Part shown: piece by piece, positions 1-62,026 of the stretch
Position numbering within the stretch: the stretch's first letter is position 1
Layout of the letters: each line of letters begins with the position of its first letter
Assembly (NCBI GenBank): GCA_016285265.1
Contig: JAEEQL010000002.1
Location: forward strand, 1-62,026
Direction: 5' to 3'
From: Lachnospiraceae bacterium
GTDB taxonomy: Bacteria > Bacillota > Clostridia > Lachnospirales > Lachnospiraceae
DNA length: 62,026 bases
Translations under genes and position numbers: made by a program
The notes under the pieces: generated by a model
Told to the model about the DNA's origin: nothing
Database searches by the model: none
The model's input: the letters and a program-made list of their open reading frames with translations, nothing else

Positions 1-1
1 C

Positions 2-664
2 GTTCTGCCGAATGGTGAAAAGGGAACGATGTGCGAGGGTGCGTCGATGGATGCGCAGATCCTGTATGAACTTTTCGGCGGACTCATTGAGACGGGAATG
101 CTGAGCGATGATGAGAAGAACCGCTACGCGGCTATTCTGGAGAAGCTTCCGAAGCCCGTGATCTCAAGTTTAGGAACGATTCAGGAATGGGCGAAGCCCT
201 ATGAGGAAGTCGAGATAGGACACAGACATATATCGCATCTGTTTGCACTTTATCCCGGCAAGCAGTTCTTTGACAGTGATGAAAAAGAAGAACTACTCAA
301 GGCGGCACGTGCAACGATCGAAAGAAGACTTTCGGGCGGCGGCGGACACACGGGATGGTCGAGAGCATGGATCATCAATATGTGGGCAAGACTCGGAGAC
401 GGTGACAAATGCTACGAGAACATAGTTGCGCTGCTCCGTAAATCGATGCTCCCGAATCTCTTCGACAATCACCCGCCCTTCCAGATAGACGGAAACTTTG
501 GACTTGTCTCAGGCATCGCAGAGATGCTGCTCCAGAGCCACGAAGGCGAGGATAAACTCCTGCCCGCACTTCCCGCGGCATGGCCAAACGGCAAGGTCAC
601 CGGCCTGTGCTCCCGCTCCGGTAAGGTATACGACATTGAATGGAAGGACGGAAAGATAATATAG
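2..664 (+). CDS. Glycoside hydrolase family 95-like (alpha-L-fucosidase type), C-terminal fragment cut by window edge
   Basis: Frame is open from base 2; motifs [32 protein letters not shown] and [12 protein letters not shown] are typical of GH95 C-terminal catalytic regions. Confidence 0.85.
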
Positions 665-676
665 CCGCCGAAGGCA

Positions 677-991
677 CTATTCTTTCCATAGTTTTATGGT
701 TTCCAGCAGTTTTTCTTTTTCTTTTTTGCTGAGTTTATGTATTTCCGCAAACAACGCATTGTCCAATGCGTTGTTTTTGTATTCAGGTTCCAGATTGCCT
801 ACGAGTGAATCGAGAGTTACACCCATCATTTTGGCATAAAATATTAGAATTCGCAGAGACATGGCGGTGCGTCCGTTCTCAACATTACTGATGTATCCCG
901 GAGTGACTTCCAGTTCTTCTGCAACCTGGCCTTGAGTGAGTCCGAGGTTTATTCTGTATGATTTTATCTTCTCTCCATAGTTATCATCCAT
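677..991 (-). CDS. XRE-family helix-turn-helix regulator
   Basis: N-terminal HTH: IKSYRINLGLTQGQVAEELEVTPGYISNVENGRTAMSLRIL. Confidence 0.9.
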   Translation of the reverse strand: MDDNYGEKIKSYRINLGLTQGQVAEELEVTPGYISNVENGRTAMSLRILIFYAKMMGVTLDSLVGNLEPEYKNNALDNALFAEIHKLSKKEKEKLLETIKLWKE

Positions 992-1026
992 ATTAATTTC
1001 CTCCGTAAATGCTTATTGTATATAAA

Positions 1027-1037
1027 CTATACTATAG
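1027..1037. promoter_or_regulatory. Palindrome CTATA-C-TATAG upstream of the XRE gene, candidate operator
   Basis: Perfect 5+1+5 dyad in the 153-bp divergent region between the XRE gene and brnT. Confidence 0.35.
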
Positions 1038-1115
1038 ATATTGACAGCAAACCGATTTAAACATAGTATAAAAAACATACAATAAATATACAAGTGAGTT
1101 TTTGATGAATACAGA

Positions 1116-1134
1116 GTAATTATATTGTAATTAC
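1116..1134. promoter_or_regulatory. Inverted repeat GTAATTA-N5-TAATTAC 10 bp upstream of brnT, candidate autoregulatory operator
   Basis: 7-bp perfect arms flanking TATTG. Confidence 0.4.
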
Positions 1135-1144
1135 GGGGGCGTAT

Positions 1145-1435
1145 ATGATAGTATTTGAATGGGATGACAACAAAAACAGGATTAATATTGTTAAGCATGG
1201 AGTTTCTTTTGAAGAGTCGCAAACGGTGTTCTTTGATGATAATGCGCTTTTGGAATTCGATGAGGAGCATTCGACTGTTGAAGAACGGTTCAGGATTCTT
1301 GGAACGAGTTTCAGGGGCAATGTTCTTATAGTTGTTCATTGTGTTCGTGAAAATGATGTTATTCGGATCATTTCTTCGAGAAAAGCAACAAATAAAGAAA
1401 CCAAAGCTTACAAGAGGAGACTAAAAAATGAGTGA
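1145..1435 (+). CDS. brnT: BrnT-family ribonuclease toxin
   Basis: FEWDDNKNRINIVKHGVSFEESQTVF...RFRILGTSFRGNVLIVVHCVRENDVIRIISSRKATNKE is the BrnT pattern. Confidence 0.9.
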   Translation: MIVFEWDDNKNRINIVKHGVSFEESQTVFFDDNALLEFDEEHSTVEERFRILGTSFRGNVLIVVHCVRENDVIRIISSRKATNKETKAYKRRLKNE

Positions 1436-1652
1436 TAAATATCTTGAAAAAGAATTTGATTTTAGCAAAGCGGTTAAAAATCCGTATGCCAAAAAATTAA
1501 AACAGCAGGTTACTATCAAACTCTCCTCAGAAACTGTAGAATATTTTAAAAATACAGCAGCTGAGGTTGGAATTCCTTATCAGACTTTGATAAATATGTA
1601 TTTGGATCAATGTGTAAAAGAAGGAAAAAAACCTGAGATGAATTGGGTTTAA
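1428..1652 (+). CDS. brnA: BrnA-like antitoxin
   Basis: Overlaps brnT by 8 nt; VTIKLSSETVEYFKNTAAEVGIPYQTLINMYLDQCVKEGKKPEMNW. Confidence 0.82.
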   Translation: MSDKYLEKEFDFSKAVKNPYAKKLKQQVTIKLSSETVEYFKNTAAEVGIPYQTLINMYLDQCVKEGKKPEMNWV

Positions 1653-1662
1653 AGATTATATT

Positions 1663-2592
1663 ATGAAAAAGAAATCGATCAAGAAACGAATACTTATTGC
1701 ACTGATAATTTTGCTGGCAGTCTTTTTCATTGTGCTTATGCCGGTGGTCTCCTTGCTGACATACGGCACGGTATTTGGGATCAGATATCAGACTCCCGAA
1801 GAGAGAATGCTTTATCCCGAGGATTTTCCCGGACTTATCATGGACAGTGAAAGCTTTACTTCGAATGAGGGACAGACACTTGCCGGATACTTCTATCACC
1901 GCGATGGCATCGATCCGAAGGGTGTTGTGATCATGGCTCACGGCATCGGAGGAGGCGGACACAATCCGTACATGGTCTCTGCGAATTATTTTACGGAGCA
2001 CGGCTATTACGTATTCGCGTATGATGCGACGGGTAATGATAACAGCGAGGGGGATTCGGTTAGAGGATTACCTCAGGGAGTTATAGATCTGGACTACGCT
2101 ATCTCCTATGTTGAAGGAAGTGAAAAGTTTGCAGGCCTTCCCGTTTTCCTTTTCGGACACAGCTGGGGAGGATACTCCGTAACGTCCGTACTGAATGAGC
2201 ATCCGGAAGTTGCCGCTGTATGCTCGGTATCGGGTTTTAATAAATCCCTCGATCTCATACAGGCACAGGGAGAGGAAATGATCGGACCTGCGATCAACCT
2301 GATGCTGCCATATCTGAACCTGTACGAGAGGATCAAATTCGGTAAATACGCAACCCAGACCGGAATGGACGGATTCAATAATTCCGACGCTGCCGTGATG
2401 GTTGTTCACAGCGCGGACGACACGACCGTACCGATCATATACGGATACGATATCTATTATGCGACGTATTCTGACGATCCCGATTTCAACTTCGTAAGAT
2501 ATGAAGATCAGGGACACAACCATATCCTGTCCATGGATTCAAATCCGGAACTTATGGATCTGATAGTAGAGTTCTACGATAAGCACGTTTAA
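1663..2592 (+). CDS. Alpha/beta hydrolase, N-terminal membrane anchor
   Basis: N-terminal TM; GHSWGGYS nucleophile elbow; Asp/His near the C-terminus. Confidence 0.85.
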   Translation: MKKKSIKKRILIALIILLAVFFIVLMPVVSLLTYGTVFGIRYQTPEERMLYPEDFPGLIMDSESFTSNEGQTLAGYFYHRDGIDPKGVVIMAHGIGGGGHNPYMVSANYFTEHGYYVFAYDATGNDNSEGDSVRGLPQGVIDLDYAISYVEGSEKFAGLPVFLFGHSWGGYSVTSVLNEHPEVAAVCSVSGFNKSLDLIQAQGEEMIGPAINLMLPYLNLYERIKFGKYATQTGMDGFNNSDAAVMVVHSADDTTVPIIYGYDIYYATYSDDPDFNFVRYEDQGHNHILSMDSNPELMDLIVEFYDKHV

Positions 2593-2629
2593 ACAGCACA
2601 GGGGGGACAACTGATAAGGAGGTATCTTA

Positions 2630-2809
2630 ATGAAAGAAAAGAAGATTGCAACAGTGTTATATGCTCTGTGTCTTATTGGGTTGATCCTTTTGGGAGCGTA
2701 TATTAAAAATCTTCCCGGTTTTGTTGCGATAGTCTGTGTTGTTCTTTTATTTGTATTATTGGCATTAGGAGTGGGATACACTGTGAAAGCAAAAAATAAG
2801 TTGCGATAA
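2630..2809 (+). CDS. Small hydrophobic protein (59 aa), two predicted TM helices
   Basis: SD aaggagg before ATG; translates MKEKKIATVLYALCLIGLILLGAYIKNLPGFVAIVCVVLLFVLLALGVGYTVKAKNKLR; missing from the supplied ORF track because it is short. Confidence 0.6.
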   Translation: MKEKKIATVLYALCLIGLILLGAYIKNLPGFVAIVCVVLLFVLLALGVGYTVKAKNKLR

Positions 2810-2889
2810 ATTGAAAAACTTAGAACAAACTTAGAACTGAGATAAAAAATGAGGGTTTTGATTTCTTCGAAACCCTCATGGTTACTGAA

Positions 2890-2963
<74 letters not shown>

Positions 2964-3001
2964 TAATTAACAAATAAATATTTTAATGAATCTGCTTATT
3001 G

Positions 3002-3013
3002 CAGGTCGACCTG
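3002..3013. promoter_or_regulatory. 12-bp perfect palindrome CAGGTCGACCTG upstream of the GH3 gene
   Basis: Perfect dyad, nested inside TTGCAG-N13-CTGCAA (2999-3023). Confidence 0.35.
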
Positions 3014-3107
3014 ATTTCTGCAAAAATAAGGTATACGTTGCTCTCAGGCGACTTATGAATAATACACTTTTTGAAAAATCGTGTCAATCACACACAGGAG
3101 AATGCTT

Positions 3108-5240
3108 ATGGCAGCAAAGAAAGCAAAACACATGACCGTTAATGAGATAAAGAAGATCGTAGCAGGTCTTTCACTTCAGCAGAAGGCATACCTTACGACC
3201 GGCGTCGGAAGCTGGGAGACCGCGGAATTTCCCAAGAAGGGGGTTCCTAAGGAGTGGATGTGCGATGGCCCTCACGGACTCAGAAAGCAGATCAATGACG
3301 TGCATGCCGATATCAACGATTCCATCGATGCCGTAAGCTTCCCCGCGGAGTGTGCGGTAGCTGCAAGCTGGGACAGGGAGCTTATTTATGAAGCTGCAAA
3401 GGCTATAGGAAACGAAGCCCAGGCCAATGACGTCCAGATGGTCCTCGGACCCGGCGTCAACATGAAGAGAAGCCCCCTTTGCGGACGTAATTTCGAGTAC
3501 ATGTCGGAGGATCCTTATCTTGCCGGCGAACTCGGTGCGGCCTATGTAAACGGTCTTCAGAGCACCGGTGTATCCGCATGTGTTAAGCATTTCTTCGCTA
3601 ATTCTCAGGAGACCGACCGCTTCACCTCTTCGAGTGAAATGGACGAGACCACGGAGCGCCAGATCTATCTTCCCGCGTTTGAGACCGTCGTTAAGAAGGC
3701 TCATCCCGGTTCGGTCATGGCCGCATACAACAAGGTAAACGGAACCTACATGACTGAGAACAAGAAGTACCTCACCGACATCCTCAGAAAAGAGTGGGGC
3801 TTCAAAGGAATGGTCGTAAGTGACTGGGGTGCAACCCATAACAGGGCAGGTGCCATCGAAGCCGGATGTGACCTCACGATGTGGCAGCAGCACGAGACCG
3901 ATAAGGACATCATCAAGGCCGTAAAGAGCGGAAAGCTTGCAGAGTCCAGACTGGATGAAGCTTGCGTCAATATCCTCAGGCATGTGTTCGGAACCGTTGA
4001 AGAGCACAGGGATGTTAAGATCGACCTTAACGAGAACCACGAGATCGCCAGAAAACTCTTCGAAAGCTCCATCGTCCTTCTCAAGAATGACGGAAACATC
4101 CTTCCTCTCAGCAAAAAGAAGAAGGTTCTCATTCTCGGAGACTTTGCGAAGAACCCCAGATACCAGGGCGGCGGAAGTTCACACGTTTCAACCTGCAGGG
4201 CAACCAACGTGGTCGATGCGACCAAGGATATGCCCAATGTATCATATAAGCAGGGCTACGGTCCCGGACCCAAGGCTCCCACTCTTACCGATCCCAAGTT
4301 CTGGACCACCCGCATCACGCCTTCGGACTATAAGCCCGATAAGAAGCTGATCGCAGATGCGGTAAAGGCAGCAAAGCAGGCTGATGTTGTTGTTATCTTC
4401 GCCGGACTTCCCGAGGCTCTCGAATCTGAAGGCGCGGACCGCGTAGATATGAGAATGCCGGATTCCCACAACGCTCTCATCGAAGAGGTTGCGAAGGTCA
4501 ACAAGAATGTTGTGGTCGTACTTCAGAACGGTGCACCCGTGGAGATGCCCTGGATCGATGATGTTAAGGGTATACTCGAGACCTATCTCGGCGGTGAGGC
4601 AAGCGGCGAAGCCGTAAGGGACGTCCTTTTCGGAGATGTTAACCCTTCCGGACGCCTTCCCGAGACCTTCCCGTTCATCCTCGAGGACAATCCTTCATAT
4701 CTGTTCTACTTCGGATGTGATGATGTGGTAAAATACAGCGAAGGTGAGTTCATCGGCTACAGATATTACACCACCAAGATGATGCCCGTGCTCTTCCCGT
4801 TCGGATACGGACTTTCCTATACGAAGTTTGATTATTCGAATCTTAAGATCGATGCAAAGGGATTCATCGGCGATGAGAAGACCGGCGGCATCAGTGTATC
4901 CGTCAAGGTCACCAATACCGGTAAGAAGGCGGGCAGGGAAGTTGTCCAGCTCTACATCGGCGTTAACAAGTGTGCTCTTCAGAGACCCGTCAGGGAACTT
5001 AAGGGCTTTGCCAAGACGAAGCTCCTTGCACCCGGAGAAAGCGAGACAGTTACTTTTGAGCTTACCTCCAGGGATTTTGCTCACTGGAACGAAGAGGCTC
5101 ACGCATACGTCCACTACACCGGAGAGTATGAGATCCAGATCGCAAGGAATGCCGAAGAGATCGAGCTTGCCGCACCCGTGGACATCGAGGGAGCATATCC
5201 CCGCAAGACCGTTAATAACAACAATCCCGAAATAAATTGA
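3108..5240 (+). CDS. Glycoside hydrolase family 3 (beta-glucosidase-like), no signal peptide
   Basis: SD aggag 7 nt before ATG 3108; MVVSDWGATHNR nucleophile motif; GH3 C domain and fibronectin III-like tail. Confidence 0.93.
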   Translation: MAAKKAKHMTVNEIKKIVAGLSLQQKAYLTTGVGSWETAEFPKKGVPKEWMCDGPHGLRKQINDVHADINDSIDAVSFPAECAVAASWDRELIYEAAKAIGNEAQANDVQMVLGPGVNMKRSPLCGRNFEYMSEDPYLAGELGAAYVNGLQSTGVSACVKHFFANSQETDRFTSSSEMDETTERQIYLPAFETVVKKAHPGSVMAAYNKVNGTYMTENKKYLTDILRKEWGFKGMVVSDWGATHNRAGAIEAGCDLTMWQQHETDKDIIKAVKSGKLAESRLDEACVNILRHVFGTVEEHRDVKIDLNENHEIARKLFESSIVLLKNDGNILPLSKKKKVLILGDFAKNPRYQGGGSSHVSTCRATNVVDATKDMPNVSYKQGYGPGPKAPTLTDPKFWTTRITPSDYKPDKKLIADAVKAAKQADVVVIFAGLPEALESEGADRVDMRMPDSHNALIEEVAKVNKNVVVVLQNGAPVEMPWIDDVKGILETYLGGEASGEAVRDVLFGDVNPSGRLPETFPFILEDNPSYLFYFGCDDVVKYSEGEFIGYRYYTTKMMPVLFPFGYGLSYTKFDYSNLKIDAKGFIGDEKTGGISVSVKVTNTGKKAGREVVQLYIGVNKCALQRPVRELKGFAKTKLLAPGESETVTFELTSRDFAHWNEEAHAYVHYTGEYEIQIARNAEEIELAAPVDIEGAYPRKTVNNNNPEIN

Positions 5241-5249
5241 TAGTTAAGA

Positions 5250-5274
5250 CACCGGGGATGCCAACACCCCGGTG
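5250..5274 (+). other. GC-rich hairpin CACCGGGG-N9-CCCCGGTG in the GH3/GGDEF intergenic region
   Basis: 8-bp perfect stem with no following T-run. Confidence 0.5.
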
Positions 5275-5286
5275 CAAAACCGTGAT

Positions 5287-7176
5287 ATGAAGAAAAGAAA
5301 GAGACTGGCGTTCTTCGGAAGCAGCCTTTCAAGCAGATACAAGAGAATACTGTGCAGGTCGTTTGCCATTGCGGCGGAAGAACTGGATGTGGATCTGGTC
5401 ATTTTCAATGCGTACGGAAAGCTCCGCAATGTCAATTTCGTGTCTGCGGACAATGAATCCGGTCTCATCGACTATGTTGATCTCGACCAGTTCGACGGTA
5501 TTGCTTTTGACGGTGAAGGCTATACCGTAAACGGTATGTCGGACAAGGTGGAGCGCAAGCTCCGCGGCGCTAAATGTCCCGTTGTATCCGTCAGCAGCCA
5601 TATCGACGGATTCCACAATATCGAGTTTGACGATGAAGGCGGTCTCAGGCAGATGGTCGAACATTTCCTCGATCATCACCACTTTACCAAGATAGGCTTT
5701 ATGTCCGGATATCTGACCCATCCCGATGCCGTAAAGAGATTGAATGAATTCCGTTCGGTCATGAAAGAGCGCGGCCTTCCCGAGGACGGAGCCGGCATGT
5801 TTGAGGGTGACTTCTGGTATGAAAAGGGACCGGAGGCAGCCAGATATTTCCTTTCACTTCCCGAACGTCCCGAAGCCATTGTCTGTGCGAATGACTTTAT
5901 GGCCATGTCACTGATCAATTCCCTTAGACTGGCCGGAATAAAGGTTCCTCAGGATATTGCGGTTTCCGGATACGACGGAACGCCCGAGGGCAAGGATTAT
6001 CTGCCCCATCTGACCACGGTCACCAGGGAGCAGCTTGATGTTGCGCGCAAAGCATTGAATCTTCTCGTTACGCTTTCGGACAACCCGGATGTTAAGGATT
6101 TCGATCTGAAGGTTACTCCGAAGCCCATCTTTTCCCAGTCCTGCGGATGCGATACATTCGAATACGAGCATGTTCTCGATATAGTGGACCGCGTTCATGA
6201 CGAGATGAGGAACATGAACGAGAGCCTTTATGAGTCGGAGTCCGCCATGGTCAAGCTCAACAAGGCTGACAGCGTGCGTACGATGGAGACCATATTTGAG
6301 GAGGATGCCGTCAATTTCGGTGAGTATTCTTCATTTTTCCTGATGGCGCATACGGACTCGGAGGGAAGGACTTCCTTTGACAGTGAGTTCACCATGCCCT
6401 CCGGTGAATACAAACCCATCATGTGGATCGACAAAAAGAATGAATACACGGAAAGCTCCCACGATCTGAGCAGCTCCATGATCATTCCCGAGTCAAATGC
6501 CGACAGAAGCCATGTTTACTATGTGATGGCGGTGCATTACGGAGAGGTGATATTCGGTTATTCCGTACTTGAACTTACCGGCAGGGATATTTTCAACGAA
6601 TTCTACAATGTTTGGATGCATACGATAGGTCTTTCGCTAGATACGCTTAAAAAGAGGGACCATATCGAAAAGCTCATAACCAGGCTCGAGGGCCTCAGCG
6701 TAACGGACGAGCTTACCGGGCTTTACAACAGACGCGGATTTGATGACAAGGCCCGTTCGGCGCTTGCGGGATACACGGAAGCCAAGACGGTCTGCTCCAT
6801 GGTCATCGACATGGACGGTCTGAAGTCGATCAATGATAAGTTCGGTCACTATGAGGGCGACCGTGCGATCAGGGCGCTTGCGGACTGCATTAAAAAGTGC
6901 AGCGATTTCGGTGAGATCGCTGGAAGAGCGGGCGGAGACGAGTTCTATGTATTTGCGCCGGACTATTCCGAGGCGCGCCTTAACCGTTTTGTTGAGCGCA
7001 TGAAGGATTTTGTTGACGGGTACAACAAGGCCAACAGGCTGAATTACAAGCTCGATTTCAGCATCGGAACCTACCTTACCGAGGCGGATTCCTACGGCAG
7101 GATCGAGGATTATTTCAAGATCAGCGATGCCAGGATGTACGAGCAGAAAACGTCCAAACCGGGGCGAAGAAAGTAG
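5287..7176 (+). CDS. LacI/RbsB-type ligand-binding domain fused to a GGDEF diguanylate cyclase (no HTH)
   Basis: VSVSSHIDGFHNIEFDDEGG...IVCANDFMAMSLINSLRLAGIKVPQDIAVSGYDG (LacI sensor); LTDELTGLYNRRGF...GRAGGDEF (GGDEF). Confidence 0.9.
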   Translation: MKKRKRLAFFGSSLSSRYKRILCRSFAIAAEELDVDLVIFNAYGKLRNVNFVSADNESGLIDYVDLDQFDGIAFDGEGYTVNGMSDKVERKLRGAKCPVVSVSSHIDGFHNIEFDDEGGLRQMVEHFLDHHHFTKIGFMSGYLTHPDAVKRLNEFRSVMKERGLPEDGAGMFEGDFWYEKGPEAARYFLSLPERPEAIVCANDFMAMSLINSLRLAGIKVPQDIAVSGYDGTPEGKDYLPHLTTVTREQLDVARKALNLLVTLSDNPDVKDFDLKVTPKPIFSQSCGCDTFEYEHVLDIVDRVHDEMRNMNESLYESESAMVKLNKADSVRTMETIFEEDAVNFGEYSSFFLMAHTDSEGRTSFDSEFTMPSGEYKPIMWIDKKNEYTESSHDLSSSMIIPESNADRSHVYYVMAVHYGEVIFGYSVLELTGRDIFNEFYNVWMHTIGLSLDTLKKRDHIEKLITRLEGLSVTDELTGLYNRRGFDDKARSALAGYTEAKTVCSMVIDMDGLKSINDKFGHYEGDRAIRALADCIKKCSDFGEIAGRAGGDEFYVFAPDYSEARLNRFVERMKDFVDGYNKANRLNYKLDFSIGTYLTEADSYGRIEDYFKISDARMYEQKTSKPGRRK

Positions 7177-7213
7177 ACTTTCATTAAAAAATTGAAAAAA
7201 ATAAAATTTTTTG

Positions 7214-7242
7214 TTGATTTTCTTTTTGATAGGTGCTAATAT
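7214..7242 (+). promoter_or_regulatory. Promoter for tRNA-Lys: TTGATT-N17-TAATAT
   Basis: -35 at 7214-7219, 17-bp spacer, -10 at 7237-7242. Confidence 0.65.
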
Positions 7243-7261
7243 CCCATTGTTGCACTAAAAA

Positions 7262-7334
7262 GGACCGCTAGCTCAGTTGGTAGAGCACCTGACTCTTAAT
7301 CAGGGTGTCCAGGGTTCGAGCCCCTGGCGGTCCA
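7262..7334 (+). tRNA. tRNA-Lys (CTT)
   Basis: GGACCGC...GCGGTCC acceptor; anticodon loop CTCTTAA. Confidence 0.95.
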
Positions 7335-7409
7335 CGCGAGGTCGCAGGCTTGCTTTGAAGCGGGTTTGTGGCCTTTTCCTTATTCATAAAAATATTTTGA
7401 GAGGTATAT

Positions 7410-8192
7410 ATGCTCCGGATATTCGACACACATGCGCATTATGATGACGAAGCCTTCGATGCGGACCGGGATGAGGTACTGCAGGGCCTTGCCGCGCAGG
7501 GAATTGCGAGGGTCACGGATATCGGGGCGGGAATAGAGTCTTCGAAGGCCGCTCTTGAGCTTTCGAAGCGCTACGAGTGGATGTACTGCGCACTCGGCGT
7601 GATACCCGGAAAATGCTCGGAGATCACGGATGAAACCTGGAAATGGCTCTGCGAATCCGCCGAAAAGGAAGAAAAATGCGTCGCGATCGGTGAGATCGGC
7701 CTTGATTACCACTGGGACGACGATCCGAGGGATGTTCAGGCGCTCTGGTTCGGAAATCAGATAGAGCTTGCCAAAAAAATCGGAAAACCCATCGTCGTAC
7801 ACTCAAGGGATGCGGCAAAAGATACGATAGATATTATGAAGGCACATTCCGCAGGGGATGCGGGCGGAGTCATCCACTGCTACTCCTACACGGCGGAGAG
7901 TGCAAGGGAATTCCTGGATATGGGTTTCTTTTTCGGGATCGGAGGGGTCGTGACCTTCCAAAACGCGAAGAAGCTCGCAGAGGCAGTGCGTTTCATCCCT
8001 CTTTCGAACATTGTCCTGGAGACGGATTGCCCTTATCTGGCACCGGTTCCGCACAGGGGAGAGAGGAATCATTCGGGGTATCTGAACCTCGTCGCGGACC
8101 GCATTGCCGAGATCAAGGAAATGCCCGTCGAAACGGTGATTGAGGAGACTTTCCGCAACGCCTGCAGACTATACAAACCGGCGGAAATATGA
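7410..8192 (+). CDS. tatD: TatD-family metal-dependent deoxyribonuclease
   Basis: FDTHAHYDDEAFD, GEIGLDYHWD, HSRDA, HCYSY, LETDCPYLAPVPHRGERN. Confidence 0.95.
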   Translation: MLRIFDTHAHYDDEAFDADRDEVLQGLAAQGIARVTDIGAGIESSKAALELSKRYEWMYCALGVIPGKCSEITDETWKWLCESAEKEEKCVAIGEIGLDYHWDDDPRDVQALWFGNQIELAKKIGKPIVVHSRDAAKDTIDIMKAHSAGDAGGVIHCYSYTAESAREFLDMGFFFGIGGVVTFQNAKKLAEAVRFIPLSNIVLETDCPYLAPVPHRGERNHSGYLNLVADRIAEIKEMPVETVIEETFRNACRLYKPAEI

Positions 8193-8259
8193 TAGAATTT
8201 ACCCAAATAAATTAAAGTAGATTCATTCTTATGGTACCGGGGGGAAACGAGGTACTTAT

Positions 8260-8997
8260 ATGAAGATAGAGAGAGTAGATGACAAAACTATAAAGTGCTA
8301 TCTCTCCAAGGATGAACTGGCTTATTACCAGGTTGATTACAGTGATTTCATTTCCAGGACCGAGAATGCCCAGAGGCTCCTGAGAGAGATAATAGAAACA
8401 GCTAAGACCGAGGTGGGTTATCACCCTCCGAAGATCGCTTTTGAGATGCAGATAATGATGGTTCCCGAGCAGGGAATGGTTCTTACCTTCTCCGAGAAGG
8501 ACCCCGCACTCGGTGTGGATCCTTCCAAACTCGGCGGATTCATCGACACTCTCAAACAGCTCCTTGAGCATGTAAAGGAAGAATCCGGCGGAACGACCGG
8601 TGCACTCGGCGCGCTTCCCGGACTCGGACAGGGCGGCCTTTCGCTTCCCGCTCCGTCTGCCGTACCTTCGGTTCACGGCGGCGAAAAGCAGCAGAGTGCT
8701 CCCGCGATCGATGTCAACGATGCGATATTCATGTTTACATATCTGGCGGATTTTATGGATTATGCCCAGGGTCTTCCCAGGGGGATCCGCATTGACTCGA
8801 CCCTTTACAAGATGGGTCAGGAGTATTACCTGCATATCTCAAGAGGAAAGGCTTCCTACGACCGCTTCAGCAGAAGCTGCGTACAGGCTTTGGAATTTTC
8901 ACAGCTCTACAGTGCCGGCCCCGGATGTGATGAAGTCCTCAAGGAACATGGTGAGGTTATGATCGCAACGAAGGCCGTGAACAGATTCCGTAAGTAA
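8260..8997 (+). CDS. mecA: MecA-family adaptor protein
   Basis: MKIERVDDKTIKCYLSKDEL N-terminus; C-terminal half FMFTYLADFMDYAQGL...GQEYYLHISR. Confidence 0.82.
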   Translation: MKIERVDDKTIKCYLSKDELAYYQVDYSDFISRTENAQRLLREIIETAKTEVGYHPPKIAFEMQIMMVPEQGMVLTFSEKDPALGVDPSKLGGFIDTLKQLLEHVKEESGGTTGALGALPGLGQGGLSLPAPSAVPSVHGGEKQQSAPAIDVNDAIFMFTYLADFMDYAQGLPRGIRIDSTLYKMGQEYYLHISRGKASYDRFSRSCVQALEFSQLYSAGPGCDEVLKEHGEVMIATKAVNRFRK

Positions 8998-9010
8998 TGT
9001 TTGTTTTAAC

Positions 9011-9046
9011 AGGCGGCCCCTTTCTGACGGGGGCCGCCTTAAATTG
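9011..9046 (+). terminator. Hairpin AGGCGGCCC/GGGCCGCCT downstream of mecA
   Basis: 9-bp stem followed by a T-containing tail. Confidence 0.6.
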
Positions 9047-9081
9047 TTTTTAGAGGAAATCAGGGTTAAGGAGGAAAAAGG

Positions 9082-10734
9082 ATGTTTGTATGTCCCAACT
9101 GCGGGGCCAATATCAATTTTGATCCCGGCAAGCAGCTGCTCCATTGTGATTTCTGTGATACGGATCTATCACCGGATTCCGTGATCCAGAAAGATGATGC
9201 GGTAGAGAGCACTTACACCGAGTCCGAAGCCGATGCGAATTCCGAAACAGGTTATAAGGAGTACACCACTACGATCTATACCTGTAAGGAGTGCGGAGGT
9301 GAGATCCTTGCTTACGACAACACAGTCGCAACCTTCTGCAGCTACTGCGGGGCATCTACCGTTCTTTCCAGCCGTATAGGTAAGGAAAGGGCACCCGAAT
9401 ACATCATTCCTTTTAAGATAACCAAGGAGCAGAGCGCCGAGCTTTACAGGAAGGCTGTTAAAAAGGCTCTCTTTGCACCCGCGTACATGAAGGAAGATAC
9501 CGTCATCGAGAAGTTCCGCGGTATCTATATGCCTTACTGGATCTATGACTTCAAGGAGAACCGTCCCGCTTCACTCCGCGGTCAGGAGGATCACAGGAGC
9601 GGCGATTACATCATCCACACACATTACGATATCAATACCAATGTGGATGCCGAGTACAACGGTCTCGCATACGATGCTTCCTCACAGTTTAACGATAATC
9701 TGAGCGAAGCGATCGCACCCTTTGATTTCAATACCGCCGTTCCGTTCAACACCACTTACATGAGCGGATTCTATGCGGATGCGGCGGATACCGATGCAAA
9801 GCTTTATGCCGATCAGGCCCGCATGATCGTCACCGCCGATATTTACAATAATATCGCCAGGGACCCTGCGGTAAAGAAGATCACGTTAAAAACGGACAGC
9901 ATGTCGAACCTTGCTCCCGAGAAAACGGAGAGCAGGCTCGGATATTTCCCCGTATGGTTCCTTTCATGCAAGAACAAGGACCGCATTACCTATGCGGTCA
10001 TTAACGGACAGACCGGTGAGGTTGCGACGGATATTCCCATTGATTTCAAAAAGTACCTGATCTCATCGCTGATAGTGACGATCCCGCTTTTTGCACTTCT
10101 GTATCTGGTGCCCGTGATAAAACCCACGACCCTGATCGTATTTGCTCTTATCTTCTCGATCATAAGCATGATCATCGTATGTTCGCAGAAGAACAAGATC
10201 TATGTGAGGACCTTTAATCTTGATGACAAGGGTCTCCGCTACAGACAGGAGCAGGCTGCCAAGGCCAAAGGGCCGGATGCCGGAACAAATCCGCAGCCGC
10301 AGCCTCAGGCAAGGCCGAAGATCAAATCGGGTGCAGGTAACGATGCGTTCTTCTCGATACTTGCCGTGATCGGTTTCCTGCTCAGTATGTGTGCAGGCGG
10401 CGTGGGAGTCGTTCTTTACTTATGTGTCATCGTCCCCCTCATTACCAATGCCAGGAAGAACAAGAGCAAGAAGGTGGTTGTGGACGATTCCAAGGTTAAG
10501 GCAAAGGCACCCGGCGGAGAGAAGTTCCTGCTCTGCTTAAAGCCCCTCATCGGTGCGGTGATCGCCATTGCCATTTGGCTGATCGCTCCCATTTCGGATG
10601 AATACTATTACATTGCTGCACTCATATGCATGGTCGGAGTTCTTCTTTCCTTCTTCGACATGATCAAGCAGCACAACGAGCTTTCGACAAGAAAGCCGCC
10701 TCAGTTCGATAAGAGAGGAGGTGACGAAGCATGA
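9082..10734 (+). CDS. Double zinc-ribbon multi-TM membrane protein
   Basis: CPNCGA...CDFC and CKECGG...CSYCG ribbons; several C-terminal hydrophobic segments. Confidence 0.75.
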   Translation: MFVCPNCGANINFDPGKQLLHCDFCDTDLSPDSVIQKDDAVESTYTESEADANSETGYKEYTTTIYTCKECGGEILAYDNTVATFCSYCGASTVLSSRIGKERAPEYIIPFKITKEQSAELYRKAVKKALFAPAYMKEDTVIEKFRGIYMPYWIYDFKENRPASLRGQEDHRSGDYIIHTHYDINTNVDAEYNGLAYDASSQFNDNLSEAIAPFDFNTAVPFNTTYMSGFYADAADTDAKLYADQARMIVTADIYNNIARDPAVKKITLKTDSMSNLAPEKTESRLGYFPVWFLSCKNKDRITYAVINGQTGEVATDIPIDFKKYLISSLIVTIPLFALLYLVPVIKPTTLIVFALIFSIISMIIVCSQKNKIYVRTFNLDDKGLRYRQEQAAKAKGPDAGTNPQPQPQARPKIKSGAGNDAFFSILAVIGFLLSMCAGGVGVVLYLCVIVPLITNARKNKSKKVVVDDSKVKAKAPGGEKFLLCLKPLIGAVIAIAIWLIAPISDEYYYIAALICMVGVLLSFFDMIKQHNELSTRKPPQFDKRGGDEA

Positions 10735-11558
10735 AGAGATCATTAAGAAATCTCCTCCTCATACTTTCGCTTTCCGTTCTTTTTGCGGCTGCGTGCATAG
10801 TCCCTTCCGTAACGGCGAAGGCTGACGATGCCTTTGATTATTATGATGATCCCGATGTTGACAAGTACAATCCGGATACCGATTACCGTATAGTCATCAT
10901 CGATGCGGCAGATCTGTTTACAAACGAAGAGATAAAGCAGCTTGCAAATGAGATGGCTCCCATCACCACATACGGACATGTCTGTCTCATCACTACCGAT
11001 GAGAACGGCTACGGCGATACACAGTACTATGCCGAAGAACTTTACGACAGGATGTTCGGTTATGACAGCGGAACCATGTTCGTCATCGATATGGACGAGA
11101 GATTGCTCTGGATCCAGTCTGACGGAGCTGTCCTTAAGACCGTCAACAGGTCATATGCGAACGATATAACGGATAACTCTTACCGTTATGCATCCGACGG
11201 AGATTATTACCGTTGTGCATCCAAGGTATTCAGCCAGATCAATACGATCCTGAGCGGAGGCAAGATCGCACGTCCCATGAAGGTTGTCTGCTCGCTGTTC
11301 ATGGCACTGCTGATCTCATTCCTTTTGAATTACTTTATAGTTAACGGTGCTTCCAAGATCCAGAACACCTCAAGCAACGAGATGCTCACGGGAGCAGCCA
11401 AGACGTTCAGATACACCACGCCCAACATTGTCCAGACCGGCCAGACGAGAACATATTCGCCCCAGTCCTCGGGAAGCAGCGGCGGAGGCGGCGGCGGACA
11501 CAGAAGCGGCGGTGGCGGCGGAGGCCATCACGGCGGCGGCGGAGGTCACAGATTCTGA
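10731..11558 (+). CDS. TPM-domain secreted/membrane protein with Gly-rich C-terminus
   Basis: Signal peptide; VIIDAADLFTNEEIKQLANEMAPI TPM-like; TM; tail SGGGGGGHRSGGGGGGHHGGGGGHRF; ATGA overlap with upstream gene. Confidence 0.78.
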   Translation: MKRSLRNLLLILSLSVLFAAACIVPSVTAKADDAFDYYDDPDVDKYNPDTDYRIVIIDAADLFTNEEIKQLANEMAPITTYGHVCLITTDENGYGDTQYYAEELYDRMFGYDSGTMFVIDMDERLLWIQSDGAVLKTVNRSYANDITDNSYRYASDGDYYRCASKVFSQINTILSGGKIARPMKVVCSLFMALLISFLLNYFIVNGASKIQNTSSNEMLTGAAKTFRYTTPNIVQTGQTRTYSPQSSGSSGGGGGGHRSGGGGGGHHGGGGGHRF

Positions 11559-11559
11559 T

Positions 11560-12213
11560 ATGGCTTACAGACTTGCCGTATTCGATATGGACGGCACCAT
11601 ACTCAATACGATAGATGACCTGACGGATGCAACAAACCACGCGCTCGAAGCCTGCGGATATCCCACCCATACGGTGGATGAAGTAAGGTTCTTCGTCGGA
11701 AACGGTATCGCAAAGCTCATCGAAAGGGCAACGCCCGCGGGCACGTCCGAAGAAGAGCGGGAGAAGGTAAGAGCGGAATTCATGGCTTATTACAGGATCC
11801 ACAGTGCCGACAGGACGGGACCGTATGACGGTGTTAAGGATCTTCTCGAAAAGCTCAGGGCAGCAGGCGTAAGGACAGCGGTCGTATCCAACAAGCCCGA
11901 TGTCGCGGTAAGGGATCTGGTCGTAAAGTATTTCGACGGTCTCTTCGATGCCGCGGTGGGCGATATGGAAGGTCAGAGGACCAAGCCCGCACCCGATATG
12001 TGCATGAAGGTTTTCGAAGGGCTCGGCACAGGTCCCGAAGATGCCGTCTACATCGGGGATTCCGATACCGATATTCAGACGGCGAGAAACGCGGGCACGG
12101 ATGAGATACTCGTTTCCTGGGGTTTCAGGGGAAGGGAGTTTCTCGAAGAGCACGGAGCAAAGATCATCTGCGATACGACGGATGAGGTTTATGACATTAT
12201 TGTCGGAAAATAA
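11560..12213 (+). CDS. HAD hydrolase, phosphoglycolate phosphatase-like
   Basis: FDMDGTILNTIDDL, SNKPD, YIGDSDTDIQTARNAG. Confidence 0.9.
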   Translation: MAYRLAVFDMDGTILNTIDDLTDATNHALEACGYPTHTVDEVRFFVGNGIAKLIERATPAGTSEEEREKVRAEFMAYYRIHSADRTGPYDGVKDLLEKLRAAGVRTAVVSNKPDVAVRDLVVKYFDGLFDAAVGDMEGQRTKPAPDMCMKVFEGLGTGPEDAVYIGDSDTDIQTARNAGTDEILVSWGFRGREFLEEHGAKIICDTTDEVYDIIVGK

Positions 12214-12258
12214 AACAGACTCCCGAGCGGAGATGAAAATATTTAAGAGGTAAGTAAA

Positions 12259-13692
12259 ATGGCAGACAAGAAACTGGTTGAAGAGATCACATCAATGGAC
12301 GAAGATTTCGCCCAGTGGTATACGGATATCGTCCGTAAGGCTGAGCTGATCGAGTACACATCCGTCAAGGGATGCATGGCTATCAAGCCCGACGGCTACG
12401 CTATCTGGGAAAACATTCAGGCCGAGCTGGACAAGAGGTTCAAGGCTACCGGAGTCCGCAATGTATATATGCCCATGTTCATCCCCGAGTCTCTTCTTGA
12501 GAAGGAGAAGGATCATGTAGAGGGCTTTGCTCCCGAGGTTGCATGGGTAACCCACGGAGGACTCGAACCCCTCCAGGAGAGAATGTGCGTACGTCCCACA
12601 TCCGAGACTCTTTTCTGCGATTTCTACAAGAATGATGTTCATTCCTACAGGGATCTTCCCAAGGTTTATAATCAGTGGTGCTCTGTCGTCAGATGGGAAA
12701 AGGAGACCAGACCCTTCCTCCGTTCCAGGGAATTCCTCTGGCAGGAGGGACATACCGCTCACGCTACCGCCGAGGAAGCGGAAGCAAGAACCGTACAGAT
12801 GCTGAATGTCTATGCGGATTTCCTTGAGGAGGTACTCGCTATCCCCGTCATCAAGGGACAGAAGACCGAGAAGGAGAAGTTCGCGGGTGCCGAGGCTACG
12901 TATACCGTAGAAGCTCTCATGCATGACGGAAAGGCTCTCCAGTCCGGAACCAGCCACAATTTCGGCGACGGCTTCGCCAAGGCATTCGACATACAGTTTG
13001 CCGACAAGGACAACACATTAAAGTACGTACACCAGACCTCATGGGGTGTTACCACCAGACTCATCGGTGCGCTCATCATGGTACACGGAGACAACGAGGG
13101 ACTTGTGCTTCCTCCCAGGGTTGCTCCCATCCAGCTCTGCATCATCCCCATCCAGCAGAAGAAGGAAGGCGTACTCGACAAGGCTTACGAACTCAGGGAT
13201 AAGCTGTCGGGCGTTGCAAGAGTAAAGGTGGACGATACCGACAAGACACCCGGATGGAAATTCTCCGAGGCTGAGATGAGAGGATATCCCCTTCGTCTCG
13301 AGATCGGTCCCAAGGACATCGAAGCCGGCAAGTGCGTTCTCGTCCGCAGGGATACAAGGGAGAAGATCGAGATCTCGCTTGATGAGGTTGAGAGCAAAGT
13401 AAGCGAACTCCTTGAGACGATTCAGAAGGAGATGCTCGAAAGAGCAAGAGCTCATCGTGATGCACATACCTACAGTGCAGTCACCTATGATGAGTTCAAG
13501 AAGATATTTAACGAAAAGTCCGGCTTCGTAAAGGCTATGTGGTGCGGCTGCAGGGAGTGTGAGGATCAGATCAAGGCAGATCTTTCCGTTACCAGCAGAT
13601 GCATGCCTTTCGAGCAGGAGAAGCTTTCCGACACATGTGTATGCTGCGGAAAGCCTGCAACCAAGATGGTCTATTGGGGAAGAGCATATTAA
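12259..13692 (+). CDS. proS: Prolyl-tRNA synthetase (archaeal/eukaryotic-like ProS type)
   Basis: 477 aa; [44 protein letters not shown]-terminal Zn-binding end. Confidence 0.95.
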
Positions 13693-13710
13693 TACCCACA
13701 ATGATATTGC

Positions 13711-14733
13711 ATGAACATGATCGTCATCGACCTTGAGTGGAACCAGTCCTCTACAGGGACAGAAGATACCGCCCCCGGACTCCCCTTCGAAATAATCGAG
13801 ATCGGAGCCGTGAAGTACGGTGAGGGCGGAAAGCTCGTCTCGGAATTCAGCGAACTCATCAGACCCAGGGTCTACAAGAAAATGCATAACTACACCAGCA
13901 AGCTCGTTCATCTTCAGATGGAGGAGCTTGAAAAAGGTGATTATTTCGAGAAGGTTGCGGAAAGATTCTTTGAGTGGTGCGGTCCGGATGTCCTGTTCGT
14001 GACCTGGGGGCCCGGAGACATTACCGTGCTCCAGCAGAATCTGAAGTATTTCGAAGTTCCGCTGATCAATGACGGTCCCGTCGCATATCTGGATGCGCAG
14101 AAGCTCTTCAACCTCAGTGAGGAAAAGCAGACCAAGAACAGACGCGGGCTCGAGTATGCCGTCGATCATTTCGGCATCACGAAGGACATTCCCTTCCACA
14201 GGGCGTTCAGCGATGCGTATTACACCGCACAGGTTTTAAGAAGGCTCCTTGAGAAGGACCCGGAGCTGATCAGGTTTGAATCCTTCGATACCACTTTCCC
14301 TCCTCTTGATAAAGAGCATGAGGTCAGGGTCATATTCCCGACGTATGAGAAATTCATATCCAGGGTATATGAAAACCGCGACAAGGCTTTTAAGGACAGG
14401 GAGATACTTTCCACAAGATGCTATGTCTGCGGAAAGCGTGCAAAGCGCCGGATCAGGTGGTTTTCGATGGGAGACAGGAGATACTACTGCCTCTGCGAAT
14501 GCGAAGAGCACGGACTGCTCAAGGGCAAGATCGTGATGCATCCTGTGGCCGATCCCGAGGGCGTATATCTGATCAAGATCCTGCGCCTCGTTAATGACAA
14601 GGAAGCCGCGGTTGTGGAAAAGAGGTTCAACAAGGTCCGCGAGTTCAGAAAGAACAACACGAACGGACGCAAGCCCAGGAAGCCCGGCAAGAACACTTCG
14701 GGTCTGATCCCCGAGGATACCGGAGAAGACTGA
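13711..14733 (+). CDS. DEDD-type 3'-5' exonuclease with C-terminal Cys-rich region
   Basis: VIDLEWNQ...[30 protein letters not shown]...CLCECEEHG. Confidence 0.83.
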
Positions 14734-14734
14734 T

Positions 14735-16606
14735 ATCAAAGATTTTTCCGAGGAATTAAAGAAGCTGCCGGATAAGCCCGGAGTTTACATCATGCGTGAT
14801 GCGGATGATGTTATTCTGTACGTCGGAAAAGCGATAAACCTCCGGAACCGTGTAAGAAGCTACTTCAGGAAGAACATAGGACGCGGACCCGCCATCGACA
14901 ATATGGTGGAGAAGATCGACCGCTTCGAGTTCATCGTCACGGGTTCCGAACTTGAGGCACTGGTCCTTGAGAATAACCTGATCAAGGAGCATTCACCCAA
15001 ATACAACACCCTTCTCAAGGATGACAAGACATACCCTTACATCAAGGTGACGGTGGGTGAGAAATACCCGAGGATCCTTTTTTCGAGGATCATGAAAAGG
15101 GACAAGTCCAGATACTTCGGACCCTACAGTTCGGCGGCGGCCGTCAAGGACACCATTGAGCTTCTGAACAGGCTCTTTAAGCTGCGCACGTGCAACAGGC
15201 ATCTTCCCGAGGACATCGGACTCGAAAGGCCCTGCCTGAACTATCACATAAACAGGTGCAGCGGACCCTGCCAGGGATATGTTTCCGAGGAAGAGTATGC
15301 TGCCCAGGTTGCGGGTGCGCTGGAATTTTTAAACGGCAATTACGGTCCGATAATTAAGAACCTTGAAAATAAGATGAGGGCTGCCTCCGAAGAAATGAAA
15401 TTCGAGGAAGCGGCCGAGTACAGGGATCTGGCGGAGTCCGTAAGGAGCGTTGCCCAGAAGCAGAAGATCACCGGAAATGTCGGAACCGACAGGGATGTCA
15501 TAGGTATGAGCCGCGACGGTGAAGATATCGTAATGCAGATCTTCTTCGTAAGGGACGGAAAGCTGATCGGACGCGAGCACTACCACATGACGGATTCACT
15601 CCTGGAATCGGACAGCGAGGTCACGGGCGAATTCCTGAAGCAGTTCTATTCCGGAACAAGCTTCATCCCGAGGGAGATAATGATAAGGAATGCTCCCGAG
15701 GACTCGGAGCTCATAGAAGGATGGCTTTCGGAAAAGAGTTCGCACAAGGTCGTTCTTTTCACTCCGAAGATAGGCACTAAGGAAAAGCTTCTTGAGATGA
15801 GCGAGGAAAATGCACGTATCATCCTCCATAACGATGCCGAGAAGCTCAAGGCAGAGGAAGCACGCACATCGGGTGCGGTACGTGAGATAGAGGACATACT
15901 GGGGATTGAAGGCCTGGACAGAATGGAGGCGTTCGATATCTCCAATACCAACGGATTCGAGAATGTCGCTTCGATGGTCGTATACGAAAACGGAAGTCCT
16001 AAGAGAAGCGATTACAGGAAGTTCAGGATAAAGTCGGTCGAAGGTCCCGATGATTACGCCTGCATGAGGGAGGCACTGACCAGACGCTTTACCCACGGAA
16101 TGGAGGAAGCGGAAAGGCTTAAAGCAAGTGAAGAGGGAGCAAGTGTTTCCTTTTCGCATATGCCCGATCTCCTTCTCATGGACGGCGGAAGAGGACAGGT
16201 CAACATCGCGCTGGAAGTTCTCGGAGAGCTGGGGCTTGAGATACCCGTATGCGGAATGGTCAAGGATGACAGGCACCGTACGAGGGGACTGTACTTTAAC
16301 AATGTCGAGCTCCCGATAGATACCCACTCCGAAGGCTTCAAGCTGATCACGAGGATCCAGGATGAAGCGCACAGATTCGCGATAGAGTATCACAGGTCGC
16401 TCAGGGCCAAGACCCAGACCAGGTCGCTTCTGGATGATATCCCGGGAGTCGGACCGTCAAGGAAGAAAGCTCTTATGAAGAAGTTCAGGAGCATTTCGGA
16501 GATCGCGGATGCGACGGCGGAGGATCTTTCCGCAATGCCGGAGATACCTGCGGATGTCGCGGAGCAGATAGTTTCGTTTTTCAGGGATTTCAGAGAGAAA
16601 AATTAA
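14735..16606 (+). CDS. uvrC: Excinuclease ABC subunit C; true start uncertain (frame open from 14708)
   Basis: [39 protein letters not shown] motif; C-terminal HhH. First ATG (14792) lies inside the GIY-YIG domain. Confidence 0.93.
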
Positions 16607-16636
16607 GATTATATATCTTTCATATATGGAGGCAAC

Positions 16637-18115
16637 ATGCAAAAGATTGGTTTTGATTCCGCTAAATACTTAGAGCTTCAGTCGGCTCACATAAGAGAGA
16701 GGATCTCGAGATTCGGAAAGCTCTATCTCGAATTCGGCGGAAAGCTTTACGACGATTATCACGCATCAAGGGTTCTTCCCGGATTTGCGCCCAACAATAA
16801 GCTCCTTATGCTCGAGCAGCTCAAGGATCAGGCGGAGATCGTCATCGTTATAAGCGCGGATGCGATCGAGCAGAACAAGGTAAGAGGCGATCTCGGCATC
16901 ACCTATGACCAGGATGTCCTCCGTCTCGTTAAGGTATTCAGGGAACTCGGATTCCTTGTTTCAAGCATCGTCATAACCAAGTATTCGGGACAGCCCGCTG
17001 CCGACCGTTTCAGACAGCTTCTTGATTCCCACGGGCTCAAGAGCTATCTTCACTATCCCATCGACGGCTATCCTTCGAACATTCCCCTCATCGTATCCGA
17101 CGAGGGTTACGGCAAGAATGATTTCGTTGAGACCACAAGGCCTCTCGTTGTCGTCACCGCACCCGGACCCGGAAGCGGCAAGATGGCTACCTGTCTTTCC
17201 CAGCTCTATCACGAGCACAAGAGGGGCGTGAATGCGGGTTATGCGAAGTTCGAGACCTTCCCCATCTGGAACCTTCCGCTCCGCCATCCCGTCAACATCG
17301 CATACGAAGCGGCTACCGCAGACCTTGACGATGTCAACATGATCGATCCCTTCCATCTCGAAGCTTACGGTGAGACGACCGTTAACTATAACCGTGATGT
17401 TGAGATCTTCCCTGTTCTTACCGCTCTTTTCGATGCGATATTCGGTGAGTGCCCTTACAAGAGCCCCACTGACATGGGTGTCAACATGGCGGGCAACGCG
17501 ATCACCGACGATGAAGCATGCCGTGAGGCTTCATGCCAGGAGATCCTGAGAAGATATTACGCATCGGCGGTTGCCGTTAAAAAGGGTGATGCTCCCAAGG
17601 CAGAGCTTTTCAAGCAGGAACTCCTTTTAAAGCAGGCCGGCATCACACCCGAGGACAGAAGGGTAGTCGGCGCAGCGCTGGAAAGAGCGGCAGAGAGCGG
17701 AACTCCCGCAGCGGCGATCGAGCTCCCTGACGGACAGATCGTCACAGGACGTACCAATCCCCTCCTCGGAGCGGCAGCGTCCGCACTCCTCAATACCATC
17801 AAGGTACTTGCGGGCATCCCTCATGAAGTAAAGGTCATGAGTGAGGAGACCCTTATTCCCATAACCACTCTGAAGACGAGCTATATGGGAGCACACAACC
17901 CCAGGCTTCATACCGATGAGATGCTCATCGCTCTTTCGAGCTCCGCATCGACCAACCCTCTTGCAAAGGCGGCACTTGAGAGCCTTCCCGGACTTAAGGG
18001 CGCAGAGGCTCATTCCTCCGTTATCCTTTCAAGGGTTGACGAGAACGTATACCGCAAGCTCGGCATCAGGCTTACCTGCACACCCGAGTATGAGAGAGGC
18101 AAGGATTTCGTATAA
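16637..18115 (+). CDS. DUF1846-family protein
   Basis: IGFDSAKYLELQSAHIRERISRFGKLYLEFGGKLYDDYHASRVLPGF N-terminus. Confidence 0.9.
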   Translation: MQKIGFDSAKYLELQSAHIRERISRFGKLYLEFGGKLYDDYHASRVLPGFAPNNKLLMLEQLKDQAEIVIVISADAIEQNKVRGDLGITYDQDVLRLVKVFRELGFLVSSIVITKYSGQPAADRFRQLLDSHGLKSYLHYPIDGYPSNIPLIVSDEGYGKNDFVETTRPLVVVTAPGPGSGKMATCLSQLYHEHKRGVNAGYAKFETFPIWNLPLRHPVNIAYEAATADLDDVNMIDPFHLEAYGETTVNYNRDVEIFPVLTALFDAIFGECPYKSPTDMGVNMAGNAITDDEACREASCQEILRRYYASAVAVKKGDAPKAELFKQELLLKQAGITPEDRRVVGAALERAAESGTPAAAIELPDGQIVTGRTNPLLGAAASALLNTIKVLAGIPHEVKVMSEETLIPITTLKTSYMGAHNPRLHTDEMLIALSSSASTNPLAKAALESLPGLKGAEAHSSVILSRVDENVYRKLGIRLTCTPEYERGKDFV

Positions 18116-18250
18116 GGTTATGTTTCCTTAAGCCTTTCTTAAGCATATTTACGGTATTTTTACTTGTGATGTACGGTATGTTATAGTAAAAGATAGTGTA
18201 AATACAGTGTTTATAGGCTGTCGCGGGCACGCGGCACGGAGATTTTTACT

Positions 18251-20425
18251 TTGGAAAACAATCAGCAGAATCAGAATAACAAGAGACCCACAGGCGGCAG
18301 GAACAATTCGTGGATGATGATCCTCGCCGCACTTTGTACCGTTGTTGTGATCTTTCTTTTCTACAACATGATCTTCGGAAACAACGGTTCGACACAGACC
18401 AAGGAATACACCGAGTTCCTTGAAGATCTCGAGCAGGACAGGGTAGAGGCGGTCGAACTTGATGCGGAGAATGCGGAACTCACCGTAACGCTCAAGATGG
18501 ATGCCATCCTCCAGGATTCGGATACCGAAAGCCCCGGAGCGGACACCTCCAAGCTCGAGCAGTATGCATACCTTATCCAGATCCAGAACGAGAGAGTCTA
18601 CACCACAAGACTCATGGAATCCATGGATAACCTTATGGAAAGACTCGAAGCGCACGGTGTATCGGGTCAGAGAGTCGTAAGTTCATCGTCGGGACTTCTT
18701 ACCGAGATATTCGTCGGAGTCGTTCTTCCCGTTATCTTACTCTGGCTCCTCGCATCATTCCTCATGAGAAGGATGGGCGGAAGCGGCGGACCCATGGGCG
18801 TCGGAAAGAGCAATGCGAAGGTTTATGTACAGAAGGAGACCGGAGTCACATTCAAGGATGTGGCGGGTGAGGATGAAGCGAAGGAATCCCTCGTTGAGGT
18901 CGTTGATTTCCTCCACAATCCCGGCAAGTATTCGGGCATCGGTGCAAGACTTCCCAAGGGCGCACTTCTCGTAGGCCCTCCCGGAACAGGTAAGACACTT
19001 CTTGCCAAGGCTGTTGCGGGCGAAGCACATGTTCCCTTCTTTTCACTGACCGGTTCCGATTTCATCGAGCTTTACGTCGGTGTCGGTGCATCGAGAGTAA
19101 GGGACCTTTTCAAGGAAGCGACCAAGAACGCACCCTGCATCATCTTCATCGATGAGATCGATGCGATAGGAAGAAGCCGTGATTCCAAGTACGGCGGCGG
19201 AAACGAAGAAAGAGAACAGACCCTGAACCAGCTTCTGTCCGAGATGGACGGATTCGATTCATCAAAGGGTATCCTTATACTCGGTGCGACAAACCGTCCC
19301 GAGATACTTGATAAGGCACTCCTTAGGCCCGGACGTTTCGACAGGCGTATCATCGTCGACAAGCCCGATCTTAAGGGAAGAGTCGAGATCCTCAAGGTTC
19401 ATGCCAAGGACGTCAAGATGGATGAGAGCGTAGATCTCGATGCCATCGCGCTTGCGACCAGCGGTGCCGTAGGTTCGGACCTTGCGAACATGATCAACGA
19501 AGCCGCTATCAATGCGGTCAAGGAAGGCAGGGAATATGTCTGCCAGAAGGATCTTTTCAATGCCGTCGAGCAGGTTCTCGTAGGTAAGGAAAAGAAGGAC
19601 CGTATCATGAGCGCCGAGGAAAGGAAGATCGTTTCCTATCACGAGGTCGGTCATGCGCTCATCACCGCGCTCCAGAAAAACTCGGAGCCCGTCCAGAAGA
19701 TCACCATCGTACCCAGGACCATGGGTGCACTCGGATATGTAATGCAGGTTCCCGAGGAAGAGAAGTACTTAAATTCCAAGGAAGAGCTTGAGAACATGAT
19801 AGTATCCGCGCTCGGCGGACGTGCGGCTGAGGAGATAGTATTCGGCAATGTAACGACCGGCGCTGCCAACGATATCGAGAAGGCAACCTCGATCGCGAAG
19901 AACATGATCACCCGTTTCGGTATGAGCGAAAGATTCGGGCTTGCGGGATTTGCCACCGTTGAGAGCCAGTATCTCGAGGGACGCACATCGCTCAACTGCT
20001 CCGACCAGACCGCTGCTGCGATAGACGAAGAAGTCGTCAAGATGCTCAAAAAGGCTTATGACAAGGCCAAGGAGATGCTCCGGGGCGACCGCGAGCTGAT
20101 GGATAAGCTTGCAGCTTACCTCATCGAAAAAGAGACCATCACCGGCAAGGAGTTCATGCAGATCTTCCGCAAGGAGAAGGGAATTCCCGAGCCCGCAGAG
20201 GAAGAAAAGAAGCCTGCTTCGGGGGAGGCTTCCGAAAAGGCTGAAGAGAAGGATGCGGATTCCGGCAATTCCGCTGACGAAGCCGGTTCATCCGAAAAGA
20301 AAGATGATGCCGGCGAAGAGACTGCAGACGGCGATGTCACAGCTGAGGATGCCGCAAAGGGTATCGATGAGCTTACGCCCGACGGAGGTCCCGACATAGG
20401 AATCTTTTCAAATCATTCAATCTGA
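18251..20425 (+). CDS. ftsH: ATP-dependent zinc metalloprotease FtsH (TTG start)
   Basis: [24 protein letters not shown]. Confidence 0.97.
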
Positions 20426-20428
20426 TAA

Positions 20429-21865
20429 ATGCAGAGGAAGAACAGCTTCTACAGTAAAATAAGAAAAATAGGGGGCGGGGTATTTACTCTGCCTCTTGTT
20501 ATTATCCTGCTGCTTTCTTATCCCATGCAGGTAATGGCAGGTGAAGCGGTTCCGTCCGAATATACGGTAAACTGGCCCAAGGCGCCGGAGACGAGCGGCA
20601 GATCCGTGATACTCATGGAAGAGTCGACAGGTGTTGTGCTGTATGCGAAGAACATTCACGAAAAATGCTATCCCGCAGCACTTACCGCTGTAATGACGAG
20701 CATGCTCGCCGCGGAAAACTGTGACCTTGACGAGCGTGTTGAGTTTTCGACCGCTGCCGTAAGGGATGTTCCTTCGGGTGTCGTCAACATCGCGATAGAT
20801 CCCGGTGAGTCCCTTACCGTGAGCGAATGCCTTCAGGCGGTGCTGATAAGAGGAGCGGCCGAGTGCGGATTTGCTCTTGCCGAGCACGTGGGCGGAGGAT
20901 CGAGGGATTCGTTCGTTGCAATGATGAATTCGAGGGCTGCGGCGCTCGGATGTAAAGAGACCTCCTTTGCCAATCCCGTGGGACTCCACTCCGAGGACCA
21001 CTACACGACCGCATATGACATGGCTCTGATCGGAAGGGACTTTTTCGATAACGAGCTTTTATGCAAATACTCGCTCCAGAAGAACCTCCATCTTTATCCC
21101 ACGGAATTCCAGAAGGATGAGATCATAGAGCACAACGGAAACAGGATGGCAATCGGCGGTTCCTATGAGTATCCGTATCTGATAGGTGCGAGAACGGGAT
21201 ATACCGAGGAAGCCGGATACTGTCTCATCGCCGGTGCGGAAAAGGACGGAATGAAGCTGATCGTCGTCATACTCGATGACGGAAGCGACGAAAGATACGA
21301 GGATGCGATCAATCTTTTCAATTACGGATTTTCCGATTTTGCGCTTGTGAACGCATCCGAAAACGAGAAGTCATACAATGTCGGCTCGGGTGTCGGATCC
21401 TACGGAACCACCGATATCATGGGCGATTCGAGGCCCATGCTCTCTCTGGACAAGAAGGATTACGTGGTTCTTCCTCTGACTGTGGAATTTACGGACCTTC
21501 AGAGCAGGATCACCTATGAGAACGTTCCCGAAAGCGAAGCCGCAAGGATAATCTATTCATACCAGGGCGTTTATCTCGGGAAATGCTCGATCCTTTTCGG
21601 AGAGCCTTCGGATGTGTATGATTTCGGAACGGCGGCTCCCGAGGAAGTACCCGCCGAGGAAAAGCAGGGCAAGACCTTTGTCTTCATCAACATAGCCAAG
21701 GTCGCGAAGATAAGTGCCGTTATCGCCGCGGTACTTGGGCTGTTATATCTGATCGTAAAGCAGTACAAAAAATACAGAAAGGTACACCCTAACTGGAGAA
21801 GACAGTACAGAAAAGAACGTAAGAAGAGTATCTTCGCCGGAAGGAGTTTCAGAAAACCGAAATGA
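20429..21865 (+). CDS. D-alanyl-D-alanine carboxypeptidase (S11 family)
   Basis: LMEESTGVVLYAKNIHEKCYPAALTAVMTSML; RGAAECG; GARTGYTEEAGYCL. Confidence 0.9.
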   Translation: MQRKNSFYSKIRKIGGGVFTLPLVIILLLSYPMQVMAGEAVPSEYTVNWPKAPETSGRSVILMEESTGVVLYAKNIHEKCYPAALTAVMTSMLAAENCDLDERVEFSTAAVRDVPSGVVNIAIDPGESLTVSECLQAVLIRGAAECGFALAEHVGGGSRDSFVAMMNSRAAALGCKETSFANPVGLHSEDHYTTAYDMALIGRDFFDNELLCKYSLQKNLHLYPTEFQKDEIIEHNGNRMAIGGSYEYPYLIGARTGYTEEAGYCLIAGAEKDGMKLIVVILDDGSDERYEDAINLFNYGFSDFALVNASENEKSYNVGSGVGSYGTTDIMGDSRPMLSLDKKDYVVLPLTVEFTDLQSRITYENVPESEAARIIYSYQGVYLGKCSILFGEPSDVYDFGTAAPEEVPAEEKQGKTFVFINIAKVAKISAVIAAVLGLLYLIVKQYKKYRKVHPNWRRQYRKERKKSIFAGRSFRKPK

Positions 21866-22509
21866 GACTTAAGAATGTTCCCGGATGCAGGGAAAGGATT
21901 GCAGAAAGCGAATACGTGATCCCCGAGGAGGAGCTTGTTCAGACCGCGGGAAAGTGGAACGAAAGGTTTGAAAAGCCCGCTCCCATACGTATCGAGATAG
22001 GCATGGGAAAGGGACGTTTCCTGCACGAGCTGGCGCTGCTCAATCCGGACATCAATTACATCGGAATAGAGAAATACTCCGCAGTCCTTCTTCGCGCGGT
22101 TCAGAAGATGGAGGAGGATCCGAAGCCCAACCTCCGCTTTGTAAGGATGGATGCCGAAACGATCGCGGATGTTTTCGCACCCGGTGAGGTCGACAGGATA
22201 TATCTTAATTTTTCGGATCCCTGGCCCAAGGACAGACATGCAAAAAGACGTCTTCCTTCTCGCGAATTCCTGGCAAGATATGATAAGATATTAGTTGACG
22301 GCGGAAGGATAGAATTCAAGACCGACAACCGTATTCTTTTTGACTGGGCAGTCGAACAGCTGGAGGATACAAAGTGGAAAGCGGATCTTATAACCTATGA
22401 TCTTCACGCCGATCCCGCCCTTCTCGAGGGCAACGTGATGACCGAATACGAAGAGAGATTCTCTTCGATGGGTAACCCGATATGTAAATATATTATCAGC
22501 AGGAAATGA
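21862..22509 (+). CDS. trmB: tRNA (guanine-N7-)-methyltransferase
   Basis: IEIGMGKGRFLHELA; NFSDPWPKDRHAKRRL. Confidence 0.96.
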   Translation: MRLKNVPGCRERIAESEYVIPEEELVQTAGKWNERFEKPAPIRIEIGMGKGRFLHELALLNPDINYIGIEKYSAVLLRAVQKMEEDPKPNLRFVRMDAETIADVFAPGEVDRIYLNFSDPWPKDRHAKRRLPSREFLARYDKILVDGGRIEFKTDNRILFDWAVEQLEDTKWKADLITYDLHADPALLEGNVMTEYEERFSSMGNPICKYIISRK

Positions 22510-22520
22510 AAGGAGAGACT

Positions 22521-22838
22521 ATGGCACTCGTAGTAAACCTTGAGAATTTTGAAAAAGAAGTACTTGAATCCTCACTCCCCGTACTCGTTGACTTTTTCGC
22601 GGACTGGTGCGGTCCCTGCAAGATGATGTCACCCGTCGTCGATCAGATCGGCGATGAGATGAGCGCGCAGATCAAGGTCTGCAAGTGCAATATTGATGAT
22701 AACGATGCCATTGCTGAAAAGTATGACATCATGAGCATTCCGAATTTCATTCTTTTCAAGGACAGAAAGCCCGCAGCAAACCAGGTCGGAGCAGTCAGCC
22801 CCGATCAGTTTAAAAAATGGATCGAGGAGAATATCTGA
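22521..22838 (+). CDS. trxA: Thioredoxin
   Basis: VDFFADWCGPCKMMSPVVDQI. Confidence 0.96.
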   Translation: MALVVNLENFEKEVLESSLPVLVDFFADWCGPCKMMSPVVDQIGDEMSAQIKVCKCNIDDNDAIAEKYDIMSIPNFILFKDRKPAANQVGAVSPDQFKKWIEENI

Positions 22839-23791
22839 TGGCAAGTGTCAAACTGACCAAAGTTATCGAGAGGATGAATCTTACGAATCTCACTCCCGAA
22901 GTAGACGTAACAAGGATCCGGATCACGCAGCCCGATATCAACAGACCCGCACTTCAGATCGCGGGATACTTCGAATATTTCGACCCCTCGCGTATCCAGA
23001 TCATCGGATACGTCGAGTATTCCTATATGGAAAGTGCGCTGGATGACGAGCAGAAATTCGAGGCATACGATAAGTTCCTCGAGCATCCCATGCCCGCGAT
23101 CATCTTCTGCAGGGGACTTAAGCCCAACGAGATCTTCATGGAGCTTGCGAAGAAGTACAGGATCCCCGTACTCCTTACCAATGAAGCAACATCGGGATTT
23201 ACCGCCGATCTTATCAGATGGCTCAACGAACAGCTGGCGCCCATGATCAGCGTTCACGGCGTTCTTGTGGACTGTTACGGTGAAGGCGTCCTGATAACGG
23301 GCGAGAGCGGAATCGGTAAATCCGAGGCAGCTCTGGAACTCATCAAGAGAGGACACCGTCTGGTCACGGACGATGCGGTGGAACTCAGGAAGCTTTCGGA
23401 TACGCTCCTTGTGGGAAGTGCTCCGGATATAACCAAGCATTTCATAGAGCTCAGGGGTATCGGTATCGTTGATGTAAAGGCACTGTTCGGTGCATCGAGC
23501 GTCAAGGACCAGCAGCAGGTCGATCTGGTCATCAGGCTTGAGGACTGGAACAAGGACAAGGATTACGACAGGCTCGGACTTGAAGAGAACTACATCGAGT
23601 ATCTCGGAGTCAGGGTGGTGTGCCATAACATTCCCGTAAGACCCGGCCGTAACCTTGCCGTCATATGCGAGACCGCAGCGGTCAACTACCGTCAGAAGCA
23701 GATGGGTTACAATGCTACTGAGGAACTTTATAAGAGAGTCCAGGCTTCCCTTGCGAAGAAACATGCAGAGGAAGAGGAGGGAGAAGAATAA
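22838..23791 (+). CDS. hprK: HPr kinase/phosphorylase
   Basis: Walker A GESGIGKSE; HRLVTDDAVEL; ELRGIGIVDVKALFG; starts by TGATG overlap with trxA. Confidence 0.96.
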   Translation: MASVKLTKVIERMNLTNLTPEVDVTRIRITQPDINRPALQIAGYFEYFDPSRIQIIGYVEYSYMESALDDEQKFEAYDKFLEHPMPAIIFCRGLKPNEIFMELAKKYRIPVLLTNEATSGFTADLIRWLNEQLAPMISVHGVLVDCYGEGVLITGESGIGKSEAALELIKRGHRLVTDDAVELRKLSDTLLVGSAPDITKHFIELRGIGIVDVKALFGASSVKDQQQVDLVIRLEDWNKDKDYDRLGLEENYIEYLGVRVVCHNIPVRPGRNLAVICETAAVNYRQKQMGYNATEELYKRVQASLAKKHAEEEEGEE

Positions 23792-23796
23792 GCATC

Positions 23797-24744
23797 ATGA
23801 AATACGTATTTGGAGCAGACATAGGCGGAACTACCGTAAAACTCGGACTGTTTGACGATCAGATCAACCTGATCGATAAGTGGGAGATCCCCACCGATAA
23901 GACCGAAAAGGGTAAGAACATTGTAGGAGATGTATGCGCAAGCATTCTTGCCAAGATGCAGGAAAAGGGCATCGATAAGTCGGACTGCATCGGTGTCGGA
24001 GTGGGCGCTCCCGGAGCGGTTGACGAAGACGGTGTCATGACCGGAGGTGCGGTAAACCTCGGATGGGAAGTTTTCAATCTCAGGACCGCAATGGAAGAAA
24101 AACTCGGCGGTATCAGGGTCATCGCAGGAAATGACGCGAATGTCGCAGCTTACGGTGAGATGATGAAGGGCGGCGGAAAGGGACACAAGAATGTCGTAGC
24201 CGTAACCCTCGGAACAGGCGTAGGCGGCGGTGTCATAATCGGCGGAAAGCTTATCACGGGAGCTACCGGAGCAGCCGGAGAGATAGGCCATATCAGGGTT
24301 GCCGACGGCGAGGAAGAAAAGTGTAACTGCGGACACACAGGGTGCCTTGAGCAGTATGCATCCGCAACAGGTATCGCACGTCTTGCAAGAAGAAGACTGG
24401 CCAAGGACGACAAGGCCACCTCACTCAGAAGCGCAGAAAACCTCGATGCTAAGGCTGTATTTGATGCGGTCAAGGCGGGAGATGAGGTTGCGATCGAGAT
24501 CGCCGAAGAGTTCGGAAGCTATCTCGGAAAGGGACTCGCATCGGTTGCCGATGTCGTCAATCCCGAGATCTTCGTTATCGGCGGCGGTGTATCCAAGGCC
24601 GGAGAGATCCTTCTTTCCTTTGTCGCACCCGAATTCGTAAAATATGTATTCCCTCCCTGCAAGGGCGCTCAGTTTGCTCTCGCAACTCTCGGAAACGATG
24701 CGGGCATCTACGGATGTGCCGGAATGTTATTATCCGATATTTAA
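23797..24744 (+). CDS. ROK-family glucokinase
   Basis: FGADIGGTTVKLGLFD; CNCGHTGCLEQYAS. Confidence 0.93.
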   Translation: MKYVFGADIGGTTVKLGLFDDQINLIDKWEIPTDKTEKGKNIVGDVCASILAKMQEKGIDKSDCIGVGVGAPGAVDEDGVMTGGAVNLGWEVFNLRTAMEEKLGGIRVIAGNDANVAAYGEMMKGGGKGHKNVVAVTLGTGVGGGVIIGGKLITGATGAAGEIGHIRVADGEEEKCNCGHTGCLEQYASATGIARLARRRLAKDDKATSLRSAENLDAKAVFDAVKAGDEVAIEIAEEFGSYLGKGLASVADVVNPEIFVIGGGVSKAGEILLSFVAPEFVKYVFPPCKGAQFALATLGNDAGIYGCAGMLLSDI

Positions 24745-24787
24745 GAAAAACTAAGTTTATAGTATAGTATTAGGGAGAAAACCTGTT

Positions 24788-24803
24788 GCACCGTTACCGG
24801 TGC
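24788..24803 (+). promoter_or_regulatory. Leader hairpin GCACCG-TTAC-CGGTGC abutting the murB Shine-Dalgarno
   Basis: 6-bp perfect GC-rich stem, SD ggagagg begins at 24804. Confidence 0.4.
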
Positions 24804-24818
24804 GGAGAGGAGAGTTTT

Positions 24819-25742
24819 ATGACCGGAAAGGAAATAGCGGCACTGTTAGCCGAACATCTCGATGAAAGATATATCCATCCGGATTCTCCGATGTCCGATT
24901 GTTGTTCCTTCAGGACCGGAGGAAATGCACTCTGTATCGTAGAGGTTCACAATGTTGAGGAGCTCAGAAAGGTCCTCACCTGTGTCAGGAAGAAATTCCT
25001 TCCCTATTCAATACTCGGAAACGGAACCAATATCCTTGTCGAAGACGAAGGATATTCGGGCGTTTGTATAATGCTCCAGGGTGAATTCACCAAGGTGGAT
25101 GTCACCGGATACGAAGTTACCGCAGGCGGCGGTGCATCACTTGCTGCGGCAGGACGTATGGCAGCCGATATGTGGCTCACCGGGATGGAGTGGGCTTGCG
25201 GAATCCCCGGAACCGTCGGCGGTTCGATCAAGATGAATGCCGGTGCTTTCGGAAGCGAGATGAGTACTATCGTAAAGAGAGTCAAGGCTCTCACCACCGC
25301 AGGCGAGGAAGTTTTCCTCCGCCCTTACGAGTGCCATTTCGGATACAGGACATCGCTTTTCTGTGAAAAGAAATACATCGTTCTTGAGGCTGTTTTCGAG
25401 CTCAGGAAGGGTGACAAGAACGAGATCAACGCAACCATCGAAAAGTACGCTAAGGAGCGCAGGGACAAGCAGCCCCTCGATCTTCCCAGCGCAGGCTGCA
25501 TCTTCAAGAATCCCAAGGATAATTTCGCCGCAAAGCTTATCGAAGAAGCGGGACTCGGAGGAGCACACGAAGGCGGTGCGATGGTATCCAAGAAGCATCA
25601 CGGCTTTATCGTCAATACCGGTAATGCCACCGCTGCCGATATCATCAACCTCATGAACAGGGTTAGGAACGAAGTATATAAAAACAGCGGGGTACGTCTT
25701 GAGCCCGAACTCGTCGTGCTCGGAAGACCCGGAAGGTATTGA
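24819..25742 (+). CDS. murB: UDP-N-acetylenolpyruvoylglucosamine reductase
   Basis: SFRTGGNA, LGNGTNILV, GIPGTVGGSIKMNAGAFG, PSAGCIFKNP. Confidence 0.96.
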   Translation: MTGKEIAALLAEHLDERYIHPDSPMSDCCSFRTGGNALCIVEVHNVEELRKVLTCVRKKFLPYSILGNGTNILVEDEGYSGVCIMLQGEFTKVDVTGYEVTAGGGASLAAAGRMAADMWLTGMEWACGIPGTVGGSIKMNAGAFGSEMSTIVKRVKALTTAGEEVFLRPYECHFGYRTSLFCEKKYIVLEAVFELRKGDKNEINATIEKYAKERRDKQPLDLPSAGCIFKNPKDNFAAKLIEEAGLGGAHEGGAMVSKKHHGFIVNTGNATAADIINLMNRVRNEVYKNSGVRLEPELVVLGRPGRY

Positions 25743-25747
25743 TCCAG

Positions 25748-26608
25748 ATGCGTATCGTAATAATAACCGGAATGAGTGGAAGCGGTAAGAGAACCGGCAT
25801 GAAAATGCTGGAGGATATCGGCTTTTACTGCATCGATAATCTTCCCGCTTCACTTGTCGACAAGTTCGTTGAGCTCCTTGCCCAGCCCGGAAATGAATAT
25901 GACAAGGTTGCCCTCGGTATCGACATCCGTACCGCGGGTTCCATGAAAAATCTTGCCCAGGTCATAAAGAGTCTCAAGTCATCCGGACATGAGACGGAAA
26001 TTCTGTTCCTCGAAGCCTCCGACAAGACCCTTATCCGCAGGTACAAGGAGACCAGAAGACTCCACCCCCTTGCGGGCGAAGGCACAATTGAAGACGGCAT
26101 TAAGAAGGAAAGAGCCGAGCTCCAGCCCATCAGGAAGCAGGCTACTTATATCATCGACACCTCGAACCTTCTCGTAAGGGATTTCAAGGCCGAGGTCGAT
26201 TCTATTTTCCGTAAGAACGAAAAATACAGCAATCTCAACATCAATATAGTTTCATTCGGATTCAAATACGGTATCCCCGCGGATGCCGATCTTGTGCTGG
26301 ATGTAAGATTCCTTCCGAATCCCTTTTACATTGATGAGCTTAAGAATAAAACGGGCCTCGATAAGGAAGTCAGGGACTATGTATGCCAGTTTGAAGAGAC
26401 CGGCAAGTTCCTTGATAAACTCGAGGACATGCTGGATTTCCTGATCCCCAATTACGTCAAGGAAGGAAAATCCAATCTTGTCGTTGCGATCGGCTGTACG
26501 GGCGGAAAGCACAGATCTGTCACCCTGGCCTCGTCCCTTTACGACAGGATGAAAAAGAGAACGGATATAGGCTTTAAACTGACCCACAGGGATGTAACTG
26601 CAGGCTGA
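25748..26608 (+). CDS. rapZ: RapZ-family RNase adapter / nucleotide-binding protein
   Basis: VIITGMSGSGKRTGMKMLEDIGFYCIDNLP; GCTGGKHRSVTLA. Confidence 0.96.
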   Translation: MRIVIITGMSGSGKRTGMKMLEDIGFYCIDNLPASLVDKFVELLAQPGNEYDKVALGIDIRTAGSMKNLAQVIKSLKSSGHETEILFLEASDKTLIRRYKETRRLHPLAGEGTIEDGIKKERAELQPIRKQATYIIDTSNLLVRDFKAEVDSIFRKNEKYSNLNINIVSFGFKYGIPADADLVLDVRFLPNPFYIDELKNKTGLDKEVRDYVCQFEETGKFLDKLEDMLDFLIPNYVKEGKSNLVVAIGCTGGKHRSVTLASSLYDRMKKRTDIGFKLTHRDVTAG

Positions 26609-26630
26609 CAGACTTAAAAGGAGAGGCTGT

Positions 26631-27497
26631 ATGTCTTTTTCCTCGGATGTTAAAGAAGAACTGGCGGAGGTCATCCCGCAGGCCAGGCACTGCAGGATAG
26701 CCGAGATCACGGCCATAATGCATTTCGCCGGCCAGATCGGAGTGGAAGAGGGCGGCGATATAACCGTCGGATTTAATACCTCGGGTTCCGCTCTCATAAA
26801 AAAGGGCTTTACTTTACTTGAAATAACATTTAAGATAGGTAAGTCGTTGAAAAGTACCGATCCGGAATTTGAGGCGCTTTTGGATCTCGTAGGAGACGGC
26901 AGCGACCCGGTTTCCGGACTTATCCTCAAGAATGCCTGCTGTAAAAGGGCTTTCCTGAGAGGAGCGTTTCTTGCATCGGGGTCACTCAGCGACCCGGATA
27001 AGGGATATCATCTCGAGTTCATCTGTCCGTCGGAAGCACTTGCGGACCAGATAACGCAGGTATGTGCGGATTTCGAGATCAATGCCCGCAAGACGGAAAG
27101 ACGCGGCGAACTTATCGTCTACGTCAAGGAAGGCGAGATGATCGGCGAGCTCCTGAGCGTTATGGGAGCCATGAATTCCTACATGGAATTCGAAAACTGC
27201 CGTATCTATAAGGATGTCAGCAATACCGTTAACCGAAGGGTCAACTGTGAGACATCCAATATAAGGAAGACTGTGACCGCTGCATCAAGGCAGCTGGATG
27301 ATATCAGATATCTGGAAGAGCACGGGTTACTGGCCTGCCTGCCCGACACCTTAAGGGAAGCGGCTTACGGAAGACTCGAAAACCCGGATGCGACATTGCA
27401 GGAACTCGGAGAGATGATGGATCCTCCGGTCGGAAAATCGGGTATCAATCACAGACTTGCAAGACTGAGCAAGCTCGCTCAGGAGAAAAGAAAGTAA
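26631..27497 (+). CDS. whiA: DNA-binding protein WhiA
   Basis: SFSSDVKEELAEV; NCETSNIRKTVTAASRQLDDI; GKSGINHRLARLSKLA. Confidence 0.95.
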   Translation: MSFSSDVKEELAEVIPQARHCRIAEITAIMHFAGQIGVEEGGDITVGFNTSGSALIKKGFTLLEITFKIGKSLKSTDPEFEALLDLVGDGSDPVSGLILKNACCKRAFLRGAFLASGSLSDPDKGYHLEFICPSEALADQITQVCADFEINARKTERRGELIVYVKEGEMIGELLSVMGAMNSYMEFENCRIYKDVSNTVNRRVNCETSNIRKTVTAASRQLDDIRYLEEHGLLACLPDTLREAAYGRLENPDATLQELGEMMDPPVGKSGINHRLARLSKLAQEKRK

Positions 27498-27611
27498 ACG
27501 GCTTGGGGTGCCGTTTGATGTTTACGGGGGAATAACGAATCAAAGGCCTTATGAGGAGAAGGCTGCCGACGTCCGAGGGGAAGGATGCGGTATTGAAGGG
27601 AGTATTTTTTT

Positions 27612-27872
27612 ATGATCACAAGAACCGTTAACGTTAAACTGCCCAAGAATCTTTCAGCAAGCCCTGTCGCACTTCTTGTACAGAAAGCAAGCAAGTTCGA
27701 CAGCATCATCTATATCGAGTCCGGCGAAAGAAAGGTAAATGCCAAGTCCATCATGGGAATGATGAGCATCGCTCTCGATGAGGGAGATGAACTCATGATC
27801 AGATGCGACGGAGATGATGAGAGTGACGCTCTCAGCACCGTAGAGGGTTTCCTTACCGGCGTACAGGCATAA
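27612..27872 (+). CDS. Crh-like HPr paralog lacking the active-site His15
   Basis: HPr-fold length and motif VNAKSIMGMMSIAL; active-site segment reads NLSASPV where HPr has GIHARPA; downstream of whiA as in Bacillus crh. Confidence 0.9.
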   Translation: MITRTVNVKLPKNLSASPVALLVQKASKFDSIIYIESGERKVNAKSIMGMMSIALDEGDELMIRCDGDDESDALSTVEGFLTGVQA

Positions 27873-27888
27873 GGTTTATGTATATGAG

Positions 27889-27919
27889 ATCACGGAATCT
27901 TAAGATTCCGTGATTTTTT
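27889..27919 (+). terminator. Rho-independent terminator after the crh-like gene
   Basis: ATCACGGAATC-TTAA-GATTCCGTGAT then TTTTT. Confidence 0.9.
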
Positions 27920-27974
27920 GTTGTTTTGATATCTTGTATATTGCTTTGAATTATCCGTATGGTATTATCGACTT

Positions 27975-28865
27975 ATGAAAAAGATGCTTTTTATCTACAA
28001 TCCCAAAGCAGGAAGAGGACGTATCCGTGAGGAGCTTGCGGATATTCTCGATATATTTGCGTCCGCAGGTTACGAGATAACGATCTATCCGACGCGCAGG
28101 AACGGCGATGCCGAGAAGGTTGCCGCCGAGCGTGAGTCCGACTTTAACATAGTTGCGTGCTGCGGAGGTGACGGAACCCTTGATGAGACCGTACGCGGCA
28201 TGATGAAGAACGAATACCGCACACCTCTGGGTTATATCCCCGCGGGTTCAACCAATGATTTCGGCGGTTCCCTCGCACTTCCCAAGGACATGCTCAAGTC
28301 CGCGGATATAATAATCCACGGCAAGAACAAGGCGGTCGATGTCGGACTCTTCAATAACGAAGCATTCGTGTACGTTGCGGCATTCGGAGCATTCACCGAG
28401 GTAAGCTACAGCACCGACCAGGATATGAAGAATGCGATAGGGCATTCCGCATACATCCTTGAGGGAATGAAGAGCTTCACCAAGATCAAGCCTTACCATG
28501 TGACCGTTGAGCACGACGGTGAGACAATAGACGGCAACTTCATTTACGGAATGGTCACCAATTCCGTCAGTGTCGGCGGTATCAAGGGTATCACGGGAGA
28601 GAATGTGGATCTTGCGGACGGACTCTTTGAGGTCAACCTCATAAAGGAGATCACCACACCGCTTGAATTCCAGAAGCTTTTAAATGCGCTTGCAACCGGC
28701 AATTACGGATTATCCGAGAATATCGTATCCTTCACATCGGGCAATATAAAGTTTTCATCCGAGAAGAAGATCGCGTGGACGCTGGACGGAGAGAACGGCG
28801 GCAAGCATAGCGAAGTCGAGATCGTCAACGTAAAGCAGGCGATCGATATCAGAGTCGCAGAGTAA
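27975..28865 (+). CDS. Diacylglycerol/lipid kinase family protein (DAGK catalytic domain)
   Basis: FIYNPKAGRGRIREEL; CCGGDGTLDETVRGM; GYIPAGSTNDFGGSL. Confidence 0.93.
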   Translation: MKKMLFIYNPKAGRGRIREELADILDIFASAGYEITIYPTRRNGDAEKVAAERESDFNIVACCGGDGTLDETVRGMMKNEYRTPLGYIPAGSTNDFGGSLALPKDMLKSADIIIHGKNKAVDVGLFNNEAFVYVAAFGAFTEVSYSTDQDMKNAIGHSAYILEGMKSFTKIKPYHVTVEHDGETIDGNFIYGMVTNSVSVGGIKGITGENVDLADGLFEVNLIKEITTPLEFQKLLNALATGNYGLSENIVSFTSGNIKFSSEKKIAWTLDGENGGKHSEVEIVNVKQAIDIRVAE

Positions 28866-28873
28866 AAACAAGG

Positions 28874-28890
28874 AAAACAAGGGGACGGTT
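28874..28890 (-). repeat. Copy 1 of dispersed AACCGTCyCC(C/T)TGTTT-like motif
   Basis: Plus strand AAAACAAGGGGACGGTT, 9 nt past the kinase stop. Confidence 0.5.
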
Positions 28891-28913
28891 GTAAATACCC
28901 CCATAAAAGGGAG

Positions 28914-28945
28914 GATCCCGGGTATCATCAGATACCCGGGATTAT
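28914..28945 (+). terminator. Strong hairpin ATCCCGGGTATC-ATCA-GATACCCGGGAT
   Basis: 12-bp perfect stem with AT-rich tail downstream of the kinase. Confidence 0.7.
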
Positions 28946-29113
28946 TATGAAAAAGATTATTATATATCACGAAGGGGTGGTAGTTCTTTTCTCGTTCTAT
29001 GGTTATATTCTACTTTGTAAAGATGTATAGACAATGTTTTTGGATTTAACAATAAGAAAATAAATTGTTAACAATCTATGAATAACAGGTATTTTTTTAT
29101 GCCCCGTAACGCC

Positions 29114-29959
29114 CTATTTTACGGCAAAATCAAATCTGACATACTCTGAAGTGCCGATGGATACAGGGTTTCCTTCCGAAAAGCCCAGTTTTTTAAGTAA
29201 ATTAACCGCTTTTGCGTTCTCCTTTTCGGTGAGACTCATTATTTCGTGTATATCATTTTCGGCTGCCCATGCAAGGATAGCACTGCAGACTTCATACGCA
29301 TAACCCTGATTCTGCCGGGGTTTTCCTATGACAAATCCGAGCTCGGGAGTGTCGAACCCTGCTCTTTCATCGAGCCCCGCACGTCCTATTATCTCACCCG
29401 TATCCTTTTTGACGACGGTCCAGATGCCGTGTCCGTAGATCTCATAGATAAGGTCGCGGTAATTATCGGTGTATTTTTCTTCCTCGCTTCTTTCCATCAG
29501 ATCCTCGGTAAAGCGCGTGATGTCAGGATCTGCGTAGATCCTGTAGAATTCGTCCAGGTCATCTGCGGATGTTTCTTTTATGACACACCTGTCGGTTTCT
29601 AATATATCCCAGGGGATCTTCTTAAGTCTTCTGTAGATCTTCTCCAGTTCTTCGGGATCGAAGTCCTCGGGATCAAAAGCACCTTCACCTTCGAGTACGT
29701 ATTTAGCGCCGTCGAAGAAGGTGCTGCCGCTGTAATATAGTGTGTCGACATAGACGACAAAAGGAACGCCTCTTTCCGCGAGCGCCTTAAGGTCCGTATC
29801 AGGCGAAGCGATATAAAGAATCCCCTCATCCGCCGGCTGTGGCTTTCCTTCAGCGGTGGGTGCTCCTGCCAAAGCTGTGACGGCTGCGTCTTCTTTTGCG
29901 CCGGGAGCGGCGCTGCTCAGTACTGTTATATTTTTGAGATAGTGAATGCGCTGTTTCAT
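29114..29959 (-). CDS. GNAT acetyltransferase with about 130-aa N-terminal extension domain
   Basis: C-terminal half GIWTVVKKDTGEIIGRAGLDE...ELGFVIGKPRQNQGYAYEVCSAIL...NAKAVNLLKKLGF. Confidence 0.87.
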   Translation of the reverse strand: MKQRIHYLKNITVLSSAAPGAKEDAAVTALAGAPTAEGKPQPADEGILYIASPDTDLKALAERGVPFVVYVDTLYYSGSTFFDGAKYVLEGEGAFDPEDFDPEELEKIYRRLKKIPWDILETDRCVIKETSADDLDEFYRIYADPDITRFTEDLMERSEEEKYTDNYRDLIYEIYGHGIWTVVKKDTGEIIGRAGLDERAGFDTPELGFVIGKPRQNQGYAYEVCSAILAWAAENDIHEIMSLTEKENAKAVNLLKKLGFSEGNPVSIGTSEYVRFDFAVK

Positions 29960-30006
29960 GTTATAATACAGAAGTCTTTTTAAAATGCATTTAGAAAGGA
30001 AATATT

Positions 30007-30543
30007 ATGTCAGAGAATAAAAATCCCCTTGTAACATTTACCATGGAGGACGGCTCGGTGATGAAGGCTGAGCTTTATCCCGATATCGCTCCACAGTCAG
30101 TTTACAATTTTATCAGCCTTATATCAAAAGGATTCTACAACGGACTTACCTTCCACCGTGTCATCCCCGGATTCATGATCCAGGGCGGCGATCCCGACGG
30201 CATCGGAACAGGCGGCCCCGGATACAGCATCAAGGGCGAGTTTGCAAGCAACGGCTTTGAGAACAACCTTAAGCACACCGAGGGAGTTCTTTCCATGGCT
30301 CGTTCCATGTTCCCGGATTCCGCGGGAAGCCAGTTCTTCCTCATGCACAAGACCTCACCCCATCTTGACGGTGATTATGCCGCATTCGGCAAGGTCATCG
30401 AGGGACTTGAGATCGTTGACAAGATCGCACAGACTCCCACCGATTTCAGGGACAAGCCCCTCACTCCCCAGGTAATGAAGACCGTTACCGTTGAAACCTT
30501 CGGAGTGGACTATCCCGAACCCGACAAGCTTCCCGATATGTGA
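30007..30543 (+). CDS. Peptidyl-prolyl cis-trans isomerase (cyclophilin type)
   Basis: FHRVIPGFMIQGGDPDGIGTGGPGYSIKGEF; GSQFFLMH. Confidence 0.95.
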   Translation: MSENKNPLVTFTMEDGSVMKAELYPDIAPQSVYNFISLISKGFYNGLTFHRVIPGFMIQGGDPDGIGTGGPGYSIKGEFASNGFENNLKHTEGVLSMARSMFPDSAGSQFFLMHKTSPHLDGDYAAFGKVIEGLEIVDKIAQTPTDFRDKPLTPQVMKTVTVETFGVDYPEPDKLPDM

Positions 30544-30592
30544 TGAACCATATCCGCGGTAAGACGCCGCGACAGTCGATCTGAAATAATTA

Positions 30593-30625
30593 ACGGAGCG
30601 CCTTTTTACGGTCGCTCCGTTTTTG
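30593..30625 (+). terminator. Rho-independent terminator after cyclophilin gene
   Basis: ACGGAGCG/CGCTCCGT stem followed by TTTTG. Confidence 0.8.
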
Positions 30626-30640
30626 CATTCATATCATTTG

Positions 30641-30669
30641 GGTGAACGGAGGAACCGTCCCCCTGTTTA
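30641..30669 (+). repeat. Copy 2 of dispersed motif (GGTGAACGGAGGAACCGTCCCCCTGTTTA)
   Basis: Overlaps the stop codon of the minus-strand esterase. Confidence 0.5.
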
Positions 30670-32262
30670 GAGGGAGAACTGCGACACGAACTTCCATGCG
30701 TTCTCGCAGCTGTGCTGTCTGCACTCGTGCTGCTGGCCGCTGACGGAAGCGAATACGGTCCTGCATACACCGTCTTCGGATTCGTAGAAGCGTTCGGTAA
30801 GGTAGCTGTCTTTTGATTCGTTGTAGACCTTTTCGGTCTTTTCGGCGGGTATTCCGTAGTATTTATCTTCCCAGGAATCTTTCTTTTCGAAATCTACATC
30901 AAACTTGACTTTCAGCTTGTTGACTTCCGCTACATACTGTACTCTGTCGAGACAGGTCTCGGCCTGATTCGGAAGCTCGGGAAGGGGTGAATCCTCACCG
31001 CCTGAGTAGAAGACGGGCTTTGCGACGGTCATATTGAGCCTCTCATCGCCGAGTGAAAGTCCCCAGGGATTTTCCTTGATGGGGAAGAGAGCGCTGCAGG
31101 GCATGAATCCGGCGAAGCTTTCGGGGTACTCCTGATACAGATCCCAGGTCTTGCCGCTTCCCATGGAGAAGCCTGTTGCGTAGATCCTCTTTTCATCGAT
31201 ATTGTATTTCTTTTTCAGATCAGCGATGACATCCATTACCTCGGTTGCGGTAACGGAGAGGTGATCGTCGATCGATACGAAAAGGAAACCGTACTTATGG
31301 CAGATCTCCCACCATCCGGCTACGAATGTAAGATACATGGAAGTGTCTCCGCCGCCGTGGAAGCCCATTACAAGGGGAACGGGTCCCTTATCCATTATGC
31401 CGTTATTGTAATATGCGAAGTAGCCGACCTTGTGGGAGGGAACATCCTTGTACTTCCACTTGTTGTCAGGGGAGGTCTTGACCTCTGTGCAGCCGGGCTC
31501 CTCGGTCATGCCCAGCTCTTCAAAGTCGGGCTCGATCTCGATATGGCCGCACCACATCTTGAACTTCCTTACGAAGTTCTTAAAGTCAGCCTTGTAGTCT
31601 GCGGTTTCCTTTACCAGGAGGTTCTCGCAGCCCTCGAATGCCTTGTTGACCTCGGCGCTGTTGCCTACGCTTAAGATCGCAATGTCCTTCCTTTCAACGG
31701 TGGGAACGAAGCTGAGTCTTTCCATGGAGCACATTGCGGGAGTGATCTCACCGGGTCCCCAGAGATACTGGCCCTCGACTGTCTTAAGGAGATTTCTTGC
31801 AACATAGTCTGCGGACTTTCCGTAGCTGTAGATGTCCGCCCTGAAGATCGCGCCCCTTATGTAGTAGCCCTTGAACTCATGGGTGAAGAAATCGTTGAGT
31901 TCTACGAGGCCGTCATTGTACTCGGGATGCATCCTGCCGTGGGAGATGATCTCCTTATAGAGCTCGATGTCGGCACTGTCCCATCCTCCATCGCAGGTGG
32001 GATATACGAAAAGGACCATCGAATCTGCTGCGGCGGCTATATCCGCAAGTCCGGTTTCCTTTGCAAAAGAAACAGCGCTCTCGATGCTCATTCTCTCCTC
32101 TTCGAAGACAAGCATATAGGGCGCCCTGAATGTATAATTATTGACCTGTGAATCGATATCGTTATCGGGAAGATAGGCCTTGAGATAGAAATTATCGTAG
32201 GTCTGCTCCCAGTATTTTCCTCCTGAAACGGTCTTTACTTCCGGTCTGGTCATTACTGTCAT
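30667..32262 (-). CDS. PHB depolymerase/esterase-like alpha/beta hydrolase
   Basis: SD AGGAGG before ATG 32262; [33 protein letters not shown] nucleophile elbow. Confidence 0.8.
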
Positions 32263-32321
32263 GATGTTCCTCCTGAGAATTGTTTTGGATCCGTCCGGGA
32301 CCTTCCGCACCACTGCGGAGA

Positions 32322-32864
32322 TCAGCTGTCCTGCGTATCTTCCGGCTGTGATGATTCTTCTGCGAGGGCTTCGGCCTCACGCTTTGCCGCCATTTTGGCC
32401 GCTTTGGTCTCGGCTCTCATCCTGACGAAAAATTCGGTAAGCAGCGCGCTGCACTGTTCGGCGAGCACTCCCGTCACGGTCTCGCATGTGTGTGTGAAAG
32501 CCTCGTTGTTAAGGATGTTGGTCACGGTACCGCAGCTTCCCGATTTGGGGCTTGTGGTTCCGATGACAACCTTGGGGATCCGGGCCTGGACACATGCACC
32601 CGCACACATCTGGCAGGGTTCCAGCGTCACATACATCGTGCAGTCCTCGAGTCTCCAGTCGTGAAGTTTTGCACAGGCCTTTTTGATGGCAATCATCTCG
32701 GCATGCGAAAGCGTGGAATGATCGGTATTTCGCCTGTTGTAACCGCGTCCTATGATCTTCCCTTCGTGAACTATGATGCAGCCTATGGGCACTTCACCGG
32801 CTTCGAAGGCTTTTTCGGCCAGTTTCAGTGCCTTTTTCATGTATTTTTCGTCTTCTGTAAGCAT
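32322..32864 (-). CDS. tadA: tRNA-specific adenosine deaminase
   Basis: [28 protein letters not shown]. Confidence 0.94.
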
Positions 32865-32975
32865 ACTTATACTGTATTCGCGGGCGACGGTTTTGTAAAG
32901 TAAGAAATCTTGTAAACACTGAGCTTTTAAGCTATCATAAGAGACAGGTTTTTGCCGTGATCGGAGGAACTTTTT

Positions 32976-33872
32976 ATGGAAAAAGAAAAGAAAAATCTTG
33001 AACTTGAAAATATAGTATCGACCATACTTGCGGATTACAAAGAAGACAGGATAATCAACAGAACGGATATATCCGACCAGCCCGACAGGGATACTGTCAT
33101 CGACATTCTCGGCAAGGTCATCAAGATGATCTTCCCGGGATATATCCGCGAAAAGAGTTATAAATTCTATAATCTCTCAAGCCGTCTCACAGTGCTTACC
33201 GAGGATATAATATATAACCTCAAGAAGCAGATCGCCATTTCCCTTATCCAGAAGCCCGAATATTCCGGAGCGTCATATGAGGAAAGATCTGTTGTTGCCG
33301 GGGAGCTTACCGATAAGTTCATGCTAAGGATCCCCGTTATCAGGGAGTATGTCGAGACGGATGTACAGGCCTTCTACGAGGGAGATCCCGCCGCATATAA
33401 CCATAGCGAGATAATCCTCTGCTATCCCGGACTCAGAGCGATCGTGACCGCGAGGATCGCTCATGAGCTTTTCGTTCTCGGCGTTCCCCTTATCCCCAGG
33501 ATGATGACGGAGCATGCACATTCCCGCACGGGAATCGATATCCATCCCGGCGCAACTATAGGAAAGTATTTCTTTATCGACCACGGAACAGGTATCGTTG
33601 TCGGTGAGACGACCATCATAGGTGATTACGTCAAGATCTATCAGGGCGTTACCATCGGTGCTCTTTCGACAAGGGGAGGCCAGACTCTCAAGGGTAAGAA
33701 GCGCCATCCCACCATCGAGGACAGGGTTACCATCTATGCCGGAGCTTCGATACTCGGCGGCGAGACGGTCATCGGTCACGATGCGATCATCGGTTCGAAC
33801 ACCTTCATCACATCGTCGGTGGAAGCCGGTGCAAGGGTAAGCTTCCAGGATAAGAATAAGTGCTCGGATTGA
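32976..33872 (+). CDS. cysE: Serine O-acetyltransferase
   Basis: GIDIHPGATIGKYFFIDHGTGIVVGETTIIGDYVKIYQGVTIGALS. Confidence 0.93.
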   Translation: MEKEKKNLELENIVSTILADYKEDRIINRTDISDQPDRDTVIDILGKVIKMIFPGYIREKSYKFYNLSSRLTVLTEDIIYNLKKQIAISLIQKPEYSGASYEERSVVAGELTDKFMLRIPVIREYVETDVQAFYEGDPAAYNHSEIILCYPGLRAIVTARIAHELFVLGVPLIPRMMTEHAHSRTGIDIHPGATIGKYFFIDHGTGIVVGETTIIGDYVKIYQGVTIGALSTRGGQTLKGKKRHPTIEDRVTIYAGASILGGETVIGHDAIIGSNTFITSSVEAGARVSFQDKNKCSD

Positions 33873-33894
33873 TACGAAGCGGAAAAGAAAAGCA

Positions 33895-34932
33895 ATGAAG
33901 TGGGTCAGATTCAGGATCAAAACAAATACGGATGCGGAAGATATCATTATCAGCGATCTGTATGACATAGGACTTGAGGGAGCACAGATCGAGGACAAGG
34001 TTCCTCTTTCACCCCTCGACAAGGAGCAGATGTTCGTCGACATCCTTCCCGATTTCGGGGATGACGACGGAACGGCGGTGCTCAATTTCTTTGTGGAGAT
34101 GGACGACGACGGTCTTCTCATCATGGGCGGAGAACCCGAAGCGGGAACCATGACCATCGGAGCGGCAAATACCGCAGGCGATATCAGGAAGGTTTCCAAG
34201 GAAGAGGTTCTCGCAGGTATTAACGAAGTCCTCGATGATATAAGGTCGTACATGGACATAGGAGAAGGGACCGTTGAGGTAAGCGAGACCGAGGATATCG
34301 ACTGGCTCAACAACTGGAAGAATTTCTTCCACTCTTTTGAAGTGGATGACATACTTGTTATTCCTTCCTGGGAGGATGTTCCCGAAGGAGATACGCATAA
34401 GTTTGTTCTTCATATCGATCCCGGCACCGCTTTCGGAACCGGAATGCATGATACGACACAGCTCTGCATCAGGAATATCAGAAAGCATGTAAAGGAAGGC
34501 GACAGGCTCCTTGATATAGGTACGGGAAGCGGAATACTTGCGATCCTGGGTCTTATGTTCGGCGCCGGCTTCGCTTACGGAACCGACCTTGATCCCTGCG
34601 CGGAAGAGGCTGTCAGGGAAAACTGTGAGAACAACGGTATCGCTCAGGAAAGCTTCAGGCTTGTAATCGGAAATATCGCATCTGATGAGGACATACAAAA
34701 TGACGCGGGTGTCGGAACATACGACATAGTCGTTGCCAACATTCTTGCCGAGGTTCTCGAGGTGATCACACCCTGCGTTCCGAAGATGCTCAAGGAAGGC
34801 GGTATCTATATCACTTCCGGTATCCTGAATGAGAAGGAAAGCATTGTCACCGCCGCAATGGAAAAGGCGGGACTGAAGGTCCTTGATATAACAAGGCAGG
34901 GAGAGTGGAGCTCCGTTACGGCTGTCAAATGA
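33895..34932 (+). CDS. prmA: Ribosomal protein L11 methyltransferase
   Basis: IDPGTAFGTGMHDTTQLC; LLDIGTGSGILAI; VVANILAEVL. Confidence 0.95.
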   Translation: MKWVRFRIKTNTDAEDIIISDLYDIGLEGAQIEDKVPLSPLDKEQMFVDILPDFGDDDGTAVLNFFVEMDDDGLLIMGGEPEAGTMTIGAANTAGDIRKVSKEEVLAGINEVLDDIRSYMDIGEGTVEVSETEDIDWLNNWKNFFHSFEVDDILVIPSWEDVPEGDTHKFVLHIDPGTAFGTGMHDTTQLCIRNIRKHVKEGDRLLDIGTGSGILAILGLMFGAGFAYGTDLDPCAEEAVRENCENNGIAQESFRLVIGNIASDEDIQNDAGVGTYDIVVANILAEVLEVITPCVPKMLKEGGIYITSGILNEKESIVTAAMEKAGLKVLDITRQGEWSSVTAVK

Positions 34933-35675
34933 CTCAGGTATTTGCAGATCAGTCACAGATAAATACGGATACGCACCGGGTCATCATATCCGGTCCGGAC
35001 CATAACCATATCAAAAACGTTCTCCGTATGAAGCCGGGTGAAGAGATCAGTGTAAGATGTGACGGCGTTCCTAAGGAGTACAGATGCGGGATACTGGAAT
35101 ATACCGATTCGGAGGTCATCTGCGAGATAAGATTCGTCAAGGAAGATGACACAGAGCTTCCCGTTAAGGTTACGGTCTACCAGGCGCTCTGCAAGGGCGA
35201 CAAGATGGAGACCGTGATACAGAAGTGCGTTGAGCTCGGAGCGGTAAGATTTGTTCCCGTAGCGACATCGAGATGCGTTGTAAAGCTCGATGACAAAAAG
35301 GCCGGGAGCAAGGTCGCAAGATGGCAGCAGATAGCGGAGAGTGCAGCGGAGCAGAGTAAGCGCGGTATCATTCCAAATGTCGGCCCCGTCATGAACTTTG
35401 ATGCGGCGATCGCGGATGCGAAAGCCCTTGATCATATCTTCATTCCGTACGAGCTTGCCGAGGATATGACGAAGACCAGGGAACTCTTTTCCGGGATAAA
35501 GCCGGGAAGCAGCGTAGGGATTTTCATCGGTCCCGAGGGCGGCTTTGATGAAAAGGAAGTCGCGAAAGCGCAAAGTTCCGGAGTGCTTCCGGTAACGCTC
35601 GGACGAAGGATCCTGCGGACCGAAACCGCAGCGATGTGCATAATGAGCTGGTTCGTTTATATGTTTGAATCCTGA
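34929..35675 (+). CDS. rsmE: 16S rRNA (uracil1498-N3)-methyltransferase
   Basis: HNHIKNVLRMKPGEEISVRCDG; GFIGPEGG-type IFIGPEGGFDEKEV; LGRRILRTETAA. Confidence 0.95.
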   Translation: MTQVFADQSQINTDTHRVIISGPDHNHIKNVLRMKPGEEISVRCDGVPKEYRCGILEYTDSEVICEIRFVKEDDTELPVKVTVYQALCKGDKMETVIQKCVELGAVRFVPVATSRCVVKLDDKKAGSKVARWQQIAESAAEQSKRGIIPNVGPVMNFDAAIADAKALDHIFIPYELAEDMTKTRELFSGIKPGSSVGIFIGPEGGFDEKEVAKAQSSGVLPVTLGRRILRTETAAMCIMSWFVYMFES

Positions 35676-35702
35676 GAGGATGCCTGATGGCATCCTCTTT
35701 TT
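35676..35702 (+). terminator. Rho-independent terminator after rsmE
   Basis: GAGGATGCC-TGAT-GGCATCCTC followed by TTTTT. Confidence 0.9.
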
Positions 35703-35704
35703 GT

Positions 35705-35735
35705 GCAACTTATGCAGGAGGTGTGGCAACTTACG
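35705..35735 (+). promoter_or_regulatory. Direct repeats GCAACTTATG / GCAACTTACG, 21-bp period; candidate LytTR-binding site
   Basis: Repeats at 35705-35714 and 35726-35735, 10 bp upstream of a candidate -35. Confidence 0.65.
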
Positions 35736-35745
35736 TCTTAAGGCA

Positions 35746-35774
35746 TTGTTCCTTCTTTTTACGTCTGATAGTTT
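35746..35774 (+). promoter_or_regulatory. Candidate promoter TTGTTC-N17-TAGTTT for ABC-LytTR operon
   Basis: 17-bp spacer; start codon at 35805. Confidence 0.45.
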
Positions 35775-35804
35775 ATGGTCACAGACAAGAAAGGAGACGT
35801 AAGT

Positions 35805-36650
35805 ATGATCAGATGCAGGGGAATAGAAAAGAGCTTTTCGGATAAAAAGGTATTATCGGGAATAGATCTCGATATAAAGGACGGACAGATATTCGGACTG
35901 CTCGGACCATCCGGTGCAGGCAAGACAACGCTCATTAAGATAATCACGGGACAGATTCGCTGCGACGGCGGATCCGCGATCATCATGGACAAGGAAGCAG
36001 GGGACCTTACGAGAGTGGATAACAGACGCATCGGTATCATGATGGACAACTTCGGGGTTTATGACAGATTCTCATGTACGGACAACCTGAAGGTATTCGC
36101 GGATATATACGGAACACCTTACGCGAAGATCGCAGAGAGTCTCGAACTTGTGGGACTTAAAGATGCCGCGAAAAAGAGTGCATCGGACCTTTCCAAGGGA
36201 ATGAGGGCAAGGCTTCAGCTTGCAAGGGTGTTCATGCATTCACCGGAGATCCTTTTCCTGGATGAGCCCACAAGCGGTCTCGATCCCCGTTCATCGAAGG
36301 CGATACACAATCTGATCCGTGACAGGAAAAAGGAAGGACGCACGATCTTCCTTACAACCCATAACATGGAAGAGGCATACGAACTCTGTGATACGGTCGC
36401 ACTGTTAAATGAAGGCCGCATCGTCGATGTGGGAGCGCCGGATGAGCTCTGCAGGAAATACGACAGCAGGAAGACGATAAGGGTGCACTTAATAACCGGT
36501 GAAGATATCGAACTTCCCTGCGGTGAAGACAGCGGAAAGAAGATCGGTGAGATGATAAGCGCGGGGAAGGTCATGACGATACATTCGTCGGAGCCCGACC
36601 TTGAAACGGTCTTTCTTGAACTTACCGGTAAGAAGCTGGAGGAGGATTAA
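35805..36650 (+). CDS. ABC transporter ATP-binding protein
   Basis: LLGPSGAGKTTLIK; DLSKGMRARLQLAR; EILFLDEPTSGLDP. Confidence 0.95.
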   Translation: MIRCRGIEKSFSDKKVLSGIDLDIKDGQIFGLLGPSGAGKTTLIKIITGQIRCDGGSAIIMDKEAGDLTRVDNRRIGIMMDNFGVYDRFSCTDNLKVFADIYGTPYAKIAESLELVGLKDAAKKSASDLSKGMRARLQLARVFMHSPEILFLDEPTSGLDPRSSKAIHNLIRDRKKEGRTIFLTTHNMEEAYELCDTVALLNEGRIVDVGAPDELCRKYDSRKTIRVHLITGEDIELPCGEDSGKKIGEMISAGKVMTIHSSEPDLETVFLELTGKKLEED

Positions 36651-37334
36651 ATGAAGAATATACTTACGATTATCAAAAAGCAGATAAGGGATACCGTGAA
36701 GAATAAGCCCGTGCTGATCCAGTTTCTGATGTTTCCCATGATGACTCTTATATTTGAAAATGCGATCGATGTGGATATGCCCGAATTCTTTTTCGTGAAG
36801 ATGTTCTCGTCGATGTTTGTCGGCATGGCTCCCCTTGTTGCGACGGCATCGATCATTTCCGAGGAAAAAGAGAAAAACACGTTAAGGGTTCTGATGATGG
36901 CGGGCGTAAGACCCTTTGAATATCTCATCGGTGTCTCCGTGTATATATGGGTCCTTTGCATGGCGGGGTCCGCGGTGATGGGGACGGCTCTTCCTTCCGG
37001 GGATATACCGTTCTTCATGACGATGATGGGTGCGGGATGCATCATCTCGATATTCATCGGGGCATGCATCGGGATCTTTGCGAAGAATCAGATGGTTACG
37101 ACTTCGCTCATGATGCCTGTCATGATGGTTCTTTCTTTTTCTCCCATGCTCGCTTCGTTTAATGATAAAATAGAGAAAGCGGCGAGATTCATATTTACGC
37201 AGCAGATCAAGGTTGCCGTGGACGGTATGGGCTTTGAAAGTGCCGGAAGGTTCGGCGTGTGCGTGCTTATTGCAAATGCTGCACTTGCCCTTGTACTCTT
37301 TTTCGCGGCATTCAGAAAAAAAGGACTTGAGTAG
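36651..37334 (+). CDS. ABC transporter permease (ABC-2 type)
   Basis: Hydrophobic; EEKEKNTLRVLMMAGVRPFEYLIGV; directly follows ATPase. Confidence 0.88.
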   Translation: MKNILTIIKKQIRDTVKNKPVLIQFLMFPMMTLIFENAIDVDMPEFFFVKMFSSMFVGMAPLVATASIISEEKEKNTLRVLMMAGVRPFEYLIGVSVYIWVLCMAGSAVMGTALPSGDIPFFMTMMGAGCIISIFIGACIGIFAKNQMVTTSLMMPVMMVLSFSPMLASFNDKIEKAARFIFTQQIKVAVDGMGFESAGRFGVCVLIANAALALVLFFAAFRKKGLE

Positions 37335-37775
37335 ATGAAGATCGAGATCGACATTAATGAAAAATATGAGGAAACGGGCGTTAAGATATGCGCTCCTTCC
37401 CTGACGCGGGATGTTGAGAAGGTCATCGCGATGATGAGGATGATCAACATGCAGATCGGCGTTAAGAAGGGGGACGAGACCTATCTGCTCGACACCGACA
37501 GGATCCTCTATATAGATGCCGTGGACCGCAGGACATTTGTTTACACGGAGGATGAGACCTATGAATCGGAGCTTAAGCTCTACGAGATGGAGCAGGAGCT
37601 TTTAAAGCAGGATTTCCTCAGGGTCAGCAAGCAGAGCATCGTTAACCTTCGGAAGATCAAGAGCCTCAAGGCCGATATCAACCGTAAGGTCAGGCTCACG
37701 CTGGTGAACGGCGAACAGATCGTTGTGTCGAGAATGTATTCCGAAGAACTCAGAAGAAAGTTGGGACTTAAGTGA
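37335..37775 (+). CDS. LytTR-domain DNA-binding protein
   Basis: YLLDTDRILYIDAVDRRTFVYTEDETYES...FLRVSKQSIVNLRKIKSL...NGEQIVVSRMYSEELRRKLG. Confidence 0.93.
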   Translation: MKIEIDINEKYEETGVKICAPSLTRDVEKVIAMMRMINMQIGVKKGDETYLLDTDRILYIDAVDRRTFVYTEDETYESELKLYEMEQELLKQDFLRVSKQSIVNLRKIKSLKADINRKVRLTLVNGEQIVVSRMYSEELRRKLGLK

Positions 37776-38293
37776 TGGGCAGAGAGATCATAGAAGAAAA
37801 AACGGATAATGCTTTTGAAGACAGGAAATCCGTATTCGGTTACATCGCACAGCTCCTTGCGACATACGGTGCGATGGTCATTATCTTCATAGTGTTTGGT
37901 TTATGCATAGGAACAACGACGGAAGGATATTCAACCCTCTTTGAACTGGGAAACAGGGGACTTACGATGGGTACGCTCCTTCAGCTTTTGTTTCTTGCGG
38001 TTCTGGTAACGATTGCACAGGTGGTATTCCTTACCGATGCGCTCATAAAGAATATGAACATGATCGCAAGGAACCTTCTTTTCATTATCGCGATATTCGT
38101 ATCCATCGTTGTGTTTGCGGTCTCGTTCGGGTGGTTCCCCGTTGATGACCTTGCGGCGTGGGCAGGATTCCTCGTTTCATTCTCGCTCAGCATGGCGGCG
38201 AGCCTTTTCGTAACCAGGTTCATCGAGAAGTCGGAAAATAAGAAGATGCAGGAAGCGCTTGATAAGTATATGGAGAAGCGAAACGAAAAGTGA
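37772..38293 (+). CDS. DUF3021-type membrane protein
   Basis: Four hydrophobic segments; overlaps LytTR gene (usual LytTR partner). Confidence 0.8.
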   Translation: MMGREIIEEKTDNAFEDRKSVFGYIAQLLATYGAMVIIFIVFGLCIGTTTEGYSTLFELGNRGLTMGTLLQLLFLAVLVTIAQVVFLTDALIKNMNMIARNLLFIIAIFVSIVVFAVSFGWFPVDDLAAWAGFLVSFSLSMAASLFVTRFIEKSENKKMQEALDKYMEKRNEK

Positions 38294-38338
38294 TCCGGAA
38301 ACGGACCGGCAGCATAGTGAAATTATATGGGCAAAAAA

Positions 38339-38366
38339 AAGCGGGACATCTGTTGATGTCCCGCTT
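38339..38366. terminator. Bidirectional terminator between convergent genes
   Basis: AAGCGGGACATC-TGTT-GATGTCCCGCTT, preceded by an A-run. Confidence 0.85.
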
Positions 38367-38384
38367 TCGTTATGTGTAATTTTA

Positions 38385-39440
38385 TCAGCACATCTTGTCG
38401 AGTGCGGTGGGATCGTTGCTGACCCACATAGCATCTTCCTTGGAGATCCTTCCGCGTCCTACGAGGGAAGCAAGGTCGTCGTTGAGAAGGTGCATTCCTG
38501 AGTTGCGTCCTGCCTGAATGAGCGAAGGGATCTGGATGGTCTTCTTATCACGGATGAGGTTTCCGATAGCGGGAGTACCGAGCATGATCTCGGTAGCAAC
38601 CACACGGCCGTCCATATCTGCGGTAGGAACGAGAGTCTGGGTGATGACACCTCTGATGACGTTGGAGAACTGGGTTCTGATCTGATCCTGTCCGTCGAGA
38701 GGAGTTGCGTCGATGATTCTTTCTACGGTCTGTGCGGCACTCGTTGTATGGAGTGTCGAAAGGACGAGGTGTCCGGTCTCTGCTGCGGTGATTGCTGCGG
38801 AGATGGTCTCATAGTCACGCATTTCTCCTACGAGGATGATATCGGGATCTTCACGGAGTGCGGAACGGAGTGCCGTTGCGAAAGTGGGAACGTCCTTTCC
38901 GACTTCTCTCTGGTGGATCATTGCCTTATCGTGGGGATATACGTACTCGATGGGGTCTTCGATGGTGATGACGTGTCTTGAAGTGGTCCTGTTGATGTAA
39001 TCGACCATGGATGCAAGGGTGGTTGATTTACCCGAACCGGTAGGTCCGGTTACGAGAACAAGTCCTCTGGGCATTTCTGCAAGGTCCTTACATACGGGAG
39101 GAAGAAGGAGCTCTTCAAAGGAAGGAACAGTCTGATTAAGAATACGGATACTTGCCGCAAGGTTATTTCTCTGGTGATAGATATTGGCTCTGATTCTGGT
39201 TCCGTCCCAGAGCATAACACCGGCATCAAGGTCCATGCCGCCGGATACTCTCTCGATCTGATCCTGCTCAAGGAATGAGTAGATCATGTTTCTGGATTCT
39301 TCTGCTGAAGGAGCGGGCTCGAGGATCTTGAGTTCGCCGTATCTTCTGATCGCTACATTTGTTCCTACGGTGATGTGGATGTCGGAGCAGTTATTGGACT
39401 TGGCATATTCCATCAGCTCTCTGAAATCATTGTGAATCAT
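38385..39440 (-). CDS. pilT: PilT-family type IV pilus retraction ATPase
   Basis: GLVLVTGPTGSGKSTTLASMVDYIN; AIRRYGEL; STLHTTSAAQTVERIID. Confidence 0.94.
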   Translation of the reverse strand: MIHNDFRELMEYAKSNNCSDIHITVGTNVAIRRYGELKILEPAPSAEESRNMIYSFLEQDQIERVSGGMDLDAGVMLWDGTRIRANIYHQRNNLAASIRILNQTVPSFEELLLPPVCKDLAEMPRGLVLVTGPTGSGKSTTLASMVDYINRTTSRHVITIEDPIEYVYPHDKAMIHQREVGKDVPTFATALRSALREDPDIILVGEMRDYETISAAITAAETGHLVLSTLHTTSAAQTVERIIDATPLDGQDQIRTQFSNVIRGVITQTLVPTADMDGRVVATEIMLGTPAIGNLIRDKKTIQIPSLIQAGRNSGMHLLNDDLASLVGRGRISKEDAMWVSNDPTALDKMC

Positions 39441-39602
39441 GAATGTAATCCTCCCCTTACATTTCTTACTTCAAAACGACGTTGGACGATGTACCCGACT
39501 TGATGTATCATATTTGAAGTGTGATTATTAAGTGCCGTTAAGCACGGGATTTTATGCACAATTTGTATTATAACAGAACAATTCCGCGGTGACTATCAAA
39601 AT

Positions 39603-40778
39603 ATGAAAGAAATATATCTGGATAACTCAGCAACCACAAAGGCTTTTCCCGATGTCATTGACCTGATCGCCAAGGTCATGGGAGAGGACTACGGAAACCC
39701 TTCGAGCATGCATCACATGGGTGTTACGGCGGAGGGACGCCTCAAGGAGAGCACGAAGATTCTTTCGGGGATCCTCGGCTGCAGCGAAAAGAACATCTAT
39801 TACACCTCCGGAGGTACGGAGTCTGACAATATCGCGATCCTGGGCGCTGCCAAGGCGCTGGAGAGAAGGGGAAAGCATATCATCACTACGAAGATAGAGC
39901 ACCCGGCCGTTCTGAATACGGTGAAACATCTGGAGGATGAGGGTTTCGAGATCACATATCTCGGGACGGACGAAAGCGGACGGATATCGCTTGACGAGCT
40001 CGGATCGGCCCTTACCCCCGGAACGATACTTGTTTCGATGATGCATACCAATAACGAGATCGGATCCGTGCAGCCCATAGCCGAGGCCGGCATCCTGATA
40101 AAGGAAAAATGTCCCGAATGCCTTTTCCATGTCGATGCCGTTCAGGGCTTCGGAAAGGCACATATTAATCCGGGAAGGATGAAGATAGATCTTCTCAGTG
40201 CAAGCTCGCACAAGATCCACGGACCCAAGGGCTGCGGTCTTCTTTATATCGGTGACGGCGTAAGGATCGTTTCACCCGTTTACGGAGGCGGACAGCAGAA
40301 GGGCATAAGGTCCGGCACGGAAAATGTTCCGGGAATATCCGGAATGGCACTTGCCGCGAAGATGCTCTATGAAAAGCTGGACGAGGATACAGCCTCTCTT
40401 TATGAGCTGAAAAAGTACTTTATCGAAAATGCACTTAAGATAGACGGAGTCAGCATAAACGGACTTACCGGGGAAGGCGCGGAGGGCGCTGCCGGAACGG
40501 CACCCCACATCATTTCCGTTTCGGTCAGGGACGTAAGAGCGGAGGTCCTGCTCCATTCCCTCGAGGATAAGGGAATATATGTTTCCGCGGGAAGCGCATG
40601 CTCAACTCATAAGAGAGCGCCGTCCGCAACTCTTACATCGATAGGTCTGGATAAGGGGCTTCTCGAATCGACGATAAGGATCTCGATGTCAGTGCTCACC
40701 ACGCGTGAAGAGATAGATGAGACGCTGAAGGCTCTGGGCGAGATCGTGCCCATGCTCAGAAGATTTACCAGAAAATAG
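39603..40778 (+). CDS. Cysteine desulfurase (NifS/IscS-like)
   Basis: YLDNSATTKAFPDV; HVDAVQGFGK; SASSHKIHGPKGCGLLY; SAGSACST. Confidence 0.95.
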   Translation: MKEIYLDNSATTKAFPDVIDLIAKVMGEDYGNPSSMHHMGVTAEGRLKESTKILSGILGCSEKNIYYTSGGTESDNIAILGAAKALERRGKHIITTKIEHPAVLNTVKHLEDEGFEITYLGTDESGRISLDELGSALTPGTILVSMMHTNNEIGSVQPIAEAGILIKEKCPECLFHVDAVQGFGKAHINPGRMKIDLLSASSHKIHGPKGCGLLYIGDGVRIVSPVYGGGQQKGIRSGTENVPGISGMALAAKMLYEKLDEDTASLYELKKYFIENALKIDGVSINGLTGEGAEGAAGTAPHIISVSVRDVRAEVLLHSLEDKGIYVSAGSACSTHKRAPSATLTSIGLDKGLLESTIRISMSVLTTREEIDETLKALGEIVPMLRRFTRK

Positions 40779-40896
40779 CCTTAGAACACTCCGGAACTTA
40801 TAGCAAAAAATAAGAAGTAAGAAAGCAAAATATCGAGATACTTGTAAATTTGCCCATGATATAATCGTTGAAAACCGATCAAACGGAGGACCGGAT

Positions 40897-42111
40897 ATGA
40901 GCAATTATGAGCACAGAAAAGCAACACAGCGTATCAAGTTCACGGATGCAAACGGACAGCCCGCATCCGGCAAGGACGTTCATGTAAAACTTGTAAATCA
41001 CAAATTCCTCTTCGGATGCGGAGCAAGTGATTTCGTTCCTCCCGAGGAACTTACCGAGGAAGAGAGAGCAAAGCTTCCCATTTCGGCAGAGCAGCAGGCT
41101 GTTGCCAACGAGATCAACCGCAAATGGCTGGATCTCAACAATTACGGCACCATGCATTTTTACTGGGGAATGTACGAACCCGTTGAGGGTCAGCCCAAAT
41201 ATGACCAGTATATGCGCACAGCAAAGTATCTTACTTCCAAGGGTGTAACCCTTAAGGGCCACCCTCTCTGCTGGCACACCGTATGTGCGGACTGGCTTAT
41301 GAAGTATGACAATGCGACCATCCTTCAGAAGCAGCTCGACCGCATCAACCGCGATGTCACCGCATTCAAGGGCGTCATCGATTACTGGGATGTCATCAAC
41401 GAAGTTGTTATCATGCAGGTTTATGACAGATATGACAATGCGGTCACCAGGATCTGCAAGGATCTCGGAAGGGTAAAGCTCGTAAAGGAAGTATTCGATG
41501 CCGCAAAAGCAGCAAATCCCGATGCTACACTTCTTATCAACGATTTCAATCTTTCCGAAAGCTACCGCATACTGATCGACGGACTTCTGAATGCCGGCGT
41601 TCCCATCTCTGCGATCGGAATACAGACCCATCAGCATCAGGGCTACATGGGAAAAGAAAAACTTATGGATATCCTCGACAGATATTCATTCTTCGGACTT
41701 CCCCTTCACTTTACCGAGAACACCTTCGTATCAGGACATCTTATGCCTCCGGAGATCGTTGACCTCAACGATTATGTGATTGATGAGTGGCCCACAACTC
41801 CCGAGGGTGAGGAGAGACAGTGCAGGGAATGGAAAGAGTTCTATGAGACTCTCTTTGCTCATCCCTCTGTAGAGGCAATCACCGGTTGGGATTTCACCGA
41901 CGGAGCATGGCTCGGAGCACCCAGCGGACTTCTTAGAAAAGACGGAACCGCCAAGCCCGCATACAACGAGCTGAAGAGACTTGTTAAGGAAGAGTGGACC
42001 ACCGACTATACCGTTCACACCGATACTGAGGGCTTTGCAGAGGTTACCGGATTCAAGGGTGAGTACGAAGCAACCGTAGACGGAAACACTCAGAAGTTTA
42101 CACTCGGATAA
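40897..42111 (+). CDS. Glycoside hydrolase family 10 (endo-1,4-beta-xylanase-like), apparently cytoplasmic
   Basis: LKGHPLCWHT; DYWDVINEVV; IGIQTHQHQGYMG; LHFTENTF; no signal peptide. Confidence 0.93.
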   Translation: MSNYEHRKATQRIKFTDANGQPASGKDVHVKLVNHKFLFGCGASDFVPPEELTEEERAKLPISAEQQAVANEINRKWLDLNNYGTMHFYWGMYEPVEGQPKYDQYMRTAKYLTSKGVTLKGHPLCWHTVCADWLMKYDNATILQKQLDRINRDVTAFKGVIDYWDVINEVVIMQVYDRYDNAVTRICKDLGRVKLVKEVFDAAKAANPDATLLINDFNLSESYRILIDGLLNAGVPISAIGIQTHQHQGYMGKEKLMDILDRYSFFGLPLHFTENTFVSGHLMPPEIVDLNDYVIDEWPTTPEGEERQCREWKEFYETLFAHPSVEAITGWDFTDGAWLGAPSGLLRKDGTAKPAYNELKRLVKEEWTTDYTVHTDTEGFAEVTGFKGEYEATVDGNTQKFTLG

Positions 42112-42130
42112 ACACGTTACAACAAAAAGA

Positions 42131-42164
42131 AAACGTAAGCGGCAAAAGCTGCTTACGTTTTTTT
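42131..42164 (+). terminator. Rho-independent terminator after GH10
   Basis: AAACGTAAGC ... GCTTACGTTT then TTTT. Confidence 0.9.
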
Positions 42165-42205
42165 ATGTTCTGTTTGCCTGTAGCCTGTGATGCCCGGATC
42201 TTCGC

Positions 42206-43558
42206 TCACCTTTCCGCGGACATTATCTCCTCGGTAAGTATTCCCGAGAGCTTAAGGTCGACCGCATCGCCGGGTGACAGACTCAGATCTGACACCGCTG
42301 TCATAATATAGTCGGGCGTGTGTCCGATCATGTATTTCTTTCCGAAGATGACCTGCTGCTCCTCGATAAGAACCTTTTCGGTCCTTCCGATGTGGCGCTT
42401 CATATATTCGCGAGTCATCTCTATCTGGGTATCGATGAGCTTTGCGCTTCTTTCGGTCTTTACCTCTTCGGATACCTTGTCGGACATCTGAGCCGCCTTG
42501 GTATTCTTTCTCGGAGAGAACTTGAATATGTGCATATCCGCAAAACCGACCTTCTTTACAAAGGCGAGAGTCTCTTCGAATTCCTCGTCCGTCTCTCCGG
42601 GAAAGCCTGCAATGACATCCGTGGTTATCGCCGGATCGTCGAAATATTTCCGTAAGCAGAGAACGCTCCGGTAATACTCGTCCGTGGTATAGTGCCTGTT
42701 CATTCTCTTCAGTGTCGCATCGCATCCGCTCTGAAGGGACAGATGGAAGTGCGGGCAGAGGTTCTTAAGCTTTGAAAGGCGCTCGGCATTTTCCTCTGTG
42801 ATGATCCTGGGCTCGACGGAGCTTAAGCGGATCCTTTCGAGACCGGGGATCTTCGCAATCTCCTCGACAAGGTCTATGAGTTTGCTCTTTCCGCCGTAAT
42901 CCCCCGATGTGCTTCCGTTTTCATCAAGGTCGATACCGTAGGATCCGACATGGATTCCGGTAAGGACTATCTCGGAGCAGCCCTTTTCTATGAGGCCGCG
43001 GATCTCTTCACATATGTCTTCCTTTGCGCGGGAGCGCACCCTTCCTCTTGCAAGGGGGATAGCGCAGTAGGTGCAGAACTGGTTGCAGCCGTCCTGGATC
43101 TTGACGAAGGTGCGGACACGGTCGGTTAAACTGCTTAAGGTCATATCCTCATAGGAGGAGGGGACGCCGAGGTCATCCATTACGATCTTCTTTTTGCTGC
43201 GGCCGGCGGCGTAGTCCTCGATGATGGGGATAAGCTCGGCCTTATGGTTGTTGCCGATGCATATGTCAACGAGCGGATCCTTCAAAAGTGCGTCGCTTCC
43301 GGTCTGTACATAGCAGCCGACCGCAACTACGATGGAGTCCGGGTTCAGCTTCTTGGCACGGTGGAGCATCTGCCTGCTCTTCCTGTCGGCGATATTTGTT
43401 ACCGTGCATGTATTGATGACATATACGTCCGAAATCTGTGAAAACTGCACAATTTCATAACCTGCTGATTGTGCATTTTGAAGCATTATTTCGGTTTCGT
43501 ATGCATTCACCTTACAACCGAGGTTGTGGAATGCTATAGTTTTGGGCATTTTTCTCAT
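42206..43558 (-). CDS. mtaB: tRNA t6A37 methylthiotransferase (radical SAM MTTase)
   Basis: HNLGCKVNAYETE; VINTCTVTNIADRKSRQML; CNQFCTYCAIPLARGRVRSR. Confidence 0.95.
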   Translation of the reverse strand: MRKMPKTIAFHNLGCKVNAYETEIMLQNAQSAGYEIVQFSQISDVYVINTCTVTNIADRKSRQMLHRAKKLNPDSIVVAVGCYVQTGSDALLKDPLVDICIGNNHKAELIPIIEDYAAGRSKKKIVMDDLGVPSSYEDMTLSSLTDRVRTFVKIQDGCNQFCTYCAIPLARGRVRSRAKEDICEEIRGLIEKGCSEIVLTGIHVGSYGIDLDENGSTSGDYGGKSKLIDLVEEIAKIPGLERIRLSSVEPRIITEENAERLSKLKNLCPHFHLSLQSGCDATLKRMNRHYTTDEYYRSVLCLRKYFDDPAITTDVIAGFPGETDEEFEETLAFVKKVGFADMHIFKFSPRKNTKAAQMSDKVSEEVKTERSAKLIDTQIEMTREYMKRHIGRTEKVLIEEQQVIFGKKYMIGHTPDYIMTAVSDLSLSPGDAVDLKLSGILTEEIMSAER

Positions 43559-43592
43559 AAAAGTTTGGTTCTCTTTAAGGCTCCGCCAGTCT

Positions 43593-43621
43593 TGACAATT
43601 CTTTAACAGTCAATTACTATT
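43593..43621 (+). promoter_or_regulatory. Promoter TTGACA-N17-TACTAT upstream of HPr-like gene
   Basis: Consensus -35 and 17-bp spacer; CCTCG-N6-CGAGG inverted repeat (43623-43638) overlaps the predicted TSS. Confidence 0.7.
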
Positions 43622-43676
43622 ACCTCGTAGCAACGAGGAAAAGAAAAAATATCAGAGAAATAAGGAGGTAACTCAA

Positions 43677-43907
43677 ATGAAAACAGTAAAGATTTCTCTT
43701 AATTCTATTGACAAGGTAAAGAGTTTTGTAAATGACATCACCAAGTTCGAATATGATTTCGATCTTGTATCCGGAAGATACGTAATCGACGCTAAGTCCA
43801 TCATGGGTATCTTCAGCCTCGATCTTTCCAAGCCCATCGACCTCAACATCCACACCGAGGGCGGAGCTGATGATGTTCTCGAGGTTCTTAAGCAGTATCA
43901 GGTATAA
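43677..43907 (+). CDS. HPr-like protein with degenerate active-site loop (no His15)
   Basis: IDAKSIMGIFSLDL matches the HPr Ser46 region; segment before it (NSIDKVKSFVNDITKF) has no catalytic His and appears about 2 residues shorter. Confidence 0.85.
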   Translation: MKTVKISLNSIDKVKSFVNDITKFEYDFDLVSGRYVIDAKSIMGIFSLDLSKPIDLNIHTEGGADDVLEVLKQYQV

Positions 43908-43924
43908 TTATCCCCGTTGCTTCA

Positions 43925-43958
43925 AAGACCGAAGGATGATCCCTTCGGTCTTTTTTTT
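43925..43958 (+). terminator. Terminator after HPr-like gene
   Basis: GACCGAAGG-N6-CCTTCGGTC followed by eight T. Confidence 0.93.
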
Positions 43959-45189
43959 ATTTTCCTATCACGATGATCTCGTCGGTCTCATAAGCCTTTG
44001 CCAGCAGGCCTTCAATGATGTCGTCCAGCTTGTGCTCGTGCTTCTGGATCACGGTCCTGCTCGGGTTGGTGACGGGGTGCTTGGCCACGAATATGGTACA
44101 GCAGTCCTCGTAAGGAAGGATGGAGGTTTCGTAGGTTCCGATCTTCTCGGATATCTCGACGATCTCCTGCTTATCGAACGCGATGAGGGGCCTGAGGACC
44201 GGAAGGGTGCATACCTCGTTGGTGGAAACGAGGGAGGCGAAGGTCTGTGATGCGACCTGGCCGACGCTCTCGCCGGTAACGAGCCCGTGGCATCCGTTCT
44301 CATAGGCGAGATGCTCTGCGATCCTCATCATGTATCTGCGCATTATTATGGTCAGCTCGTCATGCGGGCAGTTCTCATAGATGGCAAGCTGGATATCGGT
44401 AAAGTTGATGACGTGGAGATTGATGGGGCCCGTGTATGCGGAGATGATCTTCGCAAGGTCCACGACCTTCTGCTTTGCCCTTTCGGAGGTATAGGGAGGT
44501 GCGTTGAAATAGACCGCATCGAGCGATACACCGCGCTTGGAGATCATATAGCCCGCAACGGGGGAATCGATTCCTCCGGAAAGAAGGAGCATTCCTTTTC
44601 CGTTTGTTCCCACGGGCATTCCGCCGGGTCCGGGAATTGACTCGGAGTAGATGTATGTCTTGTCGCGAAGCTCCACATTAAGGAAGATATCGGGCTTTCT
44701 TACATCGACCTTAAGTGAGGGGAATGCATCAAGGATGGCTTCTCCGAGGTCTGCCGCAACCTCCATGGAATCGAGGGGATATCCCTTGTTGCCTCTTCTG
44801 CAGACGACCTTGAAGGTCCTGTCCGTATCGCCGTACATATCGCCCCAGTATTTAACGGACTGTTCGCGGAGCTGCTCCTGGCCTTCGGTCTTGTACACGA
44901 TGACCGGGCAGATGTAGACGATCCCGAAGATGTGCTTAAGCTTTTCGACAACCTCGTCGAAATCAAAGGAAGCCCCGTTTTTGTCTTCGGAGCACTCAAG
45001 GTAGATCCTTCCGGGCGTTTTCCTTGTGAGGAATCTGCCGGAAATGGTCTTCATTGCGGCGTTTATGTGAGCGACAAGGGCGTCCTCGAAAAGATACCTG
45101 TTATTGCCCTTGATGCCTATTTCCGCGTACTTGATCAAAAATGTGTTGAATATCTGTTTGTTCATGTCCGACATTACATACTGGTACAA
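43957..45189 (-). CDS. thiI: tRNA uracil 4-sulfurtransferase
   Basis: LIKYAEIGIKGNNRYLFE; GKGMLLLSGGIDSPVAGYMISKRG; start may be internal (ATG at 45174 or 45165). Confidence 0.94.
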   Translation of the reverse strand: MYQYVMSDMNKQIFNTFLIKYAEIGIKGNNRYLFEDALVAHINAAMKTISGRFLTRKTPGRIYLECSEDKNGASFDFDEVVEKLKHIFGIVYICPVIVYKTEGQEQLREQSVKYWGDMYGDTDRTFKVVCRRGNKGYPLDSMEVAADLGEAILDAFPSLKVDVRKPDIFLNVELRDKTYIYSESIPGPGGMPVGTNGKGMLLLSGGIDSPVAGYMISKRGVSLDAVYFNAPPYTSERAKQKVVDLAKIISAYTGPINLHVINFTDIQLAIYENCPHDELTIIMRRYMMRIAEHLAYENGCHGLVTGESVGQVASQTFASLVSTNEVCTLPVLRPLIAFDKQEIVEISEKIGTYETSILPYEDCCTIFVAKHPVTNPSRTVIQKHEHKLDDIIEGLLAKAYETDEIIVIGK

Positions 45190-45212
45190 GATAAAGATTG
45201 CCGATACACCCG

Positions 45213-45272
45213 ACTAATGAACGCAAAATACGAAATTATAAGTGTATCTATTAGTTAATTGCGTTCATTAGT
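45213..45272. promoter_or_regulatory. 14-bp perfect inverted repeat ACTAATGAACGCAA-N32-TTGCGTTCATTAGT
   Basis: Arms 45213-45226 and 45259-45272 in the thiI/ireB divergent intergenic region. Confidence 0.6.
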
Positions 45273-45400
45273 ATAACACAGTTTTGCCGATTCACATTAA
45301 GAAAAAGCGTGTTTCATGCGGGCGACATAACTTGAAAAGTATACATGGATGCGGTAAAATCCAAAGAGGTATATATTTGAGGGATACGGGAGGTGATCTG

Positions 45401-45664
45401 ATGGCAAAAGAAATTTCCGAAACACAGTTTTTTGAGGTGCCCACCGATGATTCGGGGGCTGCTTCCGTTCTTGAGGAAGTATACGAGGCGCTTCAGGAAA
45501 AGGGCTATAATCCCGTCAATCAGATCGTCGGATATATCATGAGCGGAGACCCCACATACATCACCAGCCACAAGGGCGCAAGATCCCTTATCATGAAGGC
45601 GGAGCGTGATGAACTGGTCGAAGAGCTGCTTCTTGAATACATTGCCAGCAAGGGCTGGAACTGA
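45401..45664 (+). CDS. ireB: IreB-family regulatory phosphoprotein
   Basis: [38 protein letters not shown]. Confidence 0.95.
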
Positions 45665-45673
45665 TATTTGGTA

Positions 45674-46117
45674 ATGGAAAAAGAAAGAAAAAGATTAATG
45701 GGTCTTGATTTCGGGTCGAAGACGGTAGGTGTTGCGGTCAGCGACCCGCTTTTTCTTGCAGCGGAGCCTGTTGAGATAATACGCAGGGAACAGGCGAACA
45801 AGCTGCGCAGGACCTATGCCCGCATCGAGGAACTCGTCGTGCAGTACGATATCGGGACGATAGTGATCGGAAAACCCCTTATGCCGTCCGGGGACGAGGG
45901 TGAAAGGGTCAGGCTTACGGAAGAATTTGCCGAAGCCGTAAAAAGAAGAACGGGACTTCCCGTTATCATGGAGGACGAAAGGCTCACCACGGTCGAGGCG
46001 GATGAGATCATGGATGAAGCCGGTGTCGCCAAAAAGGACCACAAGAAATATGTTGATATGATAGCCGCACAACTCATACTGCAGAGCTATATGAACAGGG
46101 AAACATATGAACACTGA
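45674..46117 (+). CDS. ruvX: RuvX/YqgF Holliday junction resolvase-like
   Basis: MGLDFGSKTVGVAVSDPL; DERLTTVEADEIM; HKKYVDMIAAQLILQSYM. Confidence 0.95.
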   Translation: MEKERKRLMGLDFGSKTVGVAVSDPLFLAAEPVEIIRREQANKLRRTYARIEELVVQYDIGTIVIGKPLMPSGDEGERVRLTEEFAEAVKRRTGLPVIMEDERLTTVEADEIMDEAGVAKKDHKKYVDMIAAQLILQSYMNRETYEH

Positions 46118-46397
46118 AGAAAACGAAAAGAAACTTGAAAAGATAATCTTTAAACCCGAAGGAGCGGATCCCGTTGAATTCTTCGTACTCGAGCAGACAA
46201 GGCTGGGCGGACATGACTACATCCTTGTCACCGATTTCGAGGAAGGCGACGGAGAAGCTCTTATCCTCAAGGACATCTCCGAAGAGGGCGAAGAGGAGAG
46301 CAGATACGTGATCGTATCTGACGACGACGAGCTCGATGCCCTGGCACCTGTCTTTGAGGACCTTCTCGATGATGTCTCACTTGAGCGTGAGGACTGA
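46107..46397 (+). CDS. DUF1292-family protein
   Basis: Acidic short protein; VEFFVLEQTRLGGHDYILVTDFEEGDGEALILKD; located between ruvX and rnj. Confidence 0.85.
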   Translation: MNTEENEKKLEKIIFKPEGADPVEFFVLEQTRLGGHDYILVTDFEEGDGEALILKDISEEGEEESRYVIVSDDDELDALAPVFEDLLDDVSLERED

Positions 46398-46415
46398 GAA
46401 AGCGCCGGGCAGGGT

Positions 46416-46437
46416 TTTCTTTTCATATGAAAAGAAA
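46416..46437 (+). promoter_or_regulatory. 22-bp perfect palindrome TTTCTTTTCATATGAAAAGAAA in RNase J leader
   Basis: Ends 11 nt before the TTG start; right arm runs into AAGAAAGGA. Confidence 0.55.
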
Positions 46438-46448
46438 GGACAATATAT

Positions 46449-48146
46449 TTGAGTAACACTAATAAAGAGATTCCGGCTTCCAGGCTTAAGATAATCCCTC
46501 TGGGCGGGCTTGAGCAGATCGGAATGAACATCACTGCCTTCGAATACGAAGACAGTATTATCGTTGTGGATTGCGGACTTGCATTTCCGCAGGACGACAT
46601 GCTGGGTATCGACCTTGTAATACCCGACGTAACTTACCTTAAGGATAACTACGACAAGCTCAAGGGCTTTGTCATTACCCACGGACACGAGGATCATATA
46701 GGCTCGATCGCATATGTTCTCTCGCAGGTTCCCGCCCCCGTTTATGCGACCAGGCTGACCATGGGTCTTATCGAGCACAAGTTCGAGGAATATGACAAGG
46801 AGCATTCTGCGCAGGGCACGAAGCTCATGGACAGCATACGCCGTAAAGTAGTGACTTTCGGCCAGTCCATCAACCTCGGAGCATTCAGGGTTGAGTTCAT
46901 CTGTACCAACCACAGTATCGTTGATGCTGCGGCACTTGCGATCTATTCGCCCGTCGGCTGCGTTGTGCATACCGGAGACTTCAAGGTTGATTACACTCCC
47001 GTATACGGAGATTCGATCGATCTTCAGAGATTCGCCGAGATCGGCAAAAAGGGCGTGCTCGCACTCCTTTGCGATTCTACCAATGCGGAAAGACCCGGAT
47101 TCACCCCTTCGGAGAAGACTCTGGCACCCATCTTCGATGATATTTTCGAGGAAAATAAGAACGCCAGGATATTCGTTGCGACATTCGCTTCGAACGTCGA
47201 CAGGGTGCGCCAGATAATCAATACCGCTTACAAATTCGGAAGACGCGTTGCGGTCGAGGGCCGCAGCATGGTCAATATCATCGATACCGCGCAGCGGCTT
47301 GAGCGCATCGATATTCCCGAGAACACTCTGGCTACGCTTGATGAGCTGAAGGACCTGCCCGCAGACAGACAGGTCATAATCACGACCGGAAGCCAGGGCG
47401 AGAGCATGGCAGCTCTGTCGAGGATGGCGGACGGAACACACAGAAAGATCACGATCGGCGCGGGCGATACGGTTATCTTTTCATCTCATCCGATCCCGGG
47501 AAATGAAAAGCCGGTCACGAGGGTCATCAATTCCCTCCTTCAGAAGGGAGTAAATGTCGTATTCCAGGATGTCCACGTATCGGGACATGCATGCCGTGAA
47601 GAGATCAAGCTGATCTATACGCTGTTACAGCCCAAGTTCAGCGTTCCCGTGCACGGAGAATACAAGCACCTGATGGCTCAGGCGCAGATTGCCAAGGAGC
47701 TCGGATTTACCAAGGACAGGATAAAGATCCTTTCAAGCGGTGATGTTCTTGAACTTGACGGTGAGACCGCAGAGATCACGGGTAAGGTTCCCGTAGGAGA
47801 TATACTGGTCGACGGATCCGGTGTCGGTGATGTCGGTAACGTTGTACTTCGTGACAGGCAGCGCCTTGCCGCAGATGGTATAATCGTTGTATGCATGTGC
47901 ATCTCGTCGGAAGGAGAACTCATTGCGGGTCCCGATGTCGTATCGAGAGGCTTCGTGTACATCAAGGAGTCCGAGGATCTTCTGACGGAGGCTTCGGCCG
48001 TTGCACAGTCCGCGGTTGAAAAGTGCCTGGATGAGGGCGCCGACTGGAATGCCATCAAGACCGCCGTGAGGGATGCGATGAGCGATTTCGTCTGGAGAAA
48101 CCTCAAGAGAAAGCCGATGATACTTCCCATAATCGAGGAAGCGTAA
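46449..48146 (+). CDS. rnj: Ribonuclease J (TTG start)
   Basis: PLGGLEQIGMNITAFEYEDSIIVVDCGLAFP; THGHEDHIGSI; HVSGHACREEIKL. Confidence 0.96.
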   Translation: MSNTNKEIPASRLKIIPLGGLEQIGMNITAFEYEDSIIVVDCGLAFPQDDMLGIDLVIPDVTYLKDNYDKLKGFVITHGHEDHIGSIAYVLSQVPAPVYATRLTMGLIEHKFEEYDKEHSAQGTKLMDSIRRKVVTFGQSINLGAFRVEFICTNHSIVDAAALAIYSPVGCVVHTGDFKVDYTPVYGDSIDLQRFAEIGKKGVLALLCDSTNAERPGFTPSEKTLAPIFDDIFEENKNARIFVATFASNVDRVRQIINTAYKFGRRVAVEGRSMVNIIDTAQRLERIDIPENTLATLDELKDLPADRQVIITTGSQGESMAALSRMADGTHRKITIGAGDTVIFSSHPIPGNEKPVTRVINSLLQKGVNVVFQDVHVSGHACREEIKLIYTLLQPKFSVPVHGEYKHLMAQAQIAKELGFTKDRIKILSSGDVLELDGETAEITGKVPVGDILVDGSGVGDVGNVVLRDRQRLAADGIIVVCMCISSEGELIAGPDVVSRGFVYIKESEDLLTEASAVAQSAVEKCLDEGADWNAIKTAVRDAMSDFVWRNLKRKPMILPIIEEA

Positions 48147-48156
48147 GGAGAACGCA

Positions 48157-48480
48157 TTGGATACTTACGAAGAAGCAATGCAAAATTTCATCGCCTCCAT
48201 CAGGGATACGGATATCTACGCGGAGTACAGGGAAGCGCTTGAGGAGCTGAAGAAAGACCCCGATCTTAAGCGCAGGGTTGATGATTTCCGTAAGAGGAAT
48301 TATAATTTTCAGCAGTCCGATGACATAGATCTGGCGGAATATGACAGATTCAGAACTGAGATAGTGGGATTCAGGGCGGCCGAGCCCAGGGCGGATGCTT
48401 TTTTCGAAGCGGAGCTCGCTTTCTGCAGGATGATGCAGGATATGACTTACCGGATAACGGAAGCACTGGATTTCGAATAA
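48157..48480 (+). CDS. YlbF/YmcA family regulator
   Basis: YEEAMQNFIASIRDTDIYAEYREALEELKKDPDLKRRVDDFRKRNYNFQ. Confidence 0.85.
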   Translation: MDTYEEAMQNFIASIRDTDIYAEYREALEELKKDPDLKRRVDDFRKRNYNFQQSDDIDLAEYDRFRTEIVGFRAAEPRADAFFEAELAFCRMMQDMTYRITEALDFE

Positions 48481-48489
48481 GGTTTATTT

Positions 48490-48993
48490 ATGAGCAGGAA
48501 AAAGACATTGTTTTTGACCCTTTCGGTCCTGGACGTGGTTTTCAGGATCGCAATATGGGTGATAATCATATATTTCGTGATCAAGGGTGCGACAAGGTGC
48601 TATAACCTCGGCTACAGGGTCTTCACCGAAGAGCCCATGGCTTCGGAAGGTTACGGCAGGGAAGTTGTCGTTGAGATCCCCGTTGATTTCAATGCCAGGG
48701 AACTCGGCGAGCTTTTCGAATCGAAGGGACTTTCCAGGGATTCGATCCTCTTTGCCCTTCAGTATTACGCATCCGAGTATCGTGAAGGTGTAAAGGGAGG
48801 AACTTACACCCTGAGCACCGAAATGACCGCAGAGGAAATGTTTGAGCGTATATCTGCCGAGAACGAGGTTAAGGAGATCGAGGAGGAAGAACCCGAGATC
48901 CTTGAAGATGCGGAGGCAGTTCCGGATTCTGAGCTCGAAGCTACCGAAGGAGCGGAGGGAGCCGGGGAACTCACAGAGACCGTAAATCCATAA
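48490..48993 (+). CDS. MltG-like protein with N-terminal domain only
   Basis: TM anchor; VEIPVDFNARELGELFESKGLSRDSILFALQYYASEYREGVKGGTYTLSTEMTAEEMFERI resembles the MltG N-domain; ends in an acidic tail without catalytic region. Confidence 0.7.
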   Translation: MSRKKTLFLTLSVLDVVFRIAIWVIIIYFVIKGATRCYNLGYRVFTEEPMASEGYGREVVVEIPVDFNARELGELFESKGLSRDSILFALQYYASEYREGVKGGTYTLSTEMTAEEMFERISAENEVKEIEEEEPEILEDAEAVPDSELEATEGAEGAGELTETVNP

Positions 48994-49002
48994 CTTAAAA
49001 CA

Positions 49003-49029
49003 GGGGGGCGTCCGTTATGGGCGCCCTTT
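49003..49029 (+). terminator. Terminator-like hairpin GGGCGTCC-GTTAT-GGGCGCCC
   Basis: 8-bp stem (one G-T) followed by TTT. Confidence 0.6.
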
Positions 49030-49038
49030 ACAGATTAT

Positions 49039-49683
49039 ATGAACATTGACCGCACGGAAAAGTACATAGAGCTTACTCAGAGGCCGCTCGAAGGATACCT
49101 CGAGGATATCCGTGAGCAGGCCCTTTCGGACGGGATACCGATAATAAGGCCTTCCGTTCAGGGGCTGCTTCGCTTTCTGATGGGCTATGTCCGGCCGAAA
49201 AACATCCTCGAGATCGGTACGGCTGTCGGTTTTTCCGCACTGCTCATGCATGAATATGCACCTGACGCGCGTGTCACAACTATAGAAAACTACGAACCGA
49301 GGCTCATTAAGGCGAGGGAGAATTTTGGGAATTTCGCCGGGGATTCGAGGATAGAACTGCTCGAAGGAGATGCGGCCGGGATCCTTCCGGGGCTTGAAAG
49401 CGGCGCATATGACTTTATCTTCCTTGATTCGGCCAAGGGACAGTATATAACCTTTCTGGATGACATCATAAGACTTCTTGCTCCCGGCGGAATGCTCGTT
49501 TCAGACAATGTGATGCAGGACGGGGATGTCATTGAGTCCAGATACGCCGTAAGGCGCAGGGACAGGACCATCCATGAGAGGATGAGGGAGTACATAAGGG
49601 AGGTCAGTGATTCACCCTATCTTGAATCCGCTGTTCTTCCGATGGCGGATGGTGTGACTGTAAGCTACAGGAAAAGGGATTAA
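49039..49683 (+). CDS. O-methyltransferase (TrmR-like)
   Basis: ILEIGTAVGFSALLMHEYAP; DFIFLDSAKGQYITFLDDI. Confidence 0.9.
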   Translation: MNIDRTEKYIELTQRPLEGYLEDIREQALSDGIPIIRPSVQGLLRFLMGYVRPKNILEIGTAVGFSALLMHEYAPDARVTTIENYEPRLIKARENFGNFAGDSRIELLEGDAAGILPGLESGAYDFIFLDSAKGQYITFLDDIIRLLAPGGMLVSDNVMQDGDVIESRYAVRRRDRTIHERMREYIREVSDSPYLESAVLPMADGVTVSYRKRD

Positions 49684-49694
49684 AGGGGTCAGGC

Positions 49695-50963
49695 ATGGAT
49701 AAGAGAAAAAAGCCCGAGCTTCTCGTTCCCGCGGGAGGACCGGATACATTTGAAGCGGCTCTTCATTACGGTGCCGATGCAGTATATATGGGAGGGGAAT
49801 TCTTTTCCCTCAGGGCAAAGGCACGCAATTTTTCCATAGAAGAGATGTCACGCTGCATAGAAAAAGCCCATGCGGCGGGAGTTAAGGTATATGTCACCGC
49901 CAATATCATGGCACATAATCATGACCTCGGGGACGCTGCACAGTATTTCAGGGAGCTTCGCGAAATGAAGGAATCGCCCGATGCGATCCTTATCGCCGAT
50001 CCCGGAATGTATGACATATGTGTCAGAAACTTTCCGGAGGCCGTGATCCATATCTCGACACAGGCCAACAACACAAACCATGCGACATGCAATTTCTGGT
50101 ACAGACAGGGCGCTAGAAGGATAGTCGTGGGAAGGGAACTTTCCCTTAAGGAGATCCGTGAGATAAGGGAGAATATCCCGAATGATATGGAGATAGAGGC
50201 ATTCGTGCACGGGGCAATGTGTATCTCGTATTCCGGAAGATGCCTTCTTTCCGCATATATGACCGGCAGAGATTCCAACAGGGGAGCATGCACCCATCCC
50301 TGCAGATGGAAGTACTATGTGACGGAGGAGACCAGACCCGGCGAGTATATGCCTGTCGAGGAGACCGAGAGGGGAACCTTTGTGTTCAGCTCAAGGGATC
50401 TGTGCATGATAGACCATCTTCCCGATATGATAGATGCCGGAATCGATTCCCTCAAGATCGAGGGACGAATGAAGAATCCGCTCTATGTCGCATCCGTTAC
50501 GAGGACTTACAGAAAGGCGATCGACGATTACTTCGAAGATCCCGCGCTGTATGAGAAGAATATAGAGATGTACAGAGAGCAGATCTCAATGACCACGTTC
50601 AGACCGTACGGAACGGGATTCTTCTACGGAAATCCGGGAACTGACGGCCAGATATATGACGGCAGGACTTATGAGAGCAATGCGGTTTATCTGGGAAGCA
50701 TAGAGACAGCAGTGTCGGAAGGCGATGACACAGTTGTCACATTTATGCAGAAGAACAAATTCTCCGTCGGCGAAGAGATAGAGATCATGAAGCCGGACGG
50801 AAGAAATCTTAAGGCCCGGGCTGTTAAGATGTATGACTCCGAGGGTAATGAAACAGACAGCTGTCCCCACGCCAGCATGATGATCAGGGCTCTCATCAGA
50901 AGTGACGAGGGCTCAGCTCCCGAACCCGGGGATGTCATGAGAATGTTAGGATCGAGGAATTAA
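49695..50963 (+). CDS. Peptidase U32 family protein
   Basis: ELLVPAGGPDTFEAALHYGADAVYMGG; EAFVHGAMCISYSGRCLLSAYMTGRDSNRGACTHPCRWKY. Confidence 0.95.
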   Translation: MDKRKKPELLVPAGGPDTFEAALHYGADAVYMGGEFFSLRAKARNFSIEEMSRCIEKAHAAGVKVYVTANIMAHNHDLGDAAQYFRELREMKESPDAILIADPGMYDICVRNFPEAVIHISTQANNTNHATCNFWYRQGARRIVVGRELSLKEIREIRENIPNDMEIEAFVHGAMCISYSGRCLLSAYMTGRDSNRGACTHPCRWKYYVTEETRPGEYMPVEETERGTFVFSSRDLCMIDHLPDMIDAGIDSLKIEGRMKNPLYVASVTRTYRKAIDDYFEDPALYEKNIEMYREQISMTTFRPYGTGFFYGNPGTDGQIYDGRTYESNAVYLGSIETAVSEGDDTVVTFMQKNKFSVGEEIEIMKPDGRNLKARAVKMYDSEGNETDSCPHASMMIRALIRSDEGSAPEPGDVMRMLGSRN

Positions 50964-50968
50964 AGGTT

Positions 50969-52468
50969 TTGAGTAACGAGTACAGAAATGACAGAGATGT
51001 CGTAAACAGACGAAGCAGAACTACGGAAAGACCCGTAAGATACAGAGAAGAAGATTACTACAACTACGATGAAGCTCCGAGGCCACGTGCTTCCCGACAG
51101 GTAAGACCCGCAGGCCCGGGAAGCGAACAGCCAAGGCGCGGAGCCGGAAGACCGGGTCCCGGTCCGCAGGGCAGACCTTCCGCAAGACCCGGATATTCGC
51201 AGCAGGGTAGACCCAGAAACCCGCAGCAGGGCAGGCCTGCAGGAAGACCCGCAGCAAGCAGGGATCCGTACGCACCGGGTCCGCAGCCGGATGCAAGACT
51301 CAGAAGACCGGTACAGGGATATGCACAGCCCGGTCCTGCGTGTGAACCTCCCCGCAGCAGCGGAAACGGCGGAAGGAATACGCCGCCGCCACGTGGAAGA
51401 AACGCTCAGCCGCCCCGCGGCAGAGACACCGGATCACGTGGAAGGAGTGTTCAGCCTCCCCGCGGTGGGAAGGCCCCACGGAAAAAGAATCCGTTCAAGT
51501 CCTTTATAAAGACCGTATTTATCACGCTTTTGATACTGCTCGTCATTGGCCTCGGTCTTTCTTTTGTCATGACGAAGAAGGCATACTCGCTCATGACCTA
51601 TGAGGAGGCGGGAGATCTCGATAAGGAGAAACTGACTGCGGACGGAGTCACCAACATCCTCCTTATAGGAAACGACTCGAGAACAAACGGTGAGGACGGA
51701 CGAAGCGATGCGATGATACTCGTTTCGATATCTTCCAAAACCGGTAAGATCCTGATGACCTCCGTGCTCAGGGATATCTATGTTGAGATACCCGGATACG
51801 GCTCCAACAGGCTCAATGCCGCATATTCATGGGGCGGTCCCGAGCTTTTGATGAAGACGATCGAGCAGAATTTTGACATTCCCGTCAGCAGATATGTTCT
51901 GGTCAACTTCGAGGCGTTCGCAAATGTCGTCGATGCAGTGGGCGGCATAGATCTTGAGCTTACTCCCGACGAGGTCATCTGGCTGAATGCTTACCTTAAC
52001 GAATATAACGAGCTTCGCGGCAAGGAATTCGGATACGACTATATCTATCAGCTTGAGGGCGGAATGCTGCACTTAAACGGTGCTCAGGCTCTCGCATATT
52101 CCAGGAACAGATATATCGGCATGGATTTCGGACGTACCGAGCGCCAGAGAAAGGTGATGGAGGAGATCATTAAAAAGCTCCCCGGAACCGTGATCAGGGA
52201 CTTTGGCGGATTTGTCGAGGCACTCTGTCCGAACCTTACGACCAACCTTACCTTCACCGAGTGCTACACGCTTCTTCTCAGGGCTCCCTTTGCGCTCAGA
52301 TATGAAAGAGTCAGCGGAAGCCTTCCTCTCGAGAATACCTGGTGGAATGAGAACATCGATTCAATGGCGGTCCTGGGCGTTGATTTCGAGGCCAACAAGG
52401 CATATCTTAAGGAGAATCTCTACTACGCTCCGAAAAAGGAGACGGAAGAAGCCGAAAGTGTGGAATAA
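50969..52468 (+). CDS. LytR-CpsA-Psr family protein with long disordered Pro/Arg/Gly-rich N-terminus
   Basis: LLIGNDSRTNGEDGRSDAMILVSISSKTGKILMTSVLRDIYVEIPGYGSNRLNAAYSWGGPELLMKTIEQNF; about 175 aa low-complexity before the TM. Confidence 0.93.
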   Translation: MSNEYRNDRDVVNRRSRTTERPVRYREEDYYNYDEAPRPRASRQVRPAGPGSEQPRRGAGRPGPGPQGRPSARPGYSQQGRPRNPQQGRPAGRPAASRDPYAPGPQPDARLRRPVQGYAQPGPACEPPRSSGNGGRNTPPPRGRNAQPPRGRDTGSRGRSVQPPRGGKAPRKKNPFKSFIKTVFITLLILLVIGLGLSFVMTKKAYSLMTYEEAGDLDKEKLTADGVTNILLIGNDSRTNGEDGRSDAMILVSISSKTGKILMTSVLRDIYVEIPGYGSNRLNAAYSWGGPELLMKTIEQNFDIPVSRYVLVNFEAFANVVDAVGGIDLELTPDEVIWLNAYLNEYNELRGKEFGYDYIYQLEGGMLHLNGAQALAYSRNRYIGMDFGRTERQRKVMEEIIKKLPGTVIRDFGGFVEALCPNLTTNLTFTECYTLLLRAPFALRYERVSGSLPLENTWWNENIDSMAVLGVDFEANKAYLKENLYYAPKKETEEAESVE

Positions 52469-52567
52469 GGGCTTCTTTTCGCACGCCCTGCGGGCAAAAG
52501 AATAATTGAAAAATCGTTCATACGTGTTAAACTGTATAGATAATCATTAATCAAAGGAGCTATCCTG

Positions 52568-54694
52568 ATGTCTGAAATCGCAGCAAACGAAAACGTAAAT
52601 ATTGAGGAGATCTTCGGATCGAAAGTCTTTACCCTCGGTAAAATGAAGGAAAGACTTCCCGAAGGAGTATATAAAGAGGTCTCCGGCATAATGCAGAAGG
52701 GCGGGGAACTTTCCAAGAAATCCGCCGATATCGTTGCCGGAGCCATGAAGGACTGGGCGGTCGAGAACGGTGCCACCCATTATACCCACTGGTTCCATCC
52801 TCTGACCGGCATCACCGCCGAAAAGCACGATTCCTTCGTCACACATCCCGATAACATGGGCAGGATGATCATGGAATTCTCCGGAAAAGAGCTCATCAAG
52901 GGCGAGCCGGACGCTTCATCATTCCCTTCGGGCGGACTCAGGGCAACCTTCGAGGCAAGAGGATATACGGTATGGGACATCACCTCACCCGCATTCCTTA
53001 AGGAAGATGCGACCGGCGTCATCCTTTGCATTCCCACCGCATTCTGTTCATATACCGGTGAGGCTCTCGATAAAAAGACACCTCTCCTTCGTTCGATGGA
53101 AGCAGTTTCCGAACAGGCCCTGCGTATCGTGAGGCTTTTCGGTGACGAAAAAGCGACAAAGGTAACTCCCTCGGTAGGACCCGAGCAGGAATATTTCCTT
53201 GTCGACAGGGCAAAGTACTTAAAGCGTCCCGATATGGTATTTGCGGGAAGGACCCTTTTCGGAGCACCCGCACCCAAGGGACAGGAAATGGACGACCACT
53301 ATTTCGGTGCGATCAGGGAAAGAGTCGGAGCCTTCATGAAGGATCTGAATCTCGAGCTCTGGAAGCTCGGAGTAACCGCGAAGACCCAGCACAACGAGGT
53401 TGCACCCGCGCAGCATGAGCTTGCGCCCATCTATGAGACCGCCAATATCGCGGTGGACCATAACCAGATAATAATGGAGACCATGAAGAAGGTTGCGGAA
53501 CGCAGAGGCCTTCACTGTCTTCTTAATGAAAAGCCTTATAACTGTGTAAACGGAAGCGGCAAGCACAATAACTGGTCGCTCACAACCGACACGGGTGTCA
53601 ACCTTCTCGATCCCGGATACACTCCCGAGGCCAATGTACAGTTCCTTCTCGTCCTTGCCTGCATCCTTAAGGCTGTTGACGAGCATGCCGATCTGCTCAG
53701 ACAGAGCGCGGCAAATGTCGGAAACGAGCACAGACTCGGCGCGGATGAAGCACCTCCGGCAATCATCAGCGTATTCCTCGGAGAACAGCTGGAGGATGTC
53801 GTAAGACAGCTCATAGAGACGGGAACCGCAGATCATTCGATCCACGGCGGAAAACTCGTCACGGGTGTTTCGACTCTTACCGATATTGAGAAGGATGCGA
53901 CCGACAGAAACCGTACCTCACCCTTTGCATTTACCGGAAACAAGTTCGAGTTCCGTATGGTAGGAAGCTCGGATTCCATCGCCGATGCCAATACAGCCAT
54001 TAACACCATCGTTGCGGAGAGCTTCTGCGATGCCGCTGACGTTCTCGAAAAGGCAGATTATTTCGAACTTGCCTGCCACGATCTTATCAAGAAATATCTT
54101 GCTGAGCATGTAAGGATCATCTTCTCAGGTGACGGCTACTCCGAGGCTTGGCTTGAGGAGGCCGAAAAGAGAGGGCTTCCCAATATCCGTTCAATGGTGG
54201 ATGCGGCAAGTGCGCTTACCACCGACGAGTCCGTTGCCCTTTTCGAAAGATTCGGAATCTATACAAGAGTTGAGCTTGAATCCCGTGAAGAGATCGTTTA
54301 CGAGACCTACGCCAAGAGCATCAATATCGAAGCAAAGACCATGATCGGAATGGCAAGAAAGCTCTATATCCCCGCTGTTGTAAAGTACGAGCGTACACTT
54401 GCCGAGACAATAAATAACGTTAAGGCAGCAGGCTCCGACGCCGCAGCCGTATCCAGGATACTTTCGGAAGTTTCCGTTCTTCTTGCGGAAACGCTTGATG
54501 CCGTTGAGAATCTCGAGAAGATCTCCGGCGAAGCAAAGTCAATGAGCTACGGCAAGGAACAGGCAGTTTTCTACAGGGATAAGGTTGTTCCCGCAATGGC
54601 GCTTCTCAGAACTCCCGTCGATAAGCTCGAGACACTTGTCGATAAGAGAATGTGGCCTGTTCCCACTTATGAAGATCTGATGTTTGAGGTATAA
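52568..54694 (+). CDS. glnN: Glutamine synthetase type III
   Basis: 708 aa; [50 protein letters not shown]. Confidence 0.96.
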
Positions 54695-54699
54695 ACACT

Positions 54700-56004
54700 A
54701 TGGATAGGATCACGTCCAGATTTCTTATATACGGAGGTCTTCCCGAAGACTCTGTCCTCATGCAGCTTGCGGAAGTCTGCAGGACACTTCGTGCGGGCGA
54801 ATACGATATGGGCGAGGTCACATCATGCGTTTATGCCCAGATCAAGAAGATCCTTGTTATTTCAACCGATTACAATTTTGACGGAAATCTCTGGCAGAAC
54901 TATCTCACATATCTTCTTGTGACCGCAGAGAATCCCTTTACGCTGACTGCGGAGAAGACGGGCGGAAGCGACGGAACCGTCAACCATTTCGCAAAGAGTG
55001 ATTTTACCGCGTTCATAGAGCTGTTCCATTATGACTTTTCATGGATAGAAGAGCTCCTTCAGACCGATGTCTTCAGCTGTATCACGAATTACAAGGCCAT
55101 AGAAAAGCCCGCTCTTATGTATAACGGAAGCGTAAGCGAGAAGGTAAGGGCACTTTCGGACAGGCTCTCTGCCGCAAAGGATGCGGAAGAGTTCTTCCGT
55201 ATAATGACGGGATTTTATAAGGATTACGGCGTGGGAATGTTCGGACTGAACAAGGCATTCAGGATCACGGATGCTCCTGACGGAAGTGTCATATTTAAGC
55301 CCGTTGCCAATATGGAGCATGTCGTATTGTCCGATCTTCACGGGTATGAGATCCAGAAAGCAAAGCTTATAGAAAATACCGAGGCATTTGTCGAGGGAAG
55401 GAAGGCGAATAACGTTCTTCTTTTCGGTGACAGCGGAACCGGTAAATCAACGAGCATCAAGGCCATAGTCAACGAGTATTATGACAGGGGCCTCAGGATG
55501 ATAGAGATCTACAAGTATCAGTTCAGGTTCTTAAGCCAGCTGATCTCGCAGATCAAGAACAGGAATTACAAGTTCATCATTTATATGGATGATCTTTCCT
55601 TTGAAGAGGATGAGTCGGAATATAAGTTCCTGAAGGCCGTCATCGAGGGCGGACTTGAGACAAGGCCCGACAATATCCTTATATATGCGACTTCAAACAG
55701 ACGCCACCTTATCCGTGAGATGTGGACGGACAGGGACGATATGGAGCAGAATGCGGATATCCACAGATCCGATACGATGGAAGAGAAGCTTTCGCTTGCT
55801 AACCGTTTCGGCGTGACCATAGGCTATTACAAACCCGACAGGCAGCTTTTCCACGACATTGTAAAGGCTCTTGCAGACAGGAACGGTATAGTTATGGATG
55901 AAAAGGAGCTTTTCCTTCTGAGCGACAGATGGGAGATGAGTCACGGCGGTCTTTCGGGCAGATGTGCCGGTCAGTTTATCAATCATCTGCTTTCGGAAAA
56001 ATAG
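54700..56004 (+). CDS. DUF815-type ATP-binding protein
   Basis: NNVLLFGDSGTGKSTSIKAIVNEYYDRGLRMIEIYKYQ; YMDDLSFEEDESEYKFLKAVIEGGLE. Confidence 0.9.
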   Translation: MDRITSRFLIYGGLPEDSVLMQLAEVCRTLRAGEYDMGEVTSCVYAQIKKILVISTDYNFDGNLWQNYLTYLLVTAENPFTLTAEKTGGSDGTVNHFAKSDFTAFIELFHYDFSWIEELLQTDVFSCITNYKAIEKPALMYNGSVSEKVRALSDRLSAAKDAEEFFRIMTGFYKDYGVGMFGLNKAFRITDAPDGSVIFKPVANMEHVVLSDLHGYEIQKAKLIENTEAFVEGRKANNVLLFGDSGTGKSTSIKAIVNEYYDRGLRMIEIYKYQFRFLSQLISQIKNRNYKFIIYMDDLSFEEDESEYKFLKAVIEGGLETRPDNILIYATSNRRHLIREMWTDRDDMEQNADIHRSDTMEEKLSLANRFGVTIGYYKPDRQLFHDIVKALADRNGIVMDEKELFLLSDRWEMSHGGLSGRCAGQFINHLLSEK

Positions 56005-56055
56005 GACTTGCATTTTGCGGACACTTTCATTATAATGTGTTTTCGTAACGCATAT

Positions 56056-56128
56056 AGGGCTATAGCCAAATGGTAAGGCAGCGGATTCTGATTCCGTCAT
56101 TTTCAAGGTTCGAGTCCTTGTAGCCCTG
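56056..56128 (+). tRNA. tRNA-Gln (CTG)
   Basis: AGGGCTA...TAGCCCT acceptor; anticodon loop TTCTGAT; T arm CAAGGTTCGAGTCCTTG. Confidence 0.93.
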
Positions 56129-56133
56129 CTCGA

Positions 56134-56165
56134 GGCCGAGGACACAGTCCTCGGTCTTATTTTAT
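56134..56165 (+). terminator. Terminator after tRNA-Gln
   Basis: GCCGAGGAC-ACA-GTCCTCGGT followed by a T-rich tail. Confidence 0.8.
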
Positions 56166-56183
56166 TCATTTTTAGGAGAATAA

Positions 56184-57446
56184 ATGGACGGCAATAATCA
56201 GCAGTTTTCTCAGCAGATAAATCCCCGGGCACAGTTCACTCAGCAGCCTCAGGGACAGTTCACGCAGCAGCCCCAGGGACAGTTCACGCAGCAGCCTCAG
56301 ACACAGTTCACTCAGCAGCCCCAGGGTCAGTTCGCGCAGCAGCCCCAGGGTCAGCCTCAGTATTATCAGCAGCCCGGAAAGGCATTCGATCCCTTTGCGA
56401 TGCCTAATTATGCGCAGGGGTATCCTTATGTTCAGCAGCCCGCTCCTTTTGACAAGAAGGGTGCGAAAAGGCATTTCAGCCGCGTCGGACTCAGTTATTT
56501 CATTTTCGGCGTAGCCGCGGTTCTGGTACAGGTCATCGTGTCCGTTGCGGTTGATATTATAAATCCCGACCTGTGGGACAATTATATGTTCAACATACTG
56601 GCCGGCATCCTTCCCATGTACCTTGTCGGCGCTCCGATATGCTTTATGCTCATGAAAGGGCTCCCCTCCGAAAAACCCGAAACCGGCAAGTGGGGATTCG
56701 GAAAGTTTATTGCGGCGCTTTTGATCGCGCTGGGCGTGATGTATATAGGAAACTATATCGGAACTGCCATAGGCCTTGTGATCGAAAGCTTTTCTCCCGA
56801 AGCAACCGCATCTACCAATGCGGTGCAGGAGATGGTCTTAACGGGAGATATGCTGGTAAACATCGTTTTCATGGTCTTCATCGGACCTGTTGTTGAGGAA
56901 CTGCTTTTCAGAAAACTGCTCTGTGACAGGCTCAGGATCTATGGCGAAGGAATTACCGTAGCGGTTGCGGGATTTATGTTCGGTCTCTTCCACGGAAACC
57001 TTACCCAGTTTGTATATGCCTTCCTTCTCGGATGCATTCTTACATACGTATACCTGAAGTCCGGAAGGGTCACGATCACGATAGCATATCACATCATAAT
57101 CAATTTCATCGGAAGCGTTGTTCCTATTTTGGCGCTGAGATCCGCTGATATTGACGGCTTACAGGAGATAATGGCCACCGGAGACAACGATCTTCTGGTA
57201 GAGTTCATCACCGACAATGTTGAGGCCTTTGCGGTCTATATCCTGTATGCGGTGAGCATTATCGCCGTTATGATCGTAGGTCTTATCCTCCTTGTCGTTT
57301 TCCTTGCGAGCGGCAAGGTTAAGTTCAGACCCGGACGTTACACGATCCCCTCTGGAAAGAAGTTTGGGGTTGTCATCATCAATACCGGAATGATCCTGTT
57401 CATCCTCATGGAAATAGGAGAGATCCTTATAAATATGTTTGCGTAG
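56184..57446 (+). CDS. CPBP-family intramembrane protease with Gln-rich N-terminal repeats
   Basis: FIGPVVEELLFRKLLCDRLR; FMFGLFHGNLTQFVYAFLLG; multiple TM segments. Confidence 0.92.
   Translation: MDGNNQQFSQQINPRAQFTQQPQGQFTQQPQGQFTQQPQTQFTQQPQGQFAQQPQGQPQYYQQPGKAFDPFAMPNYAQGYPYVQQPAPFDKKGAKRHFSRVGLSYFIFGVAAVLVQVIVSVAVDIINPDLWDNYMFNILAGILPMYLVGAPICFMLMKGLPSEKPETGKWGFGKFIAALLIALGVMYIGNYIGTAIGLVIESFSPEATASTNAVQEMVLTGDMLVNIVFMVFIGPVVEELLFRKLLCDRLRIYGEGITVAVAGFMFGLFHGNLTQFVYAFLLGCILTYVYLKSGRVTITIAYHIIINFIGSVVPILALRSADIDGLQEIMATGDNDLLVEFITDNVEAFAVYILYAVSIIAVMIVGLILLVVFLASGKVKFRPGRYTIPSGKKFGVVIINTGMILFILMEIGEILINMFA
56232..56351 (+). repeat. Five tandem 24-bp units encoding QFTQQPQG
   Basis: Units at 56232, 56256, 56280, 56304 and 56328, with synonymous and minor changes. 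Confidence 0.9.
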
Positions 57447-57455
57447 GATAAGAAA

Positions 57456-58157
57456 ATGTACGAATATGACATCCGTATCGGATACAGCCGTGTGGATGAG
57501 GAGCGCAGGCTCAGCATCCCGTCACTTATAGATATTATGCAGGATGCTTCGACTTTCCAATCGGAGGACCTGGGACTCGGAATCTCCTACTGCAGGGAAA
57601 AGAACGTATTCTGGGTTCTCAACAGCTGGCAGGTTGAGATAGACCGTCTTCCCGAGCTTTGCGAAAAGGTTACTGTATTTACTTTCCCCGTGGATTTCAA
57701 CCGCTTTCTCGGAACGAGATGCTTCGGTATCCGCTCCGGAAATGACACCATTGTCAGGGCTTACAGCGTCTGGGCGCTTCTCGATACCGATACATATAAG
57801 CCCTCTCCCATGACGGAGGATATGATCGAGCGGTATAAGACCGAAGAAGCACTTCCCATGGGCAAGATCTCCCGTAAGATCCGTGTTCCCGAGGGCGGTG
57901 TCCAGGAAAGCCCCATGAAGATAGAAGCGATCCACCTTGATGCCAACCATCATGTGAACAACGGCAAGTTCGTTCAGATAGCCGCATCGTATGTTCCGGG
58001 AGGCAGATCGTTTACGGGCTTCAGGGCACAGTACCTGTCACAGGCATTCCTCGGCGACAGCATCTATCCGAGAGTGTTCGATCTCGGTGAGGAAGGCTAC
58101 ATTGTTTCTCTTGAAAACGGAGACGGCGCACCCTATGCCGTAATGGAATTCAAATGA
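57456..58157 (+). CDS. Acyl-ACP thioesterase
   Basis: YSRVDEERRLSIPSLIDIMQDASTFQSEDLG; HLDANHHVNNGKFVQIA. Confidence 0.92.
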   Translation: MYEYDIRIGYSRVDEERRLSIPSLIDIMQDASTFQSEDLGLGISYCREKNVFWVLNSWQVEIDRLPELCEKVTVFTFPVDFNRFLGTRCFGIRSGNDTIVRAYSVWALLDTDTYKPSPMTEDMIERYKTEEALPMGKISRKIRVPEGGVQESPMKIEAIHLDANHHVNNGKFVQIAASYVPGGRSFTGFRAQYLSQAFLGDSIYPRVFDLGEEGYIVSLENGDGAPYAVMEFK

Positions 58158-59005
58158 TAAAAACCGGTTACAGACAGAAATTAAAAGTAGTTAAGAAGGT
58201 TGAGTTCGGAGTCTATCTTTCCGGGGAAGGTGCCGGAGAGAAGGCGGAGGAGAGAGTCCTCCTTCCCGCATCGAGAGTGCCCGAGGGTACTGCCGTTGGA
58301 GACGAGCTTGATGTATTCGTATACCGTGATTCCGAGGACAGGCAGATAGCGACCCTTGAAACACCCCGTGTGACCATAGGTACGCTCGCAAGGCTCAAGG
58401 TCGTCCAGGTCACTAAGATAGGAGCATTCCTTGACTGGGGACTTGAGAAGGACCTTTTCCTTCCCTATGCCCAGCAGACCTATAAGGTTTCCGAAGGCGA
58501 CGAGATACTTGTCACGATGTATGCCGACAAATCCGACAGACTCTGTGCGAAGATGGATGTTTACAAGAGTCTCGAGGACAGATCCGGATACAAGAAAGAT
58601 GACACGGTTGTCGGAACTGTTTACCTCATAAGCAATAACTTCGGCGCATTCGTTGCCGTTGACGATAAATACTCCGCGCTTATCCCCAAAAAGGAGATGT
58701 TCGGTGCTGCGGAGAAGATCGAAGCCGGCAGTAAGATCACCGCAAGGGTGGCCAGGGTGCTTGAAGACGGAAGGCTCGAGCTTGCCGTCCGCGACAAGGG
58801 ATATGTCCAGAGAAACGAAGATGCGGACAAGATCTTCGAAATGATAAAGGCAGCCGGCGGAACGATCTGTTTCTATGACAAGAGCGATCCGGAGCTTATC
58901 CGTGAAAAGACCGGAATGAGCAAGAATGAGTTCAAGCGCGCCGTCGGAAAGCTTCTCAAAGAAGACAAGATCACGATAGGCGAAGGAAGCATAAGCCTGA
59001 GATAA
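58154..59005 (+). CDS. CvfB-like S1 RNA-binding protein
   Basis: S1 repeats: GTLARLKVVQVTKIGAFLDWGLEKDLFLPYAQQ; C-terminal winged-helix-like MSKNEFKRAVGKLLKEDKI. Confidence 0.92.
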   Translation: MIKTGYRQKLKVVKKVEFGVYLSGEGAGEKAEERVLLPASRVPEGTAVGDELDVFVYRDSEDRQIATLETPRVTIGTLARLKVVQVTKIGAFLDWGLEKDLFLPYAQQTYKVSEGDEILVTMYADKSDRLCAKMDVYKSLEDRSGYKKDDTVVGTVYLISNNFGAFVAVDDKYSALIPKKEMFGAAEKIEAGSKITARVARVLEDGRLELAVRDKGYVQRNEDADKIFEMIKAAGGTICFYDKSDPELIREKTGMSKNEFKRAVGKLLKEDKITIGEGSISLR

Positions 59006-59006
59006 G

Positions 59007-59022
59007 AACCGTCTCCCTGTTT
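59007..59022 (+). repeat. Copy 3 of dispersed motif (AACCGTCTCCCTGTTT)
   Basis: Begins 1 nt after the CvfB-like stop codon. Confidence 0.45.
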
Positions 59023-59031
59023 TCTGATTGC

Positions 59032-59060
59032 TTGCCATTTGTTTACATAAGTAGTATAAT
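59032..59060 (+). promoter_or_regulatory. Promoter TTGCCA-N17-TATAAT for yjfB-like gene
   Basis: Perfect -10 and 17-bp spacer. Confidence 0.75.
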
Positions 59061-59105
59061 ATCTGTACTTAAAGGGAATGAGTTATTTCTCCCGGGGGGA
59101 AACAT

Positions 59106-59303
59106 ATGGATATGGGTCTTGTTAATATGGCCGTAAATTTCAAACAGGCGACCACGATGTCTGACATCAGCACCGCGATCCTTGCCAAGGCTCTTGATAC
59201 AGGAAGAGATATGGGGCAGGGAATGGTCGAGCTTATAGACTCTGCCGCTATGGAGAGAAGCGTTAATCCCATGGTGGGCGGTAATATCGATATTTCGGTA
59301 TGA
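59106..59303 (+). CDS. YjfB-family small protein (putative motility-associated)
   Basis: 65 aa; NMAVNFKQATTMSDISTAILAKALDTGRDMGQGMVELIDSA. Confidence 0.82.
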   Translation: MDMGLVNMAVNFKQATTMSDISTAILAKALDTGRDMGQGMVELIDSAAMERSVNPMVGGNIDISV

Positions 59304-59318
59304 CCATGTAATTATCAA

Positions 59319-59356
59319 ACTGAGCACTCCGGATTTTTCGGGGTGCTTATTTTTTG
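59319..59356 (+). terminator. Terminator after yjfB-like gene
   Basis: GAGCACTCCGGATTTTTCGGGGTGCTT followed by ATTTTTT. Confidence 0.85.
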
Positions 59357-59474
59357 CTAATTTTGACCATATAATTATTGTTTTTTTGTACATTTTTGTG
59401 TATATTATCTATTGGAGGTTTATGTGCCTCTGTTTGGGTTCGTTACAGTTTCATAGTTTTTGACGGGGTAATTT

Positions 59475-60575
59475 ATGATATCTAATCAAATACTTCAGGC
59501 AACATTAGACGGGTTAAAGCAGATCGCAAGAGTCGATCTTGCCATTACGGATCCCGAAGGCAGATGCGTTGTATCCACAGGAGATATAGCGGGTCTTTCC
59601 AAGGATGCCGTTGAGTTTGCTTCATCGGGGGCTGATTCCCAGGAGATAAAGGGAAATCAGTATTTCAAGATCTACGATGACCAGACCCTTGAATATGTTC
59701 TGGCGGTGGCAGGTGCCGGAGAGGATGTTTATACCCTCGGCAAGATGGCCGCATTCCAGGTACAGAGTCTTTCGGTTGCCTACAGGGAAAGATTCGACAA
59801 GGATAATTTCTTCAAGAATCTCCTTCTCGATAACCTTCTTCTCGTAGACATCTACAGCAGATCGAAGAAGCTCCATATCGCGAACGATGTTCCCAGGGTT
59901 GTCATCCTCACCGAGGCATCCAACACCAAGGATATCAATATACTCGAGACCGTCAGGACCTTCTGCTTATCGAGACCCAGGGATTTCGTCACCGCAGTCG
60001 ATGAGACCGATGTCGTCGTTGTGATGGAATTCGAACAGCCCATGACCAGACCCGACATGCAGGAAGCAGAGATCGAAGAGACCACCGCAGGCCTCAGAAA
60101 CGCTCTTGCCGAAGCGGGCGCGGTTGGCATCAAGATAGCTTACGGAAGCGTTGCCTCCGAGATAAAGGAAGTAAGCCGTTCCTACAAGGAAGCCAGAATG
60201 GCGGCCGATGTAGGCAGGATCTTCTTTGAGGAAAGAGAGGTCATCTCTTACAGCGGACTCGGGATCGGAAGACTTATTTATCAGCTTCCCATTCCTCTCT
60301 GCCGTCTTTTCATCAAGGAGATCTTCGACGGCAAGGATATCGATGAATTCGATGATGAGATCCTTCCCACCATCGACAAGTTCTTCGAGAATTCACTTAA
60401 CGTTTCCGAGACTTCCAGACAGCTCTTCATACACAGGAACACTCTTGTCTACAGACTCGACAAGATCCAGAAGACCACAGGTCTTGACCTGAGGGTATTT
60501 GATGATGCGATCACCTTCAAGATCGCGCTCATGGTCGTCAAATACATGAAGTATATGAAGAAGAACGAATATTGA
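59475..60575 (+). CDS. CdaR/PucR-type transcriptional regulator
   Basis: C-terminal HTH: FFENSLNVSETSRQLFIHRNTLVYRLDKIQKTTGLDLRVFDDAITFKIAL. Confidence 0.9.
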   Translation: MISNQILQATLDGLKQIARVDLAITDPEGRCVVSTGDIAGLSKDAVEFASSGADSQEIKGNQYFKIYDDQTLEYVLAVAGAGEDVYTLGKMAAFQVQSLSVAYRERFDKDNFFKNLLLDNLLLVDIYSRSKKLHIANDVPRVVILTEASNTKDINILETVRTFCLSRPRDFVTAVDETDVVVVMEFEQPMTRPDMQEAEIEETTAGLRNALAEAGAVGIKIAYGSVASEIKEVSRSYKEARMAADVGRIFFEEREVISYSGLGIGRLIYQLPIPLCRLFIKEIFDGKDIDEFDDEILPTIDKFFENSLNVSETSRQLFIHRNTLVYRLDKIQKTTGLDLRVFDDAITFKIALMVVKYMKYMKKNEY

Positions 60576-60588
60576 CAGGTAGATTTAA

Positions 60589-61335
60589 ATGACCAGAAGA
60601 GAAAAGATAAAAGCCGAACGTGACAAGTTCATAGAAGAGAACGGAATAATCTTCCTTGACGATGTCAGCATGAATTATCCCGAGAAAGGAAACCCTGCGG
60701 TCAAGAACGTTACACTCAGGATAGACAAGGGTGAGTTCGTATTCATCGTGGGAGACAGCGGATCGGGTAAATCGACACTCCTCAAGCTTCTCTTAAGAGA
60801 GATAGTTCCGACAGGCGGCGACGTTCATGTCATGGGACAGAACACCAGGAGGCTCCGCCATTCACAGATACCGAAGTTCCGCAGAAATCTCGGAGTTGTA
60901 TTCCAGGACTTCAGACTTCTCAAGGACAGAAACGTATACGAGAACGTTGCTTTTGCGCAGCGTATCATCGAGGTTCCTTCAAGGGAGATGAGAAGGAACG
61001 TTCCCAGCATCCTTTCAATGGTAGGACTTGCGGGAAAGTATAAGGCAAACGTTAAGAAGCTTTCCGGAGGAGAACAGCAGAGAGTTGCGCTTGCGAGAGC
61101 ACTTGTAAACAAGCCCTCAATACTCCTTGCCGACGAGCCCACCGGAAACCTCGATCCCAACAATGCATGGGACATCATGGATCTTCTTGCGGAGATCAAT
61201 GAGCAGGGAACGACCGTCATAGTCGTTACCCACTCCCCCACGATAGTCAACTCGATGAAGAAGAGAGTTGTTGCAATGAAGCTCGGAGAGATCATAAGCG
61301 ATGAGCAGGAAGGGGAGTATATAAATGAAGATTAG
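60589..61335 (+). CDS. ftsE: Cell division ATP-binding protein FtsE
   Basis: VGDSGSGKSTLLKLLLRE; GVVFQDFRLLKDRNVYENVAFA; LSGGEQQRVALARALVNKP. Confidence 0.96.
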   Translation: MTRREKIKAERDKFIEENGIIFLDDVSMNYPEKGNPAVKNVTLRIDKGEFVFIVGDSGSGKSTLLKLLLREIVPTGGDVHVMGQNTRRLRHSQIPKFRRNLGVVFQDFRLLKDRNVYENVAFAQRIIEVPSREMRRNVPSILSMVGLAGKYKANVKKLSGGEQQRVALARALVNKPSILLADEPTGNLDPNNAWDIMDLLAEINEQGTTVIVVTHSPTIVNSMKKRVVAMKLGEIISDEQEGEYINED

Positions 61336-62026
61336 AACCTTTCTGTACACTTTATGGCAGGGCATCCGCAACATGTTCAAGAACGGATGGTACTCCCTCG
61401 CATCGGTAGCAACCATCGGAGCATGTCTTTTCCTTCTCGGATTGTTCTACTCGATAGTATCCAACGCACAGCACATCCTCTATACGGTTGAAGAGGGTGT
61501 TACCGTTACGGTATTTTTCAATGAAGATGTTTCCGATGCGGCTGTGGATGCATTCGGCCAGGAGCTTCTTCAGCGTCCCGAGGTAAGGGATGTTGTCTTC
61601 CACAGTGACGAGGAGATCTGGGCTACTTTTGGTCCCAGCTACTTCGGCGAGGATTATCAGGAAGGCTTCCCCGAGAATCCCATGAAGGGCGAGCACAATT
61701 ATGAGATCTATCTTACCAGCGTAAGCTTGCAGGGCCAGCTTGTTACATGGCTCCAGTCCAAACCCGAGGTAAGACTCGTAAGATATTCAGAGGTTACCGC
61801 ATCCACACTTTCCGGATTTAACGGAATGATCGTTTATGTATCCGCAGCGATCATCCTGATCCTGCTTGCGGTAAGTATATTCCTTATAAGCAATACGGTA
61901 CGTGTGGGTATTTCCGTAAGATCTGAGGAGATCGGTATCATGAAGTACATCGGTGCCACGGACTTCTTCGTAAGAGCACCCTTCGTACTCGAGGGTATGA
62001 TGATCGGACTCATCGGTGCACTTATT
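61325..62026 (+). CDS. ftsX: Cell division protein FtsX, truncated by window end
   Basis: ATG overlaps ftsE end; MKIRTFLYTLWQGIRNMFKNGWYSLASVATIGACLFLLGLFYSIV...NTVRVGISVRSEEIGIMKYIGATDFFVRAPFVLEGMMIGLIGALI. Confidence 0.95.
   Translation, partial: MKIRTFLYTLWQGIRNMFKNGWYSLASVATIGACLFLLGLFYSIVSNAQHILYTVEEGVTVTVFFNEDVSDAAVDAFGQELLQRPEVRDVVFHSDEEIWATFGPSYFGEDYQEGFPENPMKGEHNYEIYLTSVSLQGQLVTWLQSKPEVRLVRYSEVTASTLSGFNGMIVYVSAAIILILLAVSIFLISNTVRVGISVRSEEIGIMKYIGATDFFVRAPFVLEGMMIGLIGALI

What the first reader, a model, noticed from the sequence alone, without database searches (positions are those of the whole stretch)
43677..43907. Second HPr-fold protein without catalytic His, under its own strong promoter
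Sequence: IDAKSIMGIFSLDL matches the HPr Ser46 motif, but the preceding active-site region (SLNSIDKVKSFVNDITKF) has no GIHARP and looks about two residues shorter. The gene stands alone with TTGACA-N17-TACTAT and a strong terminator. Inference: with the crh-like gene at 27612 and hprK at 22838, this part of the genome encodes the kinase and two regulatory-only substrates but no catalytic HPr, pointing to HprK signalling uncoupled from sugar transport.
Basis: partly seen in the sequence, partly recalled or inferred. Interest (0 to 1): 0.6.

Follow-up and report, generated by a model that had tools for sequence, protein, structure and literature searches.

The report
Loop-less HPr-like partner of HprK
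A tiny, extremely conserved and probably abundant protein of clostridia looks like the sugar-transport protein HPr with its transport site cut out and only the regulatory serine kept; it almost always occurs with the kinase HprK and often without any sugar phosphotransferase system, so it is probably a pure on/off messenger of cell energy state.

Summary
ORF 43677-43907 (76 aa) is a real gene (inside the genus, differences fall almost only at third codon positions). It has a consensus-like promoter, a near-perfect ribosome site and a strong terminator. It is predicted to have an HPr fold (pLDDT 91; top PDB matches all HPr/Crh) but lacks the active-site loop with His15/Arg17. The Ser46 equivalent (Ser41) is invariant.

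At family level the idea of HprK signalling uncoupled from PTS gains support. The ortholog group occurs in 215 of 393 sampled Clostridia genomes and is rare elsewhere in the phylum. 209 of the 215 also have HprK; 120 of those lack enzyme I. In 12 near-complete genomes with HprK and without enzyme I, loop-less proteins are the only HPr-family hits. No genome of 30 tested (this one and those 12 included) has a protein passing NCBI's CcpA model.

Best explanation: a PTS-free HPr-fold phospho-switch, phosphorylated by HprK on Ser41, signalling to an unknown, probably non-CcpA target. Phosphorylation and target are inferred. I found no description of this loop-less group in the open-access papers searched: a new variant of a known kind.

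The parts
43677..43907 (+). Loop-less HPr-fold protein (76 aa), the finding itself
   Evidence: PTS-HPr 24.6 bits; AlphaFold pLDDT 91; all best PDB matches are HPr/Crh
43794..43799 (+). Codons of invariant Lys40-Ser41 (HPr Lys45-Ser46 equivalent), the presumed HprK site
   Evidence: Invariant in 56 of 56 orthologs and in a 13-member set with paralogs, Crh-like and HPr; N-cap of helix 42-46 in the model
43592..43620 (+). Sigma-A type promoter TTGACA-N17-TACTAT
   Evidence: consensus-like promoters upstream of 147 orthologs score above shuffles (mean 9.6 against 8.5 of 12)
43662..43669 (+). Ribosome binding site AAGGAGGT
   Evidence: AGGAGGT with 6-7 of 7 matches in 127 of 147 orthologs
43924..43960 (+). 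Intrinsic terminator
   Evidence: terminator-like stem behind 120 of 147 orthologs
42206..43558 (-). mtaB-like tRNA methylthiotransferase, divergent neighbour
   Evidence: Name from the sequence (MiaB/MtaB type); neighbour in 146 of 161 ortholog loci
43957..45189 (-). thiI-like gene, convergent neighbour
   Evidence: Name from the sequence; neighbour in 140 of 161 ortholog loci
22817..23791 (+). HprK, HPr(Ser) kinase/phosphorylase, presumed writer and eraser
   Evidence: TIGR00679 365 bits, cut-off 240; intact P-loop GESGIGKS and IELRGIG motif
27612..27872 (+). Crh-like protein behind whiA: Ser at positions 15 and 17, KSIMG kept
   Evidence: best PDB match B. subtilis Crh

Best explanation
The gene makes a probably abundant, dedicated signalling protein with the HPr fold. 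Its PTS phosphotransfer site (His15-Arg17 loop) is deleted, so enzyme I cannot use it. HprK phosphorylates Ser41 (the Ser46 equivalent) when ATP and glycolytic intermediates are high and removes the phosphate when inorganic phosphate is high. The phosphorylated or the free form then binds a target through the conserved IMGIFSLD helix surface. The target is unlikely to be classical CcpA. It is thus a stand-alone HprK output, more radical than Crh, running in parallel with the Crh-like protein and the His15 HPr of the same cell. Shown here: predicted fold, missing site, invariant Ser, strong expression signals, near-obligate co-occurrence with HprK, independence from enzyme I. Inferred: phosphorylation by HprK, abundance, effector. 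The metabolite control of HprK is established knowledge from other Firmicutes.
For: Fold: AlphaFold pLDDT 91, pTM 0.79; Foldseek matches 1-40 are all HPr or Crh, including HPr in the HprK complex 1kkl. Invariant A39-K40-S41, G44-I45, S47-L48-D49 in 56 orthologs; Ser41 caps helix 42-46. Co-occurrence in Clostridia: short+/HprK+ 209, short+/HprK- 6, short-/HprK+ 102, short-/HprK- 76 (odds ratio 26); five of the six exceptions lie in genera whose other sampled members have HprK. No association with enzyme I (91 with, 124 without; p 0.61). 12 genomes of 95-99% completeness (G062, G096, G107, G129, G186, G208, G293, G360, G399, G429, G456, G482) have HprK, no enzyme I, and no PF00381 hit other than loop-less proteins. 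It is more conserved than the Crh-like protein (79 against 59% mean identity, same 18 genomes) and the His-HPr (82 against 70%, same 10 genomes). Loop-less proteins form one side of a 100/100 branch.
Against: No phosphorylation data. Co-occurrence counts are not corrected for relatedness. 102 sampled genomes have HprK without this protein, so it is not required by HprK. Loss of the Arg17 loop removes contacts that P-Ser-HPr uses (established structures of HPr complexes), so a changed binding mode is needed. hprK is not next to the gene (about 20 kb away in the window).
Confidence: 0.72

Rival explanations
1. It is a Crh-equivalent co-repressor that acts through a CcpA-like LacI-family regulator, as Crh does in Bacillus.
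For: KSIMGIFSLDL is close to the Crh/HPr surface that binds CcpA. Some carriers, this one included, have LacI-family proteins with partial CcpA scores (195.8 bits here, cut-off 442). A Crh-like protein is proposed to act on CcpA homologues in Clostridium cellulolyticum (PMC3656788).
Against: No CcpA above the curated cut-off in any of 30 genomes; nine of the 12 genomes with only loop-less proteins lack even a hit at 1e-40. The Arg17 region is missing. Caveat: the cut-off may be strict for clostridial CcpA.
Confidence: 0.2
2. It is a decoy or buffer: a highly expressed HprK substrate that titrates the kinase and tunes Ser phosphorylation of HPr and the Crh-like protein, with no target of its own.
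For: Strong promoter, ribosome site and terminator throughout the family; co-occurrence with HprK.
Against: It persists in 12 genomes where no other HPr-family substrate was found; it is more conserved than its full-length paralogs.
Confidence: 0.1
3. The HPr fold has been re-used for a function unrelated to HprK; the invariant Ser41 is only a helix cap and co-occurrence reflects shared ancestry.
For: The association is not corrected for phylogeny; the family has its own conserved features (D29, R34-Y35, H59).
Against: About 51 of 52 families with the protein have HprK in a sampled member, and HprK-less families visible in the output (f29, f34, f44, f56, f64, f65, f69) lack it (counted by eye). 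Conservation is centred on the HprK-recognition motif.
Confidence: 0.15

Closest known systems
Crh (catabolite repression HPr) of Bacillus subtilis
   Same: HPr fold; no catalytic His15; Ser46 motif KSIMG kept; best profile match in the PDB
   Different: Crh keeps the full-length loop with Arg17 and lies behind whiA; here the loop is shortened by about 3-5 residues, the locus is different, identity about 26%, and the cell has a separate Crh-like protein at 27612
HPr (ptsH)
   Same: Fold and Ser46 region
   Different: No His15/Arg17, hence no PEP:sugar phosphotransfer; found in many genomes without enzyme I
Crh-like protein Ccel_0806 of Clostridium cellulolyticum (PMC3656788)
   Same: A proposed regulatory-only HPr relative in a clostridium in which no HPr ortholog or cognate EII was recognised
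   Different: Named Crh-like in that paper, with no loop-less protein in the passages read; its sequence was not compared here
Incomplete regulatory PTS / HprK systems of Gram-negatives (Brucella PMC2937029, Xanthomonas PMC6916182; titles and abstracts seen)
   Same: HPr/HprK-type proteins used outside complete sugar transport
   Different: They rest on His-containing HPr/NPr proteins

Membership tests
HPr-fold superfamily (PF00381) | Profile match above gathering score | tested here: met
   24.6 bits against 23; positions 20-76 of 81 only
HPr-fold superfamily (PF00381) | HPr open-faced beta-alpha fold | tested here: met
   Predicted: AlphaFold pLDDT 91, TM up to 0.77 to HPr structures
HPr (ptsH) | Catalytic His15 with Arg17 (G-[IL]-H-x-R-P) | tested here: not met
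   Loop absent; only His is H59
HPr (ptsH) | NCBIfam PTS_HPr_family cut-off | tested here: not met
   20.4 bits, cut-off 47.9
Crh | Non-His residue at position 15 in an otherwise complete loop | tested here: not met
   Loop shortened
Crh | Ser46 motif | tested here: met
   K40-S41-I-M-G, invariant Lys-Ser
Crh | Gene behind whiA (yvcJKL-crh cluster) | tested here: not met
   Own locus mtaB/short/thiI; the whiA-linked gene is at 27612
Crh | Phylogenetic placement with Crh/HPr | tested here: not met
   Loop-less proteins separated by a 100/100 branch from full-length HPr and Crh-like rows; few columns, B. subtilis Crh itself not in the tree
HprK substrate | Phosphorylated on the Ser46 equivalent by HprK | not testable with these tools
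   Only indirect: invariant motif and co-occurrence
CcpA co-repressor | Binds CcpA; CcpA present | tested here: inconclusive
   No CcpA above cut-off in 30 genomes, only LacI-family partial hits

The most novel reading that the evidence does not exclude
Clostridia possess an ancient HprK output that never touches the PTS: a loop-less HPr-fold phospho-switch that is a main HprK substrate, and in some lineages the only HPr-family one, and that regulates metabolism through an effector other than CcpA.
Probability: 0.45. Interest if true: 0.78.

Novelty: new variant of a known kind. Interest (0 to 1): 0.58.

Why it matters
HprK is usually taught as the regulator of HPr and of catabolite repression through CcpA. 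Many clostridia, gut bacteria among them, have HprK without enzyme I, which raises the question of what HprK does there. This protein is a concrete, testable answer. It also shows HPr's two phosphorylation sites divided over different proteins: in this order several ptsI-linked HPrs have lost Ser46, while the Crh-like and loop-less proteins keep Ser46 without His15.

Tried and rejected
Chance ORF: rejected. A hidden phosphorylatable active-site His: rejected; only H59 in the last strand, and it is Tyr in 3 of 56 orthologs. Naming it Crh: rejected on loop, locus and tree. Weak matches (E 1e-5 to 1e-10) in 24 class genomes were treated as ordinary HPr and not counted as orthologs. Literature searches for this protein in Lachnospiraceae gave nothing specific. 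A complex model with HprK was not possible with single-chain prediction.

Full report
What is there. ORF 43677-43907 (+) encodes 76 residues. It is preceded by TTGACA-N17-TACTAT (43592-43620) and AAGGAGGT (43662-43669) and followed by a 12-bp-stem terminator at 43924-43953. Among near-identical genus orthologs, 4-17 nucleotide differences lie almost all at third codon positions, with 0-2 amino-acid changes, so it is a protein gene under strong purifying selection. In 161 ortholog loci it is its own unit, usually with divergent mtaB (146) and convergent thiI (140). Promoter, ribosome site and terminator features recur across 147 orthologs. High expression is inferred from this, not measured.

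Fold and site. Pfam PTS-HPr matches at 24.6 bits (cut-off 23) but only from profile position 20 on, behind His15. No NCBIfam HPr model reaches its cut-off. The AlphaFold model (pLDDT 91) is matched by Foldseek to HPr and Crh structures in ranks 1-40. The active-site loop is shortened by about 3-5 residues and there is no His15 or Arg17. The only His, H59, lies in the last strand. Lys40-Ser41, at the place of HPr Lys45-Ser46, is invariant in 56 orthologs from about 18 families of the order, and in a 13-member alignment with paralogs, the Crh-like protein and HPr. A tree puts all loop-less proteins on one side of a 100/100 branch from the full-length HPr and Crh-like rows; there are few columns, so inner forks are unsure.

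Genome context. The window holds HprK (22817-23791; TIGR00679 365 bits, P-loop intact) and a Crh-like protein behind whiA with Ser15 and Ser17 (27612). The genome (2.7 Mb, 92% complete) has exactly three PF00381 hits: these two HPr-like proteins of the window and a His15 HPr on contig C114. It has enzyme I with a TSH active-site motif on C75. Enzyme I was found in 30 of the 31 genomes of this genus, and the His15-type HPr match recurs in most of them, so contamination is unlikely.

Distribution. 85 of 97 relatives have a match. In a sample of 393 Clostridia genomes (at least 90% complete), 215 have a strong ortholog (E at most 1e-10), over about 52 families (families counted by eye). In a sample of the phylum (309 genomes) the only matches outside the class came from two families. 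Against HprK: 209 both, 6 protein only, 102 HprK only, 76 neither (odds ratio 26; not phylogeny-corrected). Five of the six exceptions are draft genomes in genera whose other sampled members have HprK. Against enzyme I there is no association (91 with, 124 without, p 0.61), and 120 HprK+ carriers lack enzyme I. In 12 genomes of 95-99% completeness (G062, G096, G107, G129, G186, G208, G293, G360, G399, G429, G456, G482), with HprK and without detected enzyme I, only loop-less PF00381 proteins were found. Recurrence within families f5, f36 and f84 argues against assembly gaps. G360 has an HprK with an intact P-loop (GKSGVGKS).

Division of labour. Among relatives, ptsI-linked HPrs often carry Lys, Arg or Ala at position 46 (for example L105, L113, L120, L127, L136, L137, L141), while most whiA-linked Crh-like proteins carry Glu at position 15 (linkage from coordinates). 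In much of this order, His and Ser phosphorylation thus sit on different proteins. The window's genome is less extreme: its His15 HPr keeps Ser46, but in a KSVLSVLG instead of a KSIMG context.

Mechanism. The simplest reading is an HprK-driven phospho-switch on Ser41 with no PTS role. CcpA as the target is doubtful: no protein passes the CcpA model in 30 genomes, and nine of the 12 genomes above lack even a hit at 1e-40; the cut-off may however be strict for clostridia. The effector is unknown. Phosphorylation and effector are inferences.

Known or new. Nearest relatives are Crh and HPr. [quoted passage not shown] A 2008 survey of PTS proteins in 222 genomes reports that EI and HPr go together while HprK is more limited and does not follow that pattern (PMC2405797). 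I found no description of the loop-less group in the open-access papers searched; subscription papers were not covered.

Noticed in passing
L102, L105, L113, L120, L126, L127, L136, L137, L139, L141, L152, L154: His15 HPrs of relatives, many linked to ptsI, that have lost Ser46 (Lys, Arg or Ala), so they cannot be classical HprK substrates.
   Followed up: partly
L086-L094: More divergent loop-less HPr-like paralogs in Lachnospiraceae and relatives (motif DAKS[FL]LG), in some genomes several copies; nearly all keep Lys-Ser, one (L092) has Cys-Ser.
   Followed up: partly
window 27612-27872: Crh-like protein with Ser at both position 15 and 17; most relatives outside the genus have Glu15-Ala-Arg17.
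   Followed up: partly
L276 (G305, family f77): A HARP-type HPr gene lies next to the loop-less gene, on the opposite strand, in a genome without detected enzyme I.
   Followed up: no
L265-L276: Many Clostridia without detected enzyme I still keep a His15 HPr (GLHARPATFFIQK...KSLLGVLSLG); what would phosphorylate that His is unclear.
   Followed up: no
window 43623-43638: CCTCGTAGCAACGAGG just downstream of the -10 box could form a hairpin at the very 5' end of the mRNA; similar GTAGCA/GTAACA stretches appear in some relatives.
   Followed up: no
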